Both the position numbers and the translations under genes were made by a program. The notes under the pieces are model-generated. The model did no database searches and had not been told where the DNA came from. It saw only the letters and a list, made by a program, of their open reading frames with translations. Source: Vibrio splendidus (GTDB lineage Bacteria; Pseudomonadota; Gammaproteobacteria; Enterobacterales; Vibrionaceae). Taken from it: 64,000 nucleotides of DNA. Positions 1-64,000 of this stretch are shown here, in pieces. Each line of letters starts with the position of its first letter. Positions within the stretch are counted from its first letter, which is position 1. The DNA is taken from positions 434,001 to 498,000 of the forward strand of contig NZ_AP025508.1 of the NCBI RefSeq assembly GCF_024347615.1, read 5' to 3'.

Positions 1-490
1 AGCATTGGCGTTTGATAAAGAGATCGAAGCGCTAGCACCTGATTTTGCTGATAAGCATCACACACTGTTCTTGGGTCGTGGTGAGTTCTACCCTATCGCG
101 ATGGAAGCGTCTCTGAAACTGAAAGAGATCTCTTACATCCACGCAGAAGCATACGCGGCTGGTGAGCTTAAGCACGGTCCTTTGGCTCTTATCGATGCAG
201 ATATGCCAGTCGTCGTTATTGCACCAAGCAACGACTTGCTAGAGAAGCTGAAATCAAACGTTGAAGAAGTACGTGCTCGTGGCGGTCTACTTTACGTATT
301 CGCAGATGAAGATGCAGGCTTTGAAAGCGATGAGAACATGAAGATCATCAAGATGCCTCACGTAAGTGAAGTAACAGCACCTATCTACTACACAGTACCG
401 ATGCAGCTGTTGTCTTACCACGTGGCGCTAATCAAGGGTACCGATGTTGACCAACCTCGTAACCTTGCGAAAGCGGTAACGGTTGAGTAA
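1..490 (+). CDS. glmS: Glutamine--fructose-6-phosphate aminotransferase, C-terminal part
   Basis: The 5' end lies outside the window; the reading frame is open from base 2. About 162 residues remain, against roughly 610 in the complete family. They cover the second SIS (sugar isomerase) domain and end in [11 protein letters not shown], the characteristic GlmS tail. The enzyme makes glucosamine-6-phosphate from fructose-6-phosphate and glutamine in the cytoplasm, the first step towards UDP-GlcNAc for peptidoglycan and LPS. A strong terminator follows the stop codon. Assignment rests on the conserved SIS sequence and tail and is secure. Confidence 0.95.
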
Positions 491-521
491 TCGTTAGCCT
501 ATCTAAGAAAATTAGATAATA

Positions 522-549
522 AGAAGCCCATCCTGTGATGGGCTTTTTT
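522..549 (+). terminator. Rho-independent terminator after glmS
   Basis: Stem AGCCCATC (525-532) and GATGGGCT (537-544) with a CTGT loop, followed by a T run. It sits 35 bases after the glmS stop and before the convergent metY. Confidence 0.9.
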
Positions 550-594
550 GTGTCTGTTAGCTAACGATCAGCGTTAGATCTAGCTTTAACGGCG

Positions 595-1863
595 TTAAGC
601 ATTAAGTGCTTGCTCTAGGTCAGCCAGGATATCGTCAATGTGCTCAATGCCTACTGAGAGGCGAATCATTTCTGGTGACACACCTGCTTGCTTTTGTTCC
701 GCTTCGCTTAATTGACGGTGTGTTGTAGAAGCAGGGTGACAAGCGAGAGATTTTGCATCGCCAATGTTCACCAAGCGCTTGAAGATTTGCAGCGCATCAT
801 AGAAACGAACACCGGCTTCATAACCATCTTTCAAGCCAAAAGATAAAATGGCAGACGGCTTACCTTGCATGTACTTCTCAGCCAATGGGTAGAACTCAGA
901 GGTTGGTAACCCCGCGTAGCTTACCCAACTCACGTTCTCATGTTGCTTAAGGTATTCTGCTACTTTCAGTGCATTCTCGGTGTGTCGCTCCATGCGTAAC
1001 GACAACGTCTCTAAGCCTTGCATTAGCATGAAGGCATTCATAGGCGACAGTGCTGCCCCCGTATTACGCAATGGAACGGTTCGAGCACGGCCAATAAATG
1101 CGGCTTCACCAAAGGCTTCGGTATACACCACACCGTGATAAGAAGGCTCTGGCTGATTAAAGACCGGGAAGCGATCTTTGTGCTCTGCCCATGGGAATTT
1201 GCCTGAATCGACAATCACTCCACCCAATGTTGTTCCGTGACCACCAACGTATTTGGTTAGCGAGTGCACCACAATATCGGCACCAAAATCGATAGGTTTA
1301 CACAACACAGGTGTCGCCACCGTGTTATCGACAATCACAGGTACACCTTGTGCGTGAGCAAGCTCAGCAACACGTTCTAAGTCGATAATATTGCCTGCTG
1401 GGTTACCGATACTTTCGCAGTAAACCGCCTTGGTTTTTTCATCGATCAGTGCAGCTAAGCTTTCTGGTTTGTCGTCTTTGGCAAAGCGAACTTCGATCCC
1501 TTGGTTTGGTAGCATATGAGCAAATAGGGTGTAAGTACCGCCGTAAAGCTGAGGTGTTGAAACGATGTTGTCACCGATTTGTGCCAACGTTTGAATCGCG
1601 TAGTTGATCGCCGCGCTGCCTGCACTCACCACTAAGCCTGCAATACCACCTTCTAAGGCTGCCATGCGTTTTTCCAACACATCATTGGTTGGGTTCATTA
1701 TACGAGTGTAGATATTGCCTGGCACCGCAAGGTTAAACAGGTCGGCGCCGTGTTGTGCGTCATCGAATTCGTAAGCAACGGTTTGGTAAATAGGAGTCGC
1801 AACCGATTTGGTTGTTGGATCAGTGTCGTAGCCGAAGTGAATCGAGAGCGTTTCGTCTTTCAT
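595..1863 (-). CDS. metY: O-acetylhomoserine sulfhydrylase (aminocarboxypropyltransferase)
   Basis: 422 residues, full length for the Cys/Met-metabolism PLP enzyme family. The N-terminus (ETLSIHFGYDTDPTTKSVATPIYQT) and the PLP-lysine region SLTKYVGGHGTTLGG near residue 203 are typical of O-acetylhomoserine sulfhydrylases rather than cystathionine synthases. It would make homocysteine, or methionine with methanethiol, from O-acetylhomoserine in the cytoplasm. The gene is convergent with glmS. I saw no clear MetJ box pair in the 100 bases upstream. Substrate preference (acetyl versus succinyl) is inferred from family resemblance. Confidence 0.9.
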   Translation of the reverse strand: MKDETLSIHFGYDTDPTTKSVATPIYQTVAYEFDDAQHGADLFNLAVPGNIYTRIMNPTNDVLEKRMAALEGGIAGLVVSAGSAAINYAIQTLAQIGDNIVSTPQLYGGTYTLFAHMLPNQGIEVRFAKDDKPESLAALIDEKTKAVYCESIGNPAGNIIDLERVAELAHAQGVPVIVDNTVATPVLCKPIDFGADIVVHSLTKYVGGHGTTLGGVIVDSGKFPWAEHKDRFPVFNQPEPSYHGVVYTEAFGEAAFIGRARTVPLRNTGAALSPMNAFMLMQGLETLSLRMERHTENALKVAEYLKQHENVSWVSYAGLPTSEFYPLAEKYMQGKPSAILSFGLKDGYEAGVRFYDALQIFKRLVNIGDAKSLACHPASTTHRQLSEAEQKQAGVSPEMIRLSVGIEHIDDILADLEQALNA

Positions 1864-2003
1864 GAGTCTTCCCTGAACTATTGAATGATTTGTGTACTAT
1901 CATATTGCCGATTTTTTTATAAAAGAAAAGTATGTTTAGTCACATAGAAGAAACTGGACGAATGGGGCTGAGCGTTAAGCTAGAAGATAAAGGGCTAGAA
2001 AAG

Positions 2004-2038
2004 CAAAAAGCCAGAGCAGCGTGAACTGTTCTGGCTTT
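2004..2038 (-). terminator. Terminator of the original host tRNA-Ile gene
   Basis: Inverted repeat AAAAGCCAGA (2005-2014) and TCTGGCTTTT (2029-2038). On the minus strand the stem is followed by a T run. It lies eight bases beyond the tRNA 3'-end remnant at 2046, so it was probably the terminator of the intact tRNA gene before the island inserted. Confidence 0.75.
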
Positions 2039-2045
2039 TCTAATT

Positions 2046-2071
2046 TGGTGGCCCCTCCCAGATTTGAACTG
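2046..2071 (-). other. Island left junction: host tRNA-Ile 3' end plus 6-bp core
   Basis: On the minus strand this reads CAGTTCAAATCTGGG followed by AGGGGCCACCA: the T-loop, T-stem 3' strand, acceptor 3' strand and encoded CCA of a tRNA. The 20 bases 2046-2065 are exactly what the 56-nt tRNA fragment at 23160-23215 lacks. GAACTG at 2066-2071 is the shared core. The segment also matches the 3' end of the island's own tRNA (22714-22738) at 23 of 25 bases. I read it as one attachment junction. Confidence 0.88.
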
Positions 2072-2292
2072 TTATGTGGGGCTCCTAATTTGAAGAGATA
2101 GCGGTCTTCTCTTGTTTTCTTTTGTAACTTATTGTTATTAATGGTGTTAATTGATTTTTTCTTCACCTTTCAAATATAACTCTGAAGTTGTATTTATTGG
2201 GAGCCACTCATGCCTATTTTTACAGTTTTGAGGGGCGCTTTGAATAGAGCTTCCAAAGGGGCGCTCTTGGATTTGGATAAAGCACTATCAGA

Positions 2293-3270
2293 TCAAGTTA
2301 GGTTTTCAGCAGTGAGCCGTTTAATCGATGGTTTAATCGCGTTTAAAGCCTCCCTGTATTTTTTCCCTTGGTATGCATTGAGTTGTTGTAGCTTTCCTAC
2401 TTGTGAACTCACGGAACTAAATACTTTAAGGTAATCTTCATATGCGCAGCGATCATCAGTAAATAAGGTGTTGAGATTGTGAACAGCACTTCTTATTTTT
2501 TTCTTCTCTTCTTTACCAAAGCTAGGACGGTTTCCATTAACCCCGACTCGATGCACGGTTTGGTGTGTACCATTGCCTAATACTTCATGTTTACTTTTAT
2601 TTGGTTCAACACCGTAATAGCGAAGCATTCCATAGATTGAGGCAATCACGGCACTAATTTCTTGTTTAGTCATATAAGACTTAGAAGATACTGTAATGTC
2701 ATCAACATATCTGGTGTAGGTAAGTTTTGCCTTTCTAAGGCGCAATACAAGAACCGATTCTTTCTCCCACATTATTAGGTTGGCTATGTAACTACTACAG
2801 ATCCCGCCTTGCGGTACGCTACCGTTTAAAGTCACTAGGCTTGTTAAGGTTTGCGCCACATCTTGAGGAAAACGGAATAAGCGCATAAACATTTTTTCGA
2901 CTTGATCGGCTTTAATCATAGGGAAATAGTTAGAAATATCCTCACAAATTAAAACTCTTCTTTTTGTGTGGTTTCTGACGTTTGTAATGTAGGAACGTCC
3001 ACTGATTGAACCTTGTATATATTCAGGGTAGATGACTTTTTTGAATATTTGATGCTGAAGCGTTCGGTGAACAGATTTTAGGGCTATATAAGCATCGTAG
3101 GTGATGCGTTGACCACCAGATTTCTTTTGCTGAATTTTGGCAACTCGGTAAAAGTCAGATGTGTTATTGGCTAAATGCTGAACTCTGCTTAACGGAAGTC
3201 GTAGTAAACGAGCGAGAGCATTAATGCTACCGATCGATTTGAATTTGTATTCAGGAATCTGAGTCATCAA
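2293..3270 (-). CDS. Retron-type reverse transcriptase
   Basis: 325 residues, normal for a retron RT and without a maturase domain. Visible RT motifs are ICEDISNYFP (motif A aspartate), SVPQGGICSSYIANLI (motif B) and YTRYVDDITVS with the catalytic YVDD near residue 190. A C-terminal stretch NGTHQTVHRVGVNGNRPSF resembles the retron-specific region ahead of the thumb. It would copy a structured RNA into msDNA. The start overlaps the upstream XRE gene by 20 bases, implying translational coupling. Retrons act as phage-defence modules with an accessory toxin; that role here is inferred from family and island context. Confidence 0.85.
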   Translation of the reverse strand: MMTQIPEYKFKSIGSINALARLLRLPLSRVQHLANNTSDFYRVAKIQQKKSGGQRITYDAYIALKSVHRTLQHQIFKKVIYPEYIQGSISGRSYITNVRNHTKRRVLICEDISNYFPMIKADQVEKMFMRLFRFPQDVAQTLTSLVTLNGSVPQGGICSSYIANLIMWEKESVLVLRLRKAKLTYTRYVDDITVSSKSYMTKQEISAVIASIYGMLRYYGVEPNKSKHEVLGNGTHQTVHRVGVNGNRPSFGKEEKKKIRSAVHNLNTLFTDDRCAYEDYLKVFSSVSSQVGKLQQLNAYQGKKYREALNAIKPSIKRLTAENLT

Positions 3271-3535
3271 TCAATTGATACATAAGTTTTTCTATCTTTG
3301 TAGTTAACTCATCACTCATAGGTAAATTTTGATCTTGAGAAGCAAGAAACATAAAAACAGATGTTGGAATGTCTAGTGCTGAGCACAAATCTTCAATAAG
3401 ACTCAAGTTTGGCTCTCTCTTTCCTTGCTCTAAAAGAGTTATATAAGAGGCACTTTTGCCAATCTTATCAGCCAAGTCTTTCTTGGATAGTTTTCTGTGC
3501 TTACGGCACTTCTCTAACGTATTTGAAAAATTCAT
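3251..3535 (-). CDS. XRE-family helix-turn-helix regulator next to the retron RT
   Basis: 94 residues. A Cro/C1-type HTH fills residues 8-62 (RKLSKKDLADKIGKSASYITLLEQGKREP), and the C-terminal third is acidic. It overlaps the RT start and follows an 83-aa gene by 22 bases, so the three genes probably form one operon. HTH-associated retrons are a recognised retron class (type VI in my memory of the scheme). It may be a repressor of the operon or part of the toxin-antitoxin pair; the sequence does not decide. Confidence 0.75.
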   Translation of the reverse strand: MNFSNTLEKCRKHRKLSKKDLADKIGKSASYITLLEQGKREPNLSLIEDLCSALDIPTSVFMFLASQDQNLPMSDELTTKIEKLMYQLIDDSDS

Positions 3536-3557
3536 AATAAAAAATTAATGGTCTACT

Positions 3558-3809
3558 TTACGAATTGATGATTGAGAATATTTTTTCAACAAGTTCAGCT
3601 CCTTTACAGATAACACCTATTAACACTCCAAACGTTTCTAAAATCTGACGTTTCGTTGTTTTAGAAGGTGCTTTCCCTTCAAGTTCTGCATTGATCTGGT
3701 TAAGTAAATTCTCTACCTTAAGTTTCGTACTGCTATCTATATCATCATGTTTCTCACGTAAAACTAATTCTAGTACTTCACGTGAGTTCTTTAAAATTTG
3801 AGTATTCAT
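3558..3809 (-). CDS. Small protein of unknown function, first gene of the retron-like operon
   Basis: 83 residues, not recognised. The start is supported by AAGAAGG about seven bases upstream of the ATG. The N-terminal half is charged and helical; the C-terminal 30 residues (LETFGVLIGVICKGAELVEK) are hydrophobic to amphipathic and could touch a membrane. Its place ahead of the XRE and RT genes makes it a candidate effector, but this is only inference from position. Confidence 0.55.
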   Translation of the reverse strand: MNTQILKNSREVLELVLREKHDDIDSSTKLKVENLLNQINAELEGKAPSKTTKRQILETFGVLIGVICKGAELVEKIFSIINS

Positions 3810-3941
3810 AAAACAACCTTCTTATTCGATGTTGGGAAAATCCCCTCCAAAAAACTTACCGAACCGAATAAAATGATATAGATAGCGCAAACCACAATCT
3901 TTAGAACAATTTATTGCTCTCCCCTCCATTTTTACTAATAT

Positions 3942-4003
3942 TTAGCTCGTTAGCTCGTTAGCTCGTTAGCTCGTTAGCTCGTTAGCTCGTTAGCCTATTA
4001 GCT
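3942..4003. repeat. 8-bp tandem repeat TTAGCTCG, six copies plus two degenerate
   Basis: Six perfect head-to-tail copies of TTAGCTCG run from 3942 to 3989, followed by TTAGCCTA and TTAGCTTC. They lie 130-200 bases upstream of the 83-aa gene, in the leader of the retron-like operon. The function is unknown. Copy number in such arrays usually varies by slippage. Confidence 0.95.
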
Positions 4004-4019
4004 TCATGCTACTAAATAT

Positions 4020-4255
4020 AGTTGTGCTTAATCAGTACAATTCTAAGCAATTACTTAATGCAGCCGTGGCATATAGGCGCTTACTTACAAGTTCGATTGA
4101 TGACTGCACTTGAGGTGTGGGTGACATAGATTATCACTGAGATAATCGGCATTACTGCCAGTTACGATTCGAAAAAGGTCATTATTTTAAAGAACATCAG
4201 GACGAAACATCCTGTGAGTCGAAGTATCTCCTAAGCGTGACAAATAGTCAATAGT
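4020..4255 (-). ncRNA. Candidate structured RNA (possible msr-msd) upstream of the retron-like operon
   Basis: This gene-free stretch holds several close hairpins: GATTATC-ACTGA-GATAATC (4129-4147), GGCA-TTAC-TGCC (about 4149-4160) and CAGGA with TCCTG (about 4197-4213). Retron msr-msd RNAs are usually just upstream of the RT or its partner genes and are highly structured. I could only find a weak 6-bp candidate for the a1/a2 closing stem (CGCTTA with TAAGCG), so ends and identity are uncertain. Confidence 0.3.
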
Positions 4256-4324
4256 TTACAAATAGTCAATTTTAATGGTGGGTGCTTTTCTAAATCAGTG
4301 ATAGCCCATAAAGTTTCATACTGC

Positions 4325-4966
4325 TCATAACTTGCCTTCAAGAATATCAAAGTACGTACCGCTAACAGATTTAGATAGAACACCGTGGACATCAAGTGCT
4401 AGGTTCGTAATGGTTCTTTTTTCTTTTTCAATGGTGACAATTCCTTCTGTTGCTTTAACTAAGAAATCTATAGTCGCTATTAGATTATTGATGTCATTTG
4501 GAGAAATGATTTTTTCATCAATAGGTCTTTTGTTTTCGTTTTTTTTCGTTGAAATATGTTTTTTTAAGGCATTGTTTTCCAACATGAGCAGTCTGTTCTT
4601 TTGCTCCAGAACTTCAATTTTTTCCTGAGGATTTAAACTTTGTAGAGCTTCTTTTCTTAGAGAGTTTAGTGATTTAGAGTCATCTGAATCATAATATTTG
4701 TGGTAGACCGAGCCGACAATGACCCAATAGGTACTGTTGGTGGCTAACGTTCTATGAGTAATGGCTCTCATGTTTACAGGAAGGTTTTCGTTGAAAATCT
4801 CAGCGCACATTTTTTGATAAGTAGTTTTGTTAGGGAAGTGAACTGAGTCGCATAAGGCTTTCATTTTGGGAACAACTATATCTTTGATACGTTGAACTCT
4901 ACCGTTGATCGTGGTTATTTGAGATGCTTTGAATCTATTCTCCCCCTTTAAGGCTCCTTTAGGCAT
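4325..4966 (-). CDS. gmtX: Gamma-mobile-trio protein GmtX-like
   Basis: 213 residues, the last gene of the recombinase operon. Its ATG overlaps the end of the 1037-aa integrase gene by eight bases, so the two are translationally coupled. I see no enzymatic motif. A charged, leucine-rich segment around residues 112-140 (EKIEVLEQKNRLLMLENNAL) should form a coiled coil. Small coiled-coil third partners are typical of multi-recombinase integration modules; the GmtX name rests on operon order (Y-Z-X) and size. Confidence 0.65.
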   Translation of the reverse strand: MPKGALKGENRFKASQITTINGRVQRIKDIVVPKMKALCDSVHFPNKTTYQKMCAEIFNENLPVNMRAITHRTLATNSTYWVIVGSVYHKYYDSDDSKSLNSLRKEALQSLNPQEKIEVLEQKNRLLMLENNALKKHISTKKNENKRPIDEKIISPNDINNLIATIDFLVKATEGIVTIEKEKRTITNLALDVHGVLSKSVSGTYFDILEGKL

Positions 4967-7900
4967 TGTTTTCCCCCGGTGGCTTTAGAGTAAGGTTGAG
5001 GTTGTTTTTTAGTGTGTCTTGAGTGTTTTTCTCGATTCGTTTTAGCTCAGTAGGCAAGTCATTAATGCTAACTCCTGTAACATCACAGATGCTTTTGATT
5101 ATGCCCTTGAACTCTGAAAGTAGGTCCCTTCCGGTTGGGACTTCGCCCATTAGAGCTTGAAATTGCCCTGTTTGTGCTAAAACTTTATTGCGAAGCTGAG
5201 TTACTTTTGCTTTTAGTTGAGGAGTGAGAAATTCATGGAAACTAATAGCCTCCTCTATGCGTATAAGGGTGTTAGTTAATTCGTTAGATGATTTTAACTT
5301 GGTCAGTTTATCCTGTATGAATTTAGGCTTACCGACTAACCATTTATCTTTTTTAGATAAGCTGTTAACCATTGAGTCTAAGCAAGTTAAAGATGTTGCC
5401 CATGCTGAGATTTCATCAGCATAAAACTTTTTTAAGGAAATATCATTTAAGTAAGCATCCATACTTTCGCCATTTTCTTTTGCTTCATTTATAGTGTCAT
5501 CATGCTCTGCGGCTTTATCCGTTAATAACCTGATTTTTGCGCTTATCGCAGGAATGTGATCAACCGTTTTTATCGAGTATGGGCATCCAGCACATGGGAG
5601 TTCCCCGTTGATGCTTTTTCCCGTAATGTCTGATGGGCAGTCATTATTAAAAGGACAAATATGTGTAGAGTTAAATGCCAGTTGGTCTACGATTGTAAAA
5701 CTGCTATCGGTACTAACATCTAATTCTTCTTGTTTCTTCTTAATAATCTGCATTCCGCTACAAGGAGATGTGGAATGACTATTTGTAAATGATATGGCCC
5801 CAAAATCATTCATTGCGATAGTTGCATTTCTAGAAAATGCTTGTTGTAAAGCTGATTGTTTGCTTTTGGCATCAACCATCATTGGAGCTATAAAGTCTTT
5901 AAACTCCGCTTCTTGGCCTGCTTTTTGAGTATCAAGATATTTTGTGTTGATTTGGGCATAATAGATTACTAGAGCTTCAGTTATGTGCCCAGTTACCCTT
6001 TGTAGGATTGAGGGAGGAAGTACAGTGATGTGTTCACTTACGAATTGAGAACGCATTGAGTGTGGAGTGATAGGTTTTTTGTTTTCATCTACATACCCCT
6101 TCAGGTGCTGTATGTTTTCATCAAGATTTTTGTCGTGATCAATTTTAATTGGAGGAATGTTGTTTTTACTTGATTTTGAGTAAGTGTATGAAAATCCAAT
6201 TAAAATTAATTTGAAGGCCTTCCTGTAGCTCTTGTCAGAAACCACCGAAAACGATGGGTTGATTTCTAAGTAAGAGTCTACCTGTGCAAATAATGGCTTG
6301 ATCATTTCGAAGCTAGTTTCTTCGTGGCTATCATAGTAGATAGGTACATCTTTGCCAGTGAGGAAAGTTCTTTTCCAGAATAGCTGTCTATCTAGTATTC
6401 CAATGACTGATTCGACAACATCGGCCTCCCAGGCGTCATGTGATTTGTCTGAATTTACCCATAGCTGAGTAATTAGATATGAATAATCAATGAAATGCTC
6501 TCTGTTAACATTTTGGGCGTATGTTTCTTCGTTTAGGAATCGTAAAGCTATTAACCGGATCCCTGTTTCTGCCATAACAATACTCAGGTGAATATAATGA
6601 GGGAGAAAGGTATGGGACTTAAGCTGACATTTTATATTTTGTCTAGTCCTAAACAGTGAGACAATTCTTTTCGGTATTTCCTCTATGGGGTAGTATTTAT
6701 GATTGCATCGAAAGATAGGTATAAACCCAGTATCACTGGTATTTATTGTCCTATTTGTAACGCGCTCCTTACTAATGACACTGTCTTTATTGGGATTATG
6801 GTGGTTCATGTACCAAATCCATTCAGCAACTCCGTAAAGGTACGATAGATAGGAAGAAAAGCTATCCTCAGGGAGTAGTTGTTTGACTGTACCCTTATGC
6901 CTAGGGACTATAGGGATATCAAGTTGTTTACTTATTGGAATCGTAAAGTTCTTATAGTTCATGGCTATATATTCGAAAAAACTATAGAGCTTGTATAAGA
7001 GTTCTTGGTGAGTGCTTGCTTTTACATTAACCCCCAGTCCCTTGACTATAATCTTTGCATGATGACGCTTGATATCTTTTGGTTCTGGTATTGGCTTTCC
7101 TGAGACGATAAGGATTTGCATCGCCCTTCTTATTGCCGATTGATATTTATCATAGGTTTTAATTCCTTTTTCTCTAAGTTCGTTAATGTAGCTGTTTATA
7201 TCTACTATCCAAGCTAGAATTGCTGGGTGTTGTTCAATTTCCTTAGGGTTAAAGTTCTTAGTTGATAACTTCCCTTTTATACCTGTAACCCCACTTCTGA
7301 CAAAAACATTACCCGTATCAAACTGTACCCTATTAGGAAGACTCGCATGGATGGCAAAATACCAGTCAACAGTTCTAGGAACTCCTGTAGGAGATTTACT
7401 GGTGATCTCCTTGAGCAGGTCATTGGTGATGTCTTCTACATCCCAAGCGGCACATGCACGAACGTATTTATGTGCGTACCATTTAAAGTTAGGCATTGAC
7501 GCTTCTGACATATGTTTGGTTATGTCAATTTCGCATTCGAGTTGCTTGAAAAAGGGTGAGCGAATTATTCTGAGAATCTCTGGATAAGCATCATCAGCGT
7601 ACTCTTCCATTGAGCCATTTTTACCGTGTTTTCGCTTGGGGAGGTCTGTAAAAAAAATAGGAAGTAAAAGAAATCTTGATGCCCAACAACAATGAATAAA
7701 TAGTCGCAAGTCAGAGCGTAAACCTCTGGCGTCATTCCGGGTTATGGTTGTGAACCTTGAGTATTTTGGTAAGACTTGATGAAAAATTTCTTTCGATTTT
7801 TGTGGGTCTTCATTCGCTAACTCATAGATTTTGTTTAGCCATGCGCTATCTAAGTTAAAGTCATCTTCAAACCCATCAAGGTATTTGAATATAGATAGCT

Positions 7901-8072
7901 TTGTATGGCCTAGACGAGCTTTCTCGTTTAACCCATCTTCCCGAGTTAGACTTTCGACGCCTTCTCTTTTACAGATCACTTTCTTAGTTAGATAAAGTGC
8001 GTTAAGAATATTGCCTCTTAATTCTGCTTTCTCACATATGACAACAGGCTTTCTTGTGTGGTTGAACAGCAT
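4959..8072 (-). CDS. gmtZ: Gamma-mobile-trio integrase GmtZ-like (large tyrosine recombinase)
   Basis: 1037 residues. A diverged tyrosine-recombinase core is visible: arginine in MAETGIRLIAL (near residue 503), TPHSMRSQF as the HxxR box (near 671), then VTGHITEALVIYYAQ with the putative nucleophile tyrosine near 704. After the core, HICPFNNDCPSD and LPCAGCPYSI (about 800-835) supply four cysteines likely to bind zinc. Most of the rest is helical. The start lies one base after the stop of the upstream recombinase gene. Together with GmtY and GmtX it should catalyse or assist island movement at the tRNA target. Confidence 0.75.
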   Translation of the reverse strand: MLFNHTRKPVVICEKAELRGNILNALYLTKKVICKREGVESLTREDGLNEKARLGHTKLSIFKYLDGFEDDFNLDSAWLNKIYELANEDPQKSKEIFHQVLPKYSRFTTITRNDARGLRSDLRLFIHCCWASRFLLLPIFFTDLPKRKHGKNGSMEEYADDAYPEILRIIRSPFFKQLECEIDITKHMSEASMPNFKWYAHKYVRACAAWDVEDITNDLLKEITSKSPTGVPRTVDWYFAIHASLPNRVQFDTGNVFVRSGVTGIKGKLSTKNFNPKEIEQHPAILAWIVDINSYINELREKGIKTYDKYQSAIRRAMQILIVSGKPIPEPKDIKRHHAKIIVKGLGVNVKASTHQELLYKLYSFFEYIAMNYKNFTIPISKQLDIPIVPRHKGTVKQLLPEDSFSSYLSYLYGVAEWIWYMNHHNPNKDSVISKERVTNRTINTSDTGFIPIFRCNHKYYPIEEIPKRIVSLFRTRQNIKCQLKSHTFLPHYIHLSIVMAETGIRLIALRFLNEETYAQNVNREHFIDYSYLITQLWVNSDKSHDAWEADVVESVIGILDRQLFWKRTFLTGKDVPIYYDSHEETSFEMIKPLFAQVDSYLEINPSFSVVSDKSYRKAFKLILIGFSYTYSKSSKNNIPPIKIDHDKNLDENIQHLKGYVDENKKPITPHSMRSQFVSEHITVLPPSILQRVTGHITEALVIYYAQINTKYLDTQKAGQEAEFKDFIAPMMVDAKSKQSALQQAFSRNATIAMNDFGAISFTNSHSTSPCSGMQIIKKKQEELDVSTDSSFTIVDQLAFNSTHICPFNNDCPSDITGKSINGELPCAGCPYSIKTVDHIPAISAKIRLLTDKAAEHDDTINEAKENGESMDAYLNDISLKKFYADEISAWATSLTCLDSMVNSLSKKDKWLVGKPKFIQDKLTKLKSSNELTNTLIRIEEAISFHEFLTPQLKAKVTQLRNKVLAQTGQFQALMGEVPTGRDLLSEFKGIIKSICDVTGVSINDLPTELKRIEKNTQDTLKNNLNLTLKPPGENNA

Positions 8073-8073
8073 A

Positions 8074-9474
8074 TTAATTACCCTCTTGCTCTAGCCTTTG
8101 TTTTTCTTTCTCTAGCTCCTTAAGTTGACGTTTGTTGTATTGAAGAGCTAAGTCTGTCAATGAAATACTGTTATCACGAAGATAAGAATTAGATGCTGAG
8201 AGCATAAAGTTAATTAAATCAGTGTCTTGTTTGGCGTAGACCTCTGTGGATTTCATGTTTTGATGACCCAGCAATATTTTAACGTACGCCAAAGGTAAGC
8301 CTTGTCGACCGGTTAGCTCTCTGTTCTCATCAACTATCGGGAAGTAATTTAATGTATAGAATGCATAAGTGTGTCTGAAGCAGTGCAACCCTAAATGATT
8401 TAGTGTTATATCGAAGTTTCTAAGGTTTTTTTTTAGAGTTTTTGAGCGCTCAGATCTGTCGCTACAGAAGAAAGGGCGGCCATTTGCTTTTTGGAATAAG
8501 AAGCGGTGACTAACATTTATTTTGTAATGATGTTCCATGTATATCTTTAAGTAAGACCAAAAGATATGTGCGAACGGTTCAATCATAAAGGTGAGCTCTG
8601 TGGCTCGCCCTTTGTCAGTAAGCGCTTCAGCTTCTTTTTGGGTTAAGCCTGAGTTGCCGCGATTACTTGGAGATATTATGGAAACGCTTCTCTCATTCAA
8701 GTCGATGTCATCAACTGTTATTTGAAGAGCTTCTGATGTCCGAACACCTGTGGCGGCTAATAATGCATAGAGCAAAAAATTCCGAACTTTAGAGAAACAA
8801 GATGCAGGAGAGATGTTTGCACTAGATAAAAACCGAACACTTTGTCTGATAGGGAGAGATTTGCTTGCTTTCTTTTTAGTTATCTTTTTCAAAGCAGATC
8901 TACTATGTTTTTTGGCAGCTCTCCTAAATAATTTAATCTTACTTCGTTGTTTATTAGTGAAATTTCGCTTGGTTGCTTCAAACCATGAGTTCTTAATTAT
9001 ATGGTTTAGTTGATGGTGGCTAATATTGTATTGAGAAATGATTGCCTTCTTGAAGTTGTCATCATCGTTATTGAATGTCCTTAGTTCCATAAACATAGAC
9101 AAGGAGGCTTCAATCCCACTAGCTATGCTTGTAAAGCTAGTTTCTTTATCTTTCTTAAGATTTTTAGCAATTTGAATTATAAGTTTTGAAGAAGAGCGTT
9201 GTCCCAAGGTCAAGAAGTCTTGATAGAGTTGAAATAACTTAAATGGTTCAAATTTAGCGTCAAGTTGATTTGACACTATCTTTAGCTCATATAAAAAATC
9301 AAGAAAACGACTAGTGTGACCTGCATATTGCTCGATTGTGTTGTTGGCGTACCCTTTGTCAATTAGCAGTTCGACATACTCTTCGAAGGGCTCATACATT
9401 TCGGAGGTGTTAATATTCATCAGTTGCATTCCTTGTCTGAGGGTATGACTTCGAATACAGGTGAAATTTTTCAT
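8074..9474 (-). CDS. gmtY: Gamma-mobile-trio tyrosine recombinase GmtY-like
   Basis: 466 residues. The N-terminal SAM-like core-binding region (about 25-200) is followed by a clear catalytic domain: LLAATGVRTSEAL (arginine near 243), HCFRHTYAF (HxxR near 365) and LGHQNMKSTEVYAK (tyrosine near 410). It is expected to cleave and rejoin DNA at the island core. The annotated ATG has GGGAG 12 bases upstream; an internal ATG at 9420 has a better-spaced AAGGA and would give 448 residues, so the start is not settled. It heads the three-gene recombinase operon. Confidence 0.82.
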   Translation of the reverse strand: MKNFTCIRSHTLRQGMQLMNINTSEMYEPFEEYVELLIDKGYANNTIEQYAGHTSRFLDFLYELKIVSNQLDAKFEPFKLFQLYQDFLTLGQRSSSKLIIQIAKNLKKDKETSFTSIASGIEASLSMFMELRTFNNDDDNFKKAIISQYNISHHQLNHIIKNSWFEATKRNFTNKQRSKIKLFRRAAKKHSRSALKKITKKKASKSLPIRQSVRFLSSANISPASCFSKVRNFLLYALLAATGVRTSEALQITVDDIDLNERSVSIISPSNRGNSGLTQKEAEALTDKGRATELTFMIEPFAHIFWSYLKIYMEHHYKINVSHRFLFQKANGRPFFCSDRSERSKTLKKNLRNFDITLNHLGLHCFRHTYAFYTLNYFPIVDENRELTGRQGLPLAYVKILLGHQNMKSTEVYAKQDTDLINFMLSASNSYLRDNSISLTDLALQYNKRQLKELEKEKQRLEQEGN

Positions 9475-9489
9475 CGTTATTGGACTCCC

Positions 9490-10083
9490 TTAAAGGTTAC
9501 TCGAAGAGTCGAACAGTGCTGCTCGTGAGCTGGGCAGGCGAGTGGTTTCAGTTGCACTTTTCTTGAGTTGAGTAAGCCAATCAAAGTTGTAAATGTTGGT
9601 TACTATTACCGATTGGGTAGGCTCAATAGCTAGGAGCCCCTTCACTATTTTGGTGAATATCCCTTTTCTCTGAATTGTCGGATGTAGTTCAAGACGCTCA
9701 ATTTGACAGACTTTAAGGGAGAGTTTTGTTCTCTCTTCACTAAATACCGTTACATAGTTAGAAATATTAACATCGCCATACGGAAGTAACTCATTTCCAT
9801 GTGACATTTTATTTAAGGCGATAGAAATGCCCCTTTTTTGGCAATTAGTAATAAGTTCATCTCGAAGTGATTCAAAGTAGGAAAAATAGGAGACATCAGC
9901 TCTATAGCAAAGGTGAATTATTTCCTCATCATTAAAATCTGTAATTAGTAGGCAAAACTGCTCTTTTTTTTCTGCTTCTAAAAACAACTGATATAGATTT
10001 AGCGATAACTTAACTAAATTTGTAATCATTTGTTCTTCAGGAATATTTACTAATGGTTCGTTTGTTTTTTCTATGAAATCCAT
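9490..10083 (-). CDS. Unknown protein upstream of the recombinase trio, possibly GNAT-like
   Basis: 197 residues from the ATG at 10083, chosen because GAGAGGA lies seven bases upstream; an upstream ATG at 10107 has no such site. The C-terminal part (ERLELHPTIQRKGIFTKIV followed by a beta-strand-like SVIVTNI) resembles the acetyl-CoA-binding turn of GNAT acetyltransferases, but the match is short. It ends 16 bases before the recombinase gene and is probably co-transcribed with it. The function is unknown. Confidence 0.6.
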   Translation of the reverse strand: MDFIEKTNEPLVNIPEEQMITNLVKLSLNLYQLFLEAEKKEQFCLLITDFNDEEIIHLCYRADVSYFSYFESLRDELITNCQKRGISIALNKMSHGNELLPYGDVNISNYVTVFSEERTKLSLKVCQIERLELHPTIQRKGIFTKIVKGLLAIEPTQSVIVTNIYNFDWLTQLKKSATETTRLPSSRAALFDSSSNL

Positions 10084-10800
10084 AATTCCTCTCAGAATAA
10101 AAAGCAATATCTTGGGTTAGGTAGTGGTATCAGCTTAGATTTATGTGTTTTTCATTAAGTTATTGGTAATTCGACTTATAAATATGCGATAGCATTTTGC
10201 TAAACATATGACTGCTATTTTAACGAACGTCACTCGTTTACTCAGATACTAAGCTGCGATACATGCTTGAGAGCAGAACTGAAAGAAGAATATTCTGTAT
10301 CGAAAAGTTAACCCGCTTGTGGGTAAATCTAGGTGGTAAAAAGGCGATTTGCAAGGTGTTTTTTCATTTAAGTTATTGATTGGTAATGCAATGCCAAGTT
10401 CAGGTTCTAGCTTGTCATTGCAATGCCAATTTCTAAAGTTGTAGGAGTTTAGGGAGGCTAAAAGTGGAAGTGATATAGTTATTTATAGTGGCTAGTCAAG
10501 CGTTAGGAATATATTTACGGGGCGGTTTTATAGATCTTAATGGTTCTGAAAATGTTGTAAGTTGTTTTTGGACAAAAGTTTCTCTGTACCTTTGCTAATT
10601 TAACGAACTATGAATAATCACAGATATTGCAAAGTGAGTTTTGAAGAGCTGGTGCGATGAATAAAATCGCACTAGTAAAAAAGATTGTTTAGGTGCAGGC
10701 TAAGTGCGGTTACGTTAAATTAAGCGCCGATAAAGACTATTAGTCAAAATATCAATTATCATAAAAAGATCCCTCTTTGTTCCTTTGTAGTGAAACAAAC
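10084..10800. other. Gene-free AT-rich region upstream of the recombinase operon
   Basis: No convincing gene on either strand. It contains two direct-repeat pairs. One is a longer imperfect pair (TTTTTCATT-AAGTTATTG-GGTAAT) at about 10146-10168 and 10359-10386, with one copy gapped. The other is an 11-bp perfect pair, TGCAATGCCAA, at 10387-10397 and 10419-10429. These could be protein-binding sites for the recombinase operon. The operon promoter must also be here, but I cannot single it out. Confidence 0.5.
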
Positions 10801-10823
10801 GGCTCCCTTTTGGGGAGCCTTTC
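10801..10823 (+). terminator. Terminator-like hairpin on the plus strand
   Basis: GGCTCCC (10801-10807) pairs with GGGAGCC (10813-10819) and is followed by TTTCTTG. No plus-strand gene ends here, so it may end an untranslated transcript or be a relic. Confidence 0.55.
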
Positions 10824-10863
10824 TTGTGTCTAAGTCCTAGGTTTACGCTAAATACAGCTACAT

Positions 10864-10960
10864 TGAGTCTTGGTGTGCATAGGTACACACCGCCCGAAGA
10901 GCTCAATATCAAATTCTATGTTTACGAGCGATAGAGAAAGTCAGAGTATAGATCGGCCAT
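10864..10960. repeat. Left border repeat of the satellite-like array
   Basis: This 97-bp segment recurs, with small changes and a 12-bp length difference, at 12838-12946 on the other side of the array, in the same orientation. Both copies contain GGTGTGCAT, ACACCGCC, GAAGAGCTCAAT and the run CTATGTTTACGAGCGATAGA. The border copies suggest that the array expanded inside a pre-existing element. Confidence 0.85.
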
Positions 10961-12823
10961 GAACCTTACATCGATGTAAAAAGTGGAGTCAAAGCCAAAC
11001 AAAACGAGCGATACCCGCCCACCTATCGATCGGCCATGGGGTTTACAACGATATTAATTCACCGAGAACCCTTACGTGATAAGGGCTCTAAGCATCAGCT
11101 CATAGATCAGCCATGAAACTTACATCGATGTAAAAAGTGGAGTCAAAGCCAAACAAAACGAGCGATACCCGTCCACCTATCGATCGGCCATGGGGTTTGC
11201 AACGATATCAATTCACCGAGAACCCTTACGTGACATGGGCTCTAAGCATCAGCCCATAGATCAGCCATGAATCTTACATCGATGTAAAAAGTGGAGTCAA
11301 AGCCAAACAAAACGAGCGATACCCGTCCACCTATCGATCGGCCATGGGGTTTACAACGATATCAATTCACCGAGAACCCTTACGTGACATGGGCTCTAAG
11401 CATCAGCCCATAGATCAGCCATGAACCTTACATCGATGTAAAAAGTGGAGTCAAAGCCAAACAAAACGAGCGATACCCGCCCACCTATCGATCGGCCATG
11501 GGGTTTACAACGATATTAATTCACCGAGAACCCTTACGTGATAAGGGCTCTAAGCATCAGCTCATAGATCAGCCATGAAACTTACATCGATGTAAAAAGT
11601 GGAGTCAAAGCCAAACAAAACGAGCGATACCCGTCCACCTATCGATCGGCCATGGGGTTTGCAACGATATCAATTCACCGAGAACCCTTACGTGACATGG
11701 GCTCTAAGCATCAGCCCATAGATCAGCCATGAATCTTACATCGATGTAAAAAGTGGAGTCAAAGCCAAACAAAACGAGCGATACCCGTCCACCTATCGAT
11801 CGGCCATGGGGTTTACAACGATATCAATTCACCGAGAACCCTTACGTGACATGGGCTCTAAGCATCAGCCCATAGATCAGCCATGAACCTTACATCGATG
11901 TAAAAAGTGGAGTCAAAGCCAAACAAAACGAGCGATACCCGCCCACCTATCGATCGGCCATGGGGTTTACAACGATATTAATTCACCGAGAACCCTTACG
12001 TGATAAGGGCTCTAAGCATCAGCTCATAGATCAGCCATGAAACTTACATCGATGTAAAAAGTGGAGTCAAAGCCAAACAAAACGAGCGATACCCGTCCAC
12101 CTATCGATCGGCCATGGGGTTTGCAACGATATCAATTCACCGAGAACCCTTACGTGACATGGGCTCTAAGCATCAGCCCATAGATCAGCCATGAATCTTA
12201 CATCGATGTAAAAAGTGGAGTCAAAGCCAAACAAAACGAGCGATACCCGTCCACCTATCGATCGGCCATGGGGTTTACAACGATATCAATTCACCGAGAA
12301 CCCTTACGTGACATGGGCTCTAAGCATCAGCCCATAGATCAGCCATGAACCTTACATCGATGTAAAAAGTGGAGTCAAAGCCAAACAAAACGAGCGATAC
12401 CCGCCCACCTATCGATCGGCCATGGGGTTTACAACGATATTAATTCACCGAGAACCCTTACGTGATAAGGGCTCTAAGCATCAGCTCATAGATCAGCCAT
12501 GAAACTTACATCGATGTAAAAAGTGGAGTCAAAGCCAAACAAAACGAGCGATACCCGTCCACCTATCGATCGGCCATGGGGTTTGCAACGATATCAATTC
12601 ACCGAGAACCCTTACGTGACATGGGCTCTAAGCATCAACCCATAGATCAGCCATGAATCTTACATCGATGTAAAAAGTGGAGTCAAAGCCAAACAAAACG
12701 AGCGATACCCGTCCACCTATCGATCGGCCATGGGGTTTACAACGATATCAATTCACCGAGAACCCTTACGTGATAAGGGCTCTAAGCATCAGCTCATAGA
12801 TCAGCCATGAAACTTACATCGCA
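10961..12823. repeat. Satellite-like array: twelve 154-bp units in a 462-bp higher-order repeat
   Basis: The marker GAANCTTACATCG starts at 10961 and then every 154 bases (11115, 11269, 11423 and so on) to 12809. The variable base cycles C, A, T, and other differences (TTTACAAC/TTTGCAAC, GATATTAA/GATATCAA, TGATAAGG/TGACATGG) cycle with it, so three units form a 462-bp higher-order repeat present four times. Each unit has two related halves, GATCAGCCATGAA and GATCGGCCATGGG, and a perfect 14-bp palindrome TTACATCGATGTAA. No ORF of note runs through it. The near-identity of the 462-bp copies implies recent amplification. Confidence 0.97.
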
Positions 12824-12837
12824 GAAATAATGCTCGT

Positions 12838-13026
12838 TGAGTATTGGTGTGCATCGGTGTGCAGCAGTACACACCGCCTTCGAAGAGCTCAATTTCAGAG
12901 TCTATGTTTACGAGCGATAGAGAAAGTCAGAGTATAGATCGGCCATGGGGTTTACAACGATATCAATTCACTGAGAGCCCTTACGTGATAAGGGCTCTAA
13001 GCATCAGCCCATAGATCAGCCATGAA
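12838..13026. repeat. Right border repeat plus partial array unit with an intact hairpin
   Basis: 12838-12946 matches the left border (10864-10960). It runs on into a partial array unit in which AGAGCCCTTA (12974-12983) and TAAGGGCTCT (12989-12998) form a perfect 10-bp stem with a 5-nt loop. The array units carry mismatched versions of this stem (GAACCCTTA; ACATGGGCTCT), so the border copy looks closer to the ancestral form. Confidence 0.85.
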
Positions 13027-13058
13027 CTATGATAACGAGAATCCGACTAACGCACACA

Positions 13059-13811
13059 TTATAAGGAAATTAAAATTTTCTTTGATGGATCGAAACTCGA
13101 AACTTCTTCATAGCCAACGTATCCACGCTGGTTTGTATGGAATTTAATATTGAAATCAGAGAATTCCATACAATCATGGTTGTGTCCGTAGAACCAGACC
13201 GCAATTTTGTCAGCAAGATCTGAAAATTCATCACATTGAGAGGCAAATGCAGGACCAAGTGGGCTACCCAAGTATTCAAGTTGTATTCCTTCTCTAGATG
13301 GAAGGTGGTGGGTAACGACAACATTGACATCCTCTTTGGCTTGACTTATTGATTCGTAAAGGAAATGCCTAGATGTTTGGTGAAGTTCTCTCGCATCCAA
13401 TGGTGAAAATGGCTTTCCATGATATTGAATTTTTCGATAGTCATTCAAGCCTGAACGAGCTAATTTCATAGAGTCTTTAGGGGTCTCATAAAGTTCGAAA
13501 TCAGTCCACAAAGTACACCCATGAAATCTAACACCATTGATTACAACGCTATCGTTTTCAAGAAAGTATACGTTGGAATAACGTTCAGCTCTGCTCCTAC
13601 ATTCTTCTATCAATAGCTCTAGCGATGAAGCACCATAGGCCTCATGATTACCTAGGACATACACAACAGGCACATCAAATTGTGCCGCCCAATCAATTCC
13701 TTTAGTGCCGAGGTGAATGTCTCCACTAAGTACGACGACATCTGCGTCAGTTTGCGGGAACTCCATTGGACCAAATTCCAAATGAAGATCAGAGAGATGG
13801 CAGATTTCCAT
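13059..13811 (-). CDS. Calcineurin-like metallophosphoesterase
   Basis: 250 residues with the full set of metal-binding motifs in order: SDLHLEF (DxH, residue 7), LSGDIH (GD), GNHEAYG (GNHE), THHLPS and GHNHD. These coordinate a two-metal centre that hydrolyses phosphoesters. There is no signal peptide, so it is cytoplasmic. The substrate cannot be told. It stands alone, preceded by an AT-rich gap and followed by the repeat array. Such phosphoesterases occur in defence islands, but no partner gene is adjacent. Confidence 0.88.
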   Translation of the reverse strand: MEICHLSDLHLEFGPMEFPQTDADVVVLSGDIHLGTKGIDWAAQFDVPVVYVLGNHEAYGASSLELLIEECRSRAERYSNVYFLENDSVVINGVRFHGCTLWTDFELYETPKDSMKLARSGLNDYRKIQYHGKPFSPLDARELHQTSRHFLYESISQAKEDVNVVVTHHLPSREGIQLEYLGSPLGPAFASQCDEFSDLADKIAVWFYGHNHDCMEFSDFNIKFHTNQRGYVGYEEVSSFDPSKKILISL

Positions 13812-13994
13812 AAATTTCTACTTTGATAAAAATTGATGACCCCAGTGTAGTTCAGTGTTACAAATTCCTACAACCCGCAAATTGATACTTTTCAGGCGAT
13901 ACCATAACCTAAGGCTATACAGCTACAGAGCGTGCTGTAGTTATGTAACGTTAGTATGCTTTTATGGACAGTTAAATACTGAATGCTAGTGGTA

Positions 13995-14189
13995 TTATTT
14001 ATTTTTGAAGAAATCTGACAGACTTTCCTGACTGAAGAGATCAATTTCCGCTACTAAATCAATAACCTTACCATTCTTGATCCCGCAGGCCCCGTCACTA
14101 CCGTTATTACTTTTCAGCTCTGGTTCTAATAGTGTTTCTATGATTTCAATAGCCTTGTTAAGCTGAATTCTGTCTAGCTTGTGTCCCAA
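13995..14189 (-). CDS. Possible small unknown protein
   Basis: 64 residues from a TTG codon, since an in-frame stop lies just upstream and no ATG is available. The composition is protein-like (helical N-terminus, KVIDLVAEIDLFSQESL), but I see no ribosome-binding site. It could be the remaining part of a longer gene. Confidence 0.3.
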   Translation of the reverse strand: MGHKLDRIQLNKAIEIIETLLEPELKSNNGSDGACGIKNGKVIDLVAEIDLFSQESLSDFFKNK

Positions 14190-14409
14190 TGAGTGCTAGC
14201 ACAGGAGAGGCGTAGCACGCCTTTGGACATAAATGTGTTTCAGGAATTCTAACATTAGCGATTAATGAATAACTTTTTATAAGGCAAATTTGCCAATTAG
14301 TACGCCTTCGTACAGTGCGCACTTTGTCTCATTATGTTTAATAGTGCATATCTTATAAAATCAATGCAACCTCTTGTATTTATAGGTTTTATCATTGAAG
14401 TATCGCGAA

Positions 14410-14763
14410 ATGAGTAAGAATTACATTTTTCGAGAGTTAGAGTGCCAAATGACGAAAGAAGAGGTTGCTGAACTGTGTTTTAAAACTGTGAGGACTGTCA
14501 CGGGGTGGGATGAAGGAAATCCAATTCCTCCGGAGTGTAAAAGACTTATGCGAATGGCAAAAGGTCGGGAACTCAGCATTAGTGAAGATTGGATCCAGTT
14601 CAAAATGTTATACGACAGGATGGAATTACCAACGGGGCAAGTGGTTAGGCCACAACAAATATTAGCAGGAATTGCGCTCTTAGGGATTCAGTCTGAGCTA
14701 GAGATTAAGACTTCAACACACTTACTTGGCATTGCAAGAGCAATTGCGAATATCAAGAAATAG
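14410..14763 (+). CDS. Small phage-type protein with HTH-like N-terminus
   Basis: 117 residues from the ATG at 14410; a TTG at 14395 would add five. The region MTKEEVAELCFKTVRTVTGW (about 15-34) looks like a helix-turn-helix, followed by GNPIPPECKRLMRM. It resembles small regulators found in vibriophages (DUF3653, as I recall it, unverified). It is the only plus-strand gene in this part of the island apart from the intron maturase, and a strong terminator follows at 14918. Confidence 0.55.
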   Translation: MSKNYIFRELECQMTKEEVAELCFKTVRTVTGWDEGNPIPPECKRLMRMAKGRELSISEDWIQFKMLYDRMELPTGQVVRPQQILAGIALLGIQSELEIKTSTHLLGIARAIANIKK

Positions 14764-14917
14764 TATTAGAAAAGTATGGTTTCTATAGAGCGGGTTCTGA
14801 GGTTAATGGACAAAATTAACGTGATGTAATTTTTATTGGTAGAGTAACTGCGACTGGAACATTGAAATTCCTTGTTTAAGTAGCCAGTCCTCCTTTTTGG
14901 TCATATCAAGGAGATAG

Positions 14918-14955
14918 AAGCCGAACCTTTATCGAGAGGGTTCGGCTTTTTATTT
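14918..14955 (+). terminator. Rho-independent terminator
   Basis: AAGCCGAACC (14918-14927) pairs with GGTTCGGCTT (14939-14948), followed by TTTATTTTT. It lies between the plus-strand 117-aa gene and the convergent STAND gene. Confidence 0.85.
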
Positions 14956-14959
14956 TTAC

Positions 14960-17215
14960 TTAGTTCTTATCTCTAAAGTAATTAGTAATTTCTGTTGTAA
15001 AGTTGTTTTGACCTGAACCGTAACTTTGTCCATTTGAGCTGAATGGAGGGAAATCATGGCGTTCAACATTATATTCAACTATCGCTTCGAAATCACAAAG
15101 GTGCACTAGACCTGAAATTAAATCATCCAGATATTCACCTTGCGGAATTTTGATAGAATCTAAATCTTCTGACAAAAACTCAATTAATGGCTGTCGGCTA
15201 ATTGAGGATATCTCGGTAAAGCTATAGTAGTTTGAGAAAATATCAGAATCGATTATCAAGTTGGTTAGCTCATCTTTATAATATTCATAGATATTTTTAT
15301 ACAAAGTGTCAAAATTCTCATCGTTTAAAATATTCATCTTATCCATAATTTGAGATAGCTCGATGAAATAAATGTCATCGTATTGTTCTGCTAGCACAGA
15401 TAAAACAAAATCATGTAAGTTCTCATCATTACTATCAATTATTTTACAGTTTATTAGGTGAAATATCACTCTCAACTGTTCATCATTAACTAATTCATAA
15501 TTAAATATAGTTGAAGCTAAATCTTCTAAATATTTAGAGAATATAGTTTTGGTATGAAAGTTTGGTGTCTTTATTATTAGGTTAGCAAGAGTTCTATGAT
15601 ACTTAGAATATACACTTTCTGGTTTAGCTAAAGAAGCAAGGCAAGTAATATATGCATCATGATCTATTATCTTATGAATTTTATACTCTTGAAGAGTAAC
15701 CAGTGAGCGATCAGTTTTTAGTATGTTAAAAATTGAAGATAGATATTCAATGTTTTTTGAATACTCGCCTAATACAAAATCAGAAATAGAAGGGTTAAAC
15801 AAATCATAATGAACTTGATTGTCATAACCAATATGTCTATTTATAAGTGAACCAATTACAAGTTTAATTGTAGTTTCGTATGACTCATCTATGTTTGGAT
15901 GAACGTTTGAACCCAACAAGCGATAAAAATAATCTGTGCATTGCGCTGATGTCATTCTCCCACCGTTTAAGACTATACCAACGACTAAATGGTTACATAA
16001 CTTGTTTGTCTGATTTGTGAAAACATGCCGCCAGATATCCTTTGGGTTCCTGAGGGTGTCTATTACATAATCCCAGTAATCATTTGGGCTAACCTCATCT
16101 AACCTGCAAGCGTCAGTTACGAACTCGATAAGCCGCGGGTTAAAGTTTGCATGGTCAATAACTTGAAAGTATCTTAAATCTTTTGTTAATTCTTCTCGGT
16201 ATTCATGGGTTAAATCACTGAACCAAATATGGTTGTATAAAATTTTCGCTTTTTCAAACCTAGTTAAATTTCCAGCGTTTATTTGAATTTCATGAGTTGA
16301 TATTTTAACTCTATCAAACAACTCTGTTAAAAGTTTACTTTGTTCGAAAATGTTTGTTCTAGTTGTAAGTATAAGTTTTTTAGAGGGATCTTGCCTAATT
16401 CTAGTTATGAGGTGACTAAGCGTAACATCTTCTTTGTTTTCAATTCTTTTTAAATAGTTGCTTCCAAGAAAATCGTCATATAAATATACTTGTTTTTGAT
16501 TTTCATTATATATCTCATCAATCTCATCAATACTATTTAATATATAGAAAAATGCATATCCTCTGGTTGTGTATATTTTGCACATTTGCTCAGCAAGAGT
16601 TGTTTTTCCTATTCCAGCATTACCTGTTATTAATATTATGTTATTGGTGTCGAGTGTGCTTTCAGATTTCTCGTGAACCAATGTTTTCACATAAAAGCTA
16701 CTTTTAGAAATGATCTCTTCTAATTTGAACTTACTTCTCACATGTGTTGCATTGTTAAGCATTCGATTTATAACATTTGTACTGTTTATCCAAAGGTTAT
16801 AATATTTTAATTCTATACCTTCGTGTTGGCTAAGTAGGCTGTTAATATCCTCGTTTCCGATTATATCCTTAATATCTTTGATGTATGGTGCAAACGCTAA
16901 CTTGATATCTAATTTGTTTTTGTGAGAAAGTTCGATAGACGTAGCTAAAATATACCTAGCAGGGTTAAGTTTGTTTACTTTATCAACTTCATTTTTTTTT
17001 AGTTCTTTGATTAATGCTGTGATCCCTGATTTTATCCAATGCTTACTTTGGATAATCGTAACGTCTCCATTGTTATCGACACTTCTTCCGTCAATACCTT
17101 GATCACGACCTTGCTTATATGACTCAACAAATTGCCCGTCTCTTTTTTCTATAAGATCATTAACTAACTCTTCAAATTCTTTATCATTGATTGTAGAAAA
17201 ATCATAGTGCGACAT
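14960..17215 (-). CDS. Mrr-like nuclease fused to a STAND NTPase (probable phage-defence protein)
   Basis: 751 residues. The N-terminal part (1-110) has a restriction-endonuclease fold signature: FEELVNDLIEKRDG, then GRDQGIDGRS and IIQSKHW, giving the D...QxK catalytic pattern. A P-loop NTPase follows: Walker A GNAGIGKTTLAE near 200 and Walker B VYLYDDFLG near 247. The C-terminal 400 residues are helical, as in sensor regions. This matches nSTAND-type defence proteins that are activated by phage products and then cleave DNA. The gene is strikingly AT-rich compared with the flanking core, and it stands alone. Activity and trigger are inferred. Confidence 0.82.
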   Translation of the reverse strand: MSHYDFSTINDKEFEELVNDLIEKRDGQFVESYKQGRDQGIDGRSVDNNGDVTIIQSKHWIKSGITALIKELKKNEVDKVNKLNPARYILATSIELSHKNKLDIKLAFAPYIKDIKDIIGNEDINSLLSQHEGIELKYYNLWINSTNVINRMLNNATHVRSKFKLEEIISKSSFYVKTLVHEKSESTLDTNNIILITGNAGIGKTTLAEQMCKIYTTRGYAFFYILNSIDEIDEIYNENQKQVYLYDDFLGSNYLKRIENKEDVTLSHLITRIRQDPSKKLILTTRTNIFEQSKLLTELFDRVKISTHEIQINAGNLTRFEKAKILYNHIWFSDLTHEYREELTKDLRYFQVIDHANFNPRLIEFVTDACRLDEVSPNDYWDYVIDTLRNPKDIWRHVFTNQTNKLCNHLVVGIVLNGGRMTSAQCTDYFYRLLGSNVHPNIDESYETTIKLVIGSLINRHIGYDNQVHYDLFNPSISDFVLGEYSKNIEYLSSIFNILKTDRSLVTLQEYKIHKIIDHDAYITCLASLAKPESVYSKYHRTLANLIIKTPNFHTKTIFSKYLEDLASTIFNYELVNDEQLRVIFHLINCKIIDSNDENLHDFVLSVLAEQYDDIYFIELSQIMDKMNILNDENFDTLYKNIYEYYKDELTNLIIDSDIFSNYYSFTEISSISRQPLIEFLSEDLDSIKIPQGEYLDDLISGLVHLCDFEAIVEYNVERHDFPPFSSNGQSYGSGQNNFTTEITNYFRDKN

Positions 17216-17554
17216 AATATTTCCTTCGGTTTAATGCCATGTGCTTTGGAGTTGAAGCGCGGCATCTAGTCTTACAAATTCACGTAATCAAGCTCTTGAT
17301 GTTAATCAGATAACACTCATATGCAAGCATGTTATCACAAGCTAAATGATCTATAGAATCAATTGGTTGTTAGTCTGTCAGTAGATAACATTTGAAGAGA
17401 CAGTTCTTAGAGCGTTGTAGTACTGTCGAATTTACCCCCGTGATACAACACGGGGATTCACAACGAACAGCATTAGAAAAATGGATAACTTTTAGTAGGG
17501 CAAAAGCTCATGAACAGGATGCGAATGAGTAAAAGTTCTAAGCAACTTTGGGGC
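17216..17554. other. Non-coding gap and 5' exon of the group II intron
   Basis: No gene found. It contains a GC-rich hairpin CCCCGTG-ATACAA-CACGGGG (17436-17455) and ends in TGGGGC (17549-17554), the intron-binding site used by the group II intron that starts at 17555. Confidence 0.6.
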
Positions 17555-19711
17555 GTGCGACGTGAAGTCGTATGAAGCGCTGTTCACCGCTAAACGAGTG
17601 AACCATCTGTATCACCAGATGAACCTAGGAGCCTGAATAAAGTAGCGGCTTTGACAATGTAACGAAGGTTGGTATTTTCCAATCGGGATTGAAATCGTGA
17701 GAGAACGATCCTCCTGATAACCACAACATCGGGTGAGTGCTAGGTAGTCAGCATGATGAACAGAAGTGAATCCGCGTAAGGTGCGTTATGTTGTGAAACA
17801 GCGGAAGTGGTTAATACGCTGTAGCCAAAAGGCACGAGAGTCGGAAAGAGATTGCCCCATGCTCTTTCGTGATCATTGAACTCTCCGCACCATAGCGGGC
17901 ATCTAAACTGACATTGCGTGACATACGGAACACGGTAAGCCTGTATCTCTCCCTACGGGAAAGCCCCTGTGGCCGATAGTGATGCGGGTAGAGGAGGTTG
18001 GAAAAAGCAAAGGCTGCATTGTAATGACGCAGATACAGGTTTGTGCCTGATCACGAAAGTGAGCCCACTTCCAACTGGTCTCTCGTTGCGAGAGAGTTTG
18101 AAGAACTTTATTAAGGAAGAAAAGCAAATGACGATTTCGAATGAGATTAGTGCATCTTCTGACAGTGCACTGTGGCAATCCATTAACTGGAAGGCCGCAG
18201 AGGCGAACGTCTTAAAGCTTCAAATGCGTATCGCAAAGGCAACTAGAGACGGTAAACACGGCAAAGCAAAAGCATTGCAGTGGATACTGACTCACTCTCG
18301 CTCAGCAAAACTTCTTGCTGTTAAGCGAGTTTCTCAAAATAAAGGCAGTAAAACGCCTGGAATAGACGGCGTTGTCTGGAATACAGACACGCGTCGTATG
18401 AAAGCAGTAAATCAACTGAGTCGGAAAGCTTACCAAGCGAAACCACTCAGGCGTATCTATATCCCCAAAAAGAATGGCAAGCTTCGACCTCTGGGCATAC
18501 CATGCATGATAGACAGAGCACAACAAGCGCTACACCTATTATCGCTAGAGCCTATATCAGAAACAACTGCCGACCCGAATAGTTATGGCTTTAGAACAAA
18601 TCGTAGCACGGCTGACGCTGTCGACCAGTGCTTCAAGTGTTTGGCTTTAAAGAAATCGGCTAAATGGGTTCTTGAAGGAGATATTAAAGCTTGCTTCGAC
18701 AAAATAGGGCATCAATGGCTTATGGATAACATCGCCATCGATAAACGGATGTTGGAGCAATGGCTAAAGTCAGGCTTTGTAGACAAAGGGCTGTTTTACG
18801 ACACCGACGAAGGCACTCCTCAAGGCGGAATTATATCCCCCACCTTGATGTTGATGACGTTATCGGGTCTCGAACAGCGCATTAAGTCTACCGCGCTTAA
18901 GAAAGGAGCAAGAGCTAACTTTATTGGATATGCCGACGATTTCGTCGTCACTTGCGCTTCAAAGGAAGTACTCGAGAACGATATCAAACCGTTGATTGCT
19001 GATTTCTTAGCGGAAAGAGGCTTAACATTATCCGAAGAGAAAACGCACATTACTCATATCAACGATGGCTTTGACTTTCTTGGGTTCAACCATAGGAAGT
19101 ACAAAGGGAAACTGCTCATCAAGCCGAGTAAATCCAATACGTTGATGTTCTTAAGCAATCTGCGTGAACTCATCAAAAAGCACGTAACCCTTCCAGTGAA
19201 TGATCTTATCAAACTGATAAATCCTAAACTCAGGGGATGGTCGAACTATTATCGGCACTGCGTAGCTAAACAGGTATTCGGATATGTCGGTCACAAACTA
19301 TTCCATACGTTATGGCACTGGGCTAAAAGGCGTCATCCAACAAAGTCTAAAACTTGGATTGCCCTAAAATACTTCATCAACCGAAAAGGCCAATGGCAGT
19401 TTCACGGTTGGCAGAAGATCATGGATATGGATTGCCAGTTCAATCTCTTCCAAATAGCCAAAGTGCCAATAGAAAGGCATGTGAAAATCCGAAGTGCAGC
19501 GACACCCTTTGACCCTCTTTACCAAGAATACTTGGTAAAGAGAAAATCTAAAAGGCTAGCTCGTAACTCTTGGAACGAACCTGCTTCGACTGCTTTATAA
19601 GTTGCTGGGTATCAAACGATGCCTTCGTGGAGGCTTGAGCCTAGTGCAGTGAAAGTTGCACGCTGGGTTCTTAGGGAGACGGCACTTGGTAACAAGTGTC
19701 GTCCACCCGAC
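17555..19711 (+). mobile_element. Complete group II intron (2157 bp) with maturase gene
   Basis: The 5' end is GTGCGACG at 17555. The 3' end is AC at 19710-19711, after domain V and domain VI. Domain V reads GAGCCTAGTGCAGTGAAAG and continues to GCACGCTGGGTTC (about 19635-19670), with the AGC triad and GAAA loop. Domain VI is the hairpin GACGGCACTTG-GTAA-CAAGTGTCGTC (about 19678-19703). The boundary is supported by EBS1 GCCCCA (17854-17859), the exact complement of IBS1 TGGGGC (17549-17554). The ribozyme and the maturase are both intact, so it could still splice and retrohome. The exons join in a non-coding stretch. Confidence 0.9.
18128..19600 (+). CDS. ltrA: Group II intron reverse transcriptase/maturase
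   Basis: 490 residues from the ATG at 18128, which follows AAGGAAG by eight bases; the frame is open further upstream, but that part is intron domain sequence. RT motifs: LEGDIKACFDKIGH (motif A), TPQGGIISPTLM (motif B) and IGYADDFVV (catalytic YADD). After the thumb, a maturase X domain (LRGWSNYYRHCVAKQVFGYV) is seen. The C-terminus lacks an obvious HNH nuclease. It folds and splices the intron RNA and primes retrohoming. Confidence 0.93.
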   Translation: MTISNEISASSDSALWQSINWKAAEANVLKLQMRIAKATRDGKHGKAKALQWILTHSRSAKLLAVKRVSQNKGSKTPGIDGVVWNTDTRRMKAVNQLSRKAYQAKPLRRIYIPKKNGKLRPLGIPCMIDRAQQALHLLSLEPISETTADPNSYGFRTNRSTADAVDQCFKCLALKKSAKWVLEGDIKACFDKIGHQWLMDNIAIDKRMLEQWLKSGFVDKGLFYDTDEGTPQGGIISPTLMLMTLSGLEQRIKSTALKKGARANFIGYADDFVVTCASKEVLENDIKPLIADFLAERGLTLSEEKTHITHINDGFDFLGFNHRKYKGKLLIKPSKSNTLMFLSNLRELIKKHVTLPVNDLIKLINPKLRGWSNYYRHCVAKQVFGYVGHKLFHTLWHWAKRRHPTKSKTWIALKYFINRKGQWQFHGWQKIMDMDCQFNLFQIAKVPIERHVKIRSAATPFDPLYQEYLVKRKSKRLARNSWNEPASTAL

Positions 19712-19883
19712 AAAGGTATGTTTGCCGTGTTCGATACTGTTTGTGTTCGATACTGTTATGTGATCGATACTGTTACAGCTCTAGACAAAAATCATTTGGA
19801 GGTTTTGCTAATCGATTAAATAGCAATTTAAGTCAGGTATGACTGACCTCTATCTCTGTGGCCAAGTTTATCTAAGAACTGCA
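19712..19883. repeat. 3' exon of the intron with short repeats
   Basis: TTCGATACTGTT or a close variant (TCGATACTGTTA) occurs three times between about 19729 and 19776, roughly 16-19 bases apart. No gene found. Confidence 0.6.
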
Positions 19884-20441
19884 TTAAGTATTTTCTTGTT
19901 CCGGAAAGGTGACTACCCATACTGAATGTTTATCCTTCAACGACGCTGTACCCTTGTTAATCATTGCTCTAAGTAGGGCAAAGCGACGATTACCTTCTAG
20001 TAAGTGTAAGGGTTTAAGCATGGGACCTTCATGTCCCGGATATCGAAACTCTAAAATTGGGTGGCTATGGTTAGAGGCATTTCGAGCAACAATTAGAGGA
20101 GCAGGGGTTGTACCCTGTTCAAGCATGAAATTACAAAATGCTGGCGCACTATGGCGGCCTGATCTTACCCACCATTCTCCTTTTTCTAGTAGCCGCTTTT
20201 CATCGTAAGGATAATGCTTGATGCTTTCAATTTCAGCGTTAGACAACTCTACCAACTGAAAGTCCCACTGTGACAAGTTTGGAATGAGATTAAGTGCGTC
20301 AACGACATCGCCATCTCCTTTTCCATGTTCATAAACCCATTGTCTTAAGACACTTTCTGGGAAGTTACTAAGTTCTTCTGGTATCAATTTGTAAAAATCA
20401 TCAAAGCTAACTTCATGTCCAACCTTTGGAAAATGAGTCAT
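19884..20441 (-). CDS. Unknown protein with ParB/Srx-like motif
   Basis: 185 residues. PLIVARNASNHSHPILEFRY and the later LLEGNRRFALLRAM resemble the strand and GxxR helix of ParB/sulfiredoxin-fold proteins, where the motif binds a nucleotide. No DNA-binding HTH is visible. It is the third gene of a cassette (85 aa, 151 aa, 185 aa) on the minus strand. The fold is a guess from one motif; the function is unknown. Confidence 0.6.
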   Translation of the reverse strand: MTHFPKVGHEVSFDDFYKLIPEELSNFPESVLRQWVYEHGKGDGDVVDALNLIPNLSQWDFQLVELSNAEIESIKHYPYDEKRLLEKGEWWVRSGRHSAPAFCNFMLEQGTTPAPLIVARNASNHSHPILEFRYPGHEGPMLKPLHLLEGNRRFALLRAMINKGTASLKDKHSVWVVTFPEQENT

Positions 20442-20491
20442 TCTCTCTCCCTGTTGCCGTGTTGCAACTCAAGTTATATTTCTATCTTGAT

Positions 20492-20947
20492 TTAGCCAAA
20501 AATATCTAATTGCTTTAGTTCTTTTTGTCTACCTGCACCAGAATCATCATCCCACACAATGGTTATATCTATATATTTCTGGCCACTCAGCGCGCCGGAT
20601 GACAAGAAGTCCTTATTAGCCCCTGACTCAATGCAAGGGATCAGGTGGCCTTCTTCGATAATGACCCTATCATTACCATTTGGGAACGATAAGCGCACAT
20701 TACGCGCATCAGCATCACCTTTATTAAAAACACGCAGTCGATATTTTGTTTGCCCTAGACTTATGAAACGAGCACTCAAATCAGCCTTGTAAGTACTCAG
20801 TATCTTTTGCTCTGCTTGTCTCAAATGTAATTTAGTAAGCCTGTCAGTTCTATCTAGTATATCTGCTTGCTTCTTGTAAAAACGCCAAGTCATGAACCAT
20901 GTTGCAGCAGAAATAACTAAAGCGCCAAAAGCGATCCAATCACTCAT
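20492..20947 (-). CDS. Unknown membrane-anchored protein
   Basis: 151 residues. One N-terminal membrane segment (WIAFGALVISAATWFMTW, about 4-21) is followed by a charged helix and a beta-rich cytoplasmic domain (RLRVFNKGDADARNVRLSF, ITIVWDDDSG) with an immunoglobulin-like feel. It starts five bases after the zinc-ribbon gene, so the two are co-transcribed. No function recognised. Confidence 0.65.
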   Translation of the reverse strand: MSDWIAFGALVISAATWFMTWRFYKKQADILDRTDRLTKLHLRQAEQKILSTYKADLSARFISLGQTKYRLRVFNKGDADARNVRLSFPNGNDRVIIEEGHLIPCIESGANKDFLSSGALSGQKYIDITIVWDDDSGAGRQKELKQLDIFG

Positions 20948-20952
20948 ATAAC

Positions 20953-21210
20953 CTACCTGATTTTAATGTTTTTGGAGCCCTTAAGTGCTTTTCTTAAGTG
21001 TTGTTTGAACTCCTTTTCCAACTGCTTGCTAACATCTTTCTTCATGTCTTCTACTGTATTACTAATCAACTCTTGGTTAGCCTCAGTTAACTCATCTGTT
21101 GAGAAGGTTCGACCGCAATCAGTACAAGTATGCTCTTCACCTTCGGTCGCAAAATCAGAGTTACCACAAGTTTCGCATATCATCTGGACTTGTCTATTTT
21201 GCTCTTTCAT
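20953..21210 (-). CDS. Small zinc-ribbon protein
   Basis: 85 residues. ICETCGNSDF and CTDCGRTF give two CxxC knuckles (residues 12-35) that should bind one zinc; the rest is a charged helix rich in lysine and glutamate. The ATG is preceded by AAGGAGAT. First gene of the three-gene cassette. Probably a nucleic-acid or protein adaptor; the role is unknown. Confidence 0.65.
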   Translation of the reverse strand: MKEQNRQVQMICETCGNSDFATEGEEHTCTDCGRTFSTDELTEANQELISNTVEDMKKDVSKQLEKEFKQHLRKALKGSKNIKIR

Positions 21211-21610
21211 TTTATCTCCTTATTGCAGTACTTAAACTCACTTAAGAGGCTCTATCGACATAAGGTAGTTTGTTTTGAAGTGAAGCAAACGGTTAGTTCT
21301 AATATGTGTAATTTTAAATGGCTTCAAATCGCTCTAATTAATCACCACAACGGCGATACACACTTTGTTGTATATTAATGGTTTTAGAGTAATTTAGTCA
21401 AAGAGTAGCTTGTTGAAATGTTACGAGTAGAGGCAAAAATGGGTTACGTTTGTTTGCTCAGGCATGTGATCACCAAGCGATTCTGTCGTTCGCTTAATTA
21501 CTATTGCAGGGGAAGTGCCAGAGATAGCAAGAGTATGCAGCATAGCTAAGGTAGTCTAGAATCTGATTTAATGCTAATCCTGTTCAACCTAAATTTCGAA
21601 GCAAATTTCA
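21211..21610. other. Gene-free region upstream of the zinc-ribbon cassette
   Basis: No credible gene on either strand. It should contain the promoter of the three-gene cassette, but I cannot assign it with confidence. Confidence 0.4.
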
Positions 21611-21795
21611 GGTGATCACAAAAACGACTTTTATCAAATCTATGAATAGCGGTTACTTCAAACGTAGGTGATCATAAAAACGACTTTTCTCAAATCTATG
21701 AATAGCGGTTACTTCAAACGTAGGTGATCATAAAAACGACTTTTCTCAATTCTATGAATAGCGGTTACCTCAAACGTAGGTGATCATAAAAATGA
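21611..21795. repeat. 56-bp tandem repeat, three copies plus a partial
   Basis: GGTGATCA(C/T)AAAAACGACTT starts at 21611, 21667 and 21723, with a truncated copy at 21779. Each unit continues with CTATGAATAGCGGTTAC and TCAAACGTA. Units differ at only a few positions. They lie in a gene-free stretch. Confidence 0.95.
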
Positions 21796-21810
21796 GCGTT
21801 TGGTTAGTTG

Positions 21811-21870
21811 TCCATCGTTGTCCATCGTTGTCCATCGTTGTCCATCGTTGTCCATCGTTGTGCACCGTTA
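21811..21870. repeat. 10-bp tandem repeat TCCATCGTTG, five copies plus one variant
   Basis: Five perfect copies at 21811-21860, then TGCACCGTTA. It sits 16 bases after the 56-bp repeat block. Confidence 0.95.
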
Positions 21871-22046
21871 GACAACGTATTAAGAGGAGAGCCCCGTTAG
21901 TTTGTAGCTTGCTAAAAGATGAGCTGTTTTTTGGGGAACAGAATTAAAATCAGTTATGAAGAATACATCGATGTTTTAACTTACCCCCTCAACAAATAGA
22001 TGATGAATTTTCAGTAAAGATCTCTCAAGAAAGGTTGTATTGATAG

Positions 22047-22307
22047 CTAATCATCATCTTCTGCAAAGAGTTCTTCGATCTCATCCCAATCAGGCAGTTG
22101 ATGTGTTTTTTCTACGATCTCAAACTGCAAATTAACAGCATTCAATAACCTTTCAAATATATCGAATGAACCTGTAAAACGGCCATTCTCGATTTCTGAA
22201 ATGGTAGTTTTATTAATTCTAGTCAACTTCGATACCTGTAATTGTGTCAGCCCCATATTGTTACGTGCGTGCTTAACTTTTAGCCCTATTTCGTACCTGC
22301 AAGCCAT
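22047..22307 (-). CDS. XRE-family transcriptional regulator (HipB-like)
   Basis: 86 residues. A Cro/C1 HTH covers residues 5-60 (VKHARNNMGLTQLQVSKLTR, INKTTISEIENG), and a very acidic tail follows (EIEELFAEDDD). The promoter region carries two inverted operator copies (22323-22344, 22362-22383), suggesting autoregulation. No toxin or HipA partner is adjacent, so it may be an orphan regulator controlling island genes. Confidence 0.8.
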   Translation of the reverse strand: MACRYEIGLKVKHARNNMGLTQLQVSKLTRINKTTISEIENGRFTGSFDIFERLLNAVNLQFEIVEKTHQLPDWDEIEELFAEDDD

Positions 22308-22322
22308 AGTTCATTCAACTTA

Positions 22323-22383
22323 GTATTAGCCATATAGCTAACACTATAGGTTATTTAGGGGGTGTTAGCTATATAGCTAATAC
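22323..22383. promoter_or_regulatory. Paired operators of the XRE regulator
   Basis: GTATTAGCCATATAGCTAAC (22323-22342, continuing AC) and its inverted partner GTGTTAGCTATATAGCTAAT (22362-22381, continuing AC) match over 22 bases with one mismatch. The second contains the perfect palindrome TTAGCTATATAGCTAA (22365-22380). They lie just upstream of the XRE start and are the likely binding sites for that protein. Confidence 0.8.
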
Positions 22384-22648
22384 GATAGTAGATCGTCATG
22401 TGTTGTCTACAACTAAGAAAGAATACAGCCACGATAGAGCGATTAGCTGAGGAGGTGTTTAGGAGATAAAAAGTAGCATTTATTAAAAAGATTCATTAAA
22501 GAGCAATTGAATCTTTTCAATCTATTCCAAATACAACTTCATCCGTTACAGATAGGGGGAGGGCAATACTTAAAATTATATACGTATTTAATCAAGTATT
22601 TCTATCAGAAGCATTTTTTAAAATAAGAGGTTGTGATAATAATTGGGT
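22384..22648. other. Gene-free region between XRE operators and the island tRNA terminator
   Basis: No gene or repeat recognised. It could contain a divergent promoter driven from the operator region, but no plus-strand gene follows. Confidence 0.4.
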
Positions 22649-22675
22649 AAAAAAAAAGAAGCTCAAAGGCTTCTT
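22649..22675 (-). terminator. Terminator of the island tRNA gene
   Basis: Read on the minus strand, AAGAAGC pairs with GCTTCTT (22656-22662, 22669-22675) and is followed by seven or more Ts. It lies about 40 bases after the tRNA CCA end. Confidence 0.85.
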
Positions 22676-22713
22676 CTTTTACCTCAATCAAATGACTTGA
22701 GTAAGGATATGTG

Positions 22714-23033
22714 TGGTGGCCCCTCGCAGACTTGAACTGCGGACCAATCGATTCAGTTTATCCAATACTTTCGTAAAGGGCTGGACTATATCATCATCCT
22801 CGCATTGCGGTGGGATGTCGGACGCTAGTGTTGTATTACACAGCAAGATCGTGCTGAACCAACTAGTCTCTGAACCTTCCTTTCACGCTTGAAAGGCTTG
22901 GCTGCTGATTGGCTTGGGATACTTATTTATCCGGTAGCTTTCCAGCAATTCATCCGATTTTTCCATATGTCATTACTAACATAGGTCACAACTTAATATG
23001 AGTCGACTGCTCTAACCACTGAGCTAAGGGGCC
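22714..23033 (-). tRNA. tRNA-Ile(CAU) carrying a group I intron
   Basis: The 5' exon is 22998-23033 (36 nt, starting GGCCCCTTAGCTCAGTGG and ending in the anticodon CAU). The 3' exon is 22714-22753 (40 nt, ending GGGGCCACCA). Joined, they give a 76-nt cloverleaf: anticodon stem GTCGA/TCGAT, loop CTCATAA, T-stem CGCAG/CTGCG. GGCCCC...CAU matches the tRNA-Ile2 type, in which C34 is changed to lysidine to read AUA. Compared with the broken host copy it has compensatory changes (28-42, one T-stem pair), so it looks selected and functional. The only unusual feature is the intron between U36 and A37. Confidence 0.95.
22754..22997 (-). ncRNA. Group I self-splicing intron in the tRNA-Ile anticodon loop (244 nt)
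   Basis: In order on the minus strand: P element AATTGCTGGAAAGC (22937-22950), Q AATCAGCAGCC (22900-22910), R GGTTCAGAGACTA (22864-22876) and S GATGATATAGTCC (22783-22795). These are close to the family consensus. The 5' exon ends in U and the intron in G, as required. Intron nucleotides 6-12, GUUGUGA, act as guide: GUGA pairs with exon UCAU (with the U-G at the splice site) and GUU with the first three 3'-exon bases AAU. No homing endonuclease is encoded. A tRNA-Ile(CAU) group I intron is known from Azoarcus, at the same anticodon. Confidence 0.95.
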
Positions 23034-23159
23034 AAATTGTGTTGCTAATATACGCGGAGTATACCAGACTTTTTTATCATCCCTACAGACTCTTCTGTTA
23101 AGAAAGATATTCTCTATTATACGGGTTCCAAAGATAACCTTGAAACTACCCCCCAATAA
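23034..23159 (-). promoter_or_regulatory. Leader of the island tRNA with candidate promoters
   Basis: On the minus strand a perfect TATAAT (23116-23121 on the plus strand as ATTATA) and a second TATACT closer to the tRNA are present, but neither has a good -35. The island tRNA could be transcribed from here or by read-through from the host tRNA promoter, since no terminator intervenes. Confidence 0.45.
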
Positions 23160-23215
23160 GAACTGGGGACCGAACGATTATGAGTCGTGCGCTCTAACCA
23201 CTGAGCTAAGGGGCC
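23160..23215 (-). pseudogene. Host tRNA-Ile(CAU), 5' part only (split by the island)
   Basis: 56 nt from GGCCCCTTAGCTCAGTGG through anticodon loop CTCATAA to the T-loop start CCCCAGTTC; then island sequence begins (TTATTGGGG). The missing 20 nt are at 2046-2065. As it stands it has no acceptor 3' strand and cannot make a tRNA. Pair 27-43 is C-U, which may be natural or early decay. Confidence 0.92.
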
Positions 23216-23226
23216 GTAGGGCATAG

Positions 23227-23255
23227 ATTATAGGGGAACCAATCAATGGTGTCTA
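23227..23255 (-). promoter_or_regulatory. Promoter of the host tRNA-Ile gene
   Basis: Read on the minus strand: TAGACA, 17 bases, TATAAT, then CTATGCCCTAC before the tRNA 5' end. The 17-base spacing and near-consensus hexamers make this a strong sigma-70 promoter. It now reads into the tRNA fragment and onwards towards the island tRNA. Confidence 0.8.
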
Positions 23256-23310
23256 GACACTATGAGGGGCAATTCCGCTTACATCTTAGCCACTTAAATC
23301 ACGTAGGCAC

Positions 23311-23340
23311 AAAAAAGGTGAGCCAACGCTCACCTTTTTT
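23311..23340 (-). terminator. Terminator after rpoD
   Basis: AAAAGGTGAGC and GCTCACCTTTT with a CAAC loop; runs of A and T on both sides make it potentially bidirectional. It lies 39 bases after the rpoD stop. Confidence 0.9.
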
Positions 23341-23378
23341 ATTTTATGCTTAAAAGCTAACCACACTAAAGCGTGTAA

Positions 23379-25223
23379 TTACTCGTCTAGGAAGCTACGC
23401 AGAGTTTCTGAGCGGCTTGGGTGACGAAGTTTACGCAGTGCTTTTGCTTCGATCTGACGGATACGTTCACGAGTTACGTCGAACTGCTTACCAACCTCTT
23501 CAAGAGTGTGGTCAGTGTTCATGTCGATACCGAAACGCATACGCAGTACTTTCGCTTCACGAGGCGTTAGGCCTGCAAGAACGTCTTTAGTTGCGCCGCG
23601 TAGGCTTGTTGCCGTTGCAGAGTCTAAAGGCAGTTCTAGCGTTGTATCCTCGATGAAATCACCCAGATGCGAATCTTCGTCGTCACCGATTGGTGTCTCC
23701 ATTGAGATAGGCTCTTTAGCGATTTTCAGTACTTTACGGATCTTGTCTTCAGGCATTTGCATGCGCTCAGCCAACTCTTCCGGAAGCGGTTCACGACCCA
23801 TCTCTTGTAGCATTTGACGAGAGATACGGTTTAGTTTGTTGATCGTTTCGATCATGTGAACCGGAATACGGATAGTACGAGCTTGGTCGGCAATCGAACG
23901 AGTGATTGCTTGACGGATCCACCACGTAGCGTAAGTAGAGAACTTGTAACCACGACGGTATTCAAACTTATCTACCGCTTTCATCAGACCGATGTTACCT
24001 TCTTGGATTAGATCCAGGAATTGTAGACCACGGTTTGTGTACTTCTTAGCAATCGAGATTACTAGACGTAAGTTCGCTTCAACCATCTCTTTCTTCGCAC
24101 GACGAGCTTTCGCTTCACCGATAGACATACGACGGCTGATATCTTTGATGCTTTGAACAGTAAGAGACGTTTCACGTTCGATGATATCCAGCTTTTGGAT
24201 AGAGCGACGGATGTCGTGTTCGTTACGTTTGATCTTTTCTGCGTATGGCTTGTCTGAAGCAAGAACTTCGTCCAACCATGCTTCGCTAGATTCATTGCCA
24301 GTAAATAGAGCAATGAAAGATTTCTTCGGCATTTTGCCGTACTCAACCGTTTGACGCATGATTAGGCGTTCTTGAGTACGTACGCGATCCATTGAAGTAC
24401 GCAGTTCGTTTACTAGGTAATCAAACTGTTTTGGCGTCAGACGGAATTCTTTGAATACGTCTTGCATCATTGTTGTTGCAAGCGTTGCTTTCGGGCTTTC
24501 GTGGCCGTATTCATTGATTGCTAGTTGACGGTTTTGGTAGCTAGTACGAAGTGCTGTGAACTTCTCAAGAGCAAGCTCAGGATCAATACCTGTATCTTCC
24601 TCTTCTTCTTCCTCGTCGTCTTCTGCTTCTTCTTTGTCTTCGTCTTCTAGATCAGTTTTAGCGAGCTCTGAACCGATGTGAGTCGCCGTTGGCGCAGCTG
24701 TGCCATCGTCGTCTGGGTCAACAAAGCCATTGATTAGATCTGTTAAGCGAATCTCTTCAGCGAGTACGCGGTCAAACTGTTCCAAGATGTATGGAATCGT
24801 GCCTGGGTACTCAGCAACAGATAATTGAACGGTATTGATACCATCTTCAATACGCTTCGCAATGTCGATTTCGCCTTCACGAGTCAGTAGTTCAACTGTA
24901 CCCATTTCACGCATGTACATACGAACTGGGTCAGTTGTACGGCCAATCTCGCTTTCTACGCTTGAAAGCGCAGCAGCAGCAGCTTCAGCTGCATCTTCAT
25001 CTATATTGGCATCGTCATCATTAAGAGCTAGATCATCAGCGTCAGGTGCAGTTTCTACTACCTTGATACCCATGTCATTGATCATTTGAATGATGTCTTC
25101 TACCTGTTCAGAATCCACGATTTCTGCAGGTAGGTGGTCGTTTACTTCGGCGTAGGTCAGATAGCCTTGTTCCTTGCCTTTAATAACAAGTAATTTTAGC
25201 TGTGACTGCGGATTTTGATCCAT
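23379..25223 (-). CDS. rpoD: RNA polymerase primary sigma factor (sigma-70)
   Basis: 614 residues, full length. Region 1.1 is at the N-terminus ([21 protein letters not shown]), an acidic spacer [19 protein letters not shown] lies near 205, region 2 holds [20 protein letters not shown], and region 4.2 is [20 protein letters not shown]. It directs RNA polymerase to housekeeping promoters. Last gene of the rpsU-yqeY-dnaG-rpoD macromolecular-synthesis group, 99 bases after dnaG. The spacer may hold additional promoters. Confidence 0.98.
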
Positions 25224-25322
25224 AGATGATATCCAACTTCAGGTCTGGTGAAGGACGTTGCATTCTCAAATGCAAACCAATTATGTTAACAAATTTATTA
25301 AATGCTGACTAATCAAACAGGG

Positions 25323-27074
25323 TTACGCTTTTAGATCTAGCATTAAAGCTAGTAGCTCCCTTTTTTCTTCGGCTGATAAACCGACACTTCTTGCTTTGGC
25401 CTGCAGGTTTTCAATTTGTTTTTCAACGCACTGGGCAAGGATGTTGTCCAATGAGTCTAAAAATATATCTTCTTGATTGTCTTCGTCGAGGGGGATTTCC
25501 CAGCTCGCGAGACGAGACAGAAGTGCCTCATGTTTGTTCTCTCGCCAATGTTCTAATAATTGGCCTGTGCTGATATGGGGGTTCACTCGGCAGATATCAA
25601 GTACTTCGACGAATAAACTTAGTCCAGGCAGCTGTAAGCCTTTGACACTTGATAAATCCGGTACCATATCAGCATAGCTCGGATTTTGGATAAGCAAAGC
25701 GATAACTTCACGCATTGGAGTGCGCTTGAGCTCTTTATGCGGTTGAGGTGTCGGGTTCTTTGTGTGAACGCGAGCACGCCTCAATTGGTTATCAAATCCA
25801 GTTCGCTCATCGAGCAATTTTTCGAGCAGTTCTTGGAAGTAACTGTCAGGAATTTTACTAATCAAGGCGCTCGCGTGTGCACGCAGTGCCGATTTTCCTT
25901 CTGTTGTTCCTAAATTCAGCTTGTGTATTTCTATCAGGTTATCGAACAAATAGGTCGAAAGCGGCGTCGCATTGTGGACGAGCTGTTCGAAAGCAGCCTG
26001 ACCGTGTTCTCTAATATAGCTGTCTGGGTCTTCACCGTCTGGCAAGAACAGAAACTTGAGTGTGTTACCTGTTTTTAGGTATTCAAGCGCATTTTCTAGT
26101 GCGCGCCACGCGGCCTCTTTACCTGCTCTATCACCATCGTAACAACAAACCACAGTATTGGTCTGGCGGAACAACATCTGAACGTGATCACCGGTTGTTG
26201 AGGTGCCCAGTGATGCCACTGAGTAATCGACACCGTACTGCGCTAGTGCGACAACATCCATATAACCTTCAACCACAAGTACTTGAGGTGGTTCACGGTA
26301 TGCTTGTAACACTTCATAAAGGCCGTAAAGTTCTTTACCTTTATGGAAGATCGGCGTTTCTGGCGAGTTTAGATACTTTGGCGTGCCGTCTTCTAAAACA
26401 CGACCACCAAACCCGATCACTCGGCCTCGACGGTCACGAATTGGGAACATCACGCGTCCACGGAATCGATCGTATCGGTTGCCTTTATCGTTTTCTATCA
26501 ACATGCCGCCAGTAACGAGCATGTCTTGGGCTTCTTTTTGTTGGCCAAAGTTCTTACGAACCAAGTCCCATTCATCAGCGACGTAGCCAATGCCAAACTT
26601 CTGTACGATTTCACCAGAAAGGCCGCGATTTTTTAGGTAATCAATCGCAGGTTTGTTCGCTGAGATTTTCAGCTGAGAGCGGTAAAAATTACTGATGCCG
26701 CCCATCAAATCGTAGAGGTTACGTTTTTGTTCGCTGTTGGCTCTTGGCGCCGTGGATATTTCACCGCTGCGCTGTTCTCTAGGAACATCAAGTCCTAAAA
26801 ATGAGGCCAGCTCTTCAATCGCTTCAACAAAATCGAGACGTTCGAACTCCATAATGAAGTCGATAGCATTGCCGTGTACGCCACAACCAAAGCAGTGATA
26901 AAACTGTTTTTCTTGGCTTACGCTGAAAGAAGGGGTCTTTTCGTTGTGAAATGGGCAACAAGCACCATAGTTTTTGCCTTTTTTCTTAAGTTTCACGCGT
27001 GCGTCCACAATATCGACAATGTCGAGACGCGCTAGGAGATCATCGATGAAACTACGCGGGATGTGTCCTGCCAT
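25323..27074 (-). CDS. dnaG: DNA primase
   Basis: 583 residues. The N-terminal zinc-binding domain (CCPFHNEKTPSFSV then HCFGCG), the TOPRIM core (LVVEGYMDVVALAQYG, CCYDGDRAGKEAAW) and a helical C-terminal helicase-binding domain are all seen. It makes RNA primers at the replication fork with DnaB. Standard position between yqeY and rpoD. Confidence 0.98.
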   Translation of the reverse strand: MAGHIPRSFIDDLLARLDIVDIVDARVKLKKKGKNYGACCPFHNEKTPSFSVSQEKQFYHCFGCGVHGNAIDFIMEFERLDFVEAIEELASFLGLDVPREQRSGEISTAPRANSEQKRNLYDLMGGISNFYRSQLKISANKPAIDYLKNRGLSGEIVQKFGIGYVADEWDLVRKNFGQQKEAQDMLVTGGMLIENDKGNRYDRFRGRVMFPIRDRRGRVIGFGGRVLEDGTPKYLNSPETPIFHKGKELYGLYEVLQAYREPPQVLVVEGYMDVVALAQYGVDYSVASLGTSTTGDHVQMLFRQTNTVVCCYDGDRAGKEAAWRALENALEYLKTGNTLKFLFLPDGEDPDSYIREHGQAAFEQLVHNATPLSTYLFDNLIEIHKLNLGTTEGKSALRAHASALISKIPDSYFQELLEKLLDERTGFDNQLRRARVHTKNPTPQPHKELKRTPMREVIALLIQNPSYADMVPDLSSVKGLQLPGLSLFVEVLDICRVNPHISTGQLLEHWRENKHEALLSRLASWEIPLDEDNQEDIFLDSLDNILAQCVEKQIENLQAKARSVGLSAEEKRELLALMLDLKA

Positions 27075-27141
27075 AAAACCTTAGAAAAATGCACTAACTG
27101 AGAGTGTGGATAATAATAGTTTGAATAGGTTACAGATACAA

Positions 27142-27176
27142 ACAAGCCGTGCGTTCCGAAGGATTGCACGGCTTGT
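27142..27176 (-). terminator. Hairpin between yqeY and dnaG (possible partial terminator)
   Basis: ACAAGCCGTGC (27142-27152) and GCACGGCTTGT (27166-27176) form a perfect 11-bp stem. On the minus strand it is followed only by TTTGT, so termination should be incomplete. In E. coli an internal terminator between rpsU and dnaG keeps primase low; this could do the same here. Confidence 0.65.
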
Positions 27177-27193
27177 TGCAATTTGATTTGGGA

Positions 27194-27637
27194 TTAAGCG
27201 AGTTTAGAACGAACTAAACCACTAACTTTACCCATATCTGCACGCCCTTGAATTTGTGGTTTCAAGATAGCCATTACTTTACCCATGTCTTGCATGCCCG
27301 CAGGTTGAGCTTCTGCAATTGCGCTATCAAGTAGTGCAATAACTTCTTCTTCAGTTAGCGGTTGAGGCATAAAGCCTTCAAGTACCGTAATTTCTGCTTT
27401 TTCCACGTCAGCAAGATCTTGACGATTTGCCGATTCATATTGAGCAACAGAATCGCGACGTTGCTTAACCATTTTAACTAATATAGCAATAATGTCGTCG
27501 TCGTTCAGAGTGATCCGTTCGTCAACTTCACGTTGCTTAATTGCTGAAAGAGCTAAGCGGATAGTGCCAAGGCGCGGTTTGTCCTTGGCTTTCATCGCTA
27601 ATTTTTGCTCTTCTTTGAGTTGTTCAATAAGAGCCAT
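27194..27637 (-). CDS. yqeY: GatB/YqeY domain protein
   Basis: 147 residues, one GatB/YqeY domain throughout (LIEQLKEEQKLAMKAKDKPR; GKVMAILKPQIQGRADMGKV), the tRNA-binding tail module of amidotransferase GatB as a free protein. Its cellular role is not established. It lies between rpsU and dnaG, as in other vibrios. Confidence 0.93.
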   Translation of the reverse strand: MALIEQLKEEQKLAMKAKDKPRLGTIRLALSAIKQREVDERITLNDDDIIAILVKMVKQRRDSVAQYESANRQDLADVEKAEITVLEGFMPQPLTEEEVIALLDSAIAEAQPAGMQDMGKVMAILKPQIQGRADMGKVSGLVRSKLA

Positions 27638-27662
27638 AACTCAGTCCTTATGGATTAAGTTA

Positions 27663-27878
27663 TTAGTACAGACGAACGCGACGTGCGTTTTCGCGAGCTA
27701 GCTTTTTAGCGTGACGCTTTTGAGCTGCTGCTTTAGCGCGTTTGCGAACTGTAGTTGGCTTTTCGTAATGCTCACGACGACGCACTTCAGAAAGGATACC
27801 TGCTTTTTCACAAGAGCGCTTGAAACGACGTAGTGCAACGTCGAACGGTTCGTTTTCACGTACTTTAACTATTGGCAT
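27663..27878 (-). CDS. rpsU: 30S ribosomal protein S21
   Basis: 71 residues, the exact usual length: [20 protein letters not shown] at the N-terminus and a very basic C-terminus. Needed for initiation on natural mRNAs. First gene of the macromolecular-synthesis operon, divergent from tsaD. Confidence 0.98.
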
Positions 27879-28136
27879 ATGCCTTTCACCTCAGGGGTTA
27901 TTCATTATCGCTGGTTACTCAGTACCAAATCAGAGAAGTTACCCATCGAGCTAACTCTCTATTCGCGTTTGGCCATTAACCAGCTTGATCAAAAATGGTG
28001 CGGAATTTTAATCCGATCACAGTGGCTTTGTAAAGCACTTTGTCGATTATAGTCTGTACAATATTTGTTTGAAGAGCTTAGGCAGGGTAATATTGCGCTA
28101 ATTTCCCATTTTAGACGAAAGCGTGCCGAGAAAATT

Positions 28137-29153
28137 ATGCGCATTATTGGTATTGAAACCTCTTGTGATGAAACAGGAATCGCAATTTATGATGATGAGC
28201 AAGGGCTGCTTTCTCATCAGTTATACAGCCAAGTAAAACTGCACGCCGATTACGGTGGTGTGGTACCTGAGCTAGCGTCGCGTGACCACGTAAAAAAAAC
28301 CATTCCACTGATTAAAGCGGCATTGGCAGAAGCGAACCTAACGTCGAAAGACATTGATGGCGTGGCTTACACAGCTGGTCCCGGTTTGGTTGGTGCATTG
28401 CTTGTGGGTGCAACAATTGGTCGCAGTATTGCTTATGCGTGGGGCGTGCCTGCTGTGCCAGTACACCATATGGAAGGTCACCTTCTTGCGCCAATGCTAG
28501 AAGACAATCCTCCACCATTCCCATTTGTTGCTCTGCTGGTTTCTGGCGGTCATACCATGATGGTCGAAGTAAAAGGCATTGGTGAATACCGAATCCTTGG
28601 TGAATCGATTGATGATGCGGCGGGTGAAGCGTTTGATAAAACCGCGAAGCTGATGGGCTTAGATTACCCGGGTGGCCCGCTGTTATCTCGACTTGCAGAA
28701 AAAGGGACTCCGGGGCGCTTTAAGTTCCCACGTCCAATGACCGATCGCCCAGGGTTAGATATGAGCTTTTCTGGTTTAAAAACATTTGCGGCAAATACCA
28801 TTCGCGCTAATGACAATGATGACCAAACTCGTGCTGATATTGCTTACGCGTTCCAAGAAGCTGTTTGTGCGACTTTGGTAATCAAGTGTAAGCGTGCCTT
28901 GGCGGAAACGGGCATGAAACGTATCGTGATTGCTGGTGGCGTAAGTGCCAACAAACAGCTACGTATTGAGCTTGAAGCGCTGGCGAAGAAAATCGGTGGT
29001 GAGGTTTACTACCCACGAACTGAGTTCTGTACAGATAACGGTGCGATGATCGCTTATGCGGGCATGCAGCGCCTGAAGAATGGCGAAACGGCTGATTTGT
29101 CTGTTCATGCCACACCGCGTTGGCCTATTGACCAGCTAGAGCCCATTGTGTAA
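28137..29153 (+). CDS. tsaD: tRNA N6-threonylcarbamoyladenosine transferase
   Basis: 338 residues from the ATG at 28137; the frame is open 72 bases further upstream, but family members start at [18 protein letters not shown]/Kae1-type ATPase with the metal-binding HMEGHL motif and [10 protein letters not shown] and [10 protein letters not shown] nucleotide-binding loops. It forms t6A37 in tRNAs that read ANN codons. Divergent from rpsU. Confidence 0.97.
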
Positions 29154-29172
29154 TTGACTGTAGTGTTTCGAT

Positions 29173-29199
29173 AAACGGTCGCCTTGTGCGGCCGTTTTT
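29173..29199 (+). terminator. Terminator after tsaD
   Basis: AAACGGTCGC and GCGGCCGTTT with a CTTGT loop, followed by a short T run. Confidence 0.75.
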
Positions 29200-29259
29200 A
29201 TATCCTAGCTTACCGACTATGTGTCGATAAATAATTGCTAATAGAGATTAGGGAAGAAA

Positions 29260-30075
29260 ATGAACAAGTTTACAGTAGACAACCAGTCGATGGCGTACCT
29301 AGATGAAGGTCAAGGCCCTGTTGTTGTGTTAGGCCACAGCTACCTTTGGGATAGTGCAATGTGGAAGCCGCAGATCGATGCATTAAAAACTCAGTATCGC
29401 TGTATTGTTCCAGAGCTTTGGTCTCATGGTGAATCACAAGCCGCGCCGAGCTCGATGCGTAACTTAAAAGATTACGCTCAGCACGTTTTGGCTTTGCTTG
29501 ATCATTTAGATATCGAAGAATTCTCCGTAGTAGGTTTATCGGTTGGCGGTATGTGGGGAACAGAGTTAGCGGAACTTGCACCTGCTCGTATTAAATCTTT
29601 GGTTCTAATGGATACCTTTGTCGGTTTAGAGCCAGAAGTTGCTCATGCTAAATACTTCAGCATGTTAGACACCATTACTCAAACCAAAATGGTTCCTCAG
29701 CCGATTGTAGAAGCGGTTGTTCCACTGTTCTTTGCTAATGATGCTCAAACTAACTCACCAGCTTTAGTGGAAGGTTTTACTCAGCAGTTATCATCACTTG
29801 AGGGTGAGAAAGCAGAAGAAGTCGCACGAATCGGTCGAATGGTGTTTGGGCGTCGCGATATGATAGAAGCGGTAGAGAACTTTGCACTGCCAGTTTTGAT
29901 TGCCGTTGGACAAGAAGATAAGCCGCGTCCGGCACTTGAGTCATACCTAATGCATGATTGCATTACGGGCAGTGAGTTAGTGGTGATTCCTGGTGCTGGT
30001 CATATTAGCTCGCTTGAGCAACCAGAGTTTGTGAACACAATGCTGAAGACGTTTTTAGATAAACATCTACAGTAA
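29260..30075 (+). CDS. Alpha/beta-hydrolase family protein
   Basis: 271 residues. Oxyanion region LGHSYLWDSAMW, nucleophile elbow GLSVGGMWG (serine near 93), and the histidine in GAGHISSLEQPE near the C-terminus complete the triad with an acid in between. No signal peptide. The substrate is not identifiable. Single gene between tsaD and plsY with its own terminator. Confidence 0.88.
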   Translation: MNKFTVDNQSMAYLDEGQGPVVVLGHSYLWDSAMWKPQIDALKTQYRCIVPELWSHGESQAAPSSMRNLKDYAQHVLALLDHLDIEEFSVVGLSVGGMWGTELAELAPARIKSLVLMDTFVGLEPEVAHAKYFSMLDTITQTKMVPQPIVEAVVPLFFANDAQTNSPALVEGFTQQLSSLEGEKAEEVARIGRMVFGRRDMIEAVENFALPVLIAVGQEDKPRPALESYLMHDCITGSELVVIPGAGHISSLEQPEFVNTMLKTFLDKHLQ

Positions 30076-30149
30076 GAGCTCTTAAATACTGAATAGTATT
30101 GATCGACTGAGACTTGTGTCGTTTAAATTTATCTCGGTTTAAAAATGGT

Positions 30150-30185
30150 TCGGCTTAGACATGACAGTTTAAGCCGATTTTTTTT
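30150..30185 (+). terminator. Terminator after the alpha/beta-hydrolase gene
   Basis: TCGGCTTA (30150-30157) pairs with TAAGCCGA (30170-30177), followed by TTTTTTTT. It overlaps the 3' end of the convergent plsY. Confidence 0.85.
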
Positions 30186-30765
30186 GCCCGAGTTTTGGTT
30201 CACTGCCATCGAGTAGGCGACGAATATTCTGATGGTGACGTAGGACGATCAAACAACACAACATGGCCACAGGCAGTGTGTATTGAGGTTTGACTAACCA
30301 AGCGTAGAAAGGTGCGAGCAACACAGTAACCAGTGCCGCTAGAGAAGAATAACGAAACAAAAATGCCACAACCAACCAAGTCGCCATGATCATGCCCGTT
30401 AGATCGAACCCAATTGGGGCGATGGCTCCGAGTGCCGTTGCGACGCCTTTACCGCCTTTAAAGTGGAAGAATATTGGGTACATATGACCAAGGCATGCAG
30501 CAATCGCCACGACGCCTAAAATGATCGAGTCGATGTTGAGGTAGTAGCCAAGCCAGACTGGAATGGTGCCTTTAAGCATGTCACAAAGTAGCACGGCTGC
30601 AGCGGCGCCTTTGCCGCCCACACGCAGTACATTGGTGGCCCCTGGATTGTTGGAGCCTACCGTTCTTGGATCAGGAAGTCTTAAGACTCGGCATATCAAG
30701 ACCGCACTCGAAATTGAACCTAGCAAATAGGCTGCAATGATCATGATAAGTGCCAAAGGGGTCAT
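30169..30765 (-). CDS. plsY: Glycerol-3-phosphate acyltransferase PlsY
   Basis: 198 residues with about five membrane segments. Conserved motifs: [12 protein letters not shown] (motif 1), [12 protein letters not shown] (motif 2). It transfers the acyl group of acyl-phosphate to glycerol-3-phosphate in the inner membrane, starting phospholipid synthesis. Divergent from folB, the standard arrangement. Confidence 0.96.
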
Positions 30766-30903
30766 GTTTTTCCTTAAACGGTTATAAGTCTAACGATGGG
30801 AAAATAATGCTCAATCCAAGAGTAATTGATATCATATCTGGAATTACACGAATAATACGTTTTTTTCCCCCATATGGGTATCCGACCTCTAAAAGGACAA
30901 GTC

Positions 30904-31263
30904 ATGGCACTGGATAAAGTTTTCATTGAACAGCTAGAAGTAATTACAACGATCGGTGTTTACGATTGGGAACAAGAGATCAAACAAAAACTTGTGCTTG
31001 ATATTGAAATGGCTCATGACAACCGCCCTGCAGGTAAGAGTGATGATGTTGTCGATGCTTTGGATTACTCGACAGTCAGCACAGCCGTACTTGACCACAT
31101 TGCGAATGGCCGATTCCTTTTGGTTGAGCGTGTGGCAGAAGAAGTCGCTGAATTAATCATGACTCAGTTCTCAGTGCCTTGGATTAAAATCCGTTTAGCT
31201 AAGCCTGGCGCAGTGCCACAAGCAAAAGCCGTCGGTGTGATCATCGAACGAGGTCAAGCATGA
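30904..31263 (+). CDS. folB: Dihydroneopterin aldolase
   Basis: 119 residues from the ATG at 30904, which has AAAGGACA upstream; an in-frame upstream ATG at 30874 is less likely. VFIEQLEVITTIGVYDWEQE is the typical N-terminus with the catalytic glutamate. Folate pathway. Overlaps folK by four bases (ATGA). Confidence 0.95.
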   Translation: MALDKVFIEQLEVITTIGVYDWEQEIKQKLVLDIEMAHDNRPAGKSDDVVDALDYSTVSTAVLDHIANGRFLLVERVAEEVAELIMTQFSVPWIKIRLAKPGAVPQAKAVGVIIERGQA

Positions 31264-31742
31264 CAATAGCCTATGTTGGTGTTGGCACGAACATAGACCG
31301 CGACAAGCATGCAAGGGTGGCATGGACAGAGCTTCAATCGTTAGGGACTAACCTTAAATGCTCTAAGATCTATCATTGTGAGCCTGTAGGGTTTGAAAGC
31401 CATTCGTTTTATAACTTTGTGATAGAGCTCGACACATCACTCTCATTGACTGAATTTTCACAGCAACTTCGTAAAATTGAGTTTAAATGGGGTCGCTCTC
31501 AAGATGCTCATAAACTTCAAGATCGAAAGCTCGATCTTGATATTGTGCTGTTTGGAGACGTGGTTTCTGAAAGCGATCCAGAATTACCACGCAGTGATAT
31601 CTATAAATATCCTTTTGTAACACAACCACTTTATGATCTGTGTCCTGCGAGAGTGATCCCGCAAGATGGAAGAACCGTCAGTGACATATGGCAGAAGATG
31701 CAGCAATTAGATTCGCTCTCTGTCGTAGATATAACACTATAA
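31260..31742 (+). CDS. folK: 6-hydroxymethyl-dihydropterin pyrophosphokinase
   Basis: 160 residues. IAYVGVGTNIDRDKHARVAW at the N-terminus and RKLDLDIVLFG (metal-binding aspartates) are diagnostic of HPPK. Acts directly after FolB in folate synthesis; the ATGA overlap indicates translational coupling. Confidence 0.94.
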   Translation: MTIAYVGVGTNIDRDKHARVAWTELQSLGTNLKCSKIYHCEPVGFESHSFYNFVIELDTSLSLTEFSQQLRKIEFKWGRSQDAHKLQDRKLDLDIVLFGDVVSESDPELPRSDIYKYPFVTQPLYDLCPARVIPQDGRTVSDIWQKMQQLDSLSVVDITL

Positions 31743-31757
31743 TTTTTAAGGTAAGTA

Positions 31758-32561
31758 ATGAGTTATTTTGAAGCGTTTATGTTGGCGTTGGTGCAAGGCT
31801 TTACTGAGTTTTTACCTATTTCCAGTTCTGCACACTTAATCCTTCCTTCTGCTGTATTAGGTTGGGAAGATCAAGGCTTGGCTTTTGATGTGGCTGTCCA
31901 CGTTGGTACTCTGGCTGCCGTCGTTATCTATTTCCGCAAAGAAGTGGTCTCTCTGTTGAGCGCATTCTTTGGTTCCGTGTTTAAAGGTGATCGTAGTAAA
32001 GAAGCGAAGCTCGCGTGGATGATCATTCTCGCGACGATTCCTGCGTGTATCTTTGGTTTGTTGATGAAAGATATTGTTGAGCTTTACTTGCGCAGTGCAT
32101 GGGTGATCGCGACGACCACGATTATCTTTGGTCTGTTGCTATGGTGGGTGGATAAGAACTCAAGCCTGCGTGATGACGAATACCAAGCGGGTTGGAAAAA
32201 GGCGCTGTTTATTGGCCTTGCTCAAGCAATGGCGATCATCCCTGGCACGTCTCGCTCTGGCGCAACGATTACCGCAGCACTTTACCTTGGTTTCACACGT
32301 GAAGCGGCGGCTCGATTCTCTTTCTTGATGTCTATCCCAATCATCACTCTGGCTGGTGGTTATTTGGGCCTTAAGTTAGTGACCAGTGGTGACCCTATTC
32401 ATGTTGGCACCTTACTAACGGGTATCGTGGTTTCTTTCATCAGTGCTTATATCTGTATTCACTTCTTCTTGAAGCTGATCTCACGTATGGGTATGACACC
32501 GTTTGTTATCTACCGCCTGATTCTAGGTTTTGGTCTATTTGCTTTCTTGATGATGCAGTAG
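31758..32561 (+). CDS. uppP: Undecaprenyl-diphosphatase
   Basis: 267 residues, eight membrane segments. [17 protein letters not shown] and [11 protein letters not shown] are the two catalytic loops. Recycles undecaprenyl pyrophosphate for cell-wall synthesis. Fifteen bases after folK, so in the same operon, followed by a terminator. Confidence 0.97.
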
Positions 32562-32606
32562 CACTCGACTTACGTAGACAAATGTTTCGTCCTACAGATT
32601 GAAACG

Positions 32607-32634
32607 GAAAAACCCGCCTAGTCGCGGGTTTTTT
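32607..32634 (+). terminator. Terminator after uppP
   Basis: AAACCCGC-CTAGTC-GCGGGTTTTTT hairpin with T run. Confidence 0.9.
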
Positions 32635-32661
32635 AATGCATGGTAATCAGCGCTATGGCGA

Positions 32662-33930
32662 TTAACTATCAGCGAGCTCTAATAGGGCGCTCTCAATCGC
32701 GATAGCTCTGCGTTTCTCTTGTTCTTCTCGAATATCTTTGCCTTGAAAACCATCGGCAATAATCGCTTTAACTTCGACTTGAAGCGCTGCTTGGTAAGCC
32801 ACTTCAAAACGCGCTTTCTGAGGGTAAGGCTGATCTTCTAATCCTTTACGGCCAGCGTGATCAGCGTGGCAGCAAAGCAGTATATCGTTGAGCCTGTCTG
32901 GTTTACGCCAAACATCAAACTTATTGAGAACCTTGAGAAAGGTGGTTGGCTTGAGCTCGCCTGCGCGGTGTATATTAGAATGTTGCTCGCAAACTAACAG
33001 TGCGAGATCTCTGAATTCATTGGGCACTCTGACTCTTTCACACAGCTTCTTAATGATTTTTAAGCCTGTATGGCAATGCATTTTGTGGCTTGGCCACTCG
33101 CTTTCTGGCGTGACGCCTTTACCTAAATCATGTACTTGAGCGGCAAAACGCACGGGTAACGATGAGCTTAATCGCGCAGCTTGCTGAGCAACCATCAGAG
33201 TGTGAATGCCCGTGTCGATCTCAGGGTGCCACTTTTCAGGTTGAGGTACACCAAACAGCGCGTCAATTTCAGGCAGCACAACAGCCAATGCACCACACTC
33301 TTTCAGTATCGAAAGGAATACTTCAGGATGCGGAGTGCTAAGGGATTTATGCCACTCTTGCCAAACTCGTTCGGCAGTGAGGTATGCCAGTTCACCGGAT
33401 TGAACTATCTCACTCATCATCACCATGGTTTCTGGTGCAACCGTAAAGTTGAGATGATGGAGTTTGGCGGCGAAGCGAGCCACACGTAGCACACGCAGAG
33501 GATCTTCAACAAAAGAATCCGAGACGTGTCTTAGAACACGATCAGAGAGATCTTTCTGGCCATGGTAAGGATCGTAAAGTTGGCCCTTATCGTCTTGAGC
33601 AATGGCGTTGATGGTCAAATCTCGACGCATGAGATCTTTTTCCAAACTCACATCTGGTGCAAAGTAACATTCGAAACCTGTGTAACCCGAACCTGACTTT
33701 CTTTCGGTGCGAGCCAGTGCGTGCTCTTCTTTCGTCTTTGGGTGTAAGAATACGGGGAAGTCTTTGCCCACTGCAGTAAAGCCAAGGTTTTCCATCTCTT
33801 GAGGGGTACTCCCTACCACGACCCAATCTCTATCATAGCTATCAATGTTGAGCAGCTTATCGCGCACCGCTCCACCGACTAGGTAGCGTTGTAGCCCATT
33901 GTCTTTTGGTAGGCTATCGTATATTTGCAA
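32662..33930 (-). CDS. cca: CCA-adding tRNA nucleotidyltransferase with HD domain
   Basis: 422 residues from the TTG at 33930, preceded by GAGGTGA at good spacing; the frame is open to an ATG at 33978, but that extension has no Shine-Dalgarno. YLVGGAVRDKLLN and DRDWVVVG form the class II nucleotidyltransferase site; an HD domain (AAQVHDLGKGVTPE) is in the C-terminal half, as in the gammaproteobacterial multifunctional enzyme. Repairs and adds CCA ends. Divergent from gspA. Confidence 0.92.
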   Translation of the reverse strand: MQIYDSLPKDNGLQRYLVGGAVRDKLLNIDSYDRDWVVVGSTPQEMENLGFTAVGKDFPVFLHPKTKEEHALARTERKSGSGYTGFECYFAPDVSLEKDLMRRDLTINAIAQDDKGQLYDPYHGQKDLSDRVLRHVSDSFVEDPLRVLRVARFAAKLHHLNFTVAPETMVMMSEIVQSGELAYLTAERVWQEWHKSLSTPHPEVFLSILKECGALAVVLPEIDALFGVPQPEKWHPEIDTGIHTLMVAQQAARLSSSLPVRFAAQVHDLGKGVTPESEWPSHKMHCHTGLKIIKKLCERVRVPNEFRDLALLVCEQHSNIHRAGELKPTTFLKVLNKFDVWRKPDRLNDILLCCHADHAGRKGLEDQPYPQKARFEVAYQAALQVEVKAIIADGFQGKDIREEQEKRRAIAIESALLELADS

Positions 33931-34014
33931 CTTATCACCTCGAAATGTTTTATCACTGCTGGACTTTACTGCAAGCAATGGTACTTTCCATTAATCGTAA
34001 TTATAGGGCAGCAC

Positions 34015-35685
34015 ATGTATAAGGAATATTTTGGCTTCGTTGAGATGCCATTTTCGATTGTACCAAATTCTCGCTACTTGTTTTTAAGTCAGCGCCATCA
34101 AGAAGCGATGCAGAACCTACAAGCCGGTTTAGGCGAGGGTGGGGGCTTTGCGATGCTTACTGGTGAAGTCGGTACAGGAAAAACAACGGTCGCCAAAGCG
34201 ATGTTGTCATCACTCGATAATCAGACTCAAGCTGGCCTTATACTTAACCCTACGTTTTCGAATACGGATTTACTGGAAGCTATCTGTGATGAGTTTGAGG
34301 TCGAGTACCCTGAACAAGCATCGTTGAAACAGCTGAGTCAGGCCATTCATCACTTCCTGCTCGATAGTCATGCTGAAGGCATTCAAACCTTATTGGTGAT
34401 TGATGAAGCCCAACATCTCGCAGCTGATGTGCTGGAGCAGTTGCGCCTTCTGACCAACTTAGAAACTGACAGTCGCAAGCTGTTAAAAGTACTGTTGGTC
34501 GGCCAACCGGAATTACAACAGCACTTACAAACCACTCAATTACGTCAGCTAGCTCAGCGCATTACAGGTCGCTATCACCTACTGCCTCTTAATACTGAAG
34601 AAACTGGCAAGTACATCGCGTTTCGTTTGGAAACGGCGGGTGGCGAGCAGATGCTGTTTTCGAATCGTTCAATCAAGCTAATCGCCCAATATACTCATGG
34701 TATTCCAAGGCTCATTAACTTGGTGTGTGATAAAGCCCTGCAATTGGCTTTTCATGATGGTGAGCCATTACCGAACAATGAAACGGTTAACCGAGCGTGT
34801 CAGCAAGTTATGTCGTTTCAGGCCGATGTGTATCATGTCGAAAAGCCTCGATCTTTTCACGTAGTACCCAAGTTATTCCAATATGCTGGGATTGCTACAT
34901 TAAGTGTCGGCCTCGCAATGGCGACCTTTAATTTTGCTCCAAGCTATATCAATTCATGGCAGTCGGCTGAGACTTTAAGTGAAATGAAAACAGAAGTGTC
35001 TGCACAGGCTCAGCGCTCTTTGGTGGCGAATGAACCTCAGTTGGTTGCTGAGCCAAAACCTTCCAAGTTTGCTTTGCCACAAGATATTCAACAGCACTTG
35101 ATGCAGGGAACCAATCGTTCTCTCGCTATCAAGGACTTGTATACGCTCTGGGGGTATCAGTCTTCACTGCGTGATGGCTTGTGCTTAAGTGAGCCGCAAA
35201 GTGTCTTTGTGTGTGAGCAACAACAGTCAAATTTGGATACATTGTTAGAGCTTGGCGTACCCGTGGTTCTTAATCTGGATATCGATCAAGAGCCAGTGTT
35301 TGCTGTGCTTTATGGTGCGTCTGAGGAGTCTGTCGAGCTCCTCGTTAACGAAAAGCTCTTGGTGATGCCTAAGCGTACCTTAAAGAAAATCTGGCAAGGT
35401 GATTATGTCGCGATTTGGAAACAGCCACTCAGAGATACGCTCAAAGAGGGTTATCAAGGTGAGGCGATTGCACTACTTGATCTGCTATTGTCTGAAGTTT
35501 TGGGTGAAGACGTATCGGGCAGTGATGTATTTGATTATGAGTTAAAAATGAAAATTGAAGCGTTTCAAATGTGGCAAGGGATGTCAGTCGATGGCATTGC
35601 AGGAAAACGCACGCTGGCAAGATTACAAAGATTGGCTCAACTCGATTCGCCTAAGTTGATGTCACTCGATGGAGGCGCAAGTTAA
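34015..35685 (+). CDS. gspA: General secretion pathway ATPase GspA/ExeA
   Basis: 556 residues from the ATG at 34015 (MYKEYFGFVEMPFSIVPNSR), the usual ExeA start; the frame extends 90 bases upstream. AAA ATPase with Walker A GEVGTGKTTVAK (near 50) and Walker B LLVIDEAQHL, one membrane segment near 300, and a C-terminal peptidoglycan-binding repeat (MWQGMSVDGIAGKRTLARL). With GspB it opens the cell wall for assembly of the type II secretin. Its stop overlaps the gspB start. Confidence 0.93.
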   Translation: MYKEYFGFVEMPFSIVPNSRYLFLSQRHQEAMQNLQAGLGEGGGFAMLTGEVGTGKTTVAKAMLSSLDNQTQAGLILNPTFSNTDLLEAICDEFEVEYPEQASLKQLSQAIHHFLLDSHAEGIQTLLVIDEAQHLAADVLEQLRLLTNLETDSRKLLKVLLVGQPELQQHLQTTQLRQLAQRITGRYHLLPLNTEETGKYIAFRLETAGGEQMLFSNRSIKLIAQYTHGIPRLINLVCDKALQLAFHDGEPLPNNETVNRACQQVMSFQADVYHVEKPRSFHVVPKLFQYAGIATLSVGLAMATFNFAPSYINSWQSAETLSEMKTEVSAQAQRSLVANEPQLVAEPKPSKFALPQDIQQHLMQGTNRSLAIKDLYTLWGYQSSLRDGLCLSEPQSVFVCEQQQSNLDTLLELGVPVVLNLDIDQEPVFAVLYGASEESVELLVNEKLLVMPKRTLKKIWQGDYVAIWKQPLRDTLKEGYQGEAIALLDLLLSEVLGEDVSGSDVFDYELKMKIEAFQMWQGMSVDGIAGKRTLARLQRLAQLDSPKLMSLDGGAS

Positions 35686-36668
35686 TGTCACGCATTATGC
35701 ATGAGCTTAATCAGTCGTCTGCTAAGCAGCCGCCTCTTAACCAAGCGTCTCTTAAACAATCATCTTTTAATAGCCCCAGCTTCAAAGGCTACCAAAACCA
35801 TCATGTGCCAAGTTCTGTTAAAGGGATTAGCAATAAACGAGGCTCATCGTTAGCCATGGGGCTACTGCTTATCTTGGTGCCTTCTTTGTTGGTGGGTGGT
35901 GTTCTAGCTTATCAATCGTATAACCAACAACAAAACTCGGCTAGCCAAGCTGCGTTGGTGATTCTGCCTGAATCAAAACCTCAATCAGGCCTTGAGTCTC
36001 AAATCGCTGGTGCTGATATAGCCAATGTGGATGCTGTGTCAGTGGATGCAGAAGATGAAGTATTATTCGCCGTTCGCCCAGCGCCGGCAAGTCAACCTTT
36101 GAAAGCACTGCCACGCCAAGAGGTGTATGCGCAGATTAGCTCTGAAAGTACGAATGTCGCTGGTGGATCTATTGTGCCTGTGGCTAGTTCAGAGAGTAGT
36201 GCGCGAACATCAGAAGAGTCAGAGTTATCACTAGCTCAGCAAGAGGTTCAGCCAGGTGTAAGCAATGAGAATACGGCTCTGCAATCGGACAGTGATTTAC
36301 TGCAAGGGCTAGACCTCAGTGAGTTACCCCCCGATTTGGCCTTAAAGCTTGAATCAATGATGGGTGAGCAACAAAGCGCACCTGAGCCAATGGACTCGCG
36401 TCCAGCAGGACAGGTAGGGTCTCAGGTCATTGAGTTGGAAACGCACACCAATAGCTTATCAGGGGTATTACCTAAGTTAGATCTACAAACTCACATGTAC
36501 TCGAGTAGCGAAACCAAGCGCTGGGTCAAAGTGAATGGTCAAGAAGTGGCGCAAGGGGATTGGATTGGAAGAGACATTCAGTTACTCGAAATTAAGCCGC
36601 AATCAGTGATTATCGAGTTCAATCAACAGAAAATAGAAATCCCCGCTCTGTACGAGTGGAAAGGCTAA
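35685..36668 (+). CDS. gspB: General secretion pathway protein GspB/ExeB
   Basis: 327 residues. One membrane segment (LAMGLLLILVPSLLVGGVLA, about 56-75), a long low-complexity periplasmic linker, and a conserved C-terminal domain (RWVKVNGQEVAQGDWIGRDI) typical of the PulB/GspB family. Partner of GspA; translationally coupled (TAATG). Confidence 0.9.
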   Translation: MSRIMHELNQSSAKQPPLNQASLKQSSFNSPSFKGYQNHHVPSSVKGISNKRGSSLAMGLLLILVPSLLVGGVLAYQSYNQQQNSASQAALVILPESKPQSGLESQIAGADIANVDAVSVDAEDEVLFAVRPAPASQPLKALPRQEVYAQISSESTNVAGGSIVPVASSESSARTSEESELSLAQQEVQPGVSNENTALQSDSDLLQGLDLSELPPDLALKLESMMGEQQSAPEPMDSRPAGQVGSQVIELETHTNSLSGVLPKLDLQTHMYSSSETKRWVKVNGQEVAQGDWIGRDIQLLEIKPQSVIIEFNQQKIEIPALYEWKG

Positions 36669-36705
36669 AAGCTAGAAGTCCAAAAGACTTAGAGAACAGA
36701 CAAAT

Positions 36706-36735
36706 AAAAAGGAGCACCGAGGTGCTCCTTTTTGA
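36706..36735 (+). terminator. Bidirectional terminator after gspB
   Basis: AAAAAGGAGCACC-GA-GGTGCTCCTTTTT. Symmetric A and T runs let it serve both gspB and the convergent SH3 gene. Confidence 0.9.
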
Positions 36736-36796
36736 TATTCGATACTGAATTTACTCTGTATAGCGCAAGATAAGCCAAACAGGAAAAGCGGTCAGC

Positions 36797-37408
36797 TTAC
36801 GACCAGCCGTTTGGTGACTTTCTGCGACGAGGCATGATGTGCGGCAGGATAAGGCCAAGAAGTAGACCAATACCAGCAACACCACCACCGTACATGAAGT
36901 ACTTCAGCAATAGATCATCTTTTTGTGTGTCTAGCTTAGCGCGTAGCTCACGGTTCTCTGTTTGAGAGCTCGTTAGCTGCTGGCTAATCTCGCTGTAGTT
37001 TTGCTCAAGTTCAGCAATTTGCTTGTTACGAGAGTCTAGAGAGCTCGCTAGGCCTGCTTTCTCGCTGTCTGCGCTTTGGCGTGCATTTGCTAGCTTGCCT
37101 TTAACTTCAGTTAGCTCTTTCTCTAGCTTGGGCATACGCAGAGCCATGCTTTCTTGTGTGCTTACAAACTTGCTTTCAACCCAGCCTTTACGGCCACGGT
37201 TATCTTGAACCTGGGTGTAACCCGTGCTCTTGTTAGTTTGCAGGTAAGTAATCTTTTCACCAGCATCAACACTACCGATGATACGGAATGTGTTGTTTGG
37301 GCCAGAATGCATATAAGTAAATAGTTTGTCAGCAATATAACGGTCTTGTGCAAAGGCAGCTGGAGCCGCAAGCATTGCGAGCAAAACTAAGCTAATCAGT
37401 TTTTTCAC
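36797..37408 (-). CDS. SH3-domain membrane protein (YgiM/TIGR04211 family)
   Basis: 203 residues. Signal peptide MKKLISLVLLAMLAAPAAFA, bacterial SH3 domain (about 22-85), coiled coil (95-165) and a C-terminal membrane segment (FMYGGGVAGIGLLLGLILPH) before a basic tail. Periplasmic, anchored to the inner membrane. The role is not established. Confidence 0.88.
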   Translation of the reverse strand: MKKLISLVLLAMLAAPAAFAQDRYIADKLFTYMHSGPNNTFRIIGSVDAGEKITYLQTNKSTGYTQVQDNRGRKGWVESKFVSTQESMALRMPKLEKELTEVKGKLANARQSADSEKAGLASSLDSRNKQIAELEQNYSEISQQLTSSQTENRELRAKLDTQKDDLLLKYFMYGGGVAGIGLLLGLILPHIMPRRRKSPNGWS

Positions 37409-37500
37409 AGTAAATCCCTTAACGATTCAAATTGGGTAGGCGTATGAGTCAGCCTCAATGAGCAAATAATATTTAGTTTCTTTATGCGGTGCAACAAAGA

Positions 37501-37519
37501 AGGGAGGCAAAGCCTCCCT
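37501..37519 (-). terminator. Terminator after the phosphate transporter gene
   Basis: AGGGAGGC-AAA-GCCTCCCT hairpin; on the minus strand it is followed by TCTTTGTT. Lies 95 bases after the pit stop. Confidence 0.7.
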
Positions 37520-37613
37520 TTCTGTGCGTTTGAGTCAATAATGACATGGTATTTACATATCATTACCGAAGCTCACCGTTTTCTGACGCTAATATTTACT
37601 AACGCCAAGGCTA

Positions 37614-38875
37614 TTACATAGTAAACATAGCCTGAATTGCGTAGAAGAACACAACAGCAAGTAGAGCACCTGCAGGTAGCGTTACAATCCACGAAGCAAC
37701 GATGTTACGCACAACGCCTAGGTTGAGTGCTGCGATACCACGAGCAAAACCTACACCTAAAACCGCACCAACCAATGTTTGCGTGGTTGAAATCGGAAGG
37801 CCAGTACCAGAAGCAAGTACAACTGTACATGCTGTCGCTAGTTGAGCGGCAAAGCCACGGCTAGGTGTTAATTCTGTAATACCAGTACCCACAGTCGCCA
37901 TTACTTTATGACCCATGGTAGCAAGACCAACAACGATACCAATACCACCTAGTGGAAGAATCCACCATGCGATAGTGCTCTTACCTGAGATTTCACCCAT
38001 GTGCTCAACCGTTGATACAACAGCAGACAGTGGACCAATCGCGTTAGCTACGTCGTTTGAACCGTGTGCGAATGCCATTGCACAAGCTGTGATAACCATA
38101 AGTACGCTGAAGATACCTTCAACGCCAGCAAAGCCATGGTCTTCTTCACGGTTAGCAAATTTCTTTTGAATGTATAAGTAACCGCCAATCATGACTAGAG
38201 CAGAAACACCAGCTGCCCATAACCAGGCTTCAGTACCGGTTAGTGAAGGCCAACGTGCTTAAGACCTTTCTTGATTGTTACAAGTGCAATGACCATGGTA
38301 GTAATGAACATGTACACAGGCACAAAACGCTTAGCGTTAAACAACGGATTTTCTGTATCGAATATCAGTCGTTGGGCACTGACAAAAATGAGATAGGCGA
38401 AGATGCCGGAAATCAACGGTGTGACAATCCAACTACCCACAATACCTTGAACGCTGTTCCAGTCTACAGCTTCTGTACCTACAGACACACAAGCGAAACC
38501 GATGATTGCACCGATGATTGAGTGAGTCGTTGATACTGGCCAGCCCATGTATGATGCTAGAAGCAACCATGTACCAGCAGCTAGTAGCGCCGACATCATG
38601 CCGTACACAAGTACGTCAGGTTGATGAGCGAATAGAGACGTTTCGATAACACCTTTACGGATCGTGTCTGTTACTTCGCCGCCCGCAAGATAAGCACCTG
38701 CGAATTCAAAGATCATTGCGATAATGATCGCTTGTTTAACGGTTAGAGCTTTAGAGCCTACTGAAGTGCCCATTGCATTCGCAACGTCATTTGCACCAAT
38801 ACCAATAGCCATCAAGAAACCGAAAGCTGCTGCAACAATAATCAGGACAGTGCCGTAGTTAGCAAGGATATCCAT
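37614..38875 (-). pseudogene. pitA: Pit-family inorganic phosphate transporter, split by a frameshift
   Basis: Two reading frames make one transporter. The first (38875-38240, 211 aa) has the Pit signature MAIGIGANDVANAMGTSVGS and ends at KGLKHVGLH; the second (from the ATG at 38192, 192 aa) has FAHGSNDVANAIGP. Between them the second frame is already open (LTGTEAWLWAAGVSALV). The sequence reads CCTTCACTAACC where CCTTCACCTAACC would keep the frame, so one C is missing around 38243. Repaired, it would be 420 residues, normal for Pit. Either a real null mutation or a sequence error. In an operon with the DUF47 gene. Confidence 0.9.
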
Positions 38876-39003
38876 CGTAATACCTAGTTGTTTGATAACA
38901 AGCGGAACAAATTTAGACGCAAAAAACCGCTCAGCGAGAGGAATACTCAGCGCATAAGTGGTTTGGTTAAAAAATGCTCTTCGTTATATAGTTAGCGTAT
39001 GAT

Positions 39004-39690
39004 TTAAGATCGAGAAAGCATTACTTCAAGACGAGCGCCTACACGCTGTGCTTGATCTGCAATACCACCAACCCATTCAAGAATTTTGTATAAGAACATG
39101 ATGTCAACTGGATTCATATCGTCTTCAATCGCCATTAATTGTTGGCGTAATTCGATCTGCATCGCGTCCGTGTCATCTTCAATTACATCTAACTGATGAA
39201 TCATTTCAGCAACGAGTGTTACTTCACGGCCCTTAAAGCCAGTCTCAAGTAATTCGTCTAATTCATTGATTACGTTTTGTGCTTGGTTCGCTGCATCTAG
39301 ACAACGTTTAACGTAAGCGATGAAGTTTTCTTGCATTGGAGCAGGAATGACAAGTTGACGACCATATACACGGCCAGCAATGTCTTTCGCTAGGTTTGCG
39401 AGTTTGTCTTGTTGAGTTAATAGCTCCAACATATCGGTGCGATCAACTGGCATAAACAAACCACGAGGAAGTTTAAGGCGAATTTCACGTTTTAGTACGT
39501 CAGCTTCTTTCTCAAGGTGAGAAATCTGAGCTCGAATTTCTGATGCTTTCTCCCAGTCACCTTTTGAAGAAACTTCAAAGAAATTAACTAGGTGAGAACA
39601 ACATTCGTTCACGCATACTACGTGACGCTGCAAAGGTTTAATTGGGGACTTTGCAAATAACCCCATAATTGTATTTACTGGCATGGTCAT
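39004..39690 (-). CDS. DUF47/TIGR00153 PhoU-like protein
   Basis: 228 residues, or 226 from a second in-frame ATG. All-helical PhoU-related protein (MGLFAKSPIKPLQRHVVCVN; VKRCLDAANQAQNVINELDE). Genes of this family sit next to Pit transporters and are thought to regulate phosphate uptake. It is 128 bases upstream of pitA on the same strand. Confidence 0.9.
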   Translation of the reverse strand: MTMPVNTIMGLFAKSPIKPLQRHVVCVNECCSHLVNFFEVSSKGDWEKASEIRAQISHLEKEADVLKREIRLKLPRGLFMPVDRTDMLELLTQQDKLANLAKDIAGRVYGRQLVIPAPMQENFIAYVKRCLDAANQAQNVINELDELLETGFKGREVTLVAEMIHQLDVIEDDTDAMQIELRQQLMAIEDDMNPVDIMFLYKILEWVGGIADQAQRVGARLEVMLSRS

Positions 39691-39891
39691 CCAACCTAAT
39701 AAATAATAACCTTAAAACAACATACACCATATTCATGGTGAAATGTTAAGCGATGGCTACAAAGTCGCGCATGTTAACCTAATCAATGTCTCATTAAAAC
39801 TGTTTTAGATCATCATAAGGGCGATATTTCTGACTTGCTGAGTTTTCAAATTGGCAATATCCTGTCCCTATCTTCACAGAAAGGTATAACT

Positions 39892-41409
39892 ATGGAAACC
39901 GAGATAGAACTGAAGTTTTTTGTTTCTCCTGATTTTTCAGAGACTTTACGCAATAAAATTGCTGAAACTAAAGTACTTCAGCACAGTTGTCGCGAGCTAG
40001 GTAACATCTACTTTGACACCCCTGACAACTGGCTACGTAAGCACGATATTGGCTTGCGTATTCGACGTTTTGATGACGTATTTGTACAAACCGTAAAGAC
40101 CGCTGGTCGTGTGGTTGCTGGTCTGCATCAAAGGCCTGAATACAATGCAGAACACGATAGCAATGAACCTAAGCTAGCCCTACATCCAGAGGATATCTGG
40201 CCAGCGGGTAAAGACATCGAAACGTTGCAAGCTGAGCTGACTCCTCTGTTCTCTACCAACTTCACGCGTGAGCAGTGGTTGATTGGTATGCCAGATGGCA
40301 GCCAGGTTGAGGTTGCGTTCGACCAAGGCTTTGTTGAGTCAGGCGATCTGCAAGAACCGATTTGCGAAGTCGAACTGGAACTTAAATCGGGTCAAACGGA
40401 TGCTCTATTTACATTGTCTCGTCAATTCTGCGAACAAGGTGGCATGCGCTTGGGGAATCTCAGCAAAGCTGCTAAGGGTTACCGCCTTGCTCAAGGTTAT
40501 CAAGGAGATGAAGTCACTCCTTTGACCTTAGTTGATACTGACAAAAGTGATACTGTTGAATCGTGTTTCATTCAATCTTTAGAGCATGCTCTCGCTCATT
40601 GGCACTCTCACGAGCAGATTTTTACTGAGCGTCAATCGATTGAAGCGTTACATGAGATAAGCCATTCGCTAAGTTTTATTCGTCAAACCTTCACTATCTA
40701 TGGTGACATTGTTCCAAGACGCGCGAGTGCTATTTTACGCCAAGAACTTAAGTGGCTTGAGCAAGAACTTGATTGGCTAAAAAGTTATGACCACTTCGAA
40801 GATTTGCTCGAAGATAAAGGCCACGTGCTGCGTAAGCTAGATGCACGTAAGTTCTTGGTCGCTGAGCTTAAAGAAATGCAAGAGCAACTGCCAGATCGTG
40901 AAGACTTGCTGACCTTATTGAGTTCTGCTCGATACACTGGGTTATTATTAGATCTGAGCCGTTGGATCTTGTCTCGTGGCTGGCAACCTTTCTTAGATGA
41001 AAAGGCACGTGAGCAAATGGCTCGTGGTATCGAATGGTTTTCCGTGCAGCAACTCGATCGCACATGGGCCGATTTGATGGAAGCTTTCCCGCCAGAGCGA
41101 GTGATGACTAGCCAAGCGTATATTGATCAGCAATACCGTTTGATGCGTAATCTGTATTCTGGCGTTGGTTTCGCGAGTTTGTATGATGACGATGAACGAA
41201 ATAGCTTCCGCTTGCCATGGGCCGATATGGTGCAAGGCATTGATGACTTGCTGGCACTTAAAACGTTAGAGCCTTTGACTGAGAAATTGGAAGGCGATGA
41301 GAAGGTTCAGCTAGAGCGTTGGTTGGCTCGCCAAGAAGTGTCTATTCTGCATGCGATGGAACAGACACGCCAAATCAGTGTTGAGGTTGAGCCATACTGG
41401 CAAGACTAA
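39892..41409 (+). CDS. ygiF: Inorganic triphosphatase (CYTH-CHAD protein, YgiF)
   Basis: 505 residues from the ATG at 39892, preceded by AAAGGT; the frame extends 57 bases upstream. The N-terminal CYTH domain begins METEIELKFF with the ExExK metal-binding signature; the CHAD helical domain starts near 230 (FIQSLEHALAHWHSHEQIF). Hydrolyses tripolyphosphate in the cytoplasm. A single gene with its own terminator, divergent from the DUF47-pit operon. Confidence 0.92.
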   Translation: METEIELKFFVSPDFSETLRNKIAETKVLQHSCRELGNIYFDTPDNWLRKHDIGLRIRRFDDVFVQTVKTAGRVVAGLHQRPEYNAEHDSNEPKLALHPEDIWPAGKDIETLQAELTPLFSTNFTREQWLIGMPDGSQVEVAFDQGFVESGDLQEPICEVELELKSGQTDALFTLSRQFCEQGGMRLGNLSKAAKGYRLAQGYQGDEVTPLTLVDTDKSDTVESCFIQSLEHALAHWHSHEQIFTERQSIEALHEISHSLSFIRQTFTIYGDIVPRRASAILRQELKWLEQELDWLKSYDHFEDLLEDKGHVLRKLDARKFLVAELKEMQEQLPDREDLLTLLSSARYTGLLLDLSRWILSRGWQPFLDEKAREQMARGIEWFSVQQLDRTWADLMEAFPPERVMTSQAYIDQQYRLMRNLYSGVGFASLYDDDERNSFRLPWADMVQGIDDLLALKTLEPLTEKLEGDEKVQLERWLARQEVSILHAMEQTRQISVEVEPYWQD

Positions 41410-41443
41410 ACTCAATACCGGCATCAGTATAAGTATGAATTTG

Positions 41444-41470
41444 AAAATAGGGCTTCGGCCCTATTTTTTT
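41444..41470. terminator. Bidirectional terminator between ygiF and the K+ channel gene
   Basis: AAAATAGGGC-TTCG-GCCCTATTTTTTT, a UUCG tetraloop hairpin with A and T runs. It overlaps the end of the convergent channel gene. Confidence 0.92.
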
Positions 41471-42210
41471 GTTTGTTGCTCTAGCTTTTCTAGTCGCTCT
41501 AGTATTTTCTGTTGTTGCTCTATGATCTTTTCAAGATGCTTCTCTTTGTTTTCTGCTCGTTGATTCTCATGGTGAGTTGGGGAGGTGATCAGAGAAGTAA
41601 TCAAGCCTGAAATCATACCGAAAACACCCACACCACAAATGATCACCAGAGAGGCGACTAATTTCCCTGAGTTCGTCACGGGGTAATGATCGCCGTACCC
41701 TACGGTACTGATGGTAACGAAAGCCCACCACAAAGCATCTTGGCCAGTGGTAATATTGGCATTGGGATCTTTGTGTTCTAACAGAAGTATTGTTCCAGCT
41801 CCTATGGTCAGGAGAATGACCAGCAGCAATATAATCGAGGCGAGCGTGGTTTCTTTGCGATTGCGAAACAGCTCTCTGAAAACACGTTTACCCGAGCGGA
41901 GCACAAGAATGACACGCAGGATCTGAAAAATGCGAGCGAAACGAAGTGGTTCGATCATTGGGATGCTTGCTAAGAAATCGATCCAGTGTACTTTTAGATA
42001 TTCTTTCTTATTTTGTGATCTCAATAGATCAATCGTGAGCTGAAAAAGAAAAACACTACAGATTATAAAATCGAGGCCGATAAGAACTTGTTTTGATTCT
42101 TTATCAATCGGAACGAACAATAAGCCTGAGATCACAAATAACGCTAAGAAAGAGAGAATCAGTGACAATAAGCTCATCGGCTTGGTGGCGTCTTTGGTAT
42201 TATTCAACAT
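41461..42210 (-). CDS. Six-transmembrane potassium channel
   Basis: 249 residues. Membrane segments in the first 120 residues, including an S4-like stretch RFARIFQILRVILVLRSGKR with spaced arginines, then the pore loop with selectivity filter TVGYGD near 168. C-terminal coiled coil (EKHLEKIIEQQQKILERLEK). A voltage-gated-type K+ channel of the inner membrane; the gating mode is inferred from the S4. Confidence 0.9.
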   Translation of the reverse strand: MLNNTKDATKPMSLLSLILSFLALFVISGLLFVPIDKESKQVLIGLDFIICSVFLFQLTIDLLRSQNKKEYLKVHWIDFLASIPMIEPLRFARIFQILRVILVLRSGKRVFRELFRNRKETTLASIILLLVILLTIGAGTILLLEHKDPNANITTGQDALWWAFVTISTVGYGDHYPVTNSGKLVASLVIICGVGVFGMISGLITSLITSPTHHENQRAENKEKHLEKIIEQQQKILERLEKLEQQTKK

Positions 42211-42307
42211 TCATACGAGGCTCAAAATAAATCGCGAACTTTGACTGACATAGCCACCTCGCGGATATAGAAGCCATCAATATATAAGAATTAATGGAGA
42301 ACTGACA

Positions 42308-43564
42308 ATGACTAAACTGTCATTCAAGCCGTGGGAAAGGATAATCTCTGACGTTCGTCTCGTTCCAAAAATGGTCATGCTGATGATATTCAGCACTATC
42401 TTGATCATTTCGAAGCAGTTATGGGACGCAAGTACGTTTTACGATTCATTGCTTGCTGTAACCAATAATGCGCAAGTTGCACAGCAGCATTATGAGACTT
42501 ACCTAGTTCAAGTGGCTTGGCAAACAGCCTTGATGATCATTGTGTTTGTGGTTCTTCTATTAGCGGCGGCGCGAGTTATGCTTCGCCAAACTCAGTACCT
42601 TAATGACGCCATTAAAACCATGGCCGATAAGAATCTATCAGTGCCGATTGAAATGGACTGTAAAGATGAATACGGCGATGTGGCACGCGAACTTGAAAAA
42701 ACTCGCGTCCAACTGAACGACATGATCAAAACTCAAGTGGCCTCTTCAGACGAGTTATTTGCTCTGACAGAAGTGATGACCATTAGCATGTCAGAGACCA
42801 AAGATTCGGCTCAAGAAGAGTTCAACGAGATCGATCAGCTAGCGACAGCAATGAGTGAGATGACGTCTACCGTGCAAACTGTCGCTGAGCATGCGCAAAG
42901 TGCGTCTTCATTGACTGAACAGGCATCAGGCCAAGCATTGACCGGTCAGAAGTTCGTTCAAGGCTCAGTTTCTAAGATGAGTGAGCTATCTTCAGATATC
43001 GCAGCATCTGCAGCAGCGGTAAACCAAGTAGAAGAACGCGTTGATTCGATTGGCAGCGTTGTGGGCACTATCCAAGGCATTTCAGAGCAAACTAACCTAC
43101 TGGCACTGAACGCAGCGATTGAAGCCGCGCGTGCAGGTGAAGCGGGACGTGGTTTTGCGGTTGTTGCCGATGAGGTTCGTAACCTTGCGCAGCGTACTCA
43201 ACAAGCGACAGTCGAGATTCAAGACATGATCAGTCACCTACAAAGCAGCGCTAATTCTGCCGTAGAGCTGATGGAGAAGAGTGTTGTAGAAGCGGCTGAA
43301 GGCGTTGATCTGGTAACCAATGCTGGTTCTGAGCTGGATGGCATCGTAAGTCAAGTCAACCAAATCAATGATATGAACTTCCAGATCGCGACCGCTGCAG
43401 GCCAACAGAGCAGTGTTGCTGAAGAGATGAGTGTTAACCTAACGAATGTTCGTGAGCTTGTCGAAGCTTCTGTAGTGGTGGTTGGTGAACTGTTAGAGAC
43501 TTCTCAGCTCATGGAAACCAACGCGCAAGAACTGGACGGTAAGATTAAACAATTTAAGGTTTAA
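42308..43564 (+). CDS. Methyl-accepting chemotaxis protein
   Basis: 418 residues. Two membrane segments (about 20-40 and 72-95) enclose a very short periplasmic loop of roughly 30 residues, then HAMP (about 95-145) and the signalling hairpin tip [20 protein letters not shown]. The small periplasmic part argues against a large ligand-binding sensor; it may sense membrane or internal signals. Single gene with terminator. Confidence 0.93.
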
Positions 43565-43647
43565 TCATGGGGTCTTGGTCTTTACTCCTCAGAAGTACTT
43601 CTAGTATTCGATAGCTAGGAAAGGCCCGATTCGATAAGTTAACCGAT

Positions 43648-43680
43648 AAAACGCCCACATTGCTAATGTGGGCGTTTTTT
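43648..43680 (+). terminator. Terminator after the chemotaxis receptor gene
   Basis: ACGCCCACAT-TGCTA-ATGTGGGCGT with T run. Confidence 0.92.
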
Positions 43681-43817
43681 ATTGGCGTAACTTTGGTATA
43701 ACTTATCCTTAGGTATTAAAACGGGTTCTCAAAGCTCGTTGTTAAACTTGCCTGTTAAAACTATTTACTAAAGAACAGAACCAATTGTTCGGCGCGCAGC
43801 TTACACAAGGAAGAAAC

Positions 43818-46667
43818 ATGCCATTGCCTTCTCAACTCACCACGCATTCCCAGTCTGCTTTTGAGCAATTATTAGAGCATCAAAGTGAAGCTATCAATGC
43901 TTGGCCAGAGCCAATGATTGAAGATCTTAAACGTGTACTCGGTTTAAGTTGTTTTGTTGCTGATTGCTTACAGCGTGATACGGTTTTATCCAACTCCCTA
44001 CCTGATATGCTGGCATGTGAAGAGCGTGCTGAAGGGTATCGTCAGCGATTAGCCGAGTTACTTTCAAGTTGTGCCGATGAAATGAGTGGCCAGCGTGTGC
44101 TGCGTCAATTCCGTAATCGAGAAATGACCTACATTGCTTGGCGTGATTTTTTGGGCGAGTGGGAGCTAGAGAAGAGCTTAAGCCATCTATCGATGTTGGC
44201 AGAGGCGATGATCTTCGAGACCTATCAGTGGCAGTACGATATTTGCTGTAAAGAGTGGGGCACACCTTGTAATGATCAGGGTGAAGCGCAGCCGATGTTG
44301 ATCATCGGTATGGGCAAGCTTGGTGGCGGTGAGCTTAATTTCTCGTCTGATATCGATCTGATTTTTACCTACCCTGAGAATGGTGAAACACAAGGTGCGC
44401 GACGAAGTATCGCCAACGCCCAATTTTTCACGCGTTTAGGGCAACGGATTATCAAAGCGCTTGATCAGCAAACCTTTGATGGATTCTGTTATCGAGTAGA
44501 CATGCGTCTGCGTCCATTCGGTGAGAGTGGTCCACTGGTCATGAGTTACGCTGCGCTAGAAGATTATTATCAAGAACAAGGCCGAGATTGGGAACGCTAC
44601 GCGATGGTTAAGGCGCGAGTGATGGGTAGTGAAATGTACCCTGAATATCAAGAGCTTCGCCAGATGTTGCGCCCGTTTGTTTTTCGTCGTTATATCGATT
44701 TCAGTGCCATTCAATCTCTGCGTCGAATGAAGTCGATGATCAGCAGTGAAGTTCGCCGTCGTGGCCTCTCCAATAACATCAAGCTTGGTTCTGGTGGTAT
44801 TCGTGAAGTTGAATTTATTGCGCAAGTTTTCCAATTGATTCGTGGCGGGCGCGAGCCTAGCCTGCGTGGTCGAGGGTTACTAGAAACGTTAAGTGCTATT
44901 GAGTCTCTCAATTTATTAGAGACCAAAGAAGTCGGTCATTTGCGTGAGGCCTACCTGTTTTTACGTCGCCTTGAAAACCTATTGCAAGCGATGTCTGACA
45001 AGCAAACTCAAACCTTACCAGATGGTGAGTTCGAGCAACTGCAGCTCGCTGTCGCAATGCAATTTGCTGATTGGGATAGTTTGATTACGGCAACTCGTGT
45101 TCATATGGCGAATGTACATACTGTGTTCGAAGATCTGATTGGTGTCGATGAAGACGACGCCAATCCAATCGCGAGTCACTTTAGTGAACTGTGGGATATG
45201 GCCCATAAACAAGACGTGATTGAGCAGGTTCTTGAGCATGACATCGCGATTGCTAACCCGCTGGAAGCGGCGAAAACCATTATCCAATTTAAAGCGGATT
45301 TAGCGAAGAAAACCCTTGGCCCACGTGGACGGGAGGTTTTAAATCGCTTGATGCCTAAAGTGTTCCAAGCGTTGTACACCGCCAAGGATGCAGAGTTTGG
45401 TTTATCTCGAGTGTTGCACCTTCTCCATAAAATAGTCACGCGTACCACTTACCTTGAGCTATTGGATGAACACCCTGCCGCGTTAACTCAGTTAGTTCGT
45501 TTATGTACTGCGAGCCCGATGATTTCGGAGCAGCTTGGCCGTTATCCTATTCTATTAGATGAACTTATTGACCCTCAGCAACTCTATAATCCAGTACCTT
45601 TAGAGTCTTACAAGACTGAGCTGAGAGATTACCTAGCTCGTATTCCTGAAGATGATATGGAGCAACAGATGGAAGGCCTGCGTCAGTTTAAGCAGACTTG
45701 TATCTTGAGGATTGCAGCCGCGGATATTGCAGGTGCTCTGCCAGTCATGAAGGTCAGTGATCACCTTACCTATTTAGCAGAAGCGATTGTTGAGGCGGGT
45801 ATTAACCAAGCGTGGCTGCAAGTGTCAGCTAAGTTCGGTGAGCCCACTCATGTGAAAGACCGAGAAGGCCGTGGTTTTGCGGTTGTCGGCTATGGCAAGG
45901 TCGGCGGTTGGGAGCTGGGCTATAACTCAGACCTTGATATTGTGTTCATGCACGACTGCCCGGTACACATCTATACTGACGGTAAGAAAGAGATTGATGG
46001 ACGCCAGTTTTATCTAAGATTGGCACAGCGCATCATCCATATTTTCTCGACAAGAACCGCTTCTGGTATTTTGTATGAGGTCGATACTCGTCTGCGCCCT
46101 TCAGGTGCCTCTGGTCTGTTGGTTAGTCCAACGGATGCCTTTGACGAGTATCAGCACAATGATGCGTGGACTTGGGAGCACCAAGCTCTAACTCGCGCTC
46201 GCATGATTTACGGCGATGACTTATTGGCTTCGGCATTCAACAAAACTCGTCATGAGGTCCTGTGCTTGGCTCGTGATGAGGCAACACTCAAAAAGTCCGT
46301 TGTGGATATGCGTGAAAAAATGCGCGGTCATTTAGGCGGTAAGAAAGCCGATCGATTCATGTTGAAACAAGATGCGGGCGGTATTACTGATATTGAGTTC
46401 TTGGCGCAATACTTAGTGCTGAGATACAGCAGCGAAAAACCTAAGCTCACCCGTTGGTGTGACAATGTACGAATCTTTGAAAGCCTGTTGTCACAGGGGA
46501 TTATGGACGAGCAGCAAGGCATGGCATTAACCAACGTCTATACGACGTTAAGAGATGAAATCCATCACCGTAATCTACTCAACCTTGATGCGGATGTGGC
46601 GATTGAGAAGTTTGAGATGGAAAGAGAACATGTTGTTCAAGCATGGAAGCAGTGGATGGAAGCTTAA
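43818..46667 (+). CDS. glnE: Glutamine synthetase adenylyltransferase/deadenylase
   Basis: 949 residues from the ATG at 43818, which has AAGGAAG upstream; an in-frame ATG 33 bases earlier has no site. Two nucleotidyltransferase domains: [20 protein letters not shown] in the N-terminal half (deadenylylation) and [20 protein letters not shown] in the C-terminal half (adenylylation). Controls glutamine synthetase activity in response to PII. hldE follows at 122 bases, as in related genomes. Confidence 0.96.
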
Positions 46668-46789
46668 CCCTAGTTATGGCTTGTATGACACAGCCCTTAT
46701 TTCGGTAAGCGTTTGCTAATTTTTCTATGGTTTAGCCTCTGTAATCAGTGTGCTAGACTCTAGCCAGATTTGATTTTTGGAGATCAATA

Positions 46790-48220
46790 ATGAAACCAAT
46801 TCTACCTGACTACAGCCAATCAGGTGTTCTTATTGTCGGTGATGTAATGCTTGATCGTTACTGGTATGGTCCAACTGGCCGTATTTCACCAGAAGCACCT
46901 GTACCCGTTGTGAAAGTAGAAAATAACGAGGAGCGCCCTGGTGGTGCTGCCAACGTAGCAATGAATATTGCTTCTCTTGGTGGTCATGCTCATGTCGTTG
47001 GTTTAACTGGTAAAGATGAACCCGCTGAGGTGTTAAAAAACACCTTAGGAGCGCTCAATGTTAAGTGCGACTTTGTTGAGTTGGACGATTACCCAACTAT
47101 CACTAAACTGCGAGTAATGAGCCGAGGTCAACAGCTGATCCGTCTTGATTTTGAAGACAAATTCGAGAACACGGATCCTGAGTTAGTTCTGTCTCGCATG
47201 GAACAAGCGCTTCCTAATGTACGTTCGGTGATTCTATCTGATTACGCAAAAGGTGCCTTGGAGCATGTGCAAAGTTTTATTCAAAAAGCACGCGCAGCAA
47301 AGGTTCCGGTATTTATCGATCCGAAAGGTGCTGATTTAGAGCGATACCGTGGTGCAACTTTGCTTACGCCAAATATGGCTGAGTTCGAGCTGGTTGCAGG
47401 TAAGGTCAAATCAGAAGAAGATCTTATCGAGAAAGGCATCGCCTTGATCGAAAAATACGACTTTGAAGCTTTGTTAGTGACTCGCAGCGAGCATGGTATG
47501 ACGCTACTTCGTAAAGATCAGGCACCATTCCACTTACCGACTCAAGCGAAAGAAGTGTATGACGTGACAGGTGCGGGTGATACGGTTATCTCGGTACTCG
47601 CGGCTTCTGTTTCTGCTGGTAAGCCACTGGATGAAGCGTGTGCATTAGCAAACGCTGCTGCAGGTGTGGTAGTTGGCAAACTTGGTACATCGACCTTGTC
47701 TACGATTGAATTAGCGGAAGCGATTCATGGTAGCCAAGACACTGACTACGGCGTGATCTCTGAAGCCGCACTGGTTGAAGCGGTGAAGCGTGCTCGTGCG
47801 AAAGGCGAGAAAGTGGTTATGACCAATGGCTGCTTTGATATTCTGCATGCCGGCCATGTTTCTTACATGAACCACGCGGCTGAACTGGGTGATCGTTTGA
47901 TCGTTGCCGTTAATACGGATGAATCAGTCAAACGTTTGAAAGGTCCTGGTCGCCCTGTCAATCCAACCGATCGTCGTATGGCGGTATTGGCTGGCTTAGG
48001 CGCAGTCGATTGGGTGGTTCCATTCTCTGAAGATACACCGCAACGTTTAATCTCTGAGGTATTGCCAAGCATTCTTGTGAAAGGTGGTGATTACAAACCT
48101 GAAGAGATTGCTGGTGGTGAAGAAGTGATTGCGGCTGGTGGTGAAGTGAAAGTACTTAACTTTGAAGATGGTTGCTCTACGACTGAAATCATTAAAGCGA
48201 TTAAAGGTGGTCGAGGCTAA
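46790..48220 (+). CDS. hldE: Bifunctional heptose-7-phosphate kinase / heptose-1-phosphate adenylyltransferase
   Basis: 476 residues. N-terminal PfkB kinase ([33 protein letters not shown]) and C-terminal cytidylyltransferase-like domain ([16 protein letters not shown] with the HxGH box). Makes ADP-heptose for the LPS inner core. Start preceded by GGAGATC. The gene's 3' flank is followed by an IS, which separates it from tolC. Confidence 0.97.
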
Positions 48221-48362
48221 CTCTTAGCCTTCTCGTTTTCTAGCCTCAAGGCTTAACCTTTGAGTTAGGTTTAGAATTAGCTTTCCATAGATAATAAAAA
48301 TGCCGCTCAATGAGCTAATGCCGATCGTTTAAGAAGACTTGAACGATCTTGCAGTTAGCAGA

Positions 48363-48396
48363 TAATCCCCATCAACAACGTTGATGGGGATTTTTT
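48363..48396 (+). promoter_or_regulatory. Hairpin at the transposase start (likely anti-readthrough structure)
   Basis: ATCCCCATCAAC-AACG-TTGATGGGGAT followed by TTTTTTT and then directly the transposase ATG at 48398. It is a terminator by form, and its 3' arm contains the only Shine-Dalgarno-like GGGGA. Transcripts entering from hldE would be terminated or hidden from ribosomes. Confidence 0.75.
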
Positions 48397-48397
48397 T

Positions 48398-49720
48398 ATG
48401 CTTGAACAAGAATTAGCAATGGCACACGAGACCATTGAAGATGCCGACAATTATGAATCTGTCGTCGACGCCATTCAGATTGAGTGGATAGAACAAGCTC
48501 TTCTTGAAACCAATAAAGCGAGCATAAGACGACGTCGGCTTCCCGCTCAGCAAGCTGTCTGGTTAGTTATTTGGATGGGGCTGCAACGCAACATGTCTAT
48601 CAAAGAGGTATGCAGTTCATTAGACATTGCGCTTCAGCCTAAACCTGAAGATAGCTGGTCTCGTGTTGCACCTAGTGTCCTAACTGATTCACGCCGACGT
48701 CTAGATGAGAGTCCATTAGCGGCTCTGTTTCACACAACGGTAAAGGCTTGGAACGGAGATATCCTTCAACAAGATAAAGACTTGGAGCTTAATGTTCTTG
48801 CTGTGGATGGAACAACATTTAGGTGCCAAGATTCCCCAGAGAACGCTGAAGAATTTGGGTTCATCTCTAAAAAATTGAAACCTTACCCTCAACTTCGTTT
48901 AGTCGCTTTGATGTCAACAGAAACTCGAATGATTATGGGGGCGGCTTTTGATGGCTGTCATGTCGGTGAAACGACCTTAGCTAAGCGTCTATTCAATGAT
49001 ATCCCCGCACATTCATTGACCTTATTTGATCGTTGTTATTTCTCGGCAGACCTCTTGTTGTCGTGGCAAGAGAGTGCGGAAAATGCTCACTGGTTAATGC
49101 CGGCAAAACGTAAGCTACGCTATGAAGTGTTGGAGAAATATGCGGAGAACGACATGCTCATCTCAATGCCCATATCTCCTCAAGCTCAACGGCAGAATCC
49201 GAATTTACCCGCACGTTGGGAAGCTAGATTAGTCCTATATCAAGAGCCAAAAGGTGAGATAAAAGGTTTTATTACTTCACTTACAGACCCTAGTAGATAC
49301 TCGCTAGAAAGCCTGCTGCGTATTTATTGGCAACGCTGGGAGATAGAAGAAGGTTATGGTGAAATTAAACAGACTCAACTGCAAAGTCACGTCACTTTAC
49401 GAAGTCGTTTTTCTGCCGGTGTGAAGCAAGAGCTTTGGGGCGTATTACTTGCCTATAACTTAGTGCGATTAGAGATGGTTAAGATAGCTTCAGAAGCCGG
49501 GGTTCGAGCGACTAGGGTCAGTTTTACCGCCGCAATTAACCTTATTGATGCGCAATTACGTTGGTTAGCTTTAAGCCCAGACGGAACTCTACCTGTAAAA
49601 CTGAAAAGGATGAGAGACAGTTTGAGTCACTTCATTCTTCCAGATAAAAGAAAGGACCGAACGTTTCCACGTTCAGTCCTCTTTGTCCCAGCCAAATATC
49701 CGTTCAGGTTCAAGCAATAA
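48398..49720 (+). CDS. IS4-family transposase
   Basis: 440 residues, apparently intact. DDE motifs: LAVDGTTFRCQ (D1), TLFDRCYFSADL (D2) and YWQRWEIEEGYGEIK, which matches the IS4 Y(2)R(3)E(6)K signature exactly. The ATG at 48398 follows a hairpin; an internal ATG at 48419 is an alternative start. Confidence 0.93.
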   Translation: MLEQELAMAHETIEDADNYESVVDAIQIEWIEQALLETNKASIRRRRLPAQQAVWLVIWMGLQRNMSIKEVCSSLDIALQPKPEDSWSRVAPSVLTDSRRRLDESPLAALFHTTVKAWNGDILQQDKDLELNVLAVDGTTFRCQDSPENAEEFGFISKKLKPYPQLRLVALMSTETRMIMGAAFDGCHVGETTLAKRLFNDIPAHSLTLFDRCYFSADLLLSWQESAENAHWLMPAKRKLRYEVLEKYAENDMLISMPISPQAQRQNPNLPARWEARLVLYQEPKGEIKGFITSLTDPSRYSLESLLRIYWQRWEIEEGYGEIKQTQLQSHVTLRSRFSAGVKQELWGVLLAYNLVRLEMVKIASEAGVRATRVSFTAAINLIDAQLRWLALSPDGTLPVKLKRMRDSLSHFILPDKRKDRTFPRSVLFVPAKYPFRFKQ

Positions 49721-49785
49721 TGCTTATCCGAACGGCATTAGCTCAATGAGCGGCATTTTTGTAACGGTAACTGAGTAATTAAGAA

Positions 49786-51114
49786 TTACTTACTTGCTAC
49801 TTTTAGACCTGCGTTTACATCAACAATGTCCTGTTCGCTTAGTGTACCAACCGCTTGACGAAGCTGAAGAACACTTAGGATGTAGTTGTAACGAGCATCT
49901 GAAAGGTTTTTGTTCGCATCGTATAGACGACGAGTTGAGTCTAGTACGTCAACGATAGTACGAGTACCTACATCAAAACCGGCTTCTGTTGCTTCTAGAG
50001 CTGACTGAGCAGAAACAACAGACTGTTCGTAAGCGCGTAGAGCACCAATCGAAGCTGTGATGTTGTTGTTGAATGCACGAACGTCTTTTACAACGCTGCG
50101 GTAAGTTGCTTCTAGATCTTCACTTGCTGCAACGTAGTTGTATTCAGCCTGTTTAGTCAAAGAAGTTGTGCTACCACCGGTGTATAGAGGTACATTTAAG
50201 TTAACGCCAACATTGAAGTTGTTTGTTGTACCGTCAGAAGTATCACTTGAACCAATATCAGTGTAGTCATATCCACCATCAAGAGTTAGCGATGGTAGGT
50301 GACCTGAACTCTGTAGGGAAATATTGTCTTTAGCTATATCTTGCGAGATACGTGAAGCTAGAAGGCTCAGGTTCTTTTGTTCTGCTTGTTCAACAAGTGC
50401 TGCTGCAGATTCAGAAGATTTGCTTGCTGAGAAACGATCAGTATCTAGGATGCTTAGGTTAGAGTGTTCCTGACCTGTAATCTCACGTAGACCTTCGTAG
50501 TTATTAATCAGAGTGTTCTCTGCTAACACTTCGTCAGCCAATACGCCATCGTACTGAGCTTGCGCATCATGTACATCGGTGATTGCTGAAAGACCTACTT
50601 CAAAACGTTGCTTAGTTTGCTCTAGTTGACGAGCAACCGCGGCTTTTTCTGCACGAACAAACTCTAGGTTATCCTGAGCTCGAAGTACTTCGAAGTATGC
50701 CGTTGCAACACGAAGGATCAAAGCTTGTTGCTCTGCTGCGTACGATGAATCAGATTGACGAGCAGTTTTCTCAGCAGTATCTAGCGTGATCCAAGAAGAG
50801 CGTTGGTACAGTTCTTGAGAAAAGCTAATGCCGGCTGTCAGAGCATTTTGATCATTATCTCGCGTTGGTGATGAATCTAAATCTGTCTCACCACGAGTAA
50901 GGTTGTATCCCGCAGTCAAATTGATTTGCGGTAATAAAGAGCTACGGCTTGACGTTACTGCTTCAAAAGCGGCATCGCGCTGCGCTGCTGAACGAAGAAG
51001 TTGTGGATCGTTCTGTTTTGCTTGGTCGTAAACTTCAGCTAGCGTATCAGCAAAAGCTGACGAACTCAGGCTGCCAATTGCTGCACTGATAAATAGTGGA
51101 AGCAGTTTTTTCAT
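49786..51114 (-). CDS. tolC: Outer-membrane efflux channel TolC
   Basis: 442 residues. Signal peptide MKKLLPLFISAAIGSLSSSA, then the two-fold repeated TolC structure (LRSAAQRDAAFEAVTSSRSS; GFDVGTRTIVDVLDSTRRLY). Trimeric outer-membrane channel for type I secretion and RND efflux. Divergent from nudF, the usual enterobacterial and vibrio arrangement. Confidence 0.96.
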   Translation of the reverse strand: MKKLLPLFISAAIGSLSSSAFADTLAEVYDQAKQNDPQLLRSAAQRDAAFEAVTSSRSSLLPQINLTAGYNLTRGETDLDSSPTRDNDQNALTAGISFSQELYQRSSWITLDTAEKTARQSDSSYAAEQQALILRVATAYFEVLRAQDNLEFVRAEKAAVARQLEQTKQRFEVGLSAITDVHDAQAQYDGVLADEVLAENTLINNYEGLREITGQEHSNLSILDTDRFSASKSSESAAALVEQAEQKNLSLLASRISQDIAKDNISLQSSGHLPSLTLDGGYDYTDIGSSDTSDGTTNNFNVGVNLNVPLYTGGSTTSLTKQAEYNYVAASEDLEATYRSVVKDVRAFNNNITASIGALRAYEQSVVSAQSALEATEAGFDVGTRTIVDVLDSTRRLYDANKNLSDARYNYILSVLQLRQAVGTLSEQDIVDVNAGLKVASK

Positions 51115-51341
51115 TTTCCTATTCCTGCCTTTTATGGAATTTTCTTTAAAAGAGTTTAACCCAGTTTGGTGGTAATTTACTCGAAACTTTGCACTTTTTT
51201 ACAGTTAACTGTCCGCTTGTGCAATATTTATTTTTTAAAACTTAACTTTAATTATAAACTTTATATAAAAAGTTGAACCTTATCCTTGGTAGTTAACTCG
51301 GACAATGAGTAAACTATAAAGATCACTTAGTGAGGTACCAA

Positions 51342-51971
51342 ATGCAACAGTATGACAATCAACGACATGAGTTTACTCCGCAAGATGTGGAAATAGTCTC
51401 AAAAGAGACGCTGTTTCGTGGTTTTTTCAAAATGGTTAAGTACACATTTAAACATAGACTGTTTGAGGGCGGCTGGAGCCAATCAATAGAACGAGAGATG
51501 TTTGAGCGTGGACATGCTGCCGCTTTGCTACCTTACGATCCTGTGCGTGACGAAGTAGTGATCGTCGAGCAGATCCGTGTCGGTGCCCTAGAGCATGAGA
51601 ACCCATGGCAATACGAAATTGTTGCTGGGATCATTGATACCGATGAATCACCGCAAGATGTCGCTCGTCGTGAAGCAATGGAAGAAGCTGGAGTCGAAGT
51701 CGGATCTGTATTGCCGATTACTTCGTATTACCCTTCATCTGGCGGTTGCTCAGAAAAGCTCGATGTCTTTGTTGGCTGTGTTGATGCAACGACAGCCAAA
51801 GGGGTACACGGATTGGACTACGAAGGTGAAGACATTCGTGTGCAAGTGATGAGTCGTGAAGCGGCTTATCAGTTGGTAAAAGACGGTGTGTTTGAAAATG
51901 GTGCCACGATCATTGCGCTACAGTGGCTACAATTGAACTACCAAGAATTACAGTCAGAGTGGATAGATTAA
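51342..51971 (+). CDS. nudF: ADP-ribose pyrophosphatase
   Basis: 209 residues from the ATG at 51342, with GAGG upstream; a GTG at 51330 is in frame but less likely. Nudix box: GIIDTDESPQDVARREAMEE followed by AGVEV. Hydrolyses ADP-ribose. First gene of the nudF-yqiB-cpdA-yqiA run. Confidence 0.94.
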   Translation: MQQYDNQRHEFTPQDVEIVSKETLFRGFFKMVKYTFKHRLFEGGWSQSIEREMFERGHAAALLPYDPVRDEVVIVEQIRVGALEHENPWQYEIVAGIIDTDESPQDVARREAMEEAGVEVGSVLPITSYYPSSGGCSEKLDVFVGCVDATTAKGVHGLDYEGEDIRVQVMSREAAYQLVKDGVFENGATIIALQWLQLNYQELQSEWID

Positions 51972-51975
51972 CGTC

Positions 51976-52416
51976 ATGCCAAATATAGCAGTCAAAAAAC
52001 CGTATCATGTTGATCTTGCTGAATTGATGCGAGTTTACGAGACTAACTATGCCAAACTTAACGCTCTGTTACCGGTTGGGCATGAGGTTGGTGACGTTCG
52101 CTGTTACCAAGCCGTTAATATGGTGTATCAATTGACAGTGAATGAGGTCACAAAATACACCACTTTAATAGATATATGTCAGAGTGACGCGATGCCAGTG
52201 TTTCCTTTGCCAAAAATGTCTGTCAGGCTATATCACGACGCTCGAGTTGCAGAAGTGTGCGCTAGCGGGGATTTTTCGCGAGTTAAAGCGAAATATGACT
52301 ACCCCAATACTAAGCTTTTGCAAAAGGACGAGAAATTTCAATTGAATAAATTTCTTGGGGAATGGTTAACGTTTTGTTTAAAAACGGGTATCAGCCGAAC
52401 CCCAATTGCCTTTTAA
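51976..52416 (+). CDS. yqiB: DUF1249 protein (YqiB)
   Basis: 146 residues: MRVYETNYAKLNALLPVGHE and YHDARVAEVCASGDFSRVKA are typical of the family. No known function. Four bases after nudF, so co-transcribed and probably coupled. Confidence 0.9.
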   Translation: MPNIAVKKPYHVDLAELMRVYETNYAKLNALLPVGHEVGDVRCYQAVNMVYQLTVNEVTKYTTLIDICQSDAMPVFPLPKMSVRLYHDARVAEVCASGDFSRVKAKYDYPNTKLLQKDEKFQLNKFLGEWLTFCLKTGISRTPIAF

Positions 52417-52475
52417 TTGAACCTATTTAACAACACTTTTAAAGTCTAAACAGTAACGTATCTGGATTTGTTATT

Positions 52476-53300
52476 TTGGAATTATCACACACTTCAAAAT
52501 TTGATGAGAGCACTATTAAGCTTGTGCAGCTAACGGACACGCATTTATTTGCGCCGAGCAATGGCAGCTTATTAAGCATCAACACTCAAGATAGCTTTCG
52601 TGCTGTAGTCGATGGCATTGTTAGTCAGGACTTTGACTATCAAGCGATTCTAGCAACTGGTGATATCTCTCAAGATCACAGTGCTGAGTCGTACCAGAAA
52701 TTTGAGTCAGGTATAAAGCCTTTGGAAAAGCCATGTTACTGGCTACCCGGGAACCATGACTTCAAGCCTAATATGGGCAGTGTTTTACCATCACCACAAA
52801 TACAGTGTGTTGAACATGTCTTGCTAGGCGATAACTGGCAGATGGTTATGCTGGACTCGCAAGTGGTGGGTGTACCTCACGGGCGCCTTAGTGATCAACA
52901 ACTTGATCTACTAGAACAAAAGCTGACTGAATTCCCTGAGCGTAACACCTTGGTTTTGCTGCACCACCACCCTTTACTGGTCGGTAGTGCGTGGCTTGAT
53001 CAACATAACCTGAAAGATGCTGAGCAGTTTTGGGATGTGGTTCAACAGCACACTAATGTGAAAGCGGTACTTTGTGGTCATGTTCATCAAGATATGAATC
53101 GCAATCATCATGGTGTACAAGTCATGGCAACCCCATCGACTTGTGTTCAATTCAAACCAAACTCGAACGATTTTGCGGTTGATACTTTATCTCCTGGCTG
53201 GCGAGAGATTGGATTGCACCAAGATGGTACGGTAACTACGCAGGTTCGCCGCTTGCCTAATGGGCAGTTCTCGCCAGACTTTGATGCAGGTGGTTACTAA
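52476..53300 (+). CDS. cpdA: 3',5'-cyclic AMP phosphodiesterase
   Basis: 274 residues starting at a TTG (52476), the only start close to the conserved KLVQLTDTHLF. Metallophosphoesterase motifs: DTH, TGDISQDH, PGNHDFK, LLHHHPL, CGHVHQD. Degrades cAMP and so tunes CRP-dependent expression. Confidence 0.93.
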   Translation: MELSHTSKFDESTIKLVQLTDTHLFAPSNGSLLSINTQDSFRAVVDGIVSQDFDYQAILATGDISQDHSAESYQKFESGIKPLEKPCYWLPGNHDFKPNMGSVLPSPQIQCVEHVLLGDNWQMVMLDSQVVGVPHGRLSDQQLDLLEQKLTEFPERNTLVLLHHHPLLVGSAWLDQHNLKDAEQFWDVVQQHTNVKAVLCGHVHQDMNRNHHGVQVMATPSTCVQFKPNSNDFAVDTLSPGWREIGLHQDGTVTTQVRRLPNGQFSPDFDAGGY

Positions 53301-53301
53301 T

Positions 53302-53907
53302 ATGCCGGATTTTAATCAGCAAACCGCTAAGCCATCGCTGCTTCTCTATATTCACGGTTTTAACAGTTCATCACGTTCTCACAAAGCGAATGTGATGGCA
53401 GATTACTGTGCGGAGCATCGCGCTGATATTAAAGTCGTGACGCCTCAACTACCGAGCTTCCCTCAGCAAGCAGCTCTGCATTTACAGCAGCTGGTGGAGC
53501 AATATAAAGATCAATATCAAATCGCGTTAGTCGGTAGCTCGTTGGGTGGCTATCTTTCAACATGGCTAAATAGTCATTATGGTTTCAAGGCGGTGGTTGT
53601 AAATCCAGCCGTGAAGCCGTATGAGCTTCTTGCTGATTATTTAGGTGAGCAAGTAAACCCATACACAGATGAACGATATGTGCTGGAAACAAAGCATATC
53701 GATGAACTGAAGGCGTTAGAGGTTTCGGCTATCGCTAAGCCGAGTGACTTCTGGTTACTTCAGCAAACGGAAGACGAAGTTCTGGATTACCGACAAGCGG
53801 TAGAGAAGTACCAAGGTGCGAGACAGACAGTAGAAGAGGGCGGGGATCATAGCTTTGTTGATTTTGAACGTTACCCACAACAAATCGTCACTTTTCTAAA
53901 CCTCTAA
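53302..53907 (+). CDS. yqiA: Esterase YqiA
   Basis: 201 residues from the ATG at 53302, one base after the cpdA stop. LLLYIHGFNSSSRSHKANVM and the nucleophile elbow GSSLGGYLSTW, with the GGDHSF histidine near the end. Alpha/beta hydrolase, usually found just before parE. Confidence 0.92.
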   Translation: MPDFNQQTAKPSLLLYIHGFNSSSRSHKANVMADYCAEHRADIKVVTPQLPSFPQQAALHLQQLVEQYKDQYQIALVGSSLGGYLSTWLNSHYGFKAVVVNPAVKPYELLADYLGEQVNPYTDERYVLETKHIDELKALEVSAIAKPSDFWLLQQTEDEVLDYRQAVEKYQGARQTVEEGGDHSFVDFERYPQQIVTFLNL

Positions 53908-54146
53908 TCTGTTTCATCAACAGAGTGATTTTCTCTTGTTTGCCTGTTATTTCATCTATCAATGGTGAAATATCATAGTTTGATGTCTTAGTTTTTGAAC
54001 TAGCTTGACATCATTACTCAGCTTCCAGACTATATTCCCCAATACTTCGCTCGTTCGCTCTACTATGAAGGTTCATAGTAATGATTCTGCTTTAGTGAAA
54101 CTAGAGCCAGTGAACAGACGCAAACTTTTTGAGTAAACTCCGTATT
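53908..54146. promoter_or_regulatory. Upstream region of parE
   Basis: No gene. It should contain the parE promoter. I could not identify a convincing -35/-10 pair or terminator for yqiA. Confidence 0.4.
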
Positions 54147-56027
54147 ATGACTGAACAATATAATGCAAAAGACCTCGAGGTACTTGAAGGTCTCGATCCC
54201 GTGCGACACCGCCCGGGAATGTATACAGAGACAGAAAGACCAAACCACCTTGCCCAAGAAGTCATTGATAACTCGGTCGATGAAGCACTAGCGGGACACG
54301 CTAAAAAAATAAAAGTTGTGCTTCATGCTGACCAATCGTTAGAAGTTACCGATGATGGCCGTGGTATGCCGGTTGATATCCACCCTGAAAAAGGCATCTC
54401 GGGTGTTGAGCTGATTTTAACTAAGCTCCACTCAGGCGGTAAATTTTCAAACAACAACTATAAGTTTTCAGGTGGTTTGCACGGGGTAGGTATCTCGGTG
54501 GTAAACGCGCTGTCAAAACGCGTTGAAGTAACGGTTCGTCGTGACGGTCAGGTACATGAAATCGCCCTTGAGGGTGGTCATGCCGTAACCGACCTTACGG
54601 TTACGGGGACTTGTGGTCATCGCAATACCGGTACTACCGTGCATTTCTGGCCAGATCCAAAATACTTCGATAGCTCTAAGTTCTCTGTTTTACGCCTTAT
54701 TAATAACCTGCGAGCTAAAGCCGTACTTTGCCCTGGTTTAGAAATTACCTTTATTGACAAGGTTGGCGGTGAAGAACATAAATGGTTCTATGAAGACGGT
54801 CTAAAAGACTACCTTGCTGAAGGTGTGAAAGGTTATACCTTATTGCCTGAAGAACCTTATGTTGGCGAATTCGTTGCTGAAACGGAAATGGCGAACTGGG
54901 CGATCATTTGGCAGCCAGAAGGCGGTGATATGATCACCGAAAGTTACGTGAACTTAGTACCAACTAAGCAAGGTGGTACACACGTAAACGGTCTTCGACA
55001 AGGTCTGCTTGATGCAATGCGTGAGTTCTGTGAATTCCGTAATCTTCTCCCTCGTGGCGTTAAGTTGACGGGTGATGACATCTTTGACCGTTGTTCTTAC
55101 GTTCTATCGGTGAAGATGCAAGATCCACAATTTGCAGGTCAAACAAAAGAGCGCTTATCTTCTCGTCAAACTGCTGCGTTTGTTTCTGGTGTAGTGAAGG
55201 ATGCTTTCAGCTTGTGGCTGAATGAAAAGCCTCAACTAGCAGAATTACTTGCAGAAGCTTGTATTGCTAACGCGCATCGTCGTATGCGCGCAAGCAAAAA
55301 GGTAGTACGTAAAAAGATTGCTTCTGGTCCAGCACTGCCGGGTAAGCTAACCGACTGTTCGGTTCAAGATTTAAGCCGTACCGAAATCTTCTTCGTGGAA
55401 GGGGACTCGGCGGGTGGTTCTGCTAAACAAGCACGTGATCGTGAGTTCCAAGCGGTTATGCCACTTCGCGGTAAGATCCTAAATACGTGGGAAGTGTCAG
55501 CAGACCAAGTATTGGCTTCACAAGAAGTACATGATATTTCAGTTGCTCTGGGTATCGACCCAGATAACGATGATTTGTCAGGCCTGCGTTACGGTAAGAT
55601 CTGTATCCTTGCCGATGCGGACTCGGATGGTCTTCATATCGCGACACTGCTATGTGCACTATTTACTCGTCATTTCCATGCTTTGGTTGAAGCGGGTCAT
55701 ATCTATGTGGCAATGCCTCCTCTGTATCGTATCGATTGCGGTAAAGAAGTGTTCTACGCACTCGATGACTCAGAGAAAGATGGTGTGCTTGAGCGACTGT
55801 CGCAGAAGAAAGCCAAAATCAACGTGCAACGATTTAAAGGTCTGGGTGAAATGAACCCACTTCAATTACGTGAAACCACTATGGATCCAAATACTCGTCG
55901 TCTTGTCCAATTAACGATTGATGACAACGACGCGACCAACGAGATGATGGACATGCTGCTTGGTAAGAAACGTGCAGATGATCGCCGTACATGGCTACAG
56001 ACTAACGGTGATATGGCCGAGGTATAA
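54147..56027 (+). CDS. parE: DNA topoisomerase IV subunit B
   Basis: 626 residues from the ATG at 54147. GHKL ATPase (QEVIDNSVDEALAGHAKKIK; GGLHGVGISVVNALS) and TOPRIM domain (EGDSAGGSAKQARDREFQAV; DADSDG). Decatenates chromosomes with ParC. parC starts three bases after its stop. Confidence 0.97.
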   Translation: MTEQYNAKDLEVLEGLDPVRHRPGMYTETERPNHLAQEVIDNSVDEALAGHAKKIKVVLHADQSLEVTDDGRGMPVDIHPEKGISGVELILTKLHSGGKFSNNNYKFSGGLHGVGISVVNALSKRVEVTVRRDGQVHEIALEGGHAVTDLTVTGTCGHRNTGTTVHFWPDPKYFDSSKFSVLRLINNLRAKAVLCPGLEITFIDKVGGEEHKWFYEDGLKDYLAEGVKGYTLLPEEPYVGEFVAETEMANWAIIWQPEGGDMITESYVNLVPTKQGGTHVNGLRQGLLDAMREFCEFRNLLPRGVKLTGDDIFDRCSYVLSVKMQDPQFAGQTKERLSSRQTAAFVSGVVKDAFSLWLNEKPQLAELLAEACIANAHRRMRASKKVVRKKIASGPALPGKLTDCSVQDLSRTEIFFVEGDSAGGSAKQARDREFQAVMPLRGKILNTWEVSADQVLASQEVHDISVALGIDPDNDDLSGLRYGKICILADADSDGLHIATLLCALFTRHFHALVEAGHIYVAMPPLYRIDCGKEVFYALDDSEKDGVLERLSQKKAKINVQRFKGLGEMNPLQLRETTMDPNTRRLVQLTIDDNDATNEMMDMLLGKKRADDRRTWLQTNGDMAEV

Positions 56028-56030
56028 TGG

Positions 56031-58289
56031 ATGTCTAACGAAATTACATATGATGGCGTTGAACAGTTGCCAATGCGCAAGTTCACCGAAGATGCCTACT
56101 TAAATTACTCAATGTACGTGATCATGGATCGTGCATTGCCGTATATCGGTGATGGCTTGAAGCCAGTACAGCGTCGTATTATCTATGCGATGTCTGAGCT
56201 AGGCCTATCCGCTGCATCGAAATATAAAAAATCAGCTCGTACCGTTGGTGACGTGTTAGGTAAATATCACCCACACGGTGATTCTGCTTGTTACGAAGCG
56301 ATGGTACTGATGGCGCAACCCTTCTCTTACCGCTACCCATTGGTGGATGGTCAAGGTAACTGGGGTGCACCGGATGACCCGAAATCGTTCGCTGCGATGC
56401 GTTATACCGAAGCAAAACTGTCGAAGTTTGCGGAAGTCCTACTTGGTGAATTAGGTCAGGGAACCGTTGATTGGCAACCCAACTTTGATGGCACGATGAA
56501 AGAGCCTCAGATGTTGCCTGCACGCCTTCCTCATATCTTGCTTAACGGCATCACAGGTATTGCGGTTGGTATGGCGACCGACATCCCGCCTCACAATGTA
56601 CGTGAAGTGGCGAACGCGGCGATTCATTTGATTGATACGCCTAAAGCTGAACTTCCAGATGTGATGGGTTTCATTCAAGGCCCAGATTACCCGACAGAAG
56701 CTGAAATTATTTCGCCGAAGTCGGACATCGAAAAGATCTACCGTACAGGCCGTGGCAGCATCAAGATGCGCGCGGTATGGCACAAGGAAGGCTCTGATAT
56801 CGTTATCACGTCTTTACCTCATCAAGTGTCAGGTGCGAAGTTACTTGAGCAAATCGCTAACCAGATGCGAGCTAAGAAGCTGCCTATGGTTGACGATCTG
56901 CGTGATGAATCAGATCACGAGAATCCAACGCGTATCGTCGTGGTTCCTCGTTCAAACCGTATCGACTGTGACCAACTGATGAGTCACTTATTCGCGTCGA
57001 CGGATTTAGAGAAAAACTTCCGCGTTAACTTGAACATGATTGGTTTAGATAACCGTCCTCAAGTTAAAGGCTTAGTTCAAATCCTGAAAGAGTGGATTGA
57101 GTTCCGTCGTACGACCGTTCGTCGTCGTTTGCAGTACCGTTTAGATAAAGTACTGGCTCGTTTGCACATCTTAGAAGGCTTACTTGCTGCTTACCTCAAC
57201 ATCGATGAAGTGATTGAGATCATTCGAACAGAAGACGAGCCGTGTCCTGTTTTGATGAACCGTTTCAACATTTCTGAAATTCAAGCCAATGCGATTCTCG
57301 ATATTAAACTTCGTAACTTAGCTAAGTTAGAAGAATTTAAAATTCGAGCTGAGCAAGAAGAGCTTGAAGCTGAACGTGAAAAGCTTGAAAAGCTACTCGG
57401 TTCAGAGCGTCGCTTGAATACGCTGATCAAAAAAGAAATCCAAGCAGATGCAGATAAATACGGCGATGATCGTCGCTCACCGTTGATTGAACGTGCTGAA
57501 GCAAAAGCGTTGACTGAGCGTGATTTAGTTCCAAGTGAGCCAATTACCGTCGTGCTTTCTGAAAAAGGTTGGATTCGTCATGCTAAAGGGCATGAAGTTG
57601 ACGCTGAAGGCTTGAACTACAAATCAGGTGATAAATTCTTAGCAAGCACTAAGGGTAAGAGTAACCAACAAGCGGTGTTCCTCGGTAGTGATGGCCGAAG
57701 CTACTCCCTTGAATCTCACTCACTGCCATCGGCACGAAGCCAAGGTGAGCCAATTACAGGCCGCTTGAACGTCAGCCCTGGTACTTCTATTCGCCAAGTG
57801 GTGATGGGAGAGAATGAACAGCTATGGTTAGTCGGTTCTGATGCGGGTTATGGTTTTGTTTGTAAAGGTAGCGATCTGCTGTCTAAGAACAAGAGCGGTA
57901 AAGCGTTGGTTAACTTGCCACAAGCTTCTGAAGTGATGTTGCCAAGCCCGATTGCTGACTTGGACTCTAACCAGATTCTGGCGATTACTAACCAAGGTCG
58001 TATGTTGTTGTTCCCGATTAAAGACCTACCTCAGTTGAGCAAAGGTAAGGGTAACAAGATCATCAACATTCCTTCTGCGAAAGCAAAAGAGCGTGAAGAG
58101 TTTGTCTCGCATCTAATGGCTATCCCAGAGAATGCGACGCTGACCATCTATGCGGGTAAACGCAAACTTGGCTTGAAACCTGCGGATCTTGAAAATTTCC
58201 GTGGTGAACGTGGTCGTCGTGGTGGTTTACTACCTAGAGGACTACAACGAGTGACGCGCATTGATATCGATGAACCTAGCGACGCTTAG
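56031..58289 (+). CDS. parC: DNA topoisomerase IV subunit A
   Basis: 752 residues. Catalytic tyrosine in [11 protein letters not shown]; the quinolone-determining region reads [15 protein letters not shown] with wild-type Ser85 and Glu89, so no classic resistance change. C-terminal beta-pinwheel domain is complete. The stop codon lies within a short tandem repeat. Confidence 0.97.
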
Positions 58290-58334
58290 CTATGACACTC
58301 TTAGCTATGACACTTAGCTATGACGCTTAGTTAT
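58281..58334. repeat. Four-copy 13-bp repeat through the parC stop codon
   Basis: GACGCTTAGCTAT (58281), GACACTCTTAGCTAT (58294, two bases longer), GACACTTAGCTAT (58309) and GACGCTTAGTTAT (58322) run head to tail. The first contains the parC stop TAG, with the later ones in the 3' untranslated region. Confidence 0.9.
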
Positions 58335-58380
58335 ATAGTCAGTTTTAATTGAGTTTATAATTCGCTTTGATTGATAAAAG

Positions 58381-58408
58381 AAAACCCAGCTTAAGAGCTG
58401 GGTTTTTT
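58381..58408 (+). terminator. Terminator after parC
   Basis: AACCCAGCT-TAAG-AGCTGGGTT followed by TTTT. Confidence 0.92.
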
Positions 58409-58473
58409 GTGTCTGGAAGTTTAACCGTGTGGGGTCGCTAACTTCATGTTAGCAATCAACATACGTATATAGG

Positions 58474-59538
58474 CTACAGGCGTGTATCTTCAGCGATAGT
58501 CACCTTGAGGGTCTTGTTTTCACCTTTGCGTAATACACCAACATCAATGACAGTACCTGGGCGCAGGTCAGTAACAATGTCCATTACGCTCTGTCGTCCG
58601 CTAATCTGGGTATTATTGATACTGACAATAATATCTTGTGCTTCAAAGCCTGCATCAGCCGCAGGACCGTTCGGGTCTATCCCTAGTACCACAATACCGC
58701 CGATATTCTTATTGCCGAGTAGGCGTGACGTCACCGAGTTGATGTCTTGTCCGTCTATGCCAATATAACCACGAATCACACGACCATCAGCGATGATTTT
58801 TTGCATGATTTTATTCGCTAGTGGGTAGGGGATAGCAAATGAAATCCCGTAGGTTTCCATGTCGGTAGCTTGTTGGAAAGACGCGGTATTGATACCTACT
58901 AACTCACCTTGTGAATTGACAAGTGCACCACCGGAGTTACCTTCATTGATTGCCGCATCGGTCTGGATAAAGGCTTGATGACCATCTGCACTGATTGAAG
59001 AGCGACCGGTTGCCGAGATAATACCAAAGGTTGTGGTTTGACCTAGGTTATACGGGTTACCGATAGCGAGAACCACATCTCCGACATTTGCAGTGTAATC
59101 TTGGTTCAGTGGAATCACTGGTAAGTTGTCACCGCTAACTCTGAGTATCGCGATATCGGTGCGCTTGTCTGAACCGACAAGCTGTGCGGCGGCTACTCGT
59201 CCGTCTTGAAGTGCCACAACTATTTGGTCGGCTTGAGCAACAACGTGAAAGTTGGTAATGATGTAGCCTTTTTCGCTAACAATGACCCCTGAACCCAAAC
59301 CTTGAGTCAGTAGCTTATTGCGATCGCTTTCTGCGTATTTACGACTATAAATATTGACCACAGCGGGTGCAGCACGTCGCACCGCTTGGTTAAATGAGAT
59401 CTGAAGAGAGCCAATATTATCGACTTGAGGACTAGTGACATCTGAAACTATAGCTGGCCTTAAGCTCGGAAAGGCGAGAAGAATAAGTGCCGCTGAAACG
59501 AGTCCAAGGGAAATAGAACGAAATAGAAAGGACAGCAT
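58474..59538 (-). CDS. degS: Envelope-stress protease DegS
   Basis: 354 residues from the ATG at 59538 (GAAGAGGGAAAC upstream); an ATG 33 bases earlier is in frame. N-terminal membrane anchor (about 3-22), trypsin-like domain with TNFHVVAQ (His), KRTDIAILRV (Asp) and INEGNSGGALVN (Ser), then one PDZ domain. It senses misfolded porins and cleaves RseA to release sigma-E. Lies downstream of degQ. Confidence 0.95.
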   Translation of the reverse strand: MLSFLFRSISLGLVSAALILLAFPSLRPAIVSDVTSPQVDNIGSLQISFNQAVRRAAPAVVNIYSRKYAESDRNKLLTQGLGSGVIVSEKGYIITNFHVVAQADQIVVALQDGRVAAAQLVGSDKRTDIAILRVSGDNLPVIPLNQDYTANVGDVVLAIGNPYNLGQTTTFGIISATGRSSISADGHQAFIQTDAAINEGNSGGALVNSQGELVGINTASFQQATDMETYGISFAIPYPLANKIMQKIIADGRVIRGYIGIDGQDINSVTSRLLGNKNIGGIVVLGIDPNGPAADAGFEAQDIIVSINNTQISGRQSVMDIVTDLRPGTVIDVGVLRKGENKTLKVTIAEDTRL

Positions 59539-59634
59539 GTTTCCCTCTTCAACAAGTAAGGTATGGAGCATCCGTCAATGGATGACTGACTTGATTACGA
59601 GTGAAGCATAGCATTTTGATTGATCTAAAGAAAA

Positions 59635-59675
59635 GGGAGACTGAGTAAGTTTAAAGCAAACTTACTTAGCCTCCC
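59635..59675 (-). terminator. Terminator after degQ
   Basis: Stem GGGAG...AGTAAGTTT-AAAGC-AAACTTACT...CTCCC; on the minus strand the outer stem is followed by TTTTCTTT. It separates degQ from degS. Confidence 0.8.
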
Positions 59676-59696
59676 TGTAATTGCGCTGACGTATGA

Positions 59697-61055
59697 CTAT
59701 CGAATAACTAGATAGATAGTCCTGTCGCCTCTTTGGATATTAAGCGCCAACACGCCAGGTTGTTTTTCAAGAATCTTTCTAAATTCAGCAAGGTTCTTAA
59801 CGGGTTGGCGGTTTACCCCGATGATGATGTCACCTTTAAGAAGTTGATAGGCTTCTGCTGGCGAACCTTGAGCGACACTTGATACCTTGACGCCTGTCGT
59901 TGAGTCGCTGTCTGTTGTGTTGGTGAGCTCTGCACCGGCAAGTCCTTCATGGAGCTTTTCAGCTTGTGTCTTATTATTGGTGGATTCACCCAGAGTCACA
60001 TCAAAGGTCATATTCTTTCCGTCACGAACGACACCAAGTTCGATCTGTTTACCTGCGCCGAGGGTTGCGACTTTGGCTCTTAACTCGCTAAAAGTATCAA
60101 TACGCTTACCATTAATAGAGACAATGACATCGCCCGCTTTCAGTCCGGCTTTGTCCGCAGCGCTGTCGGGTACAATTTGGCTGACAAAGGCACCTTTGCT
60201 GGATTCATAACCAAGCGCTTCCGCTAATTCAGAGGTGACCTCTCCGCCTTGAACACCCAGCATACCGCGTTTTACTTCACCGAAATCGAGAATTTGTTCT
60301 GTCAGGTTTTTCATCATATTGGATGGGATTGCAAAGCCGATACCGACATTGCCTCCGTTAGGGCCAAGGATAGCCGTGTTGATACCAATCAGCTCACCGT
60401 TGAGATTCACTAACGCACCACCAGAGTTACCACTGTTGATAGCGGCATCGGTTTGAATGAAGTTTTCAAAGTTCTCTAGATTTAGGCCGCTACGACCGAG
60501 TGCAGACACGATGCCGGATGTCACGGTTTGACCGAGTCCAAATGGGTTGCCGATAGCGACACTGAAATCACCGACTCTTAACTTGTCAGAGTCTGCAACT
60601 TTTATCTGGGTAAGGTTCTTGGCTGTTTCAAGTTTTAATAGCGCGATATCCGACATCTGGTCGCCGCCGATGAGCTCGGCATCGTACTCTCGACCATCAT
60701 GAAGTTTTACTTTGATATCGTCGGCACCATTGATGACATGGTAATTGGTAACAATATGGCCTTTCTTGGCATCAATGATCACACCAGAACCTAGCCCGCG
60801 GAATGGGCGTTCTCGTGTTTGTTCTGGACCAAAAAAGAATTGAAATTGTTCAGGGATTTGCTGACGTTGTACCTGTTTGCCTTCTACGGCAATACTAACC
60901 ACAGCGGGGGTCACTTGTTCAAGCATAGGTGCAAGGCTTGGTAATTGTTCATTACCCACACTTAATGGCAGTGCGGCCGTTGCTTGAATGGGGGTGATGA
61001 TTGAACTTAAGCTTAAAGTCAGTACTGATAAAGCAAGCAAAGGTTTTTTCATCAT
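59697..61055 (-). CDS. degQ: Periplasmic serine protease DegQ/DegP-type (Do family)
   Basis: 452 residues. Signal peptide at the N-terminus (MMKKPLLALSVLTLSLSSII), protease triad in VTNYHVINGAD, MSDIALLKL and INSGNSGGALVN, then two PDZ domains. Periplasmic chaperone-protease. Adjacency to degS favours DegQ over DegP; in vibrios one protein often serves both roles. Confidence 0.93.
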   Translation of the reverse strand: MMKKPLLALSVLTLSLSSIITPIQATAALPLSVGNEQLPSLAPMLEQVTPAVVSIAVEGKQVQRQQIPEQFQFFFGPEQTRERPFRGLGSGVIIDAKKGHIVTNYHVINGADDIKVKLHDGREYDAELIGGDQMSDIALLKLETAKNLTQIKVADSDKLRVGDFSVAIGNPFGLGQTVTSGIVSALGRSGLNLENFENFIQTDAAINSGNSGGALVNLNGELIGINTAILGPNGGNVGIGFAIPSNMMKNLTEQILDFGEVKRGMLGVQGGEVTSELAEALGYESSKGAFVSQIVPDSAADKAGLKAGDVIVSINGKRIDTFSELRAKVATLGAGKQIELGVVRDGKNMTFDVTLGESTNNKTQAEKLHEGLAGAELTNTTDSDSTTGVKVSSVAQGSPAEAYQLLKGDIIIGVNRQPVKNLAEFRKILEKQPGVLALNIQRGDRTIYLVIR

Positions 61056-61178
61056 AAACTCCTCTCTAGTTTAGGTCTTAACCCTCTTATACGTTTAATA
61101 AGTATGAGAAGTTTCAAATGACCTGAGTGAAAGTTATGACTCAAAAACCTTTGTAAAGTTCACAGAAGTGTTAAATGT

Positions 61179-61634
61179 TTACGATGCTTTTGCTGTTACA
61201 ACATCGGGAGCATCCATGATTTCTTTCTTCTGCTCTGTAAATAAACCCGTTGCGCCATTAGCGTAATCTTTCGGTTGTTCTTCAAGTGTCGCCTCTTTAA
61301 CTGAAGGCTTGTCTTGTGATTTGTCCGAATGGGCTGCGGCTGTTTTCACAAATGGATTATCTTGCTCTGGCAGATTAGGGATCAGCTCTGAGCTTGTTTT
61401 TTCCATGTGTTGGTACAGTTTTGTGTAGTCCTTACCTAAGGTGTCCAACATTTCTGCTGATTTCGCAAAGTGGTCAGCTAGCTCTTGTCGCTGCTGTTCA
61501 AGGGCAAACTTTGCGCTATCTAATTCTTTCTGTACGTTCTTTTGTTTTTTGTATTCAGGCGTCATGAGACGAGAAATAGCGACCCCTAAAATAACTCCGA
61601 CTAGTAAACCGGCAACGGCATACATCCAAGGCAT
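61179..61634 (-). CDS. zapG: Cell-division/envelope protein ZapG (YhcB, DUF1043)
   Basis: 151 residues. N-terminal membrane segment (MPWMYAVAGLLVGVILGVAI), then a coiled coil (KQKNVQKELDSAKFALEQQR) and a disordered tail. Inner-membrane protein linked to cell elongation and division. Usual neighbour of degQ and zapE. Confidence 0.92.
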   Translation of the reverse strand: MPWMYAVAGLLVGVILGVAISRLMTPEYKKQKNVQKELDSAKFALEQQRQELADHFAKSAEMLDTLGKDYTKLYQHMEKTSSELIPNLPEQDNPFVKTAAAHSDKSQDKPSVKEATLEEQPKDYANGATGLFTEQKKEIMDAPDVVTAKAS

Positions 61635-61853
61635 AACAGCTCCTTATTATTGTTTTTTAACATGTTTGTTACTGCTTAGTTACACGTGATACGGCTCCAT
61701 GGTACTATGAGAAAGCCGCAGTATAAAGAGAAATGCGTGTGCGCTAGTTAGCAGTTTGATGCTGCATTATTCACCGCATAGCGACATGTCTCGTACTGTT
61801 TGGGCTCATTTTTATTTGCTGTCTGATATTGCTTTCATTGTGGAAATGTCGTC

Positions 61854-62957
61854 ATGAATCCCATTAAAAAATACGAACAAGATATAAAAGAACATGGATT
61901 TCAAAGAGATCCAGCACAAGAGCAAGCCGTTAAATCTTTAGATGAACTCTTTCATCAATTCCAAGATTACATGAATACGCCTATTCCTCAACTGACTCGA
62001 TTCCAGAAATTAATGGGCAAAAAGCCAGAACTGCCAGAGCCACCAAAAGGCCTCTATTTTTGGGGTGGCGTCGGGCGCGGTAAAACGTACTTAATGGATA
62101 CGTTCTACGATGCCTTACCGACCACAAAAAAAATGCGTGTTCACTTTCACCGCTTTATGTATCGAGTCCATGATGAGCTAAGGGTGCTAGGTAATGTTAG
62201 CGACCCGTTGCCTTTAGTCGCAGATAAGTTGAAAGAAGAAGCGGATATTATCTGTTTTGATGAATTCTTTGTTTCAGACATCACGGATGCCATGATCTTA
62301 GGAACTTTGTTCCAAGAGTTATTCGCTCGAAACGTTATCTTAGTTGCAACCTCTAATATTCCACCTGCGGATTTGTATCGTAACGGGTTGCAGCGAGCTC
62401 GCTTCTTACCCGCTATTAAGCTTATTCAAGGCAATTGCCATATTCTTAATGTCGATAGTGGAATCGATTATCGTCTTCGTACTTTAGAGCAGGCTGAGAT
62501 CTATCATCACCCGCTGGATAGCCAAGCGAACATTAACCTCGAAACATATTACGCGCAGCTCGTTGGTGAAGATAAAGAGAAACTCAAACAGATTGAGGTC
62601 AATCACCGTCAACTGGATGTAGTCGAAGCAAGCGATGGTGTGCTACATGGTACGTTTGCTCAGCTTTGTCAGTCGGCTCGCAGCCAGAATGACTATATTG
62701 AGCTGTCTAGGGTTTATCACACGGTTCTGCTGGCTGATGTGTTGCAAATGGGTGCGACTTCAGATGACGCAGCAAGACGCTTCATTGCGTTAGTTGATGA
62801 GTTCTATGAGCGTAACGTGAAATTGATTATTTCAGCGGAAGTGGAGCTAGAAAAGCTATATACCCATGGTCAGTTAGAATTTGAGTTTAAACGTTGTCAG
62901 TCGCGTTTAATCGAAATGCAGAGCCATGAATATTTGGCAAAAGAACACTTAAGTTAG
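61854..62957 (+). CDS. zapE: Cell-division ATPase ZapE (AFG1 family)
   Basis: 367 residues. Walker A WGGVGRGKTYLMD (near 72) and Walker B IICFDEFFVSDI. Interacts with the FtsZ ring in E. coli. Divergent from zapG, before rplM-rpsI, the standard order. Confidence 0.94.
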   Translation: MNPIKKYEQDIKEHGFQRDPAQEQAVKSLDELFHQFQDYMNTPIPQLTRFQKLMGKKPELPEPPKGLYFWGGVGRGKTYLMDTFYDALPTTKKMRVHFHRFMYRVHDELRVLGNVSDPLPLVADKLKEEADIICFDEFFVSDITDAMILGTLFQELFARNVILVATSNIPPADLYRNGLQRARFLPAIKLIQGNCHILNVDSGIDYRLRTLEQAEIYHHPLDSQANINLETYYAQLVGEDKEKLKQIEVNHRQLDVVEASDGVLHGTFAQLCQSARSQNDYIELSRVYHTVLLADVLQMGATSDDAARRFIALVDEFYERNVKLIISAEVELEKLYTHGQLEFEFKRCQSRLIEMQSHEYLAKEHLS

Positions 62958-63039
62958 CTTTGATTATCTCGAATAAGAAAGAGAATTAAAAAAATCGTGA
63001 TTTTGTTCAAAAAGAGGTGATTTTTTCTTCGCTCTTCTC

Positions 63040-63203
63040 TATAATCCTGCGACCTACCGTTACTGCGGGCCTCTAGCGATGAGTAAAATCACGTTATGCC
63101 AAGAGTTTTCCAACACTCGAAGGGGTGATGATGGTAACTCTTAGACAGTGGGAATACGCGAGTATTCCTTAAGTGTAAATTTTTTAAATAGGTAATTATT
63201 AGC
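63040..63203 (+). promoter_or_regulatory. rplM promoter and structured leader
   Basis: A perfect -10 TATAAT at 63040-63045 is followed by a GC-rich CCTGCGACC; the -35 is poor. The leader of about 150 bases contains a perfect hairpin GGAATAC-GCGA-GTATTCC (63151-63168), 35 bases before the rplM ATG. Such leaders can host autoregulation by the ribosomal protein (L13 leaders exist as an RNA family), but this is inference. Confidence 0.6.
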
Positions 63204-63632
63204 ATGAAAACTTTCGTTGCTAAACCAGAAACTGTAAAACGCGACTGGTATGTTGTAGACGCTGAAGGCAAAACTCTTGGCCGTCTAGCAAGTGAAATCG
63301 CTTCTCGCCTACGCGGCAAGCACAAAGCAGAATACACTCCTCACGTAGACACTGGTGATTACATCATCGTTGTTAACGCTGAGAAAGTAGCTGTGACTGG
63401 TAACAAAGCTAAGGGTAAGGTTTACTACCGTCACTCTGAGTTCCCAGGTGGTCTTAAGACTATCACTTTTGAAAAGCTAATTGCTAAGAAACCAGAAATG
63501 GTTCTTGAACTAGCAGTTAAAGGTATGCTTCCACGTGGTCCTCTAGGCCGCGCGATGTACCGTAAGCTTAAAGTATACGCTGGTACTGAGCACAACCATG
63601 TTGCTCAACAACCACAAGTACTAGACATCTAA
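63204..63632 (+). CDS. rplM: 50S ribosomal protein L13
   Basis: 142 residues, exact family length: [20 protein letters not shown] and [17 protein letters not shown]. Early 50S assembly protein; operon with rpsI. Confidence 0.98.
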
Positions 63633-63647
63633 TTGGGGATTAAGACA

Positions 63648-64000
63648 ATGGCAGAGAATCAATACTACGGCACTGGTCGTCGCAAAAGCTCAGCAGCTCG
63701 TGTTTTCATCAAACCAGGCTCTGGTGAGATCGTAATCAACAAGCGTAGCCTTGATGTTTACTTCGGTCGTCCAACTTCTCGTATGGTTGTTAAACAACCT
63801 CTTGAGCTAGTTGAACTAACTGAGAAACTTGACCTTTACATCACTGTTTCTGGTGGTGGTATTTCAGGTCAAGCTGGCGCAATCCGCCACGGTATCACTC
63901 GTGCTCTTATGGAATACGATGAAACTCTACGTCCTGCTCTACGTGCAGCTGGCTATGTTACGCGTGACGCTCGTTGCGTTGAACGTAAGAAAGTTGGTCT
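63648..64000 (+). CDS. rpsI: 30S ribosomal protein S9, 5' part
   Basis: Starts ATG at 63648, 15 bases after rplM, with GGGGATTAAG upstream. The visible 117 residues ([20 protein letters not shown] ... [14 protein letters not shown]) cover most of the roughly 130-residue protein; the end is outside the window. Confidence 0.97.

Follow-up and report, generated by a model that had tools for sequence, protein, structure and literature searches.

The split tRNA-Ile(CAU) gene and its intron

The window analyzed here is a 64,000-nucleotide stretch of a Vibrio splendidus contig (NZ_AP025508.1, positions 434,001 to 498,000). Its minus strand carries, at positions 22714 to 23033, a tRNA-Ile(CAU) gene that is interrupted directly after the anticodon by a group I intron (Table 1). 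The boundaries proposed in the initial annotation (36 nt, 244 nt, and 40 nt, minus strand) proved exact. When joined, the exons form a 76-mer that folds as a cloverleaf (-33.6 kcal/mol; z score, -4.1; equaled by 0 of 200 shuffles) and obtains an ARAGORN score of 123.3. Five listed matches in E. coli, with 87 to 88% identity, are all annotated as tRNA-Ile, so that CAU here denotes a tRNA-Ile2 of the lysidine type. As had been anticipated, a plain tRNA scan overlooks the gene: ARAGORN without its intron mode finds 0 tRNAs in the window, and a genome annotated by such a standard scan therefore seems to be devoid of tRNA-Ile(CAU). The intron mode, which had been suggested as a check, recovered positions 22714 to 23033, but the isotype was named Gln(CUG) or Met(CAU), depending on the option.

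The Rfam group I intron model (RF00028), also suggested as a check, matched positions 22762 to 23009 of the minus strand over all 253 model positions with 93.9 bits (cutoff, 50; E value, 7.1e-23), which together with the cloverleaf of the joined exons bears out a tRNA-Ile(CAU) gene with a group I intron. The proposed splicing elements are all present in the window, i.e., a U preceding the 5′ splice site, a G closing the intron, and a guide that pairs with the 5′ exon (GUGA with UCAU). The P10 pairing of the guide with the 3′ exon (GUU with AAU) is present in the window as well, but all three such pairs occur in just 9 of the 27 CAU introns of other genomes.

A structure was predicted from a sequence-only alignment of 15 pre-tRNAs (the window, 13 other bacterial loci, and one phage), with helix names assigned in this analysis. 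In each predicted helix, 97 to 100% of the cells pair, a percentage favored by deriving the structure from the same alignment, and double changes are the stronger part of this evidence. Such two-sided changes were found in the acceptor stem, the anticodon stem, the T-arm, P1, P2, P3, P4, P6a, P8, P9, and an extra hairpin between P7 and P3′; none were seen among the 15 pre-tRNAs in the D-stem and the 3-pair helix P6. The pseudoknot partner of P7 appears as conserved letters in the RF00028 model alignment. Across isotypes, the guide tracks the exon weakly (170 of 5,000 permutations equal, for positions near the 5′ site and five distinct exon ends), and a wider guide-exon test over 45 intron positions gave no signal (1,108 of 2,000 permutations equal). 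From these features, the window pre-tRNA is predicted to splice. The Azoarcus tRNA-Ile(CAU) intron is inserted at the same position, after CAU; compared with this type, the window intron has the extra hairpin (pre-tRNA nt 178 to 193) between P7 and P3′, which the Azoarcus intron is not known to have.

Table 1. Features of the split tRNA gene and of the island in the window
Feature	Position	Strand	Details
attR: host tRNA-Ile(CAU) 3′ end, nt 51-76	2046..2071	-	Same CAGTTC core as attL
Retron-VI-like cargo: reverse transcriptase, HTH protein, small protein	2293..3809	-	PADLOC RT_VI 236.8 (RT_V 236.1), HTH_VI 90.3, SP_VI 38.6 bits
213-aa third protein of recombinase module	4325..4966	-	In a row with the recombinase
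1037-aa second protein of recombinase module	4959..8072	-	Weak integrase match near residues 651-873
Tyrosine recombinase, 466 aa	8074..9474	-	Phage_integrase PF00589, 53.1 bits
Metallophosphoesterase, cargo	13059..13811	-	PDC-S10 match
Mrr-nSTAND3 protein, candidate defense gene, cargo	14960..17215	-	PDC-S73 match
Group II intron, cargo	17603..19711	+	Maturase 17969-19600
3′ exon, split tRNA-Ile(CAU)	22714..22753	-	40 nt = tRNA nt 37-76, CCA included
Group I intron, G-terminated	22754..22997	-	244 nt; RF00028; covariation in 15 pre-tRNAs
Internal guide GUGA	22986..22989	-	Pairs with exon UCAU (P1, U-G at splice site)
5′ exon, split tRNA-Ile(CAU)	22998..23033	-	36 nt = tRNA nt 1-36, anticodon CAU at its end
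attL: host tRNA-Ile(CAU) remnant, nt 1-56	23160..23215	-	T-arm and 3′ acceptor lost
Recombination core CAGTTC at attL	23160..23165	-	Followed by element sequence TTATT
Promoter-like site before cut host tRNA	23227..23255	-	11/12; 1 found vs 1.4 expected in region shuffles

The island and the host gene that it cuts

The split gene lies inside a 21-kb island, near its attL end, and a remnant of the host tRNA-Ile(CAU) gene is located 126 bp upstream. At attL, host nt 1 to 56 end in ...CCCCAGTTC and continue into TTATTGGGG; at attR, ...CCCCACATAACAGTTC precedes AAATCTGGGAGGGGCCACCA, and the core common to both is the 6-bp CAGTTC. When the outer flanks are rejoined, they align to the uninterrupted locus of V. 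splendidus 12E03 over the full 1306 bp with 92% identity. Junctions, remnants, and empty site thus all agree with the Vibrio island setting that had been proposed. The features of tRNA-dependent integration are found here, i.e., an attB within a host tRNA gene, a short core, and a host tRNA that is not rebuilt: the T-arm and acceptor are not restored by the island, and the remnant extended with the next element bases folds only slightly better than shuffled sequences (z score, -1.2; 28 of 200 shuffles equal). No consensus promoter was found by the promoter scan directly before the split gene, and the promoter-like site upstream of the cut host tRNA could read through into it.

The same locus might be read as an ordinary tRNA-site island that restores the host gene, situated beside an unrelated intron-bearing native tRNA, and 3′-end fragments of tRNA-Ile(CAU) do occur in five Vibrio genomes with an intact gene (G060, G061, G084, G202, and G220). 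This reading is contradicted by the junctions, since the cut at nt 56 leaves the host gene unrestored, the split copy is inside the element, and no second complete copy was found in the genome; we consider it highly improbable.

Three genes in a row, including that of the 466-aa tyrosine recombinase, form the recombinase module, and the same row is present in Vibrio sinaloensis (63 to 69% identity) and in Vibrio sp. 10N.286.49.B1 (33 to 39%). In islands of the gamma-mobile-trio type (GmtY/GmtZ), a recombinase gene is likewise accompanied by genes for another large protein and for a small one, but assignment to this family was rejected, the GmtY and GmtZ models reaching 29.2 bits (cutoff, 340) and 17.5 bits (cutoff, 600). 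At an E value of at most 1e-40, the 466-aa recombinase was found in 3 of 227 Vibrio genomes, all among the four with the same split-Ile anatomy; at this threshold it is absent from Vibrio tasmaniensis (G213), although attL is the same there. At an E value of at most 1e-30, a sample of 369 genomes of the class contained it only once, in the genome of the window, which indicates that the recombinase lineage is narrow and the tRNA arrangement wider. Capsid, portal, and terminase genes gave no match in 15 island ORFs searched with Pfam and 10 searched with PHROGs, and one 122-aa island protein matched a PHROG named tail assembly; by the measure used for tRNA-dependent lysogeny, the island does not count as a temperate phage.

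Several further observations concern the cargo. The island holds both intron classes, group I and group II. The retron-VI-like set adjoins attR, and a relative of its three genes (33 to 48% identity) is present in the V. sinaloensis island. At positions 10941 to 13027 of the window, inside the island, a 154-bp unit is repeated in tandem about 12 times; this array lacks long ORFs, and its units are mostly 95 to 99% alike and grouped by threes into a higher order.

The only complete tRNA-Ile(CAU) found in the genome

The genome is assembled in two contigs and is 100% complete. RF00005 yielded 133 tRNA matches (150 of 470 candidates scored), and ARAGORN, run on all 133 regions, called 13 CAU tRNAs, i.e., 9 fMet and 4 Met, and no Ile(UAU), Arg(UCU), or Arg(CCU), in an output where every gene appears two times. 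When the joined tRNA served as the query against the whole genome (all 16 candidates scored), 13 matches were obtained, corresponding to the two exons, the host fragments nt 1 to 56 (23160 to 23215) and nt 51 to 76 (2046 to 2071), and nine weak matches to other tRNAs. As far as searched, the split gene is the only complete tRNA-Ile(CAU) in the genome. The initial annotation was right about intron, tRNA, position, and island and missed that this is the sole copy, replacing a host tRNA cut by the island. The genome encodes TilS, and AUA codons are used in rpoD (1) and dnaG (5); from this codon use and TilS, tRNA-Ile(CAU) is apparently essential to the host. The split gene could conceivably be a decaying pseudogene, with AUA read by other means. 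However, it retains a full cloverleaf and compensatory changes in exons and intron, TilS is kept, and no further Ile(CAU) or Ile(UAU) tRNA was found; given the sole copy and the covariation, we regard decay as hardly credible and dropped it.

The same genome carries a second split tRNA, in a second island, that the initial annotation also overlooked, along with the recurrence in other genera described below. This locus (L002, G000:C1:2876468-2876803, minus strand) is a tRNA-Arg(UCU) whose group I intron separates nt 34 from nt 35, and it is the only Arg(UCU) gene found in the genome. The Arg island spans about 17 kb and has a host remnant at each end, nt 4 to 28 upstream and nt 23 to 72 about 17 kb away. 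One genome would thus have passed two host tRNAs, Ile(CAU) and Arg(UCU), to islands with split replacements. A separate 34-nt fragment, 97% like nt 1 to 34 of tRNA-Arg(UCU), lies far from the Arg island (G000:C1:1430754-1430787, plus strand).

Recurrence in Vibrio

In the set of 227 Vibrio genomes, RF00028 with stricter filters gave matches in 13, of which 12 contain a total of 13 split tRNA genes. Four of these genes are Ile(CAU), split after nt 36, and the others are Arg(UCU), split between nt 34 and 35 in three and after nt 36 in six. A truncated host copy is located just upstream on the same strand in 10 of the 13; the other end of these 10 is on the same contig, 12 to 33 kb off, in eight and on another contig in two. 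The anatomy of the window is reproduced in V. sinaloensis AD048, Vibrio sp. 10N.286.49.B1, and V. tasmaniensis 1F-187, in the last over two contigs. The remaining three split genes, all Arg (G070, G110, and G114), had no host remnant in the stretches examined. Those in G110 and G114 have upstream genes in common with native Arg loci, and a promoter sequence of native appearance can be recognized by eye in G114; in these cases, either the intron entered a native gene or the attL duplication collapsed. Three close group I intron matches in G070 (L054, L055, and L056; G070:C19:151389-152422), two of them over the cutoff, are apparently in a protein gene.

A 76-nt pattern found one uninterrupted tRNA-Ile(CAU) in 194 of the 227 genomes. 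The other 33 comprise G000 (the window's genome), G081, G143, G163, and 29 more that were searched; in 27 of the 29, a single full-length uninterrupted copy is present, and no other fragment lies closer to it than about 1.5 kb. The gene is uninterrupted in 221 genomes and cut in 6, with a split replacement in G000, G143, G163, and G213 and an intron-less, more divergent one in G081 and G035. In the two latter genomes (L089 in G081, L382/L383 in G035), tRNA-Ile(CAU) is cut near nt 22 to 28 by other elements.

Recurrence beyond Vibrio and in phages

An intron-core pattern applied to an 84,980-species collection returned 83 stretches, of which 80 loci were listed. With the 5′ site set to the one closest to the intron core, a tRNA can be assembled from the flanks of 50 of these 80 loci: 27 CAU, 5 Arg(UCU), and 18 others (Asn/Thr ambiguous, Leu, and Lys). 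In 18 of 27 CAU loci, 2 of 5 Arg loci, and 0 of 15 loci of other isotypes, the split gene is preceded, at a distance of no more than 400 nt, by a 5′ fragment of the same tRNA. Among loci with at least 200 nt of upstream sequence, the counts are 17 of 25 CAU and 0 of 15 others (P = 1.2e-5); the 27 CAU loci include three Vibrio loci already counted (15 of 24 without them) and four near-identical ones (L188, L206, L220, and L221). Among the 18 CAU remnants, 7 are T-loop cuts with the junction printed, all reading GTTC and then TTAT; 3 reach nt 57 (L193, L201, and L243), 7 end at nt 42 to 43, and 1 (L244) ends elsewhere.

Outside Vibrio, 12 genomes were searched, and five of them show remnant, split gene, and 3′ piece in this order on a single contig, 8 to 34 kb apart, namely, those of Pseudoalteromonas, Shewanella, Alteromonas lipotrueiana, Paraglaciecola, and Alteromonadaceae Bs31. 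Their 3′ pieces measure 24 to 46 nt (E values, 1e-10 to 6e-4), and the junctions were read in three. In the other 7 of the 12 genomes, which are drafts or have divergent tRNAs, no 3′ piece was found on the same contig. The Pseudoalteromonas junctions imply an attP of CCACATAA-CGGTTC-TTATGTGG, an inverted repeat around the core. The Bs31 element (L389) is only 7.7 kb long, with the same kind of attL/attR and split tRNA; by eye, its genes encode DNA methylase, SNF2-like helicase, HNH, and GHKL-type proteins. A tblastn search of this element for the 466-aa recombinase gave no homologue. The element is perhaps a defective form or one that borrows a recombinase.

In a FastTree phylogeny of 80 introns, 25 of them viral, the window intron groups with that of V. 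sinaloensis (support, 1.0) and the V. tasmaniensis intron with that of Vibrio sp. 10N.286.49.B1 (0.998). The RpoD protein adjoining the island shares 99.2% identity with its V. splendidus 12E03 counterpart and 100% over 380 aa with that of V. tasmaniensis 1F-187, which places the host in the Splendidus group; hosts with near-identical RpoD thus carry different element lineages, which points to horizontal spread. Bacteroidota CAU introns fall in other groups of the tree, so that the arrangement probably arose more than once, and some of these CAU tRNAs may be tRNA-Met, not Ile2.

Klebsiella jumbo-phage introns are placed beside the gammaproteobacterial CAU group with low support (0.66). Split tRNA-Ile(CAU) genes occur in Klebsiella Alcyoneusvirus phages (phiKp_21, Muenster, KP13-7, and RCIP0023 among the matches listed); those of phiKp_21 (L005:1501-1818) and Muenster (L170:601-918) are unannotated and lie in jumbo-phage tRNA clusters. 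The phage copies in these two sequences are 71% identical to the window over the pre-tRNA, with the intron at the same position, but they are set in a tRNA cluster and their joined exons are not called by ARAGORN. A scan of viral contigs (at least 120 stretches) found that 0 of 89 pattern matches split a tRNA among the 80 contigs listed, a count that includes false negatives because the joined jumbo-phage tRNA is itself missed by ARAGORN. The accessible part of a 2014 review places all phage introns known until then in protein genes (PMC3984707).

Proposed mechanism and role of the intron

Very probably, the island has cut the sole host tRNA-Ile(CAU) gene and supplies a split, self-splicing replacement as the only copy of the cell. 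We propose that the island would integrate by its tyrosine recombinase into the T-loop of the single host gene, recombination via the core leaving nt 1 to 56 at one end and nt 51 to 76 at the other; since this core is only about 6 bp, the host gene would not be rebuilt. The replacement, split after the anticodon, would be brought in just inside attL in the same direction. Its transcription, perhaps by read-through from the host tRNA promoter, and subsequent self-splicing would yield the sole tRNA-Ile(CAU), which TilS would convert into an AUA reader. An apparently essential host tRNA gene would thereby have been handed to a presumably mobile element and would now depend on a ribozyme.

How the intron came to be part of this arrangement allows different readings. 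We give about even chances to its being a neutral passenger, replacements being recruited from phage or other tRNA pools that happen to hold introns, with no advantage. The related intron of the Klebsiella jumbo phages at the same position of tRNA-Ile(CAU) and the intron-less replacements at two of the six cut Vibrio loci agree with this, and group I introns are considered potentially neutral in the accessible part of a review (Hausner 2014, PMC3984707). In contrast, introns are found in 4 of 6 recognized replacements and in 0 of 221 uninterrupted copies (Fisher P = 1.4e-7). This comparison is limited by the kinship among the species, by the selection of the window for its intron (3 of 5 without it), and by the fact that any intron-less replacement similar to the host gene would have passed as uninterrupted (within the 194). 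Moreover, the Arg(UCU) replacements are split too, with other introns and at other sites, which also speaks against a passenger.

Alternatively, and rather less plausibly in our opinion, the intron may act as a shield at the DNA level, disrupting either the target of the recombinase or the homology with the host remnant and thereby sparing gene and attL from self-integration and recombination, with splicing mending the RNA. In Paraglaciecola, which belongs to the class cut at the anticodon, the attL/attR core ACTCATAATCG spans the insertion point 36/37 and favors a shield there, as do the seven CAU remnants ending at nt 42 to 43; the window's T-loop core, at nt 51 to 56 and about 14 nt from the intron, does not. 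Over the aligned part, 16 of the 18 remnants are at least 93% identical to the split replacement, compared with 77 to 80% to the tRNA query for the intron-less replacements, a contrast that comprises only two intron-less cases and is partly forced, as the screen is blind to intron-less replacements resembling the host gene.

Tentatively, and with some doubt, the intron could be regarded as a working part of the element, serving as a lock on the DNA to which splicing holds the key on the RNA. If so, the split gene and attL would be spared from the element's own recombinase, from other tRNA-targeting islands, and from recombination with the host remnant, the tRNA still being normal, and bacterial tRNAs in such elements would keep group I introns as gene protection.

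Comparison with known systems

Both parts of the arrangement have precedents. Introns in tRNA-Ile2, the same tRNA as in the window, have been reported in Acidovorax and Burkholderia, and the accessible part of that report mentions no tie to an element that cuts a host tRNA (PMC8450103). Among the matches listed in the open-access literature, no title or abstract joined tRNA-dependent integration with a split replacement, so that the recurrent combination of these known parts appears new; it also offers a possible reason for the scattered group I introns of bacterial tRNA-Ile2 genes.

The closest likeness is to the tRNA-dependent lysogeny of actinobacteriophages, for which tRNA-Ile2-CAT is among the listed targets (Guerrero-Bustamante and Hatfull 2024, PMC10865867). 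In the accessible text, the authors leave its prevalence elsewhere open and mention one Lactobacillus prophage. As described there, both systems share a tyrosine recombinase, an attB in a host tRNA gene, a short core (about 10 bp in the actinobacteriophages and about 6 bp here), a host tRNA that is not rebuilt, and a cognate tRNA supplied by the element. They differ in the element, which is here a Gram-negative island in which candidate defense genes but no virion module were found. In the present case, moreover, a group I intron splits the replacement; the word "intron" appears once in the main text of that paper, in the reference list (PMC10865867). Beyond actinobacteriophages, our results would thus add islands of Gammaproteobacteria, and probably of Bacteroidota, to the known range of tRNA-dependent integration.
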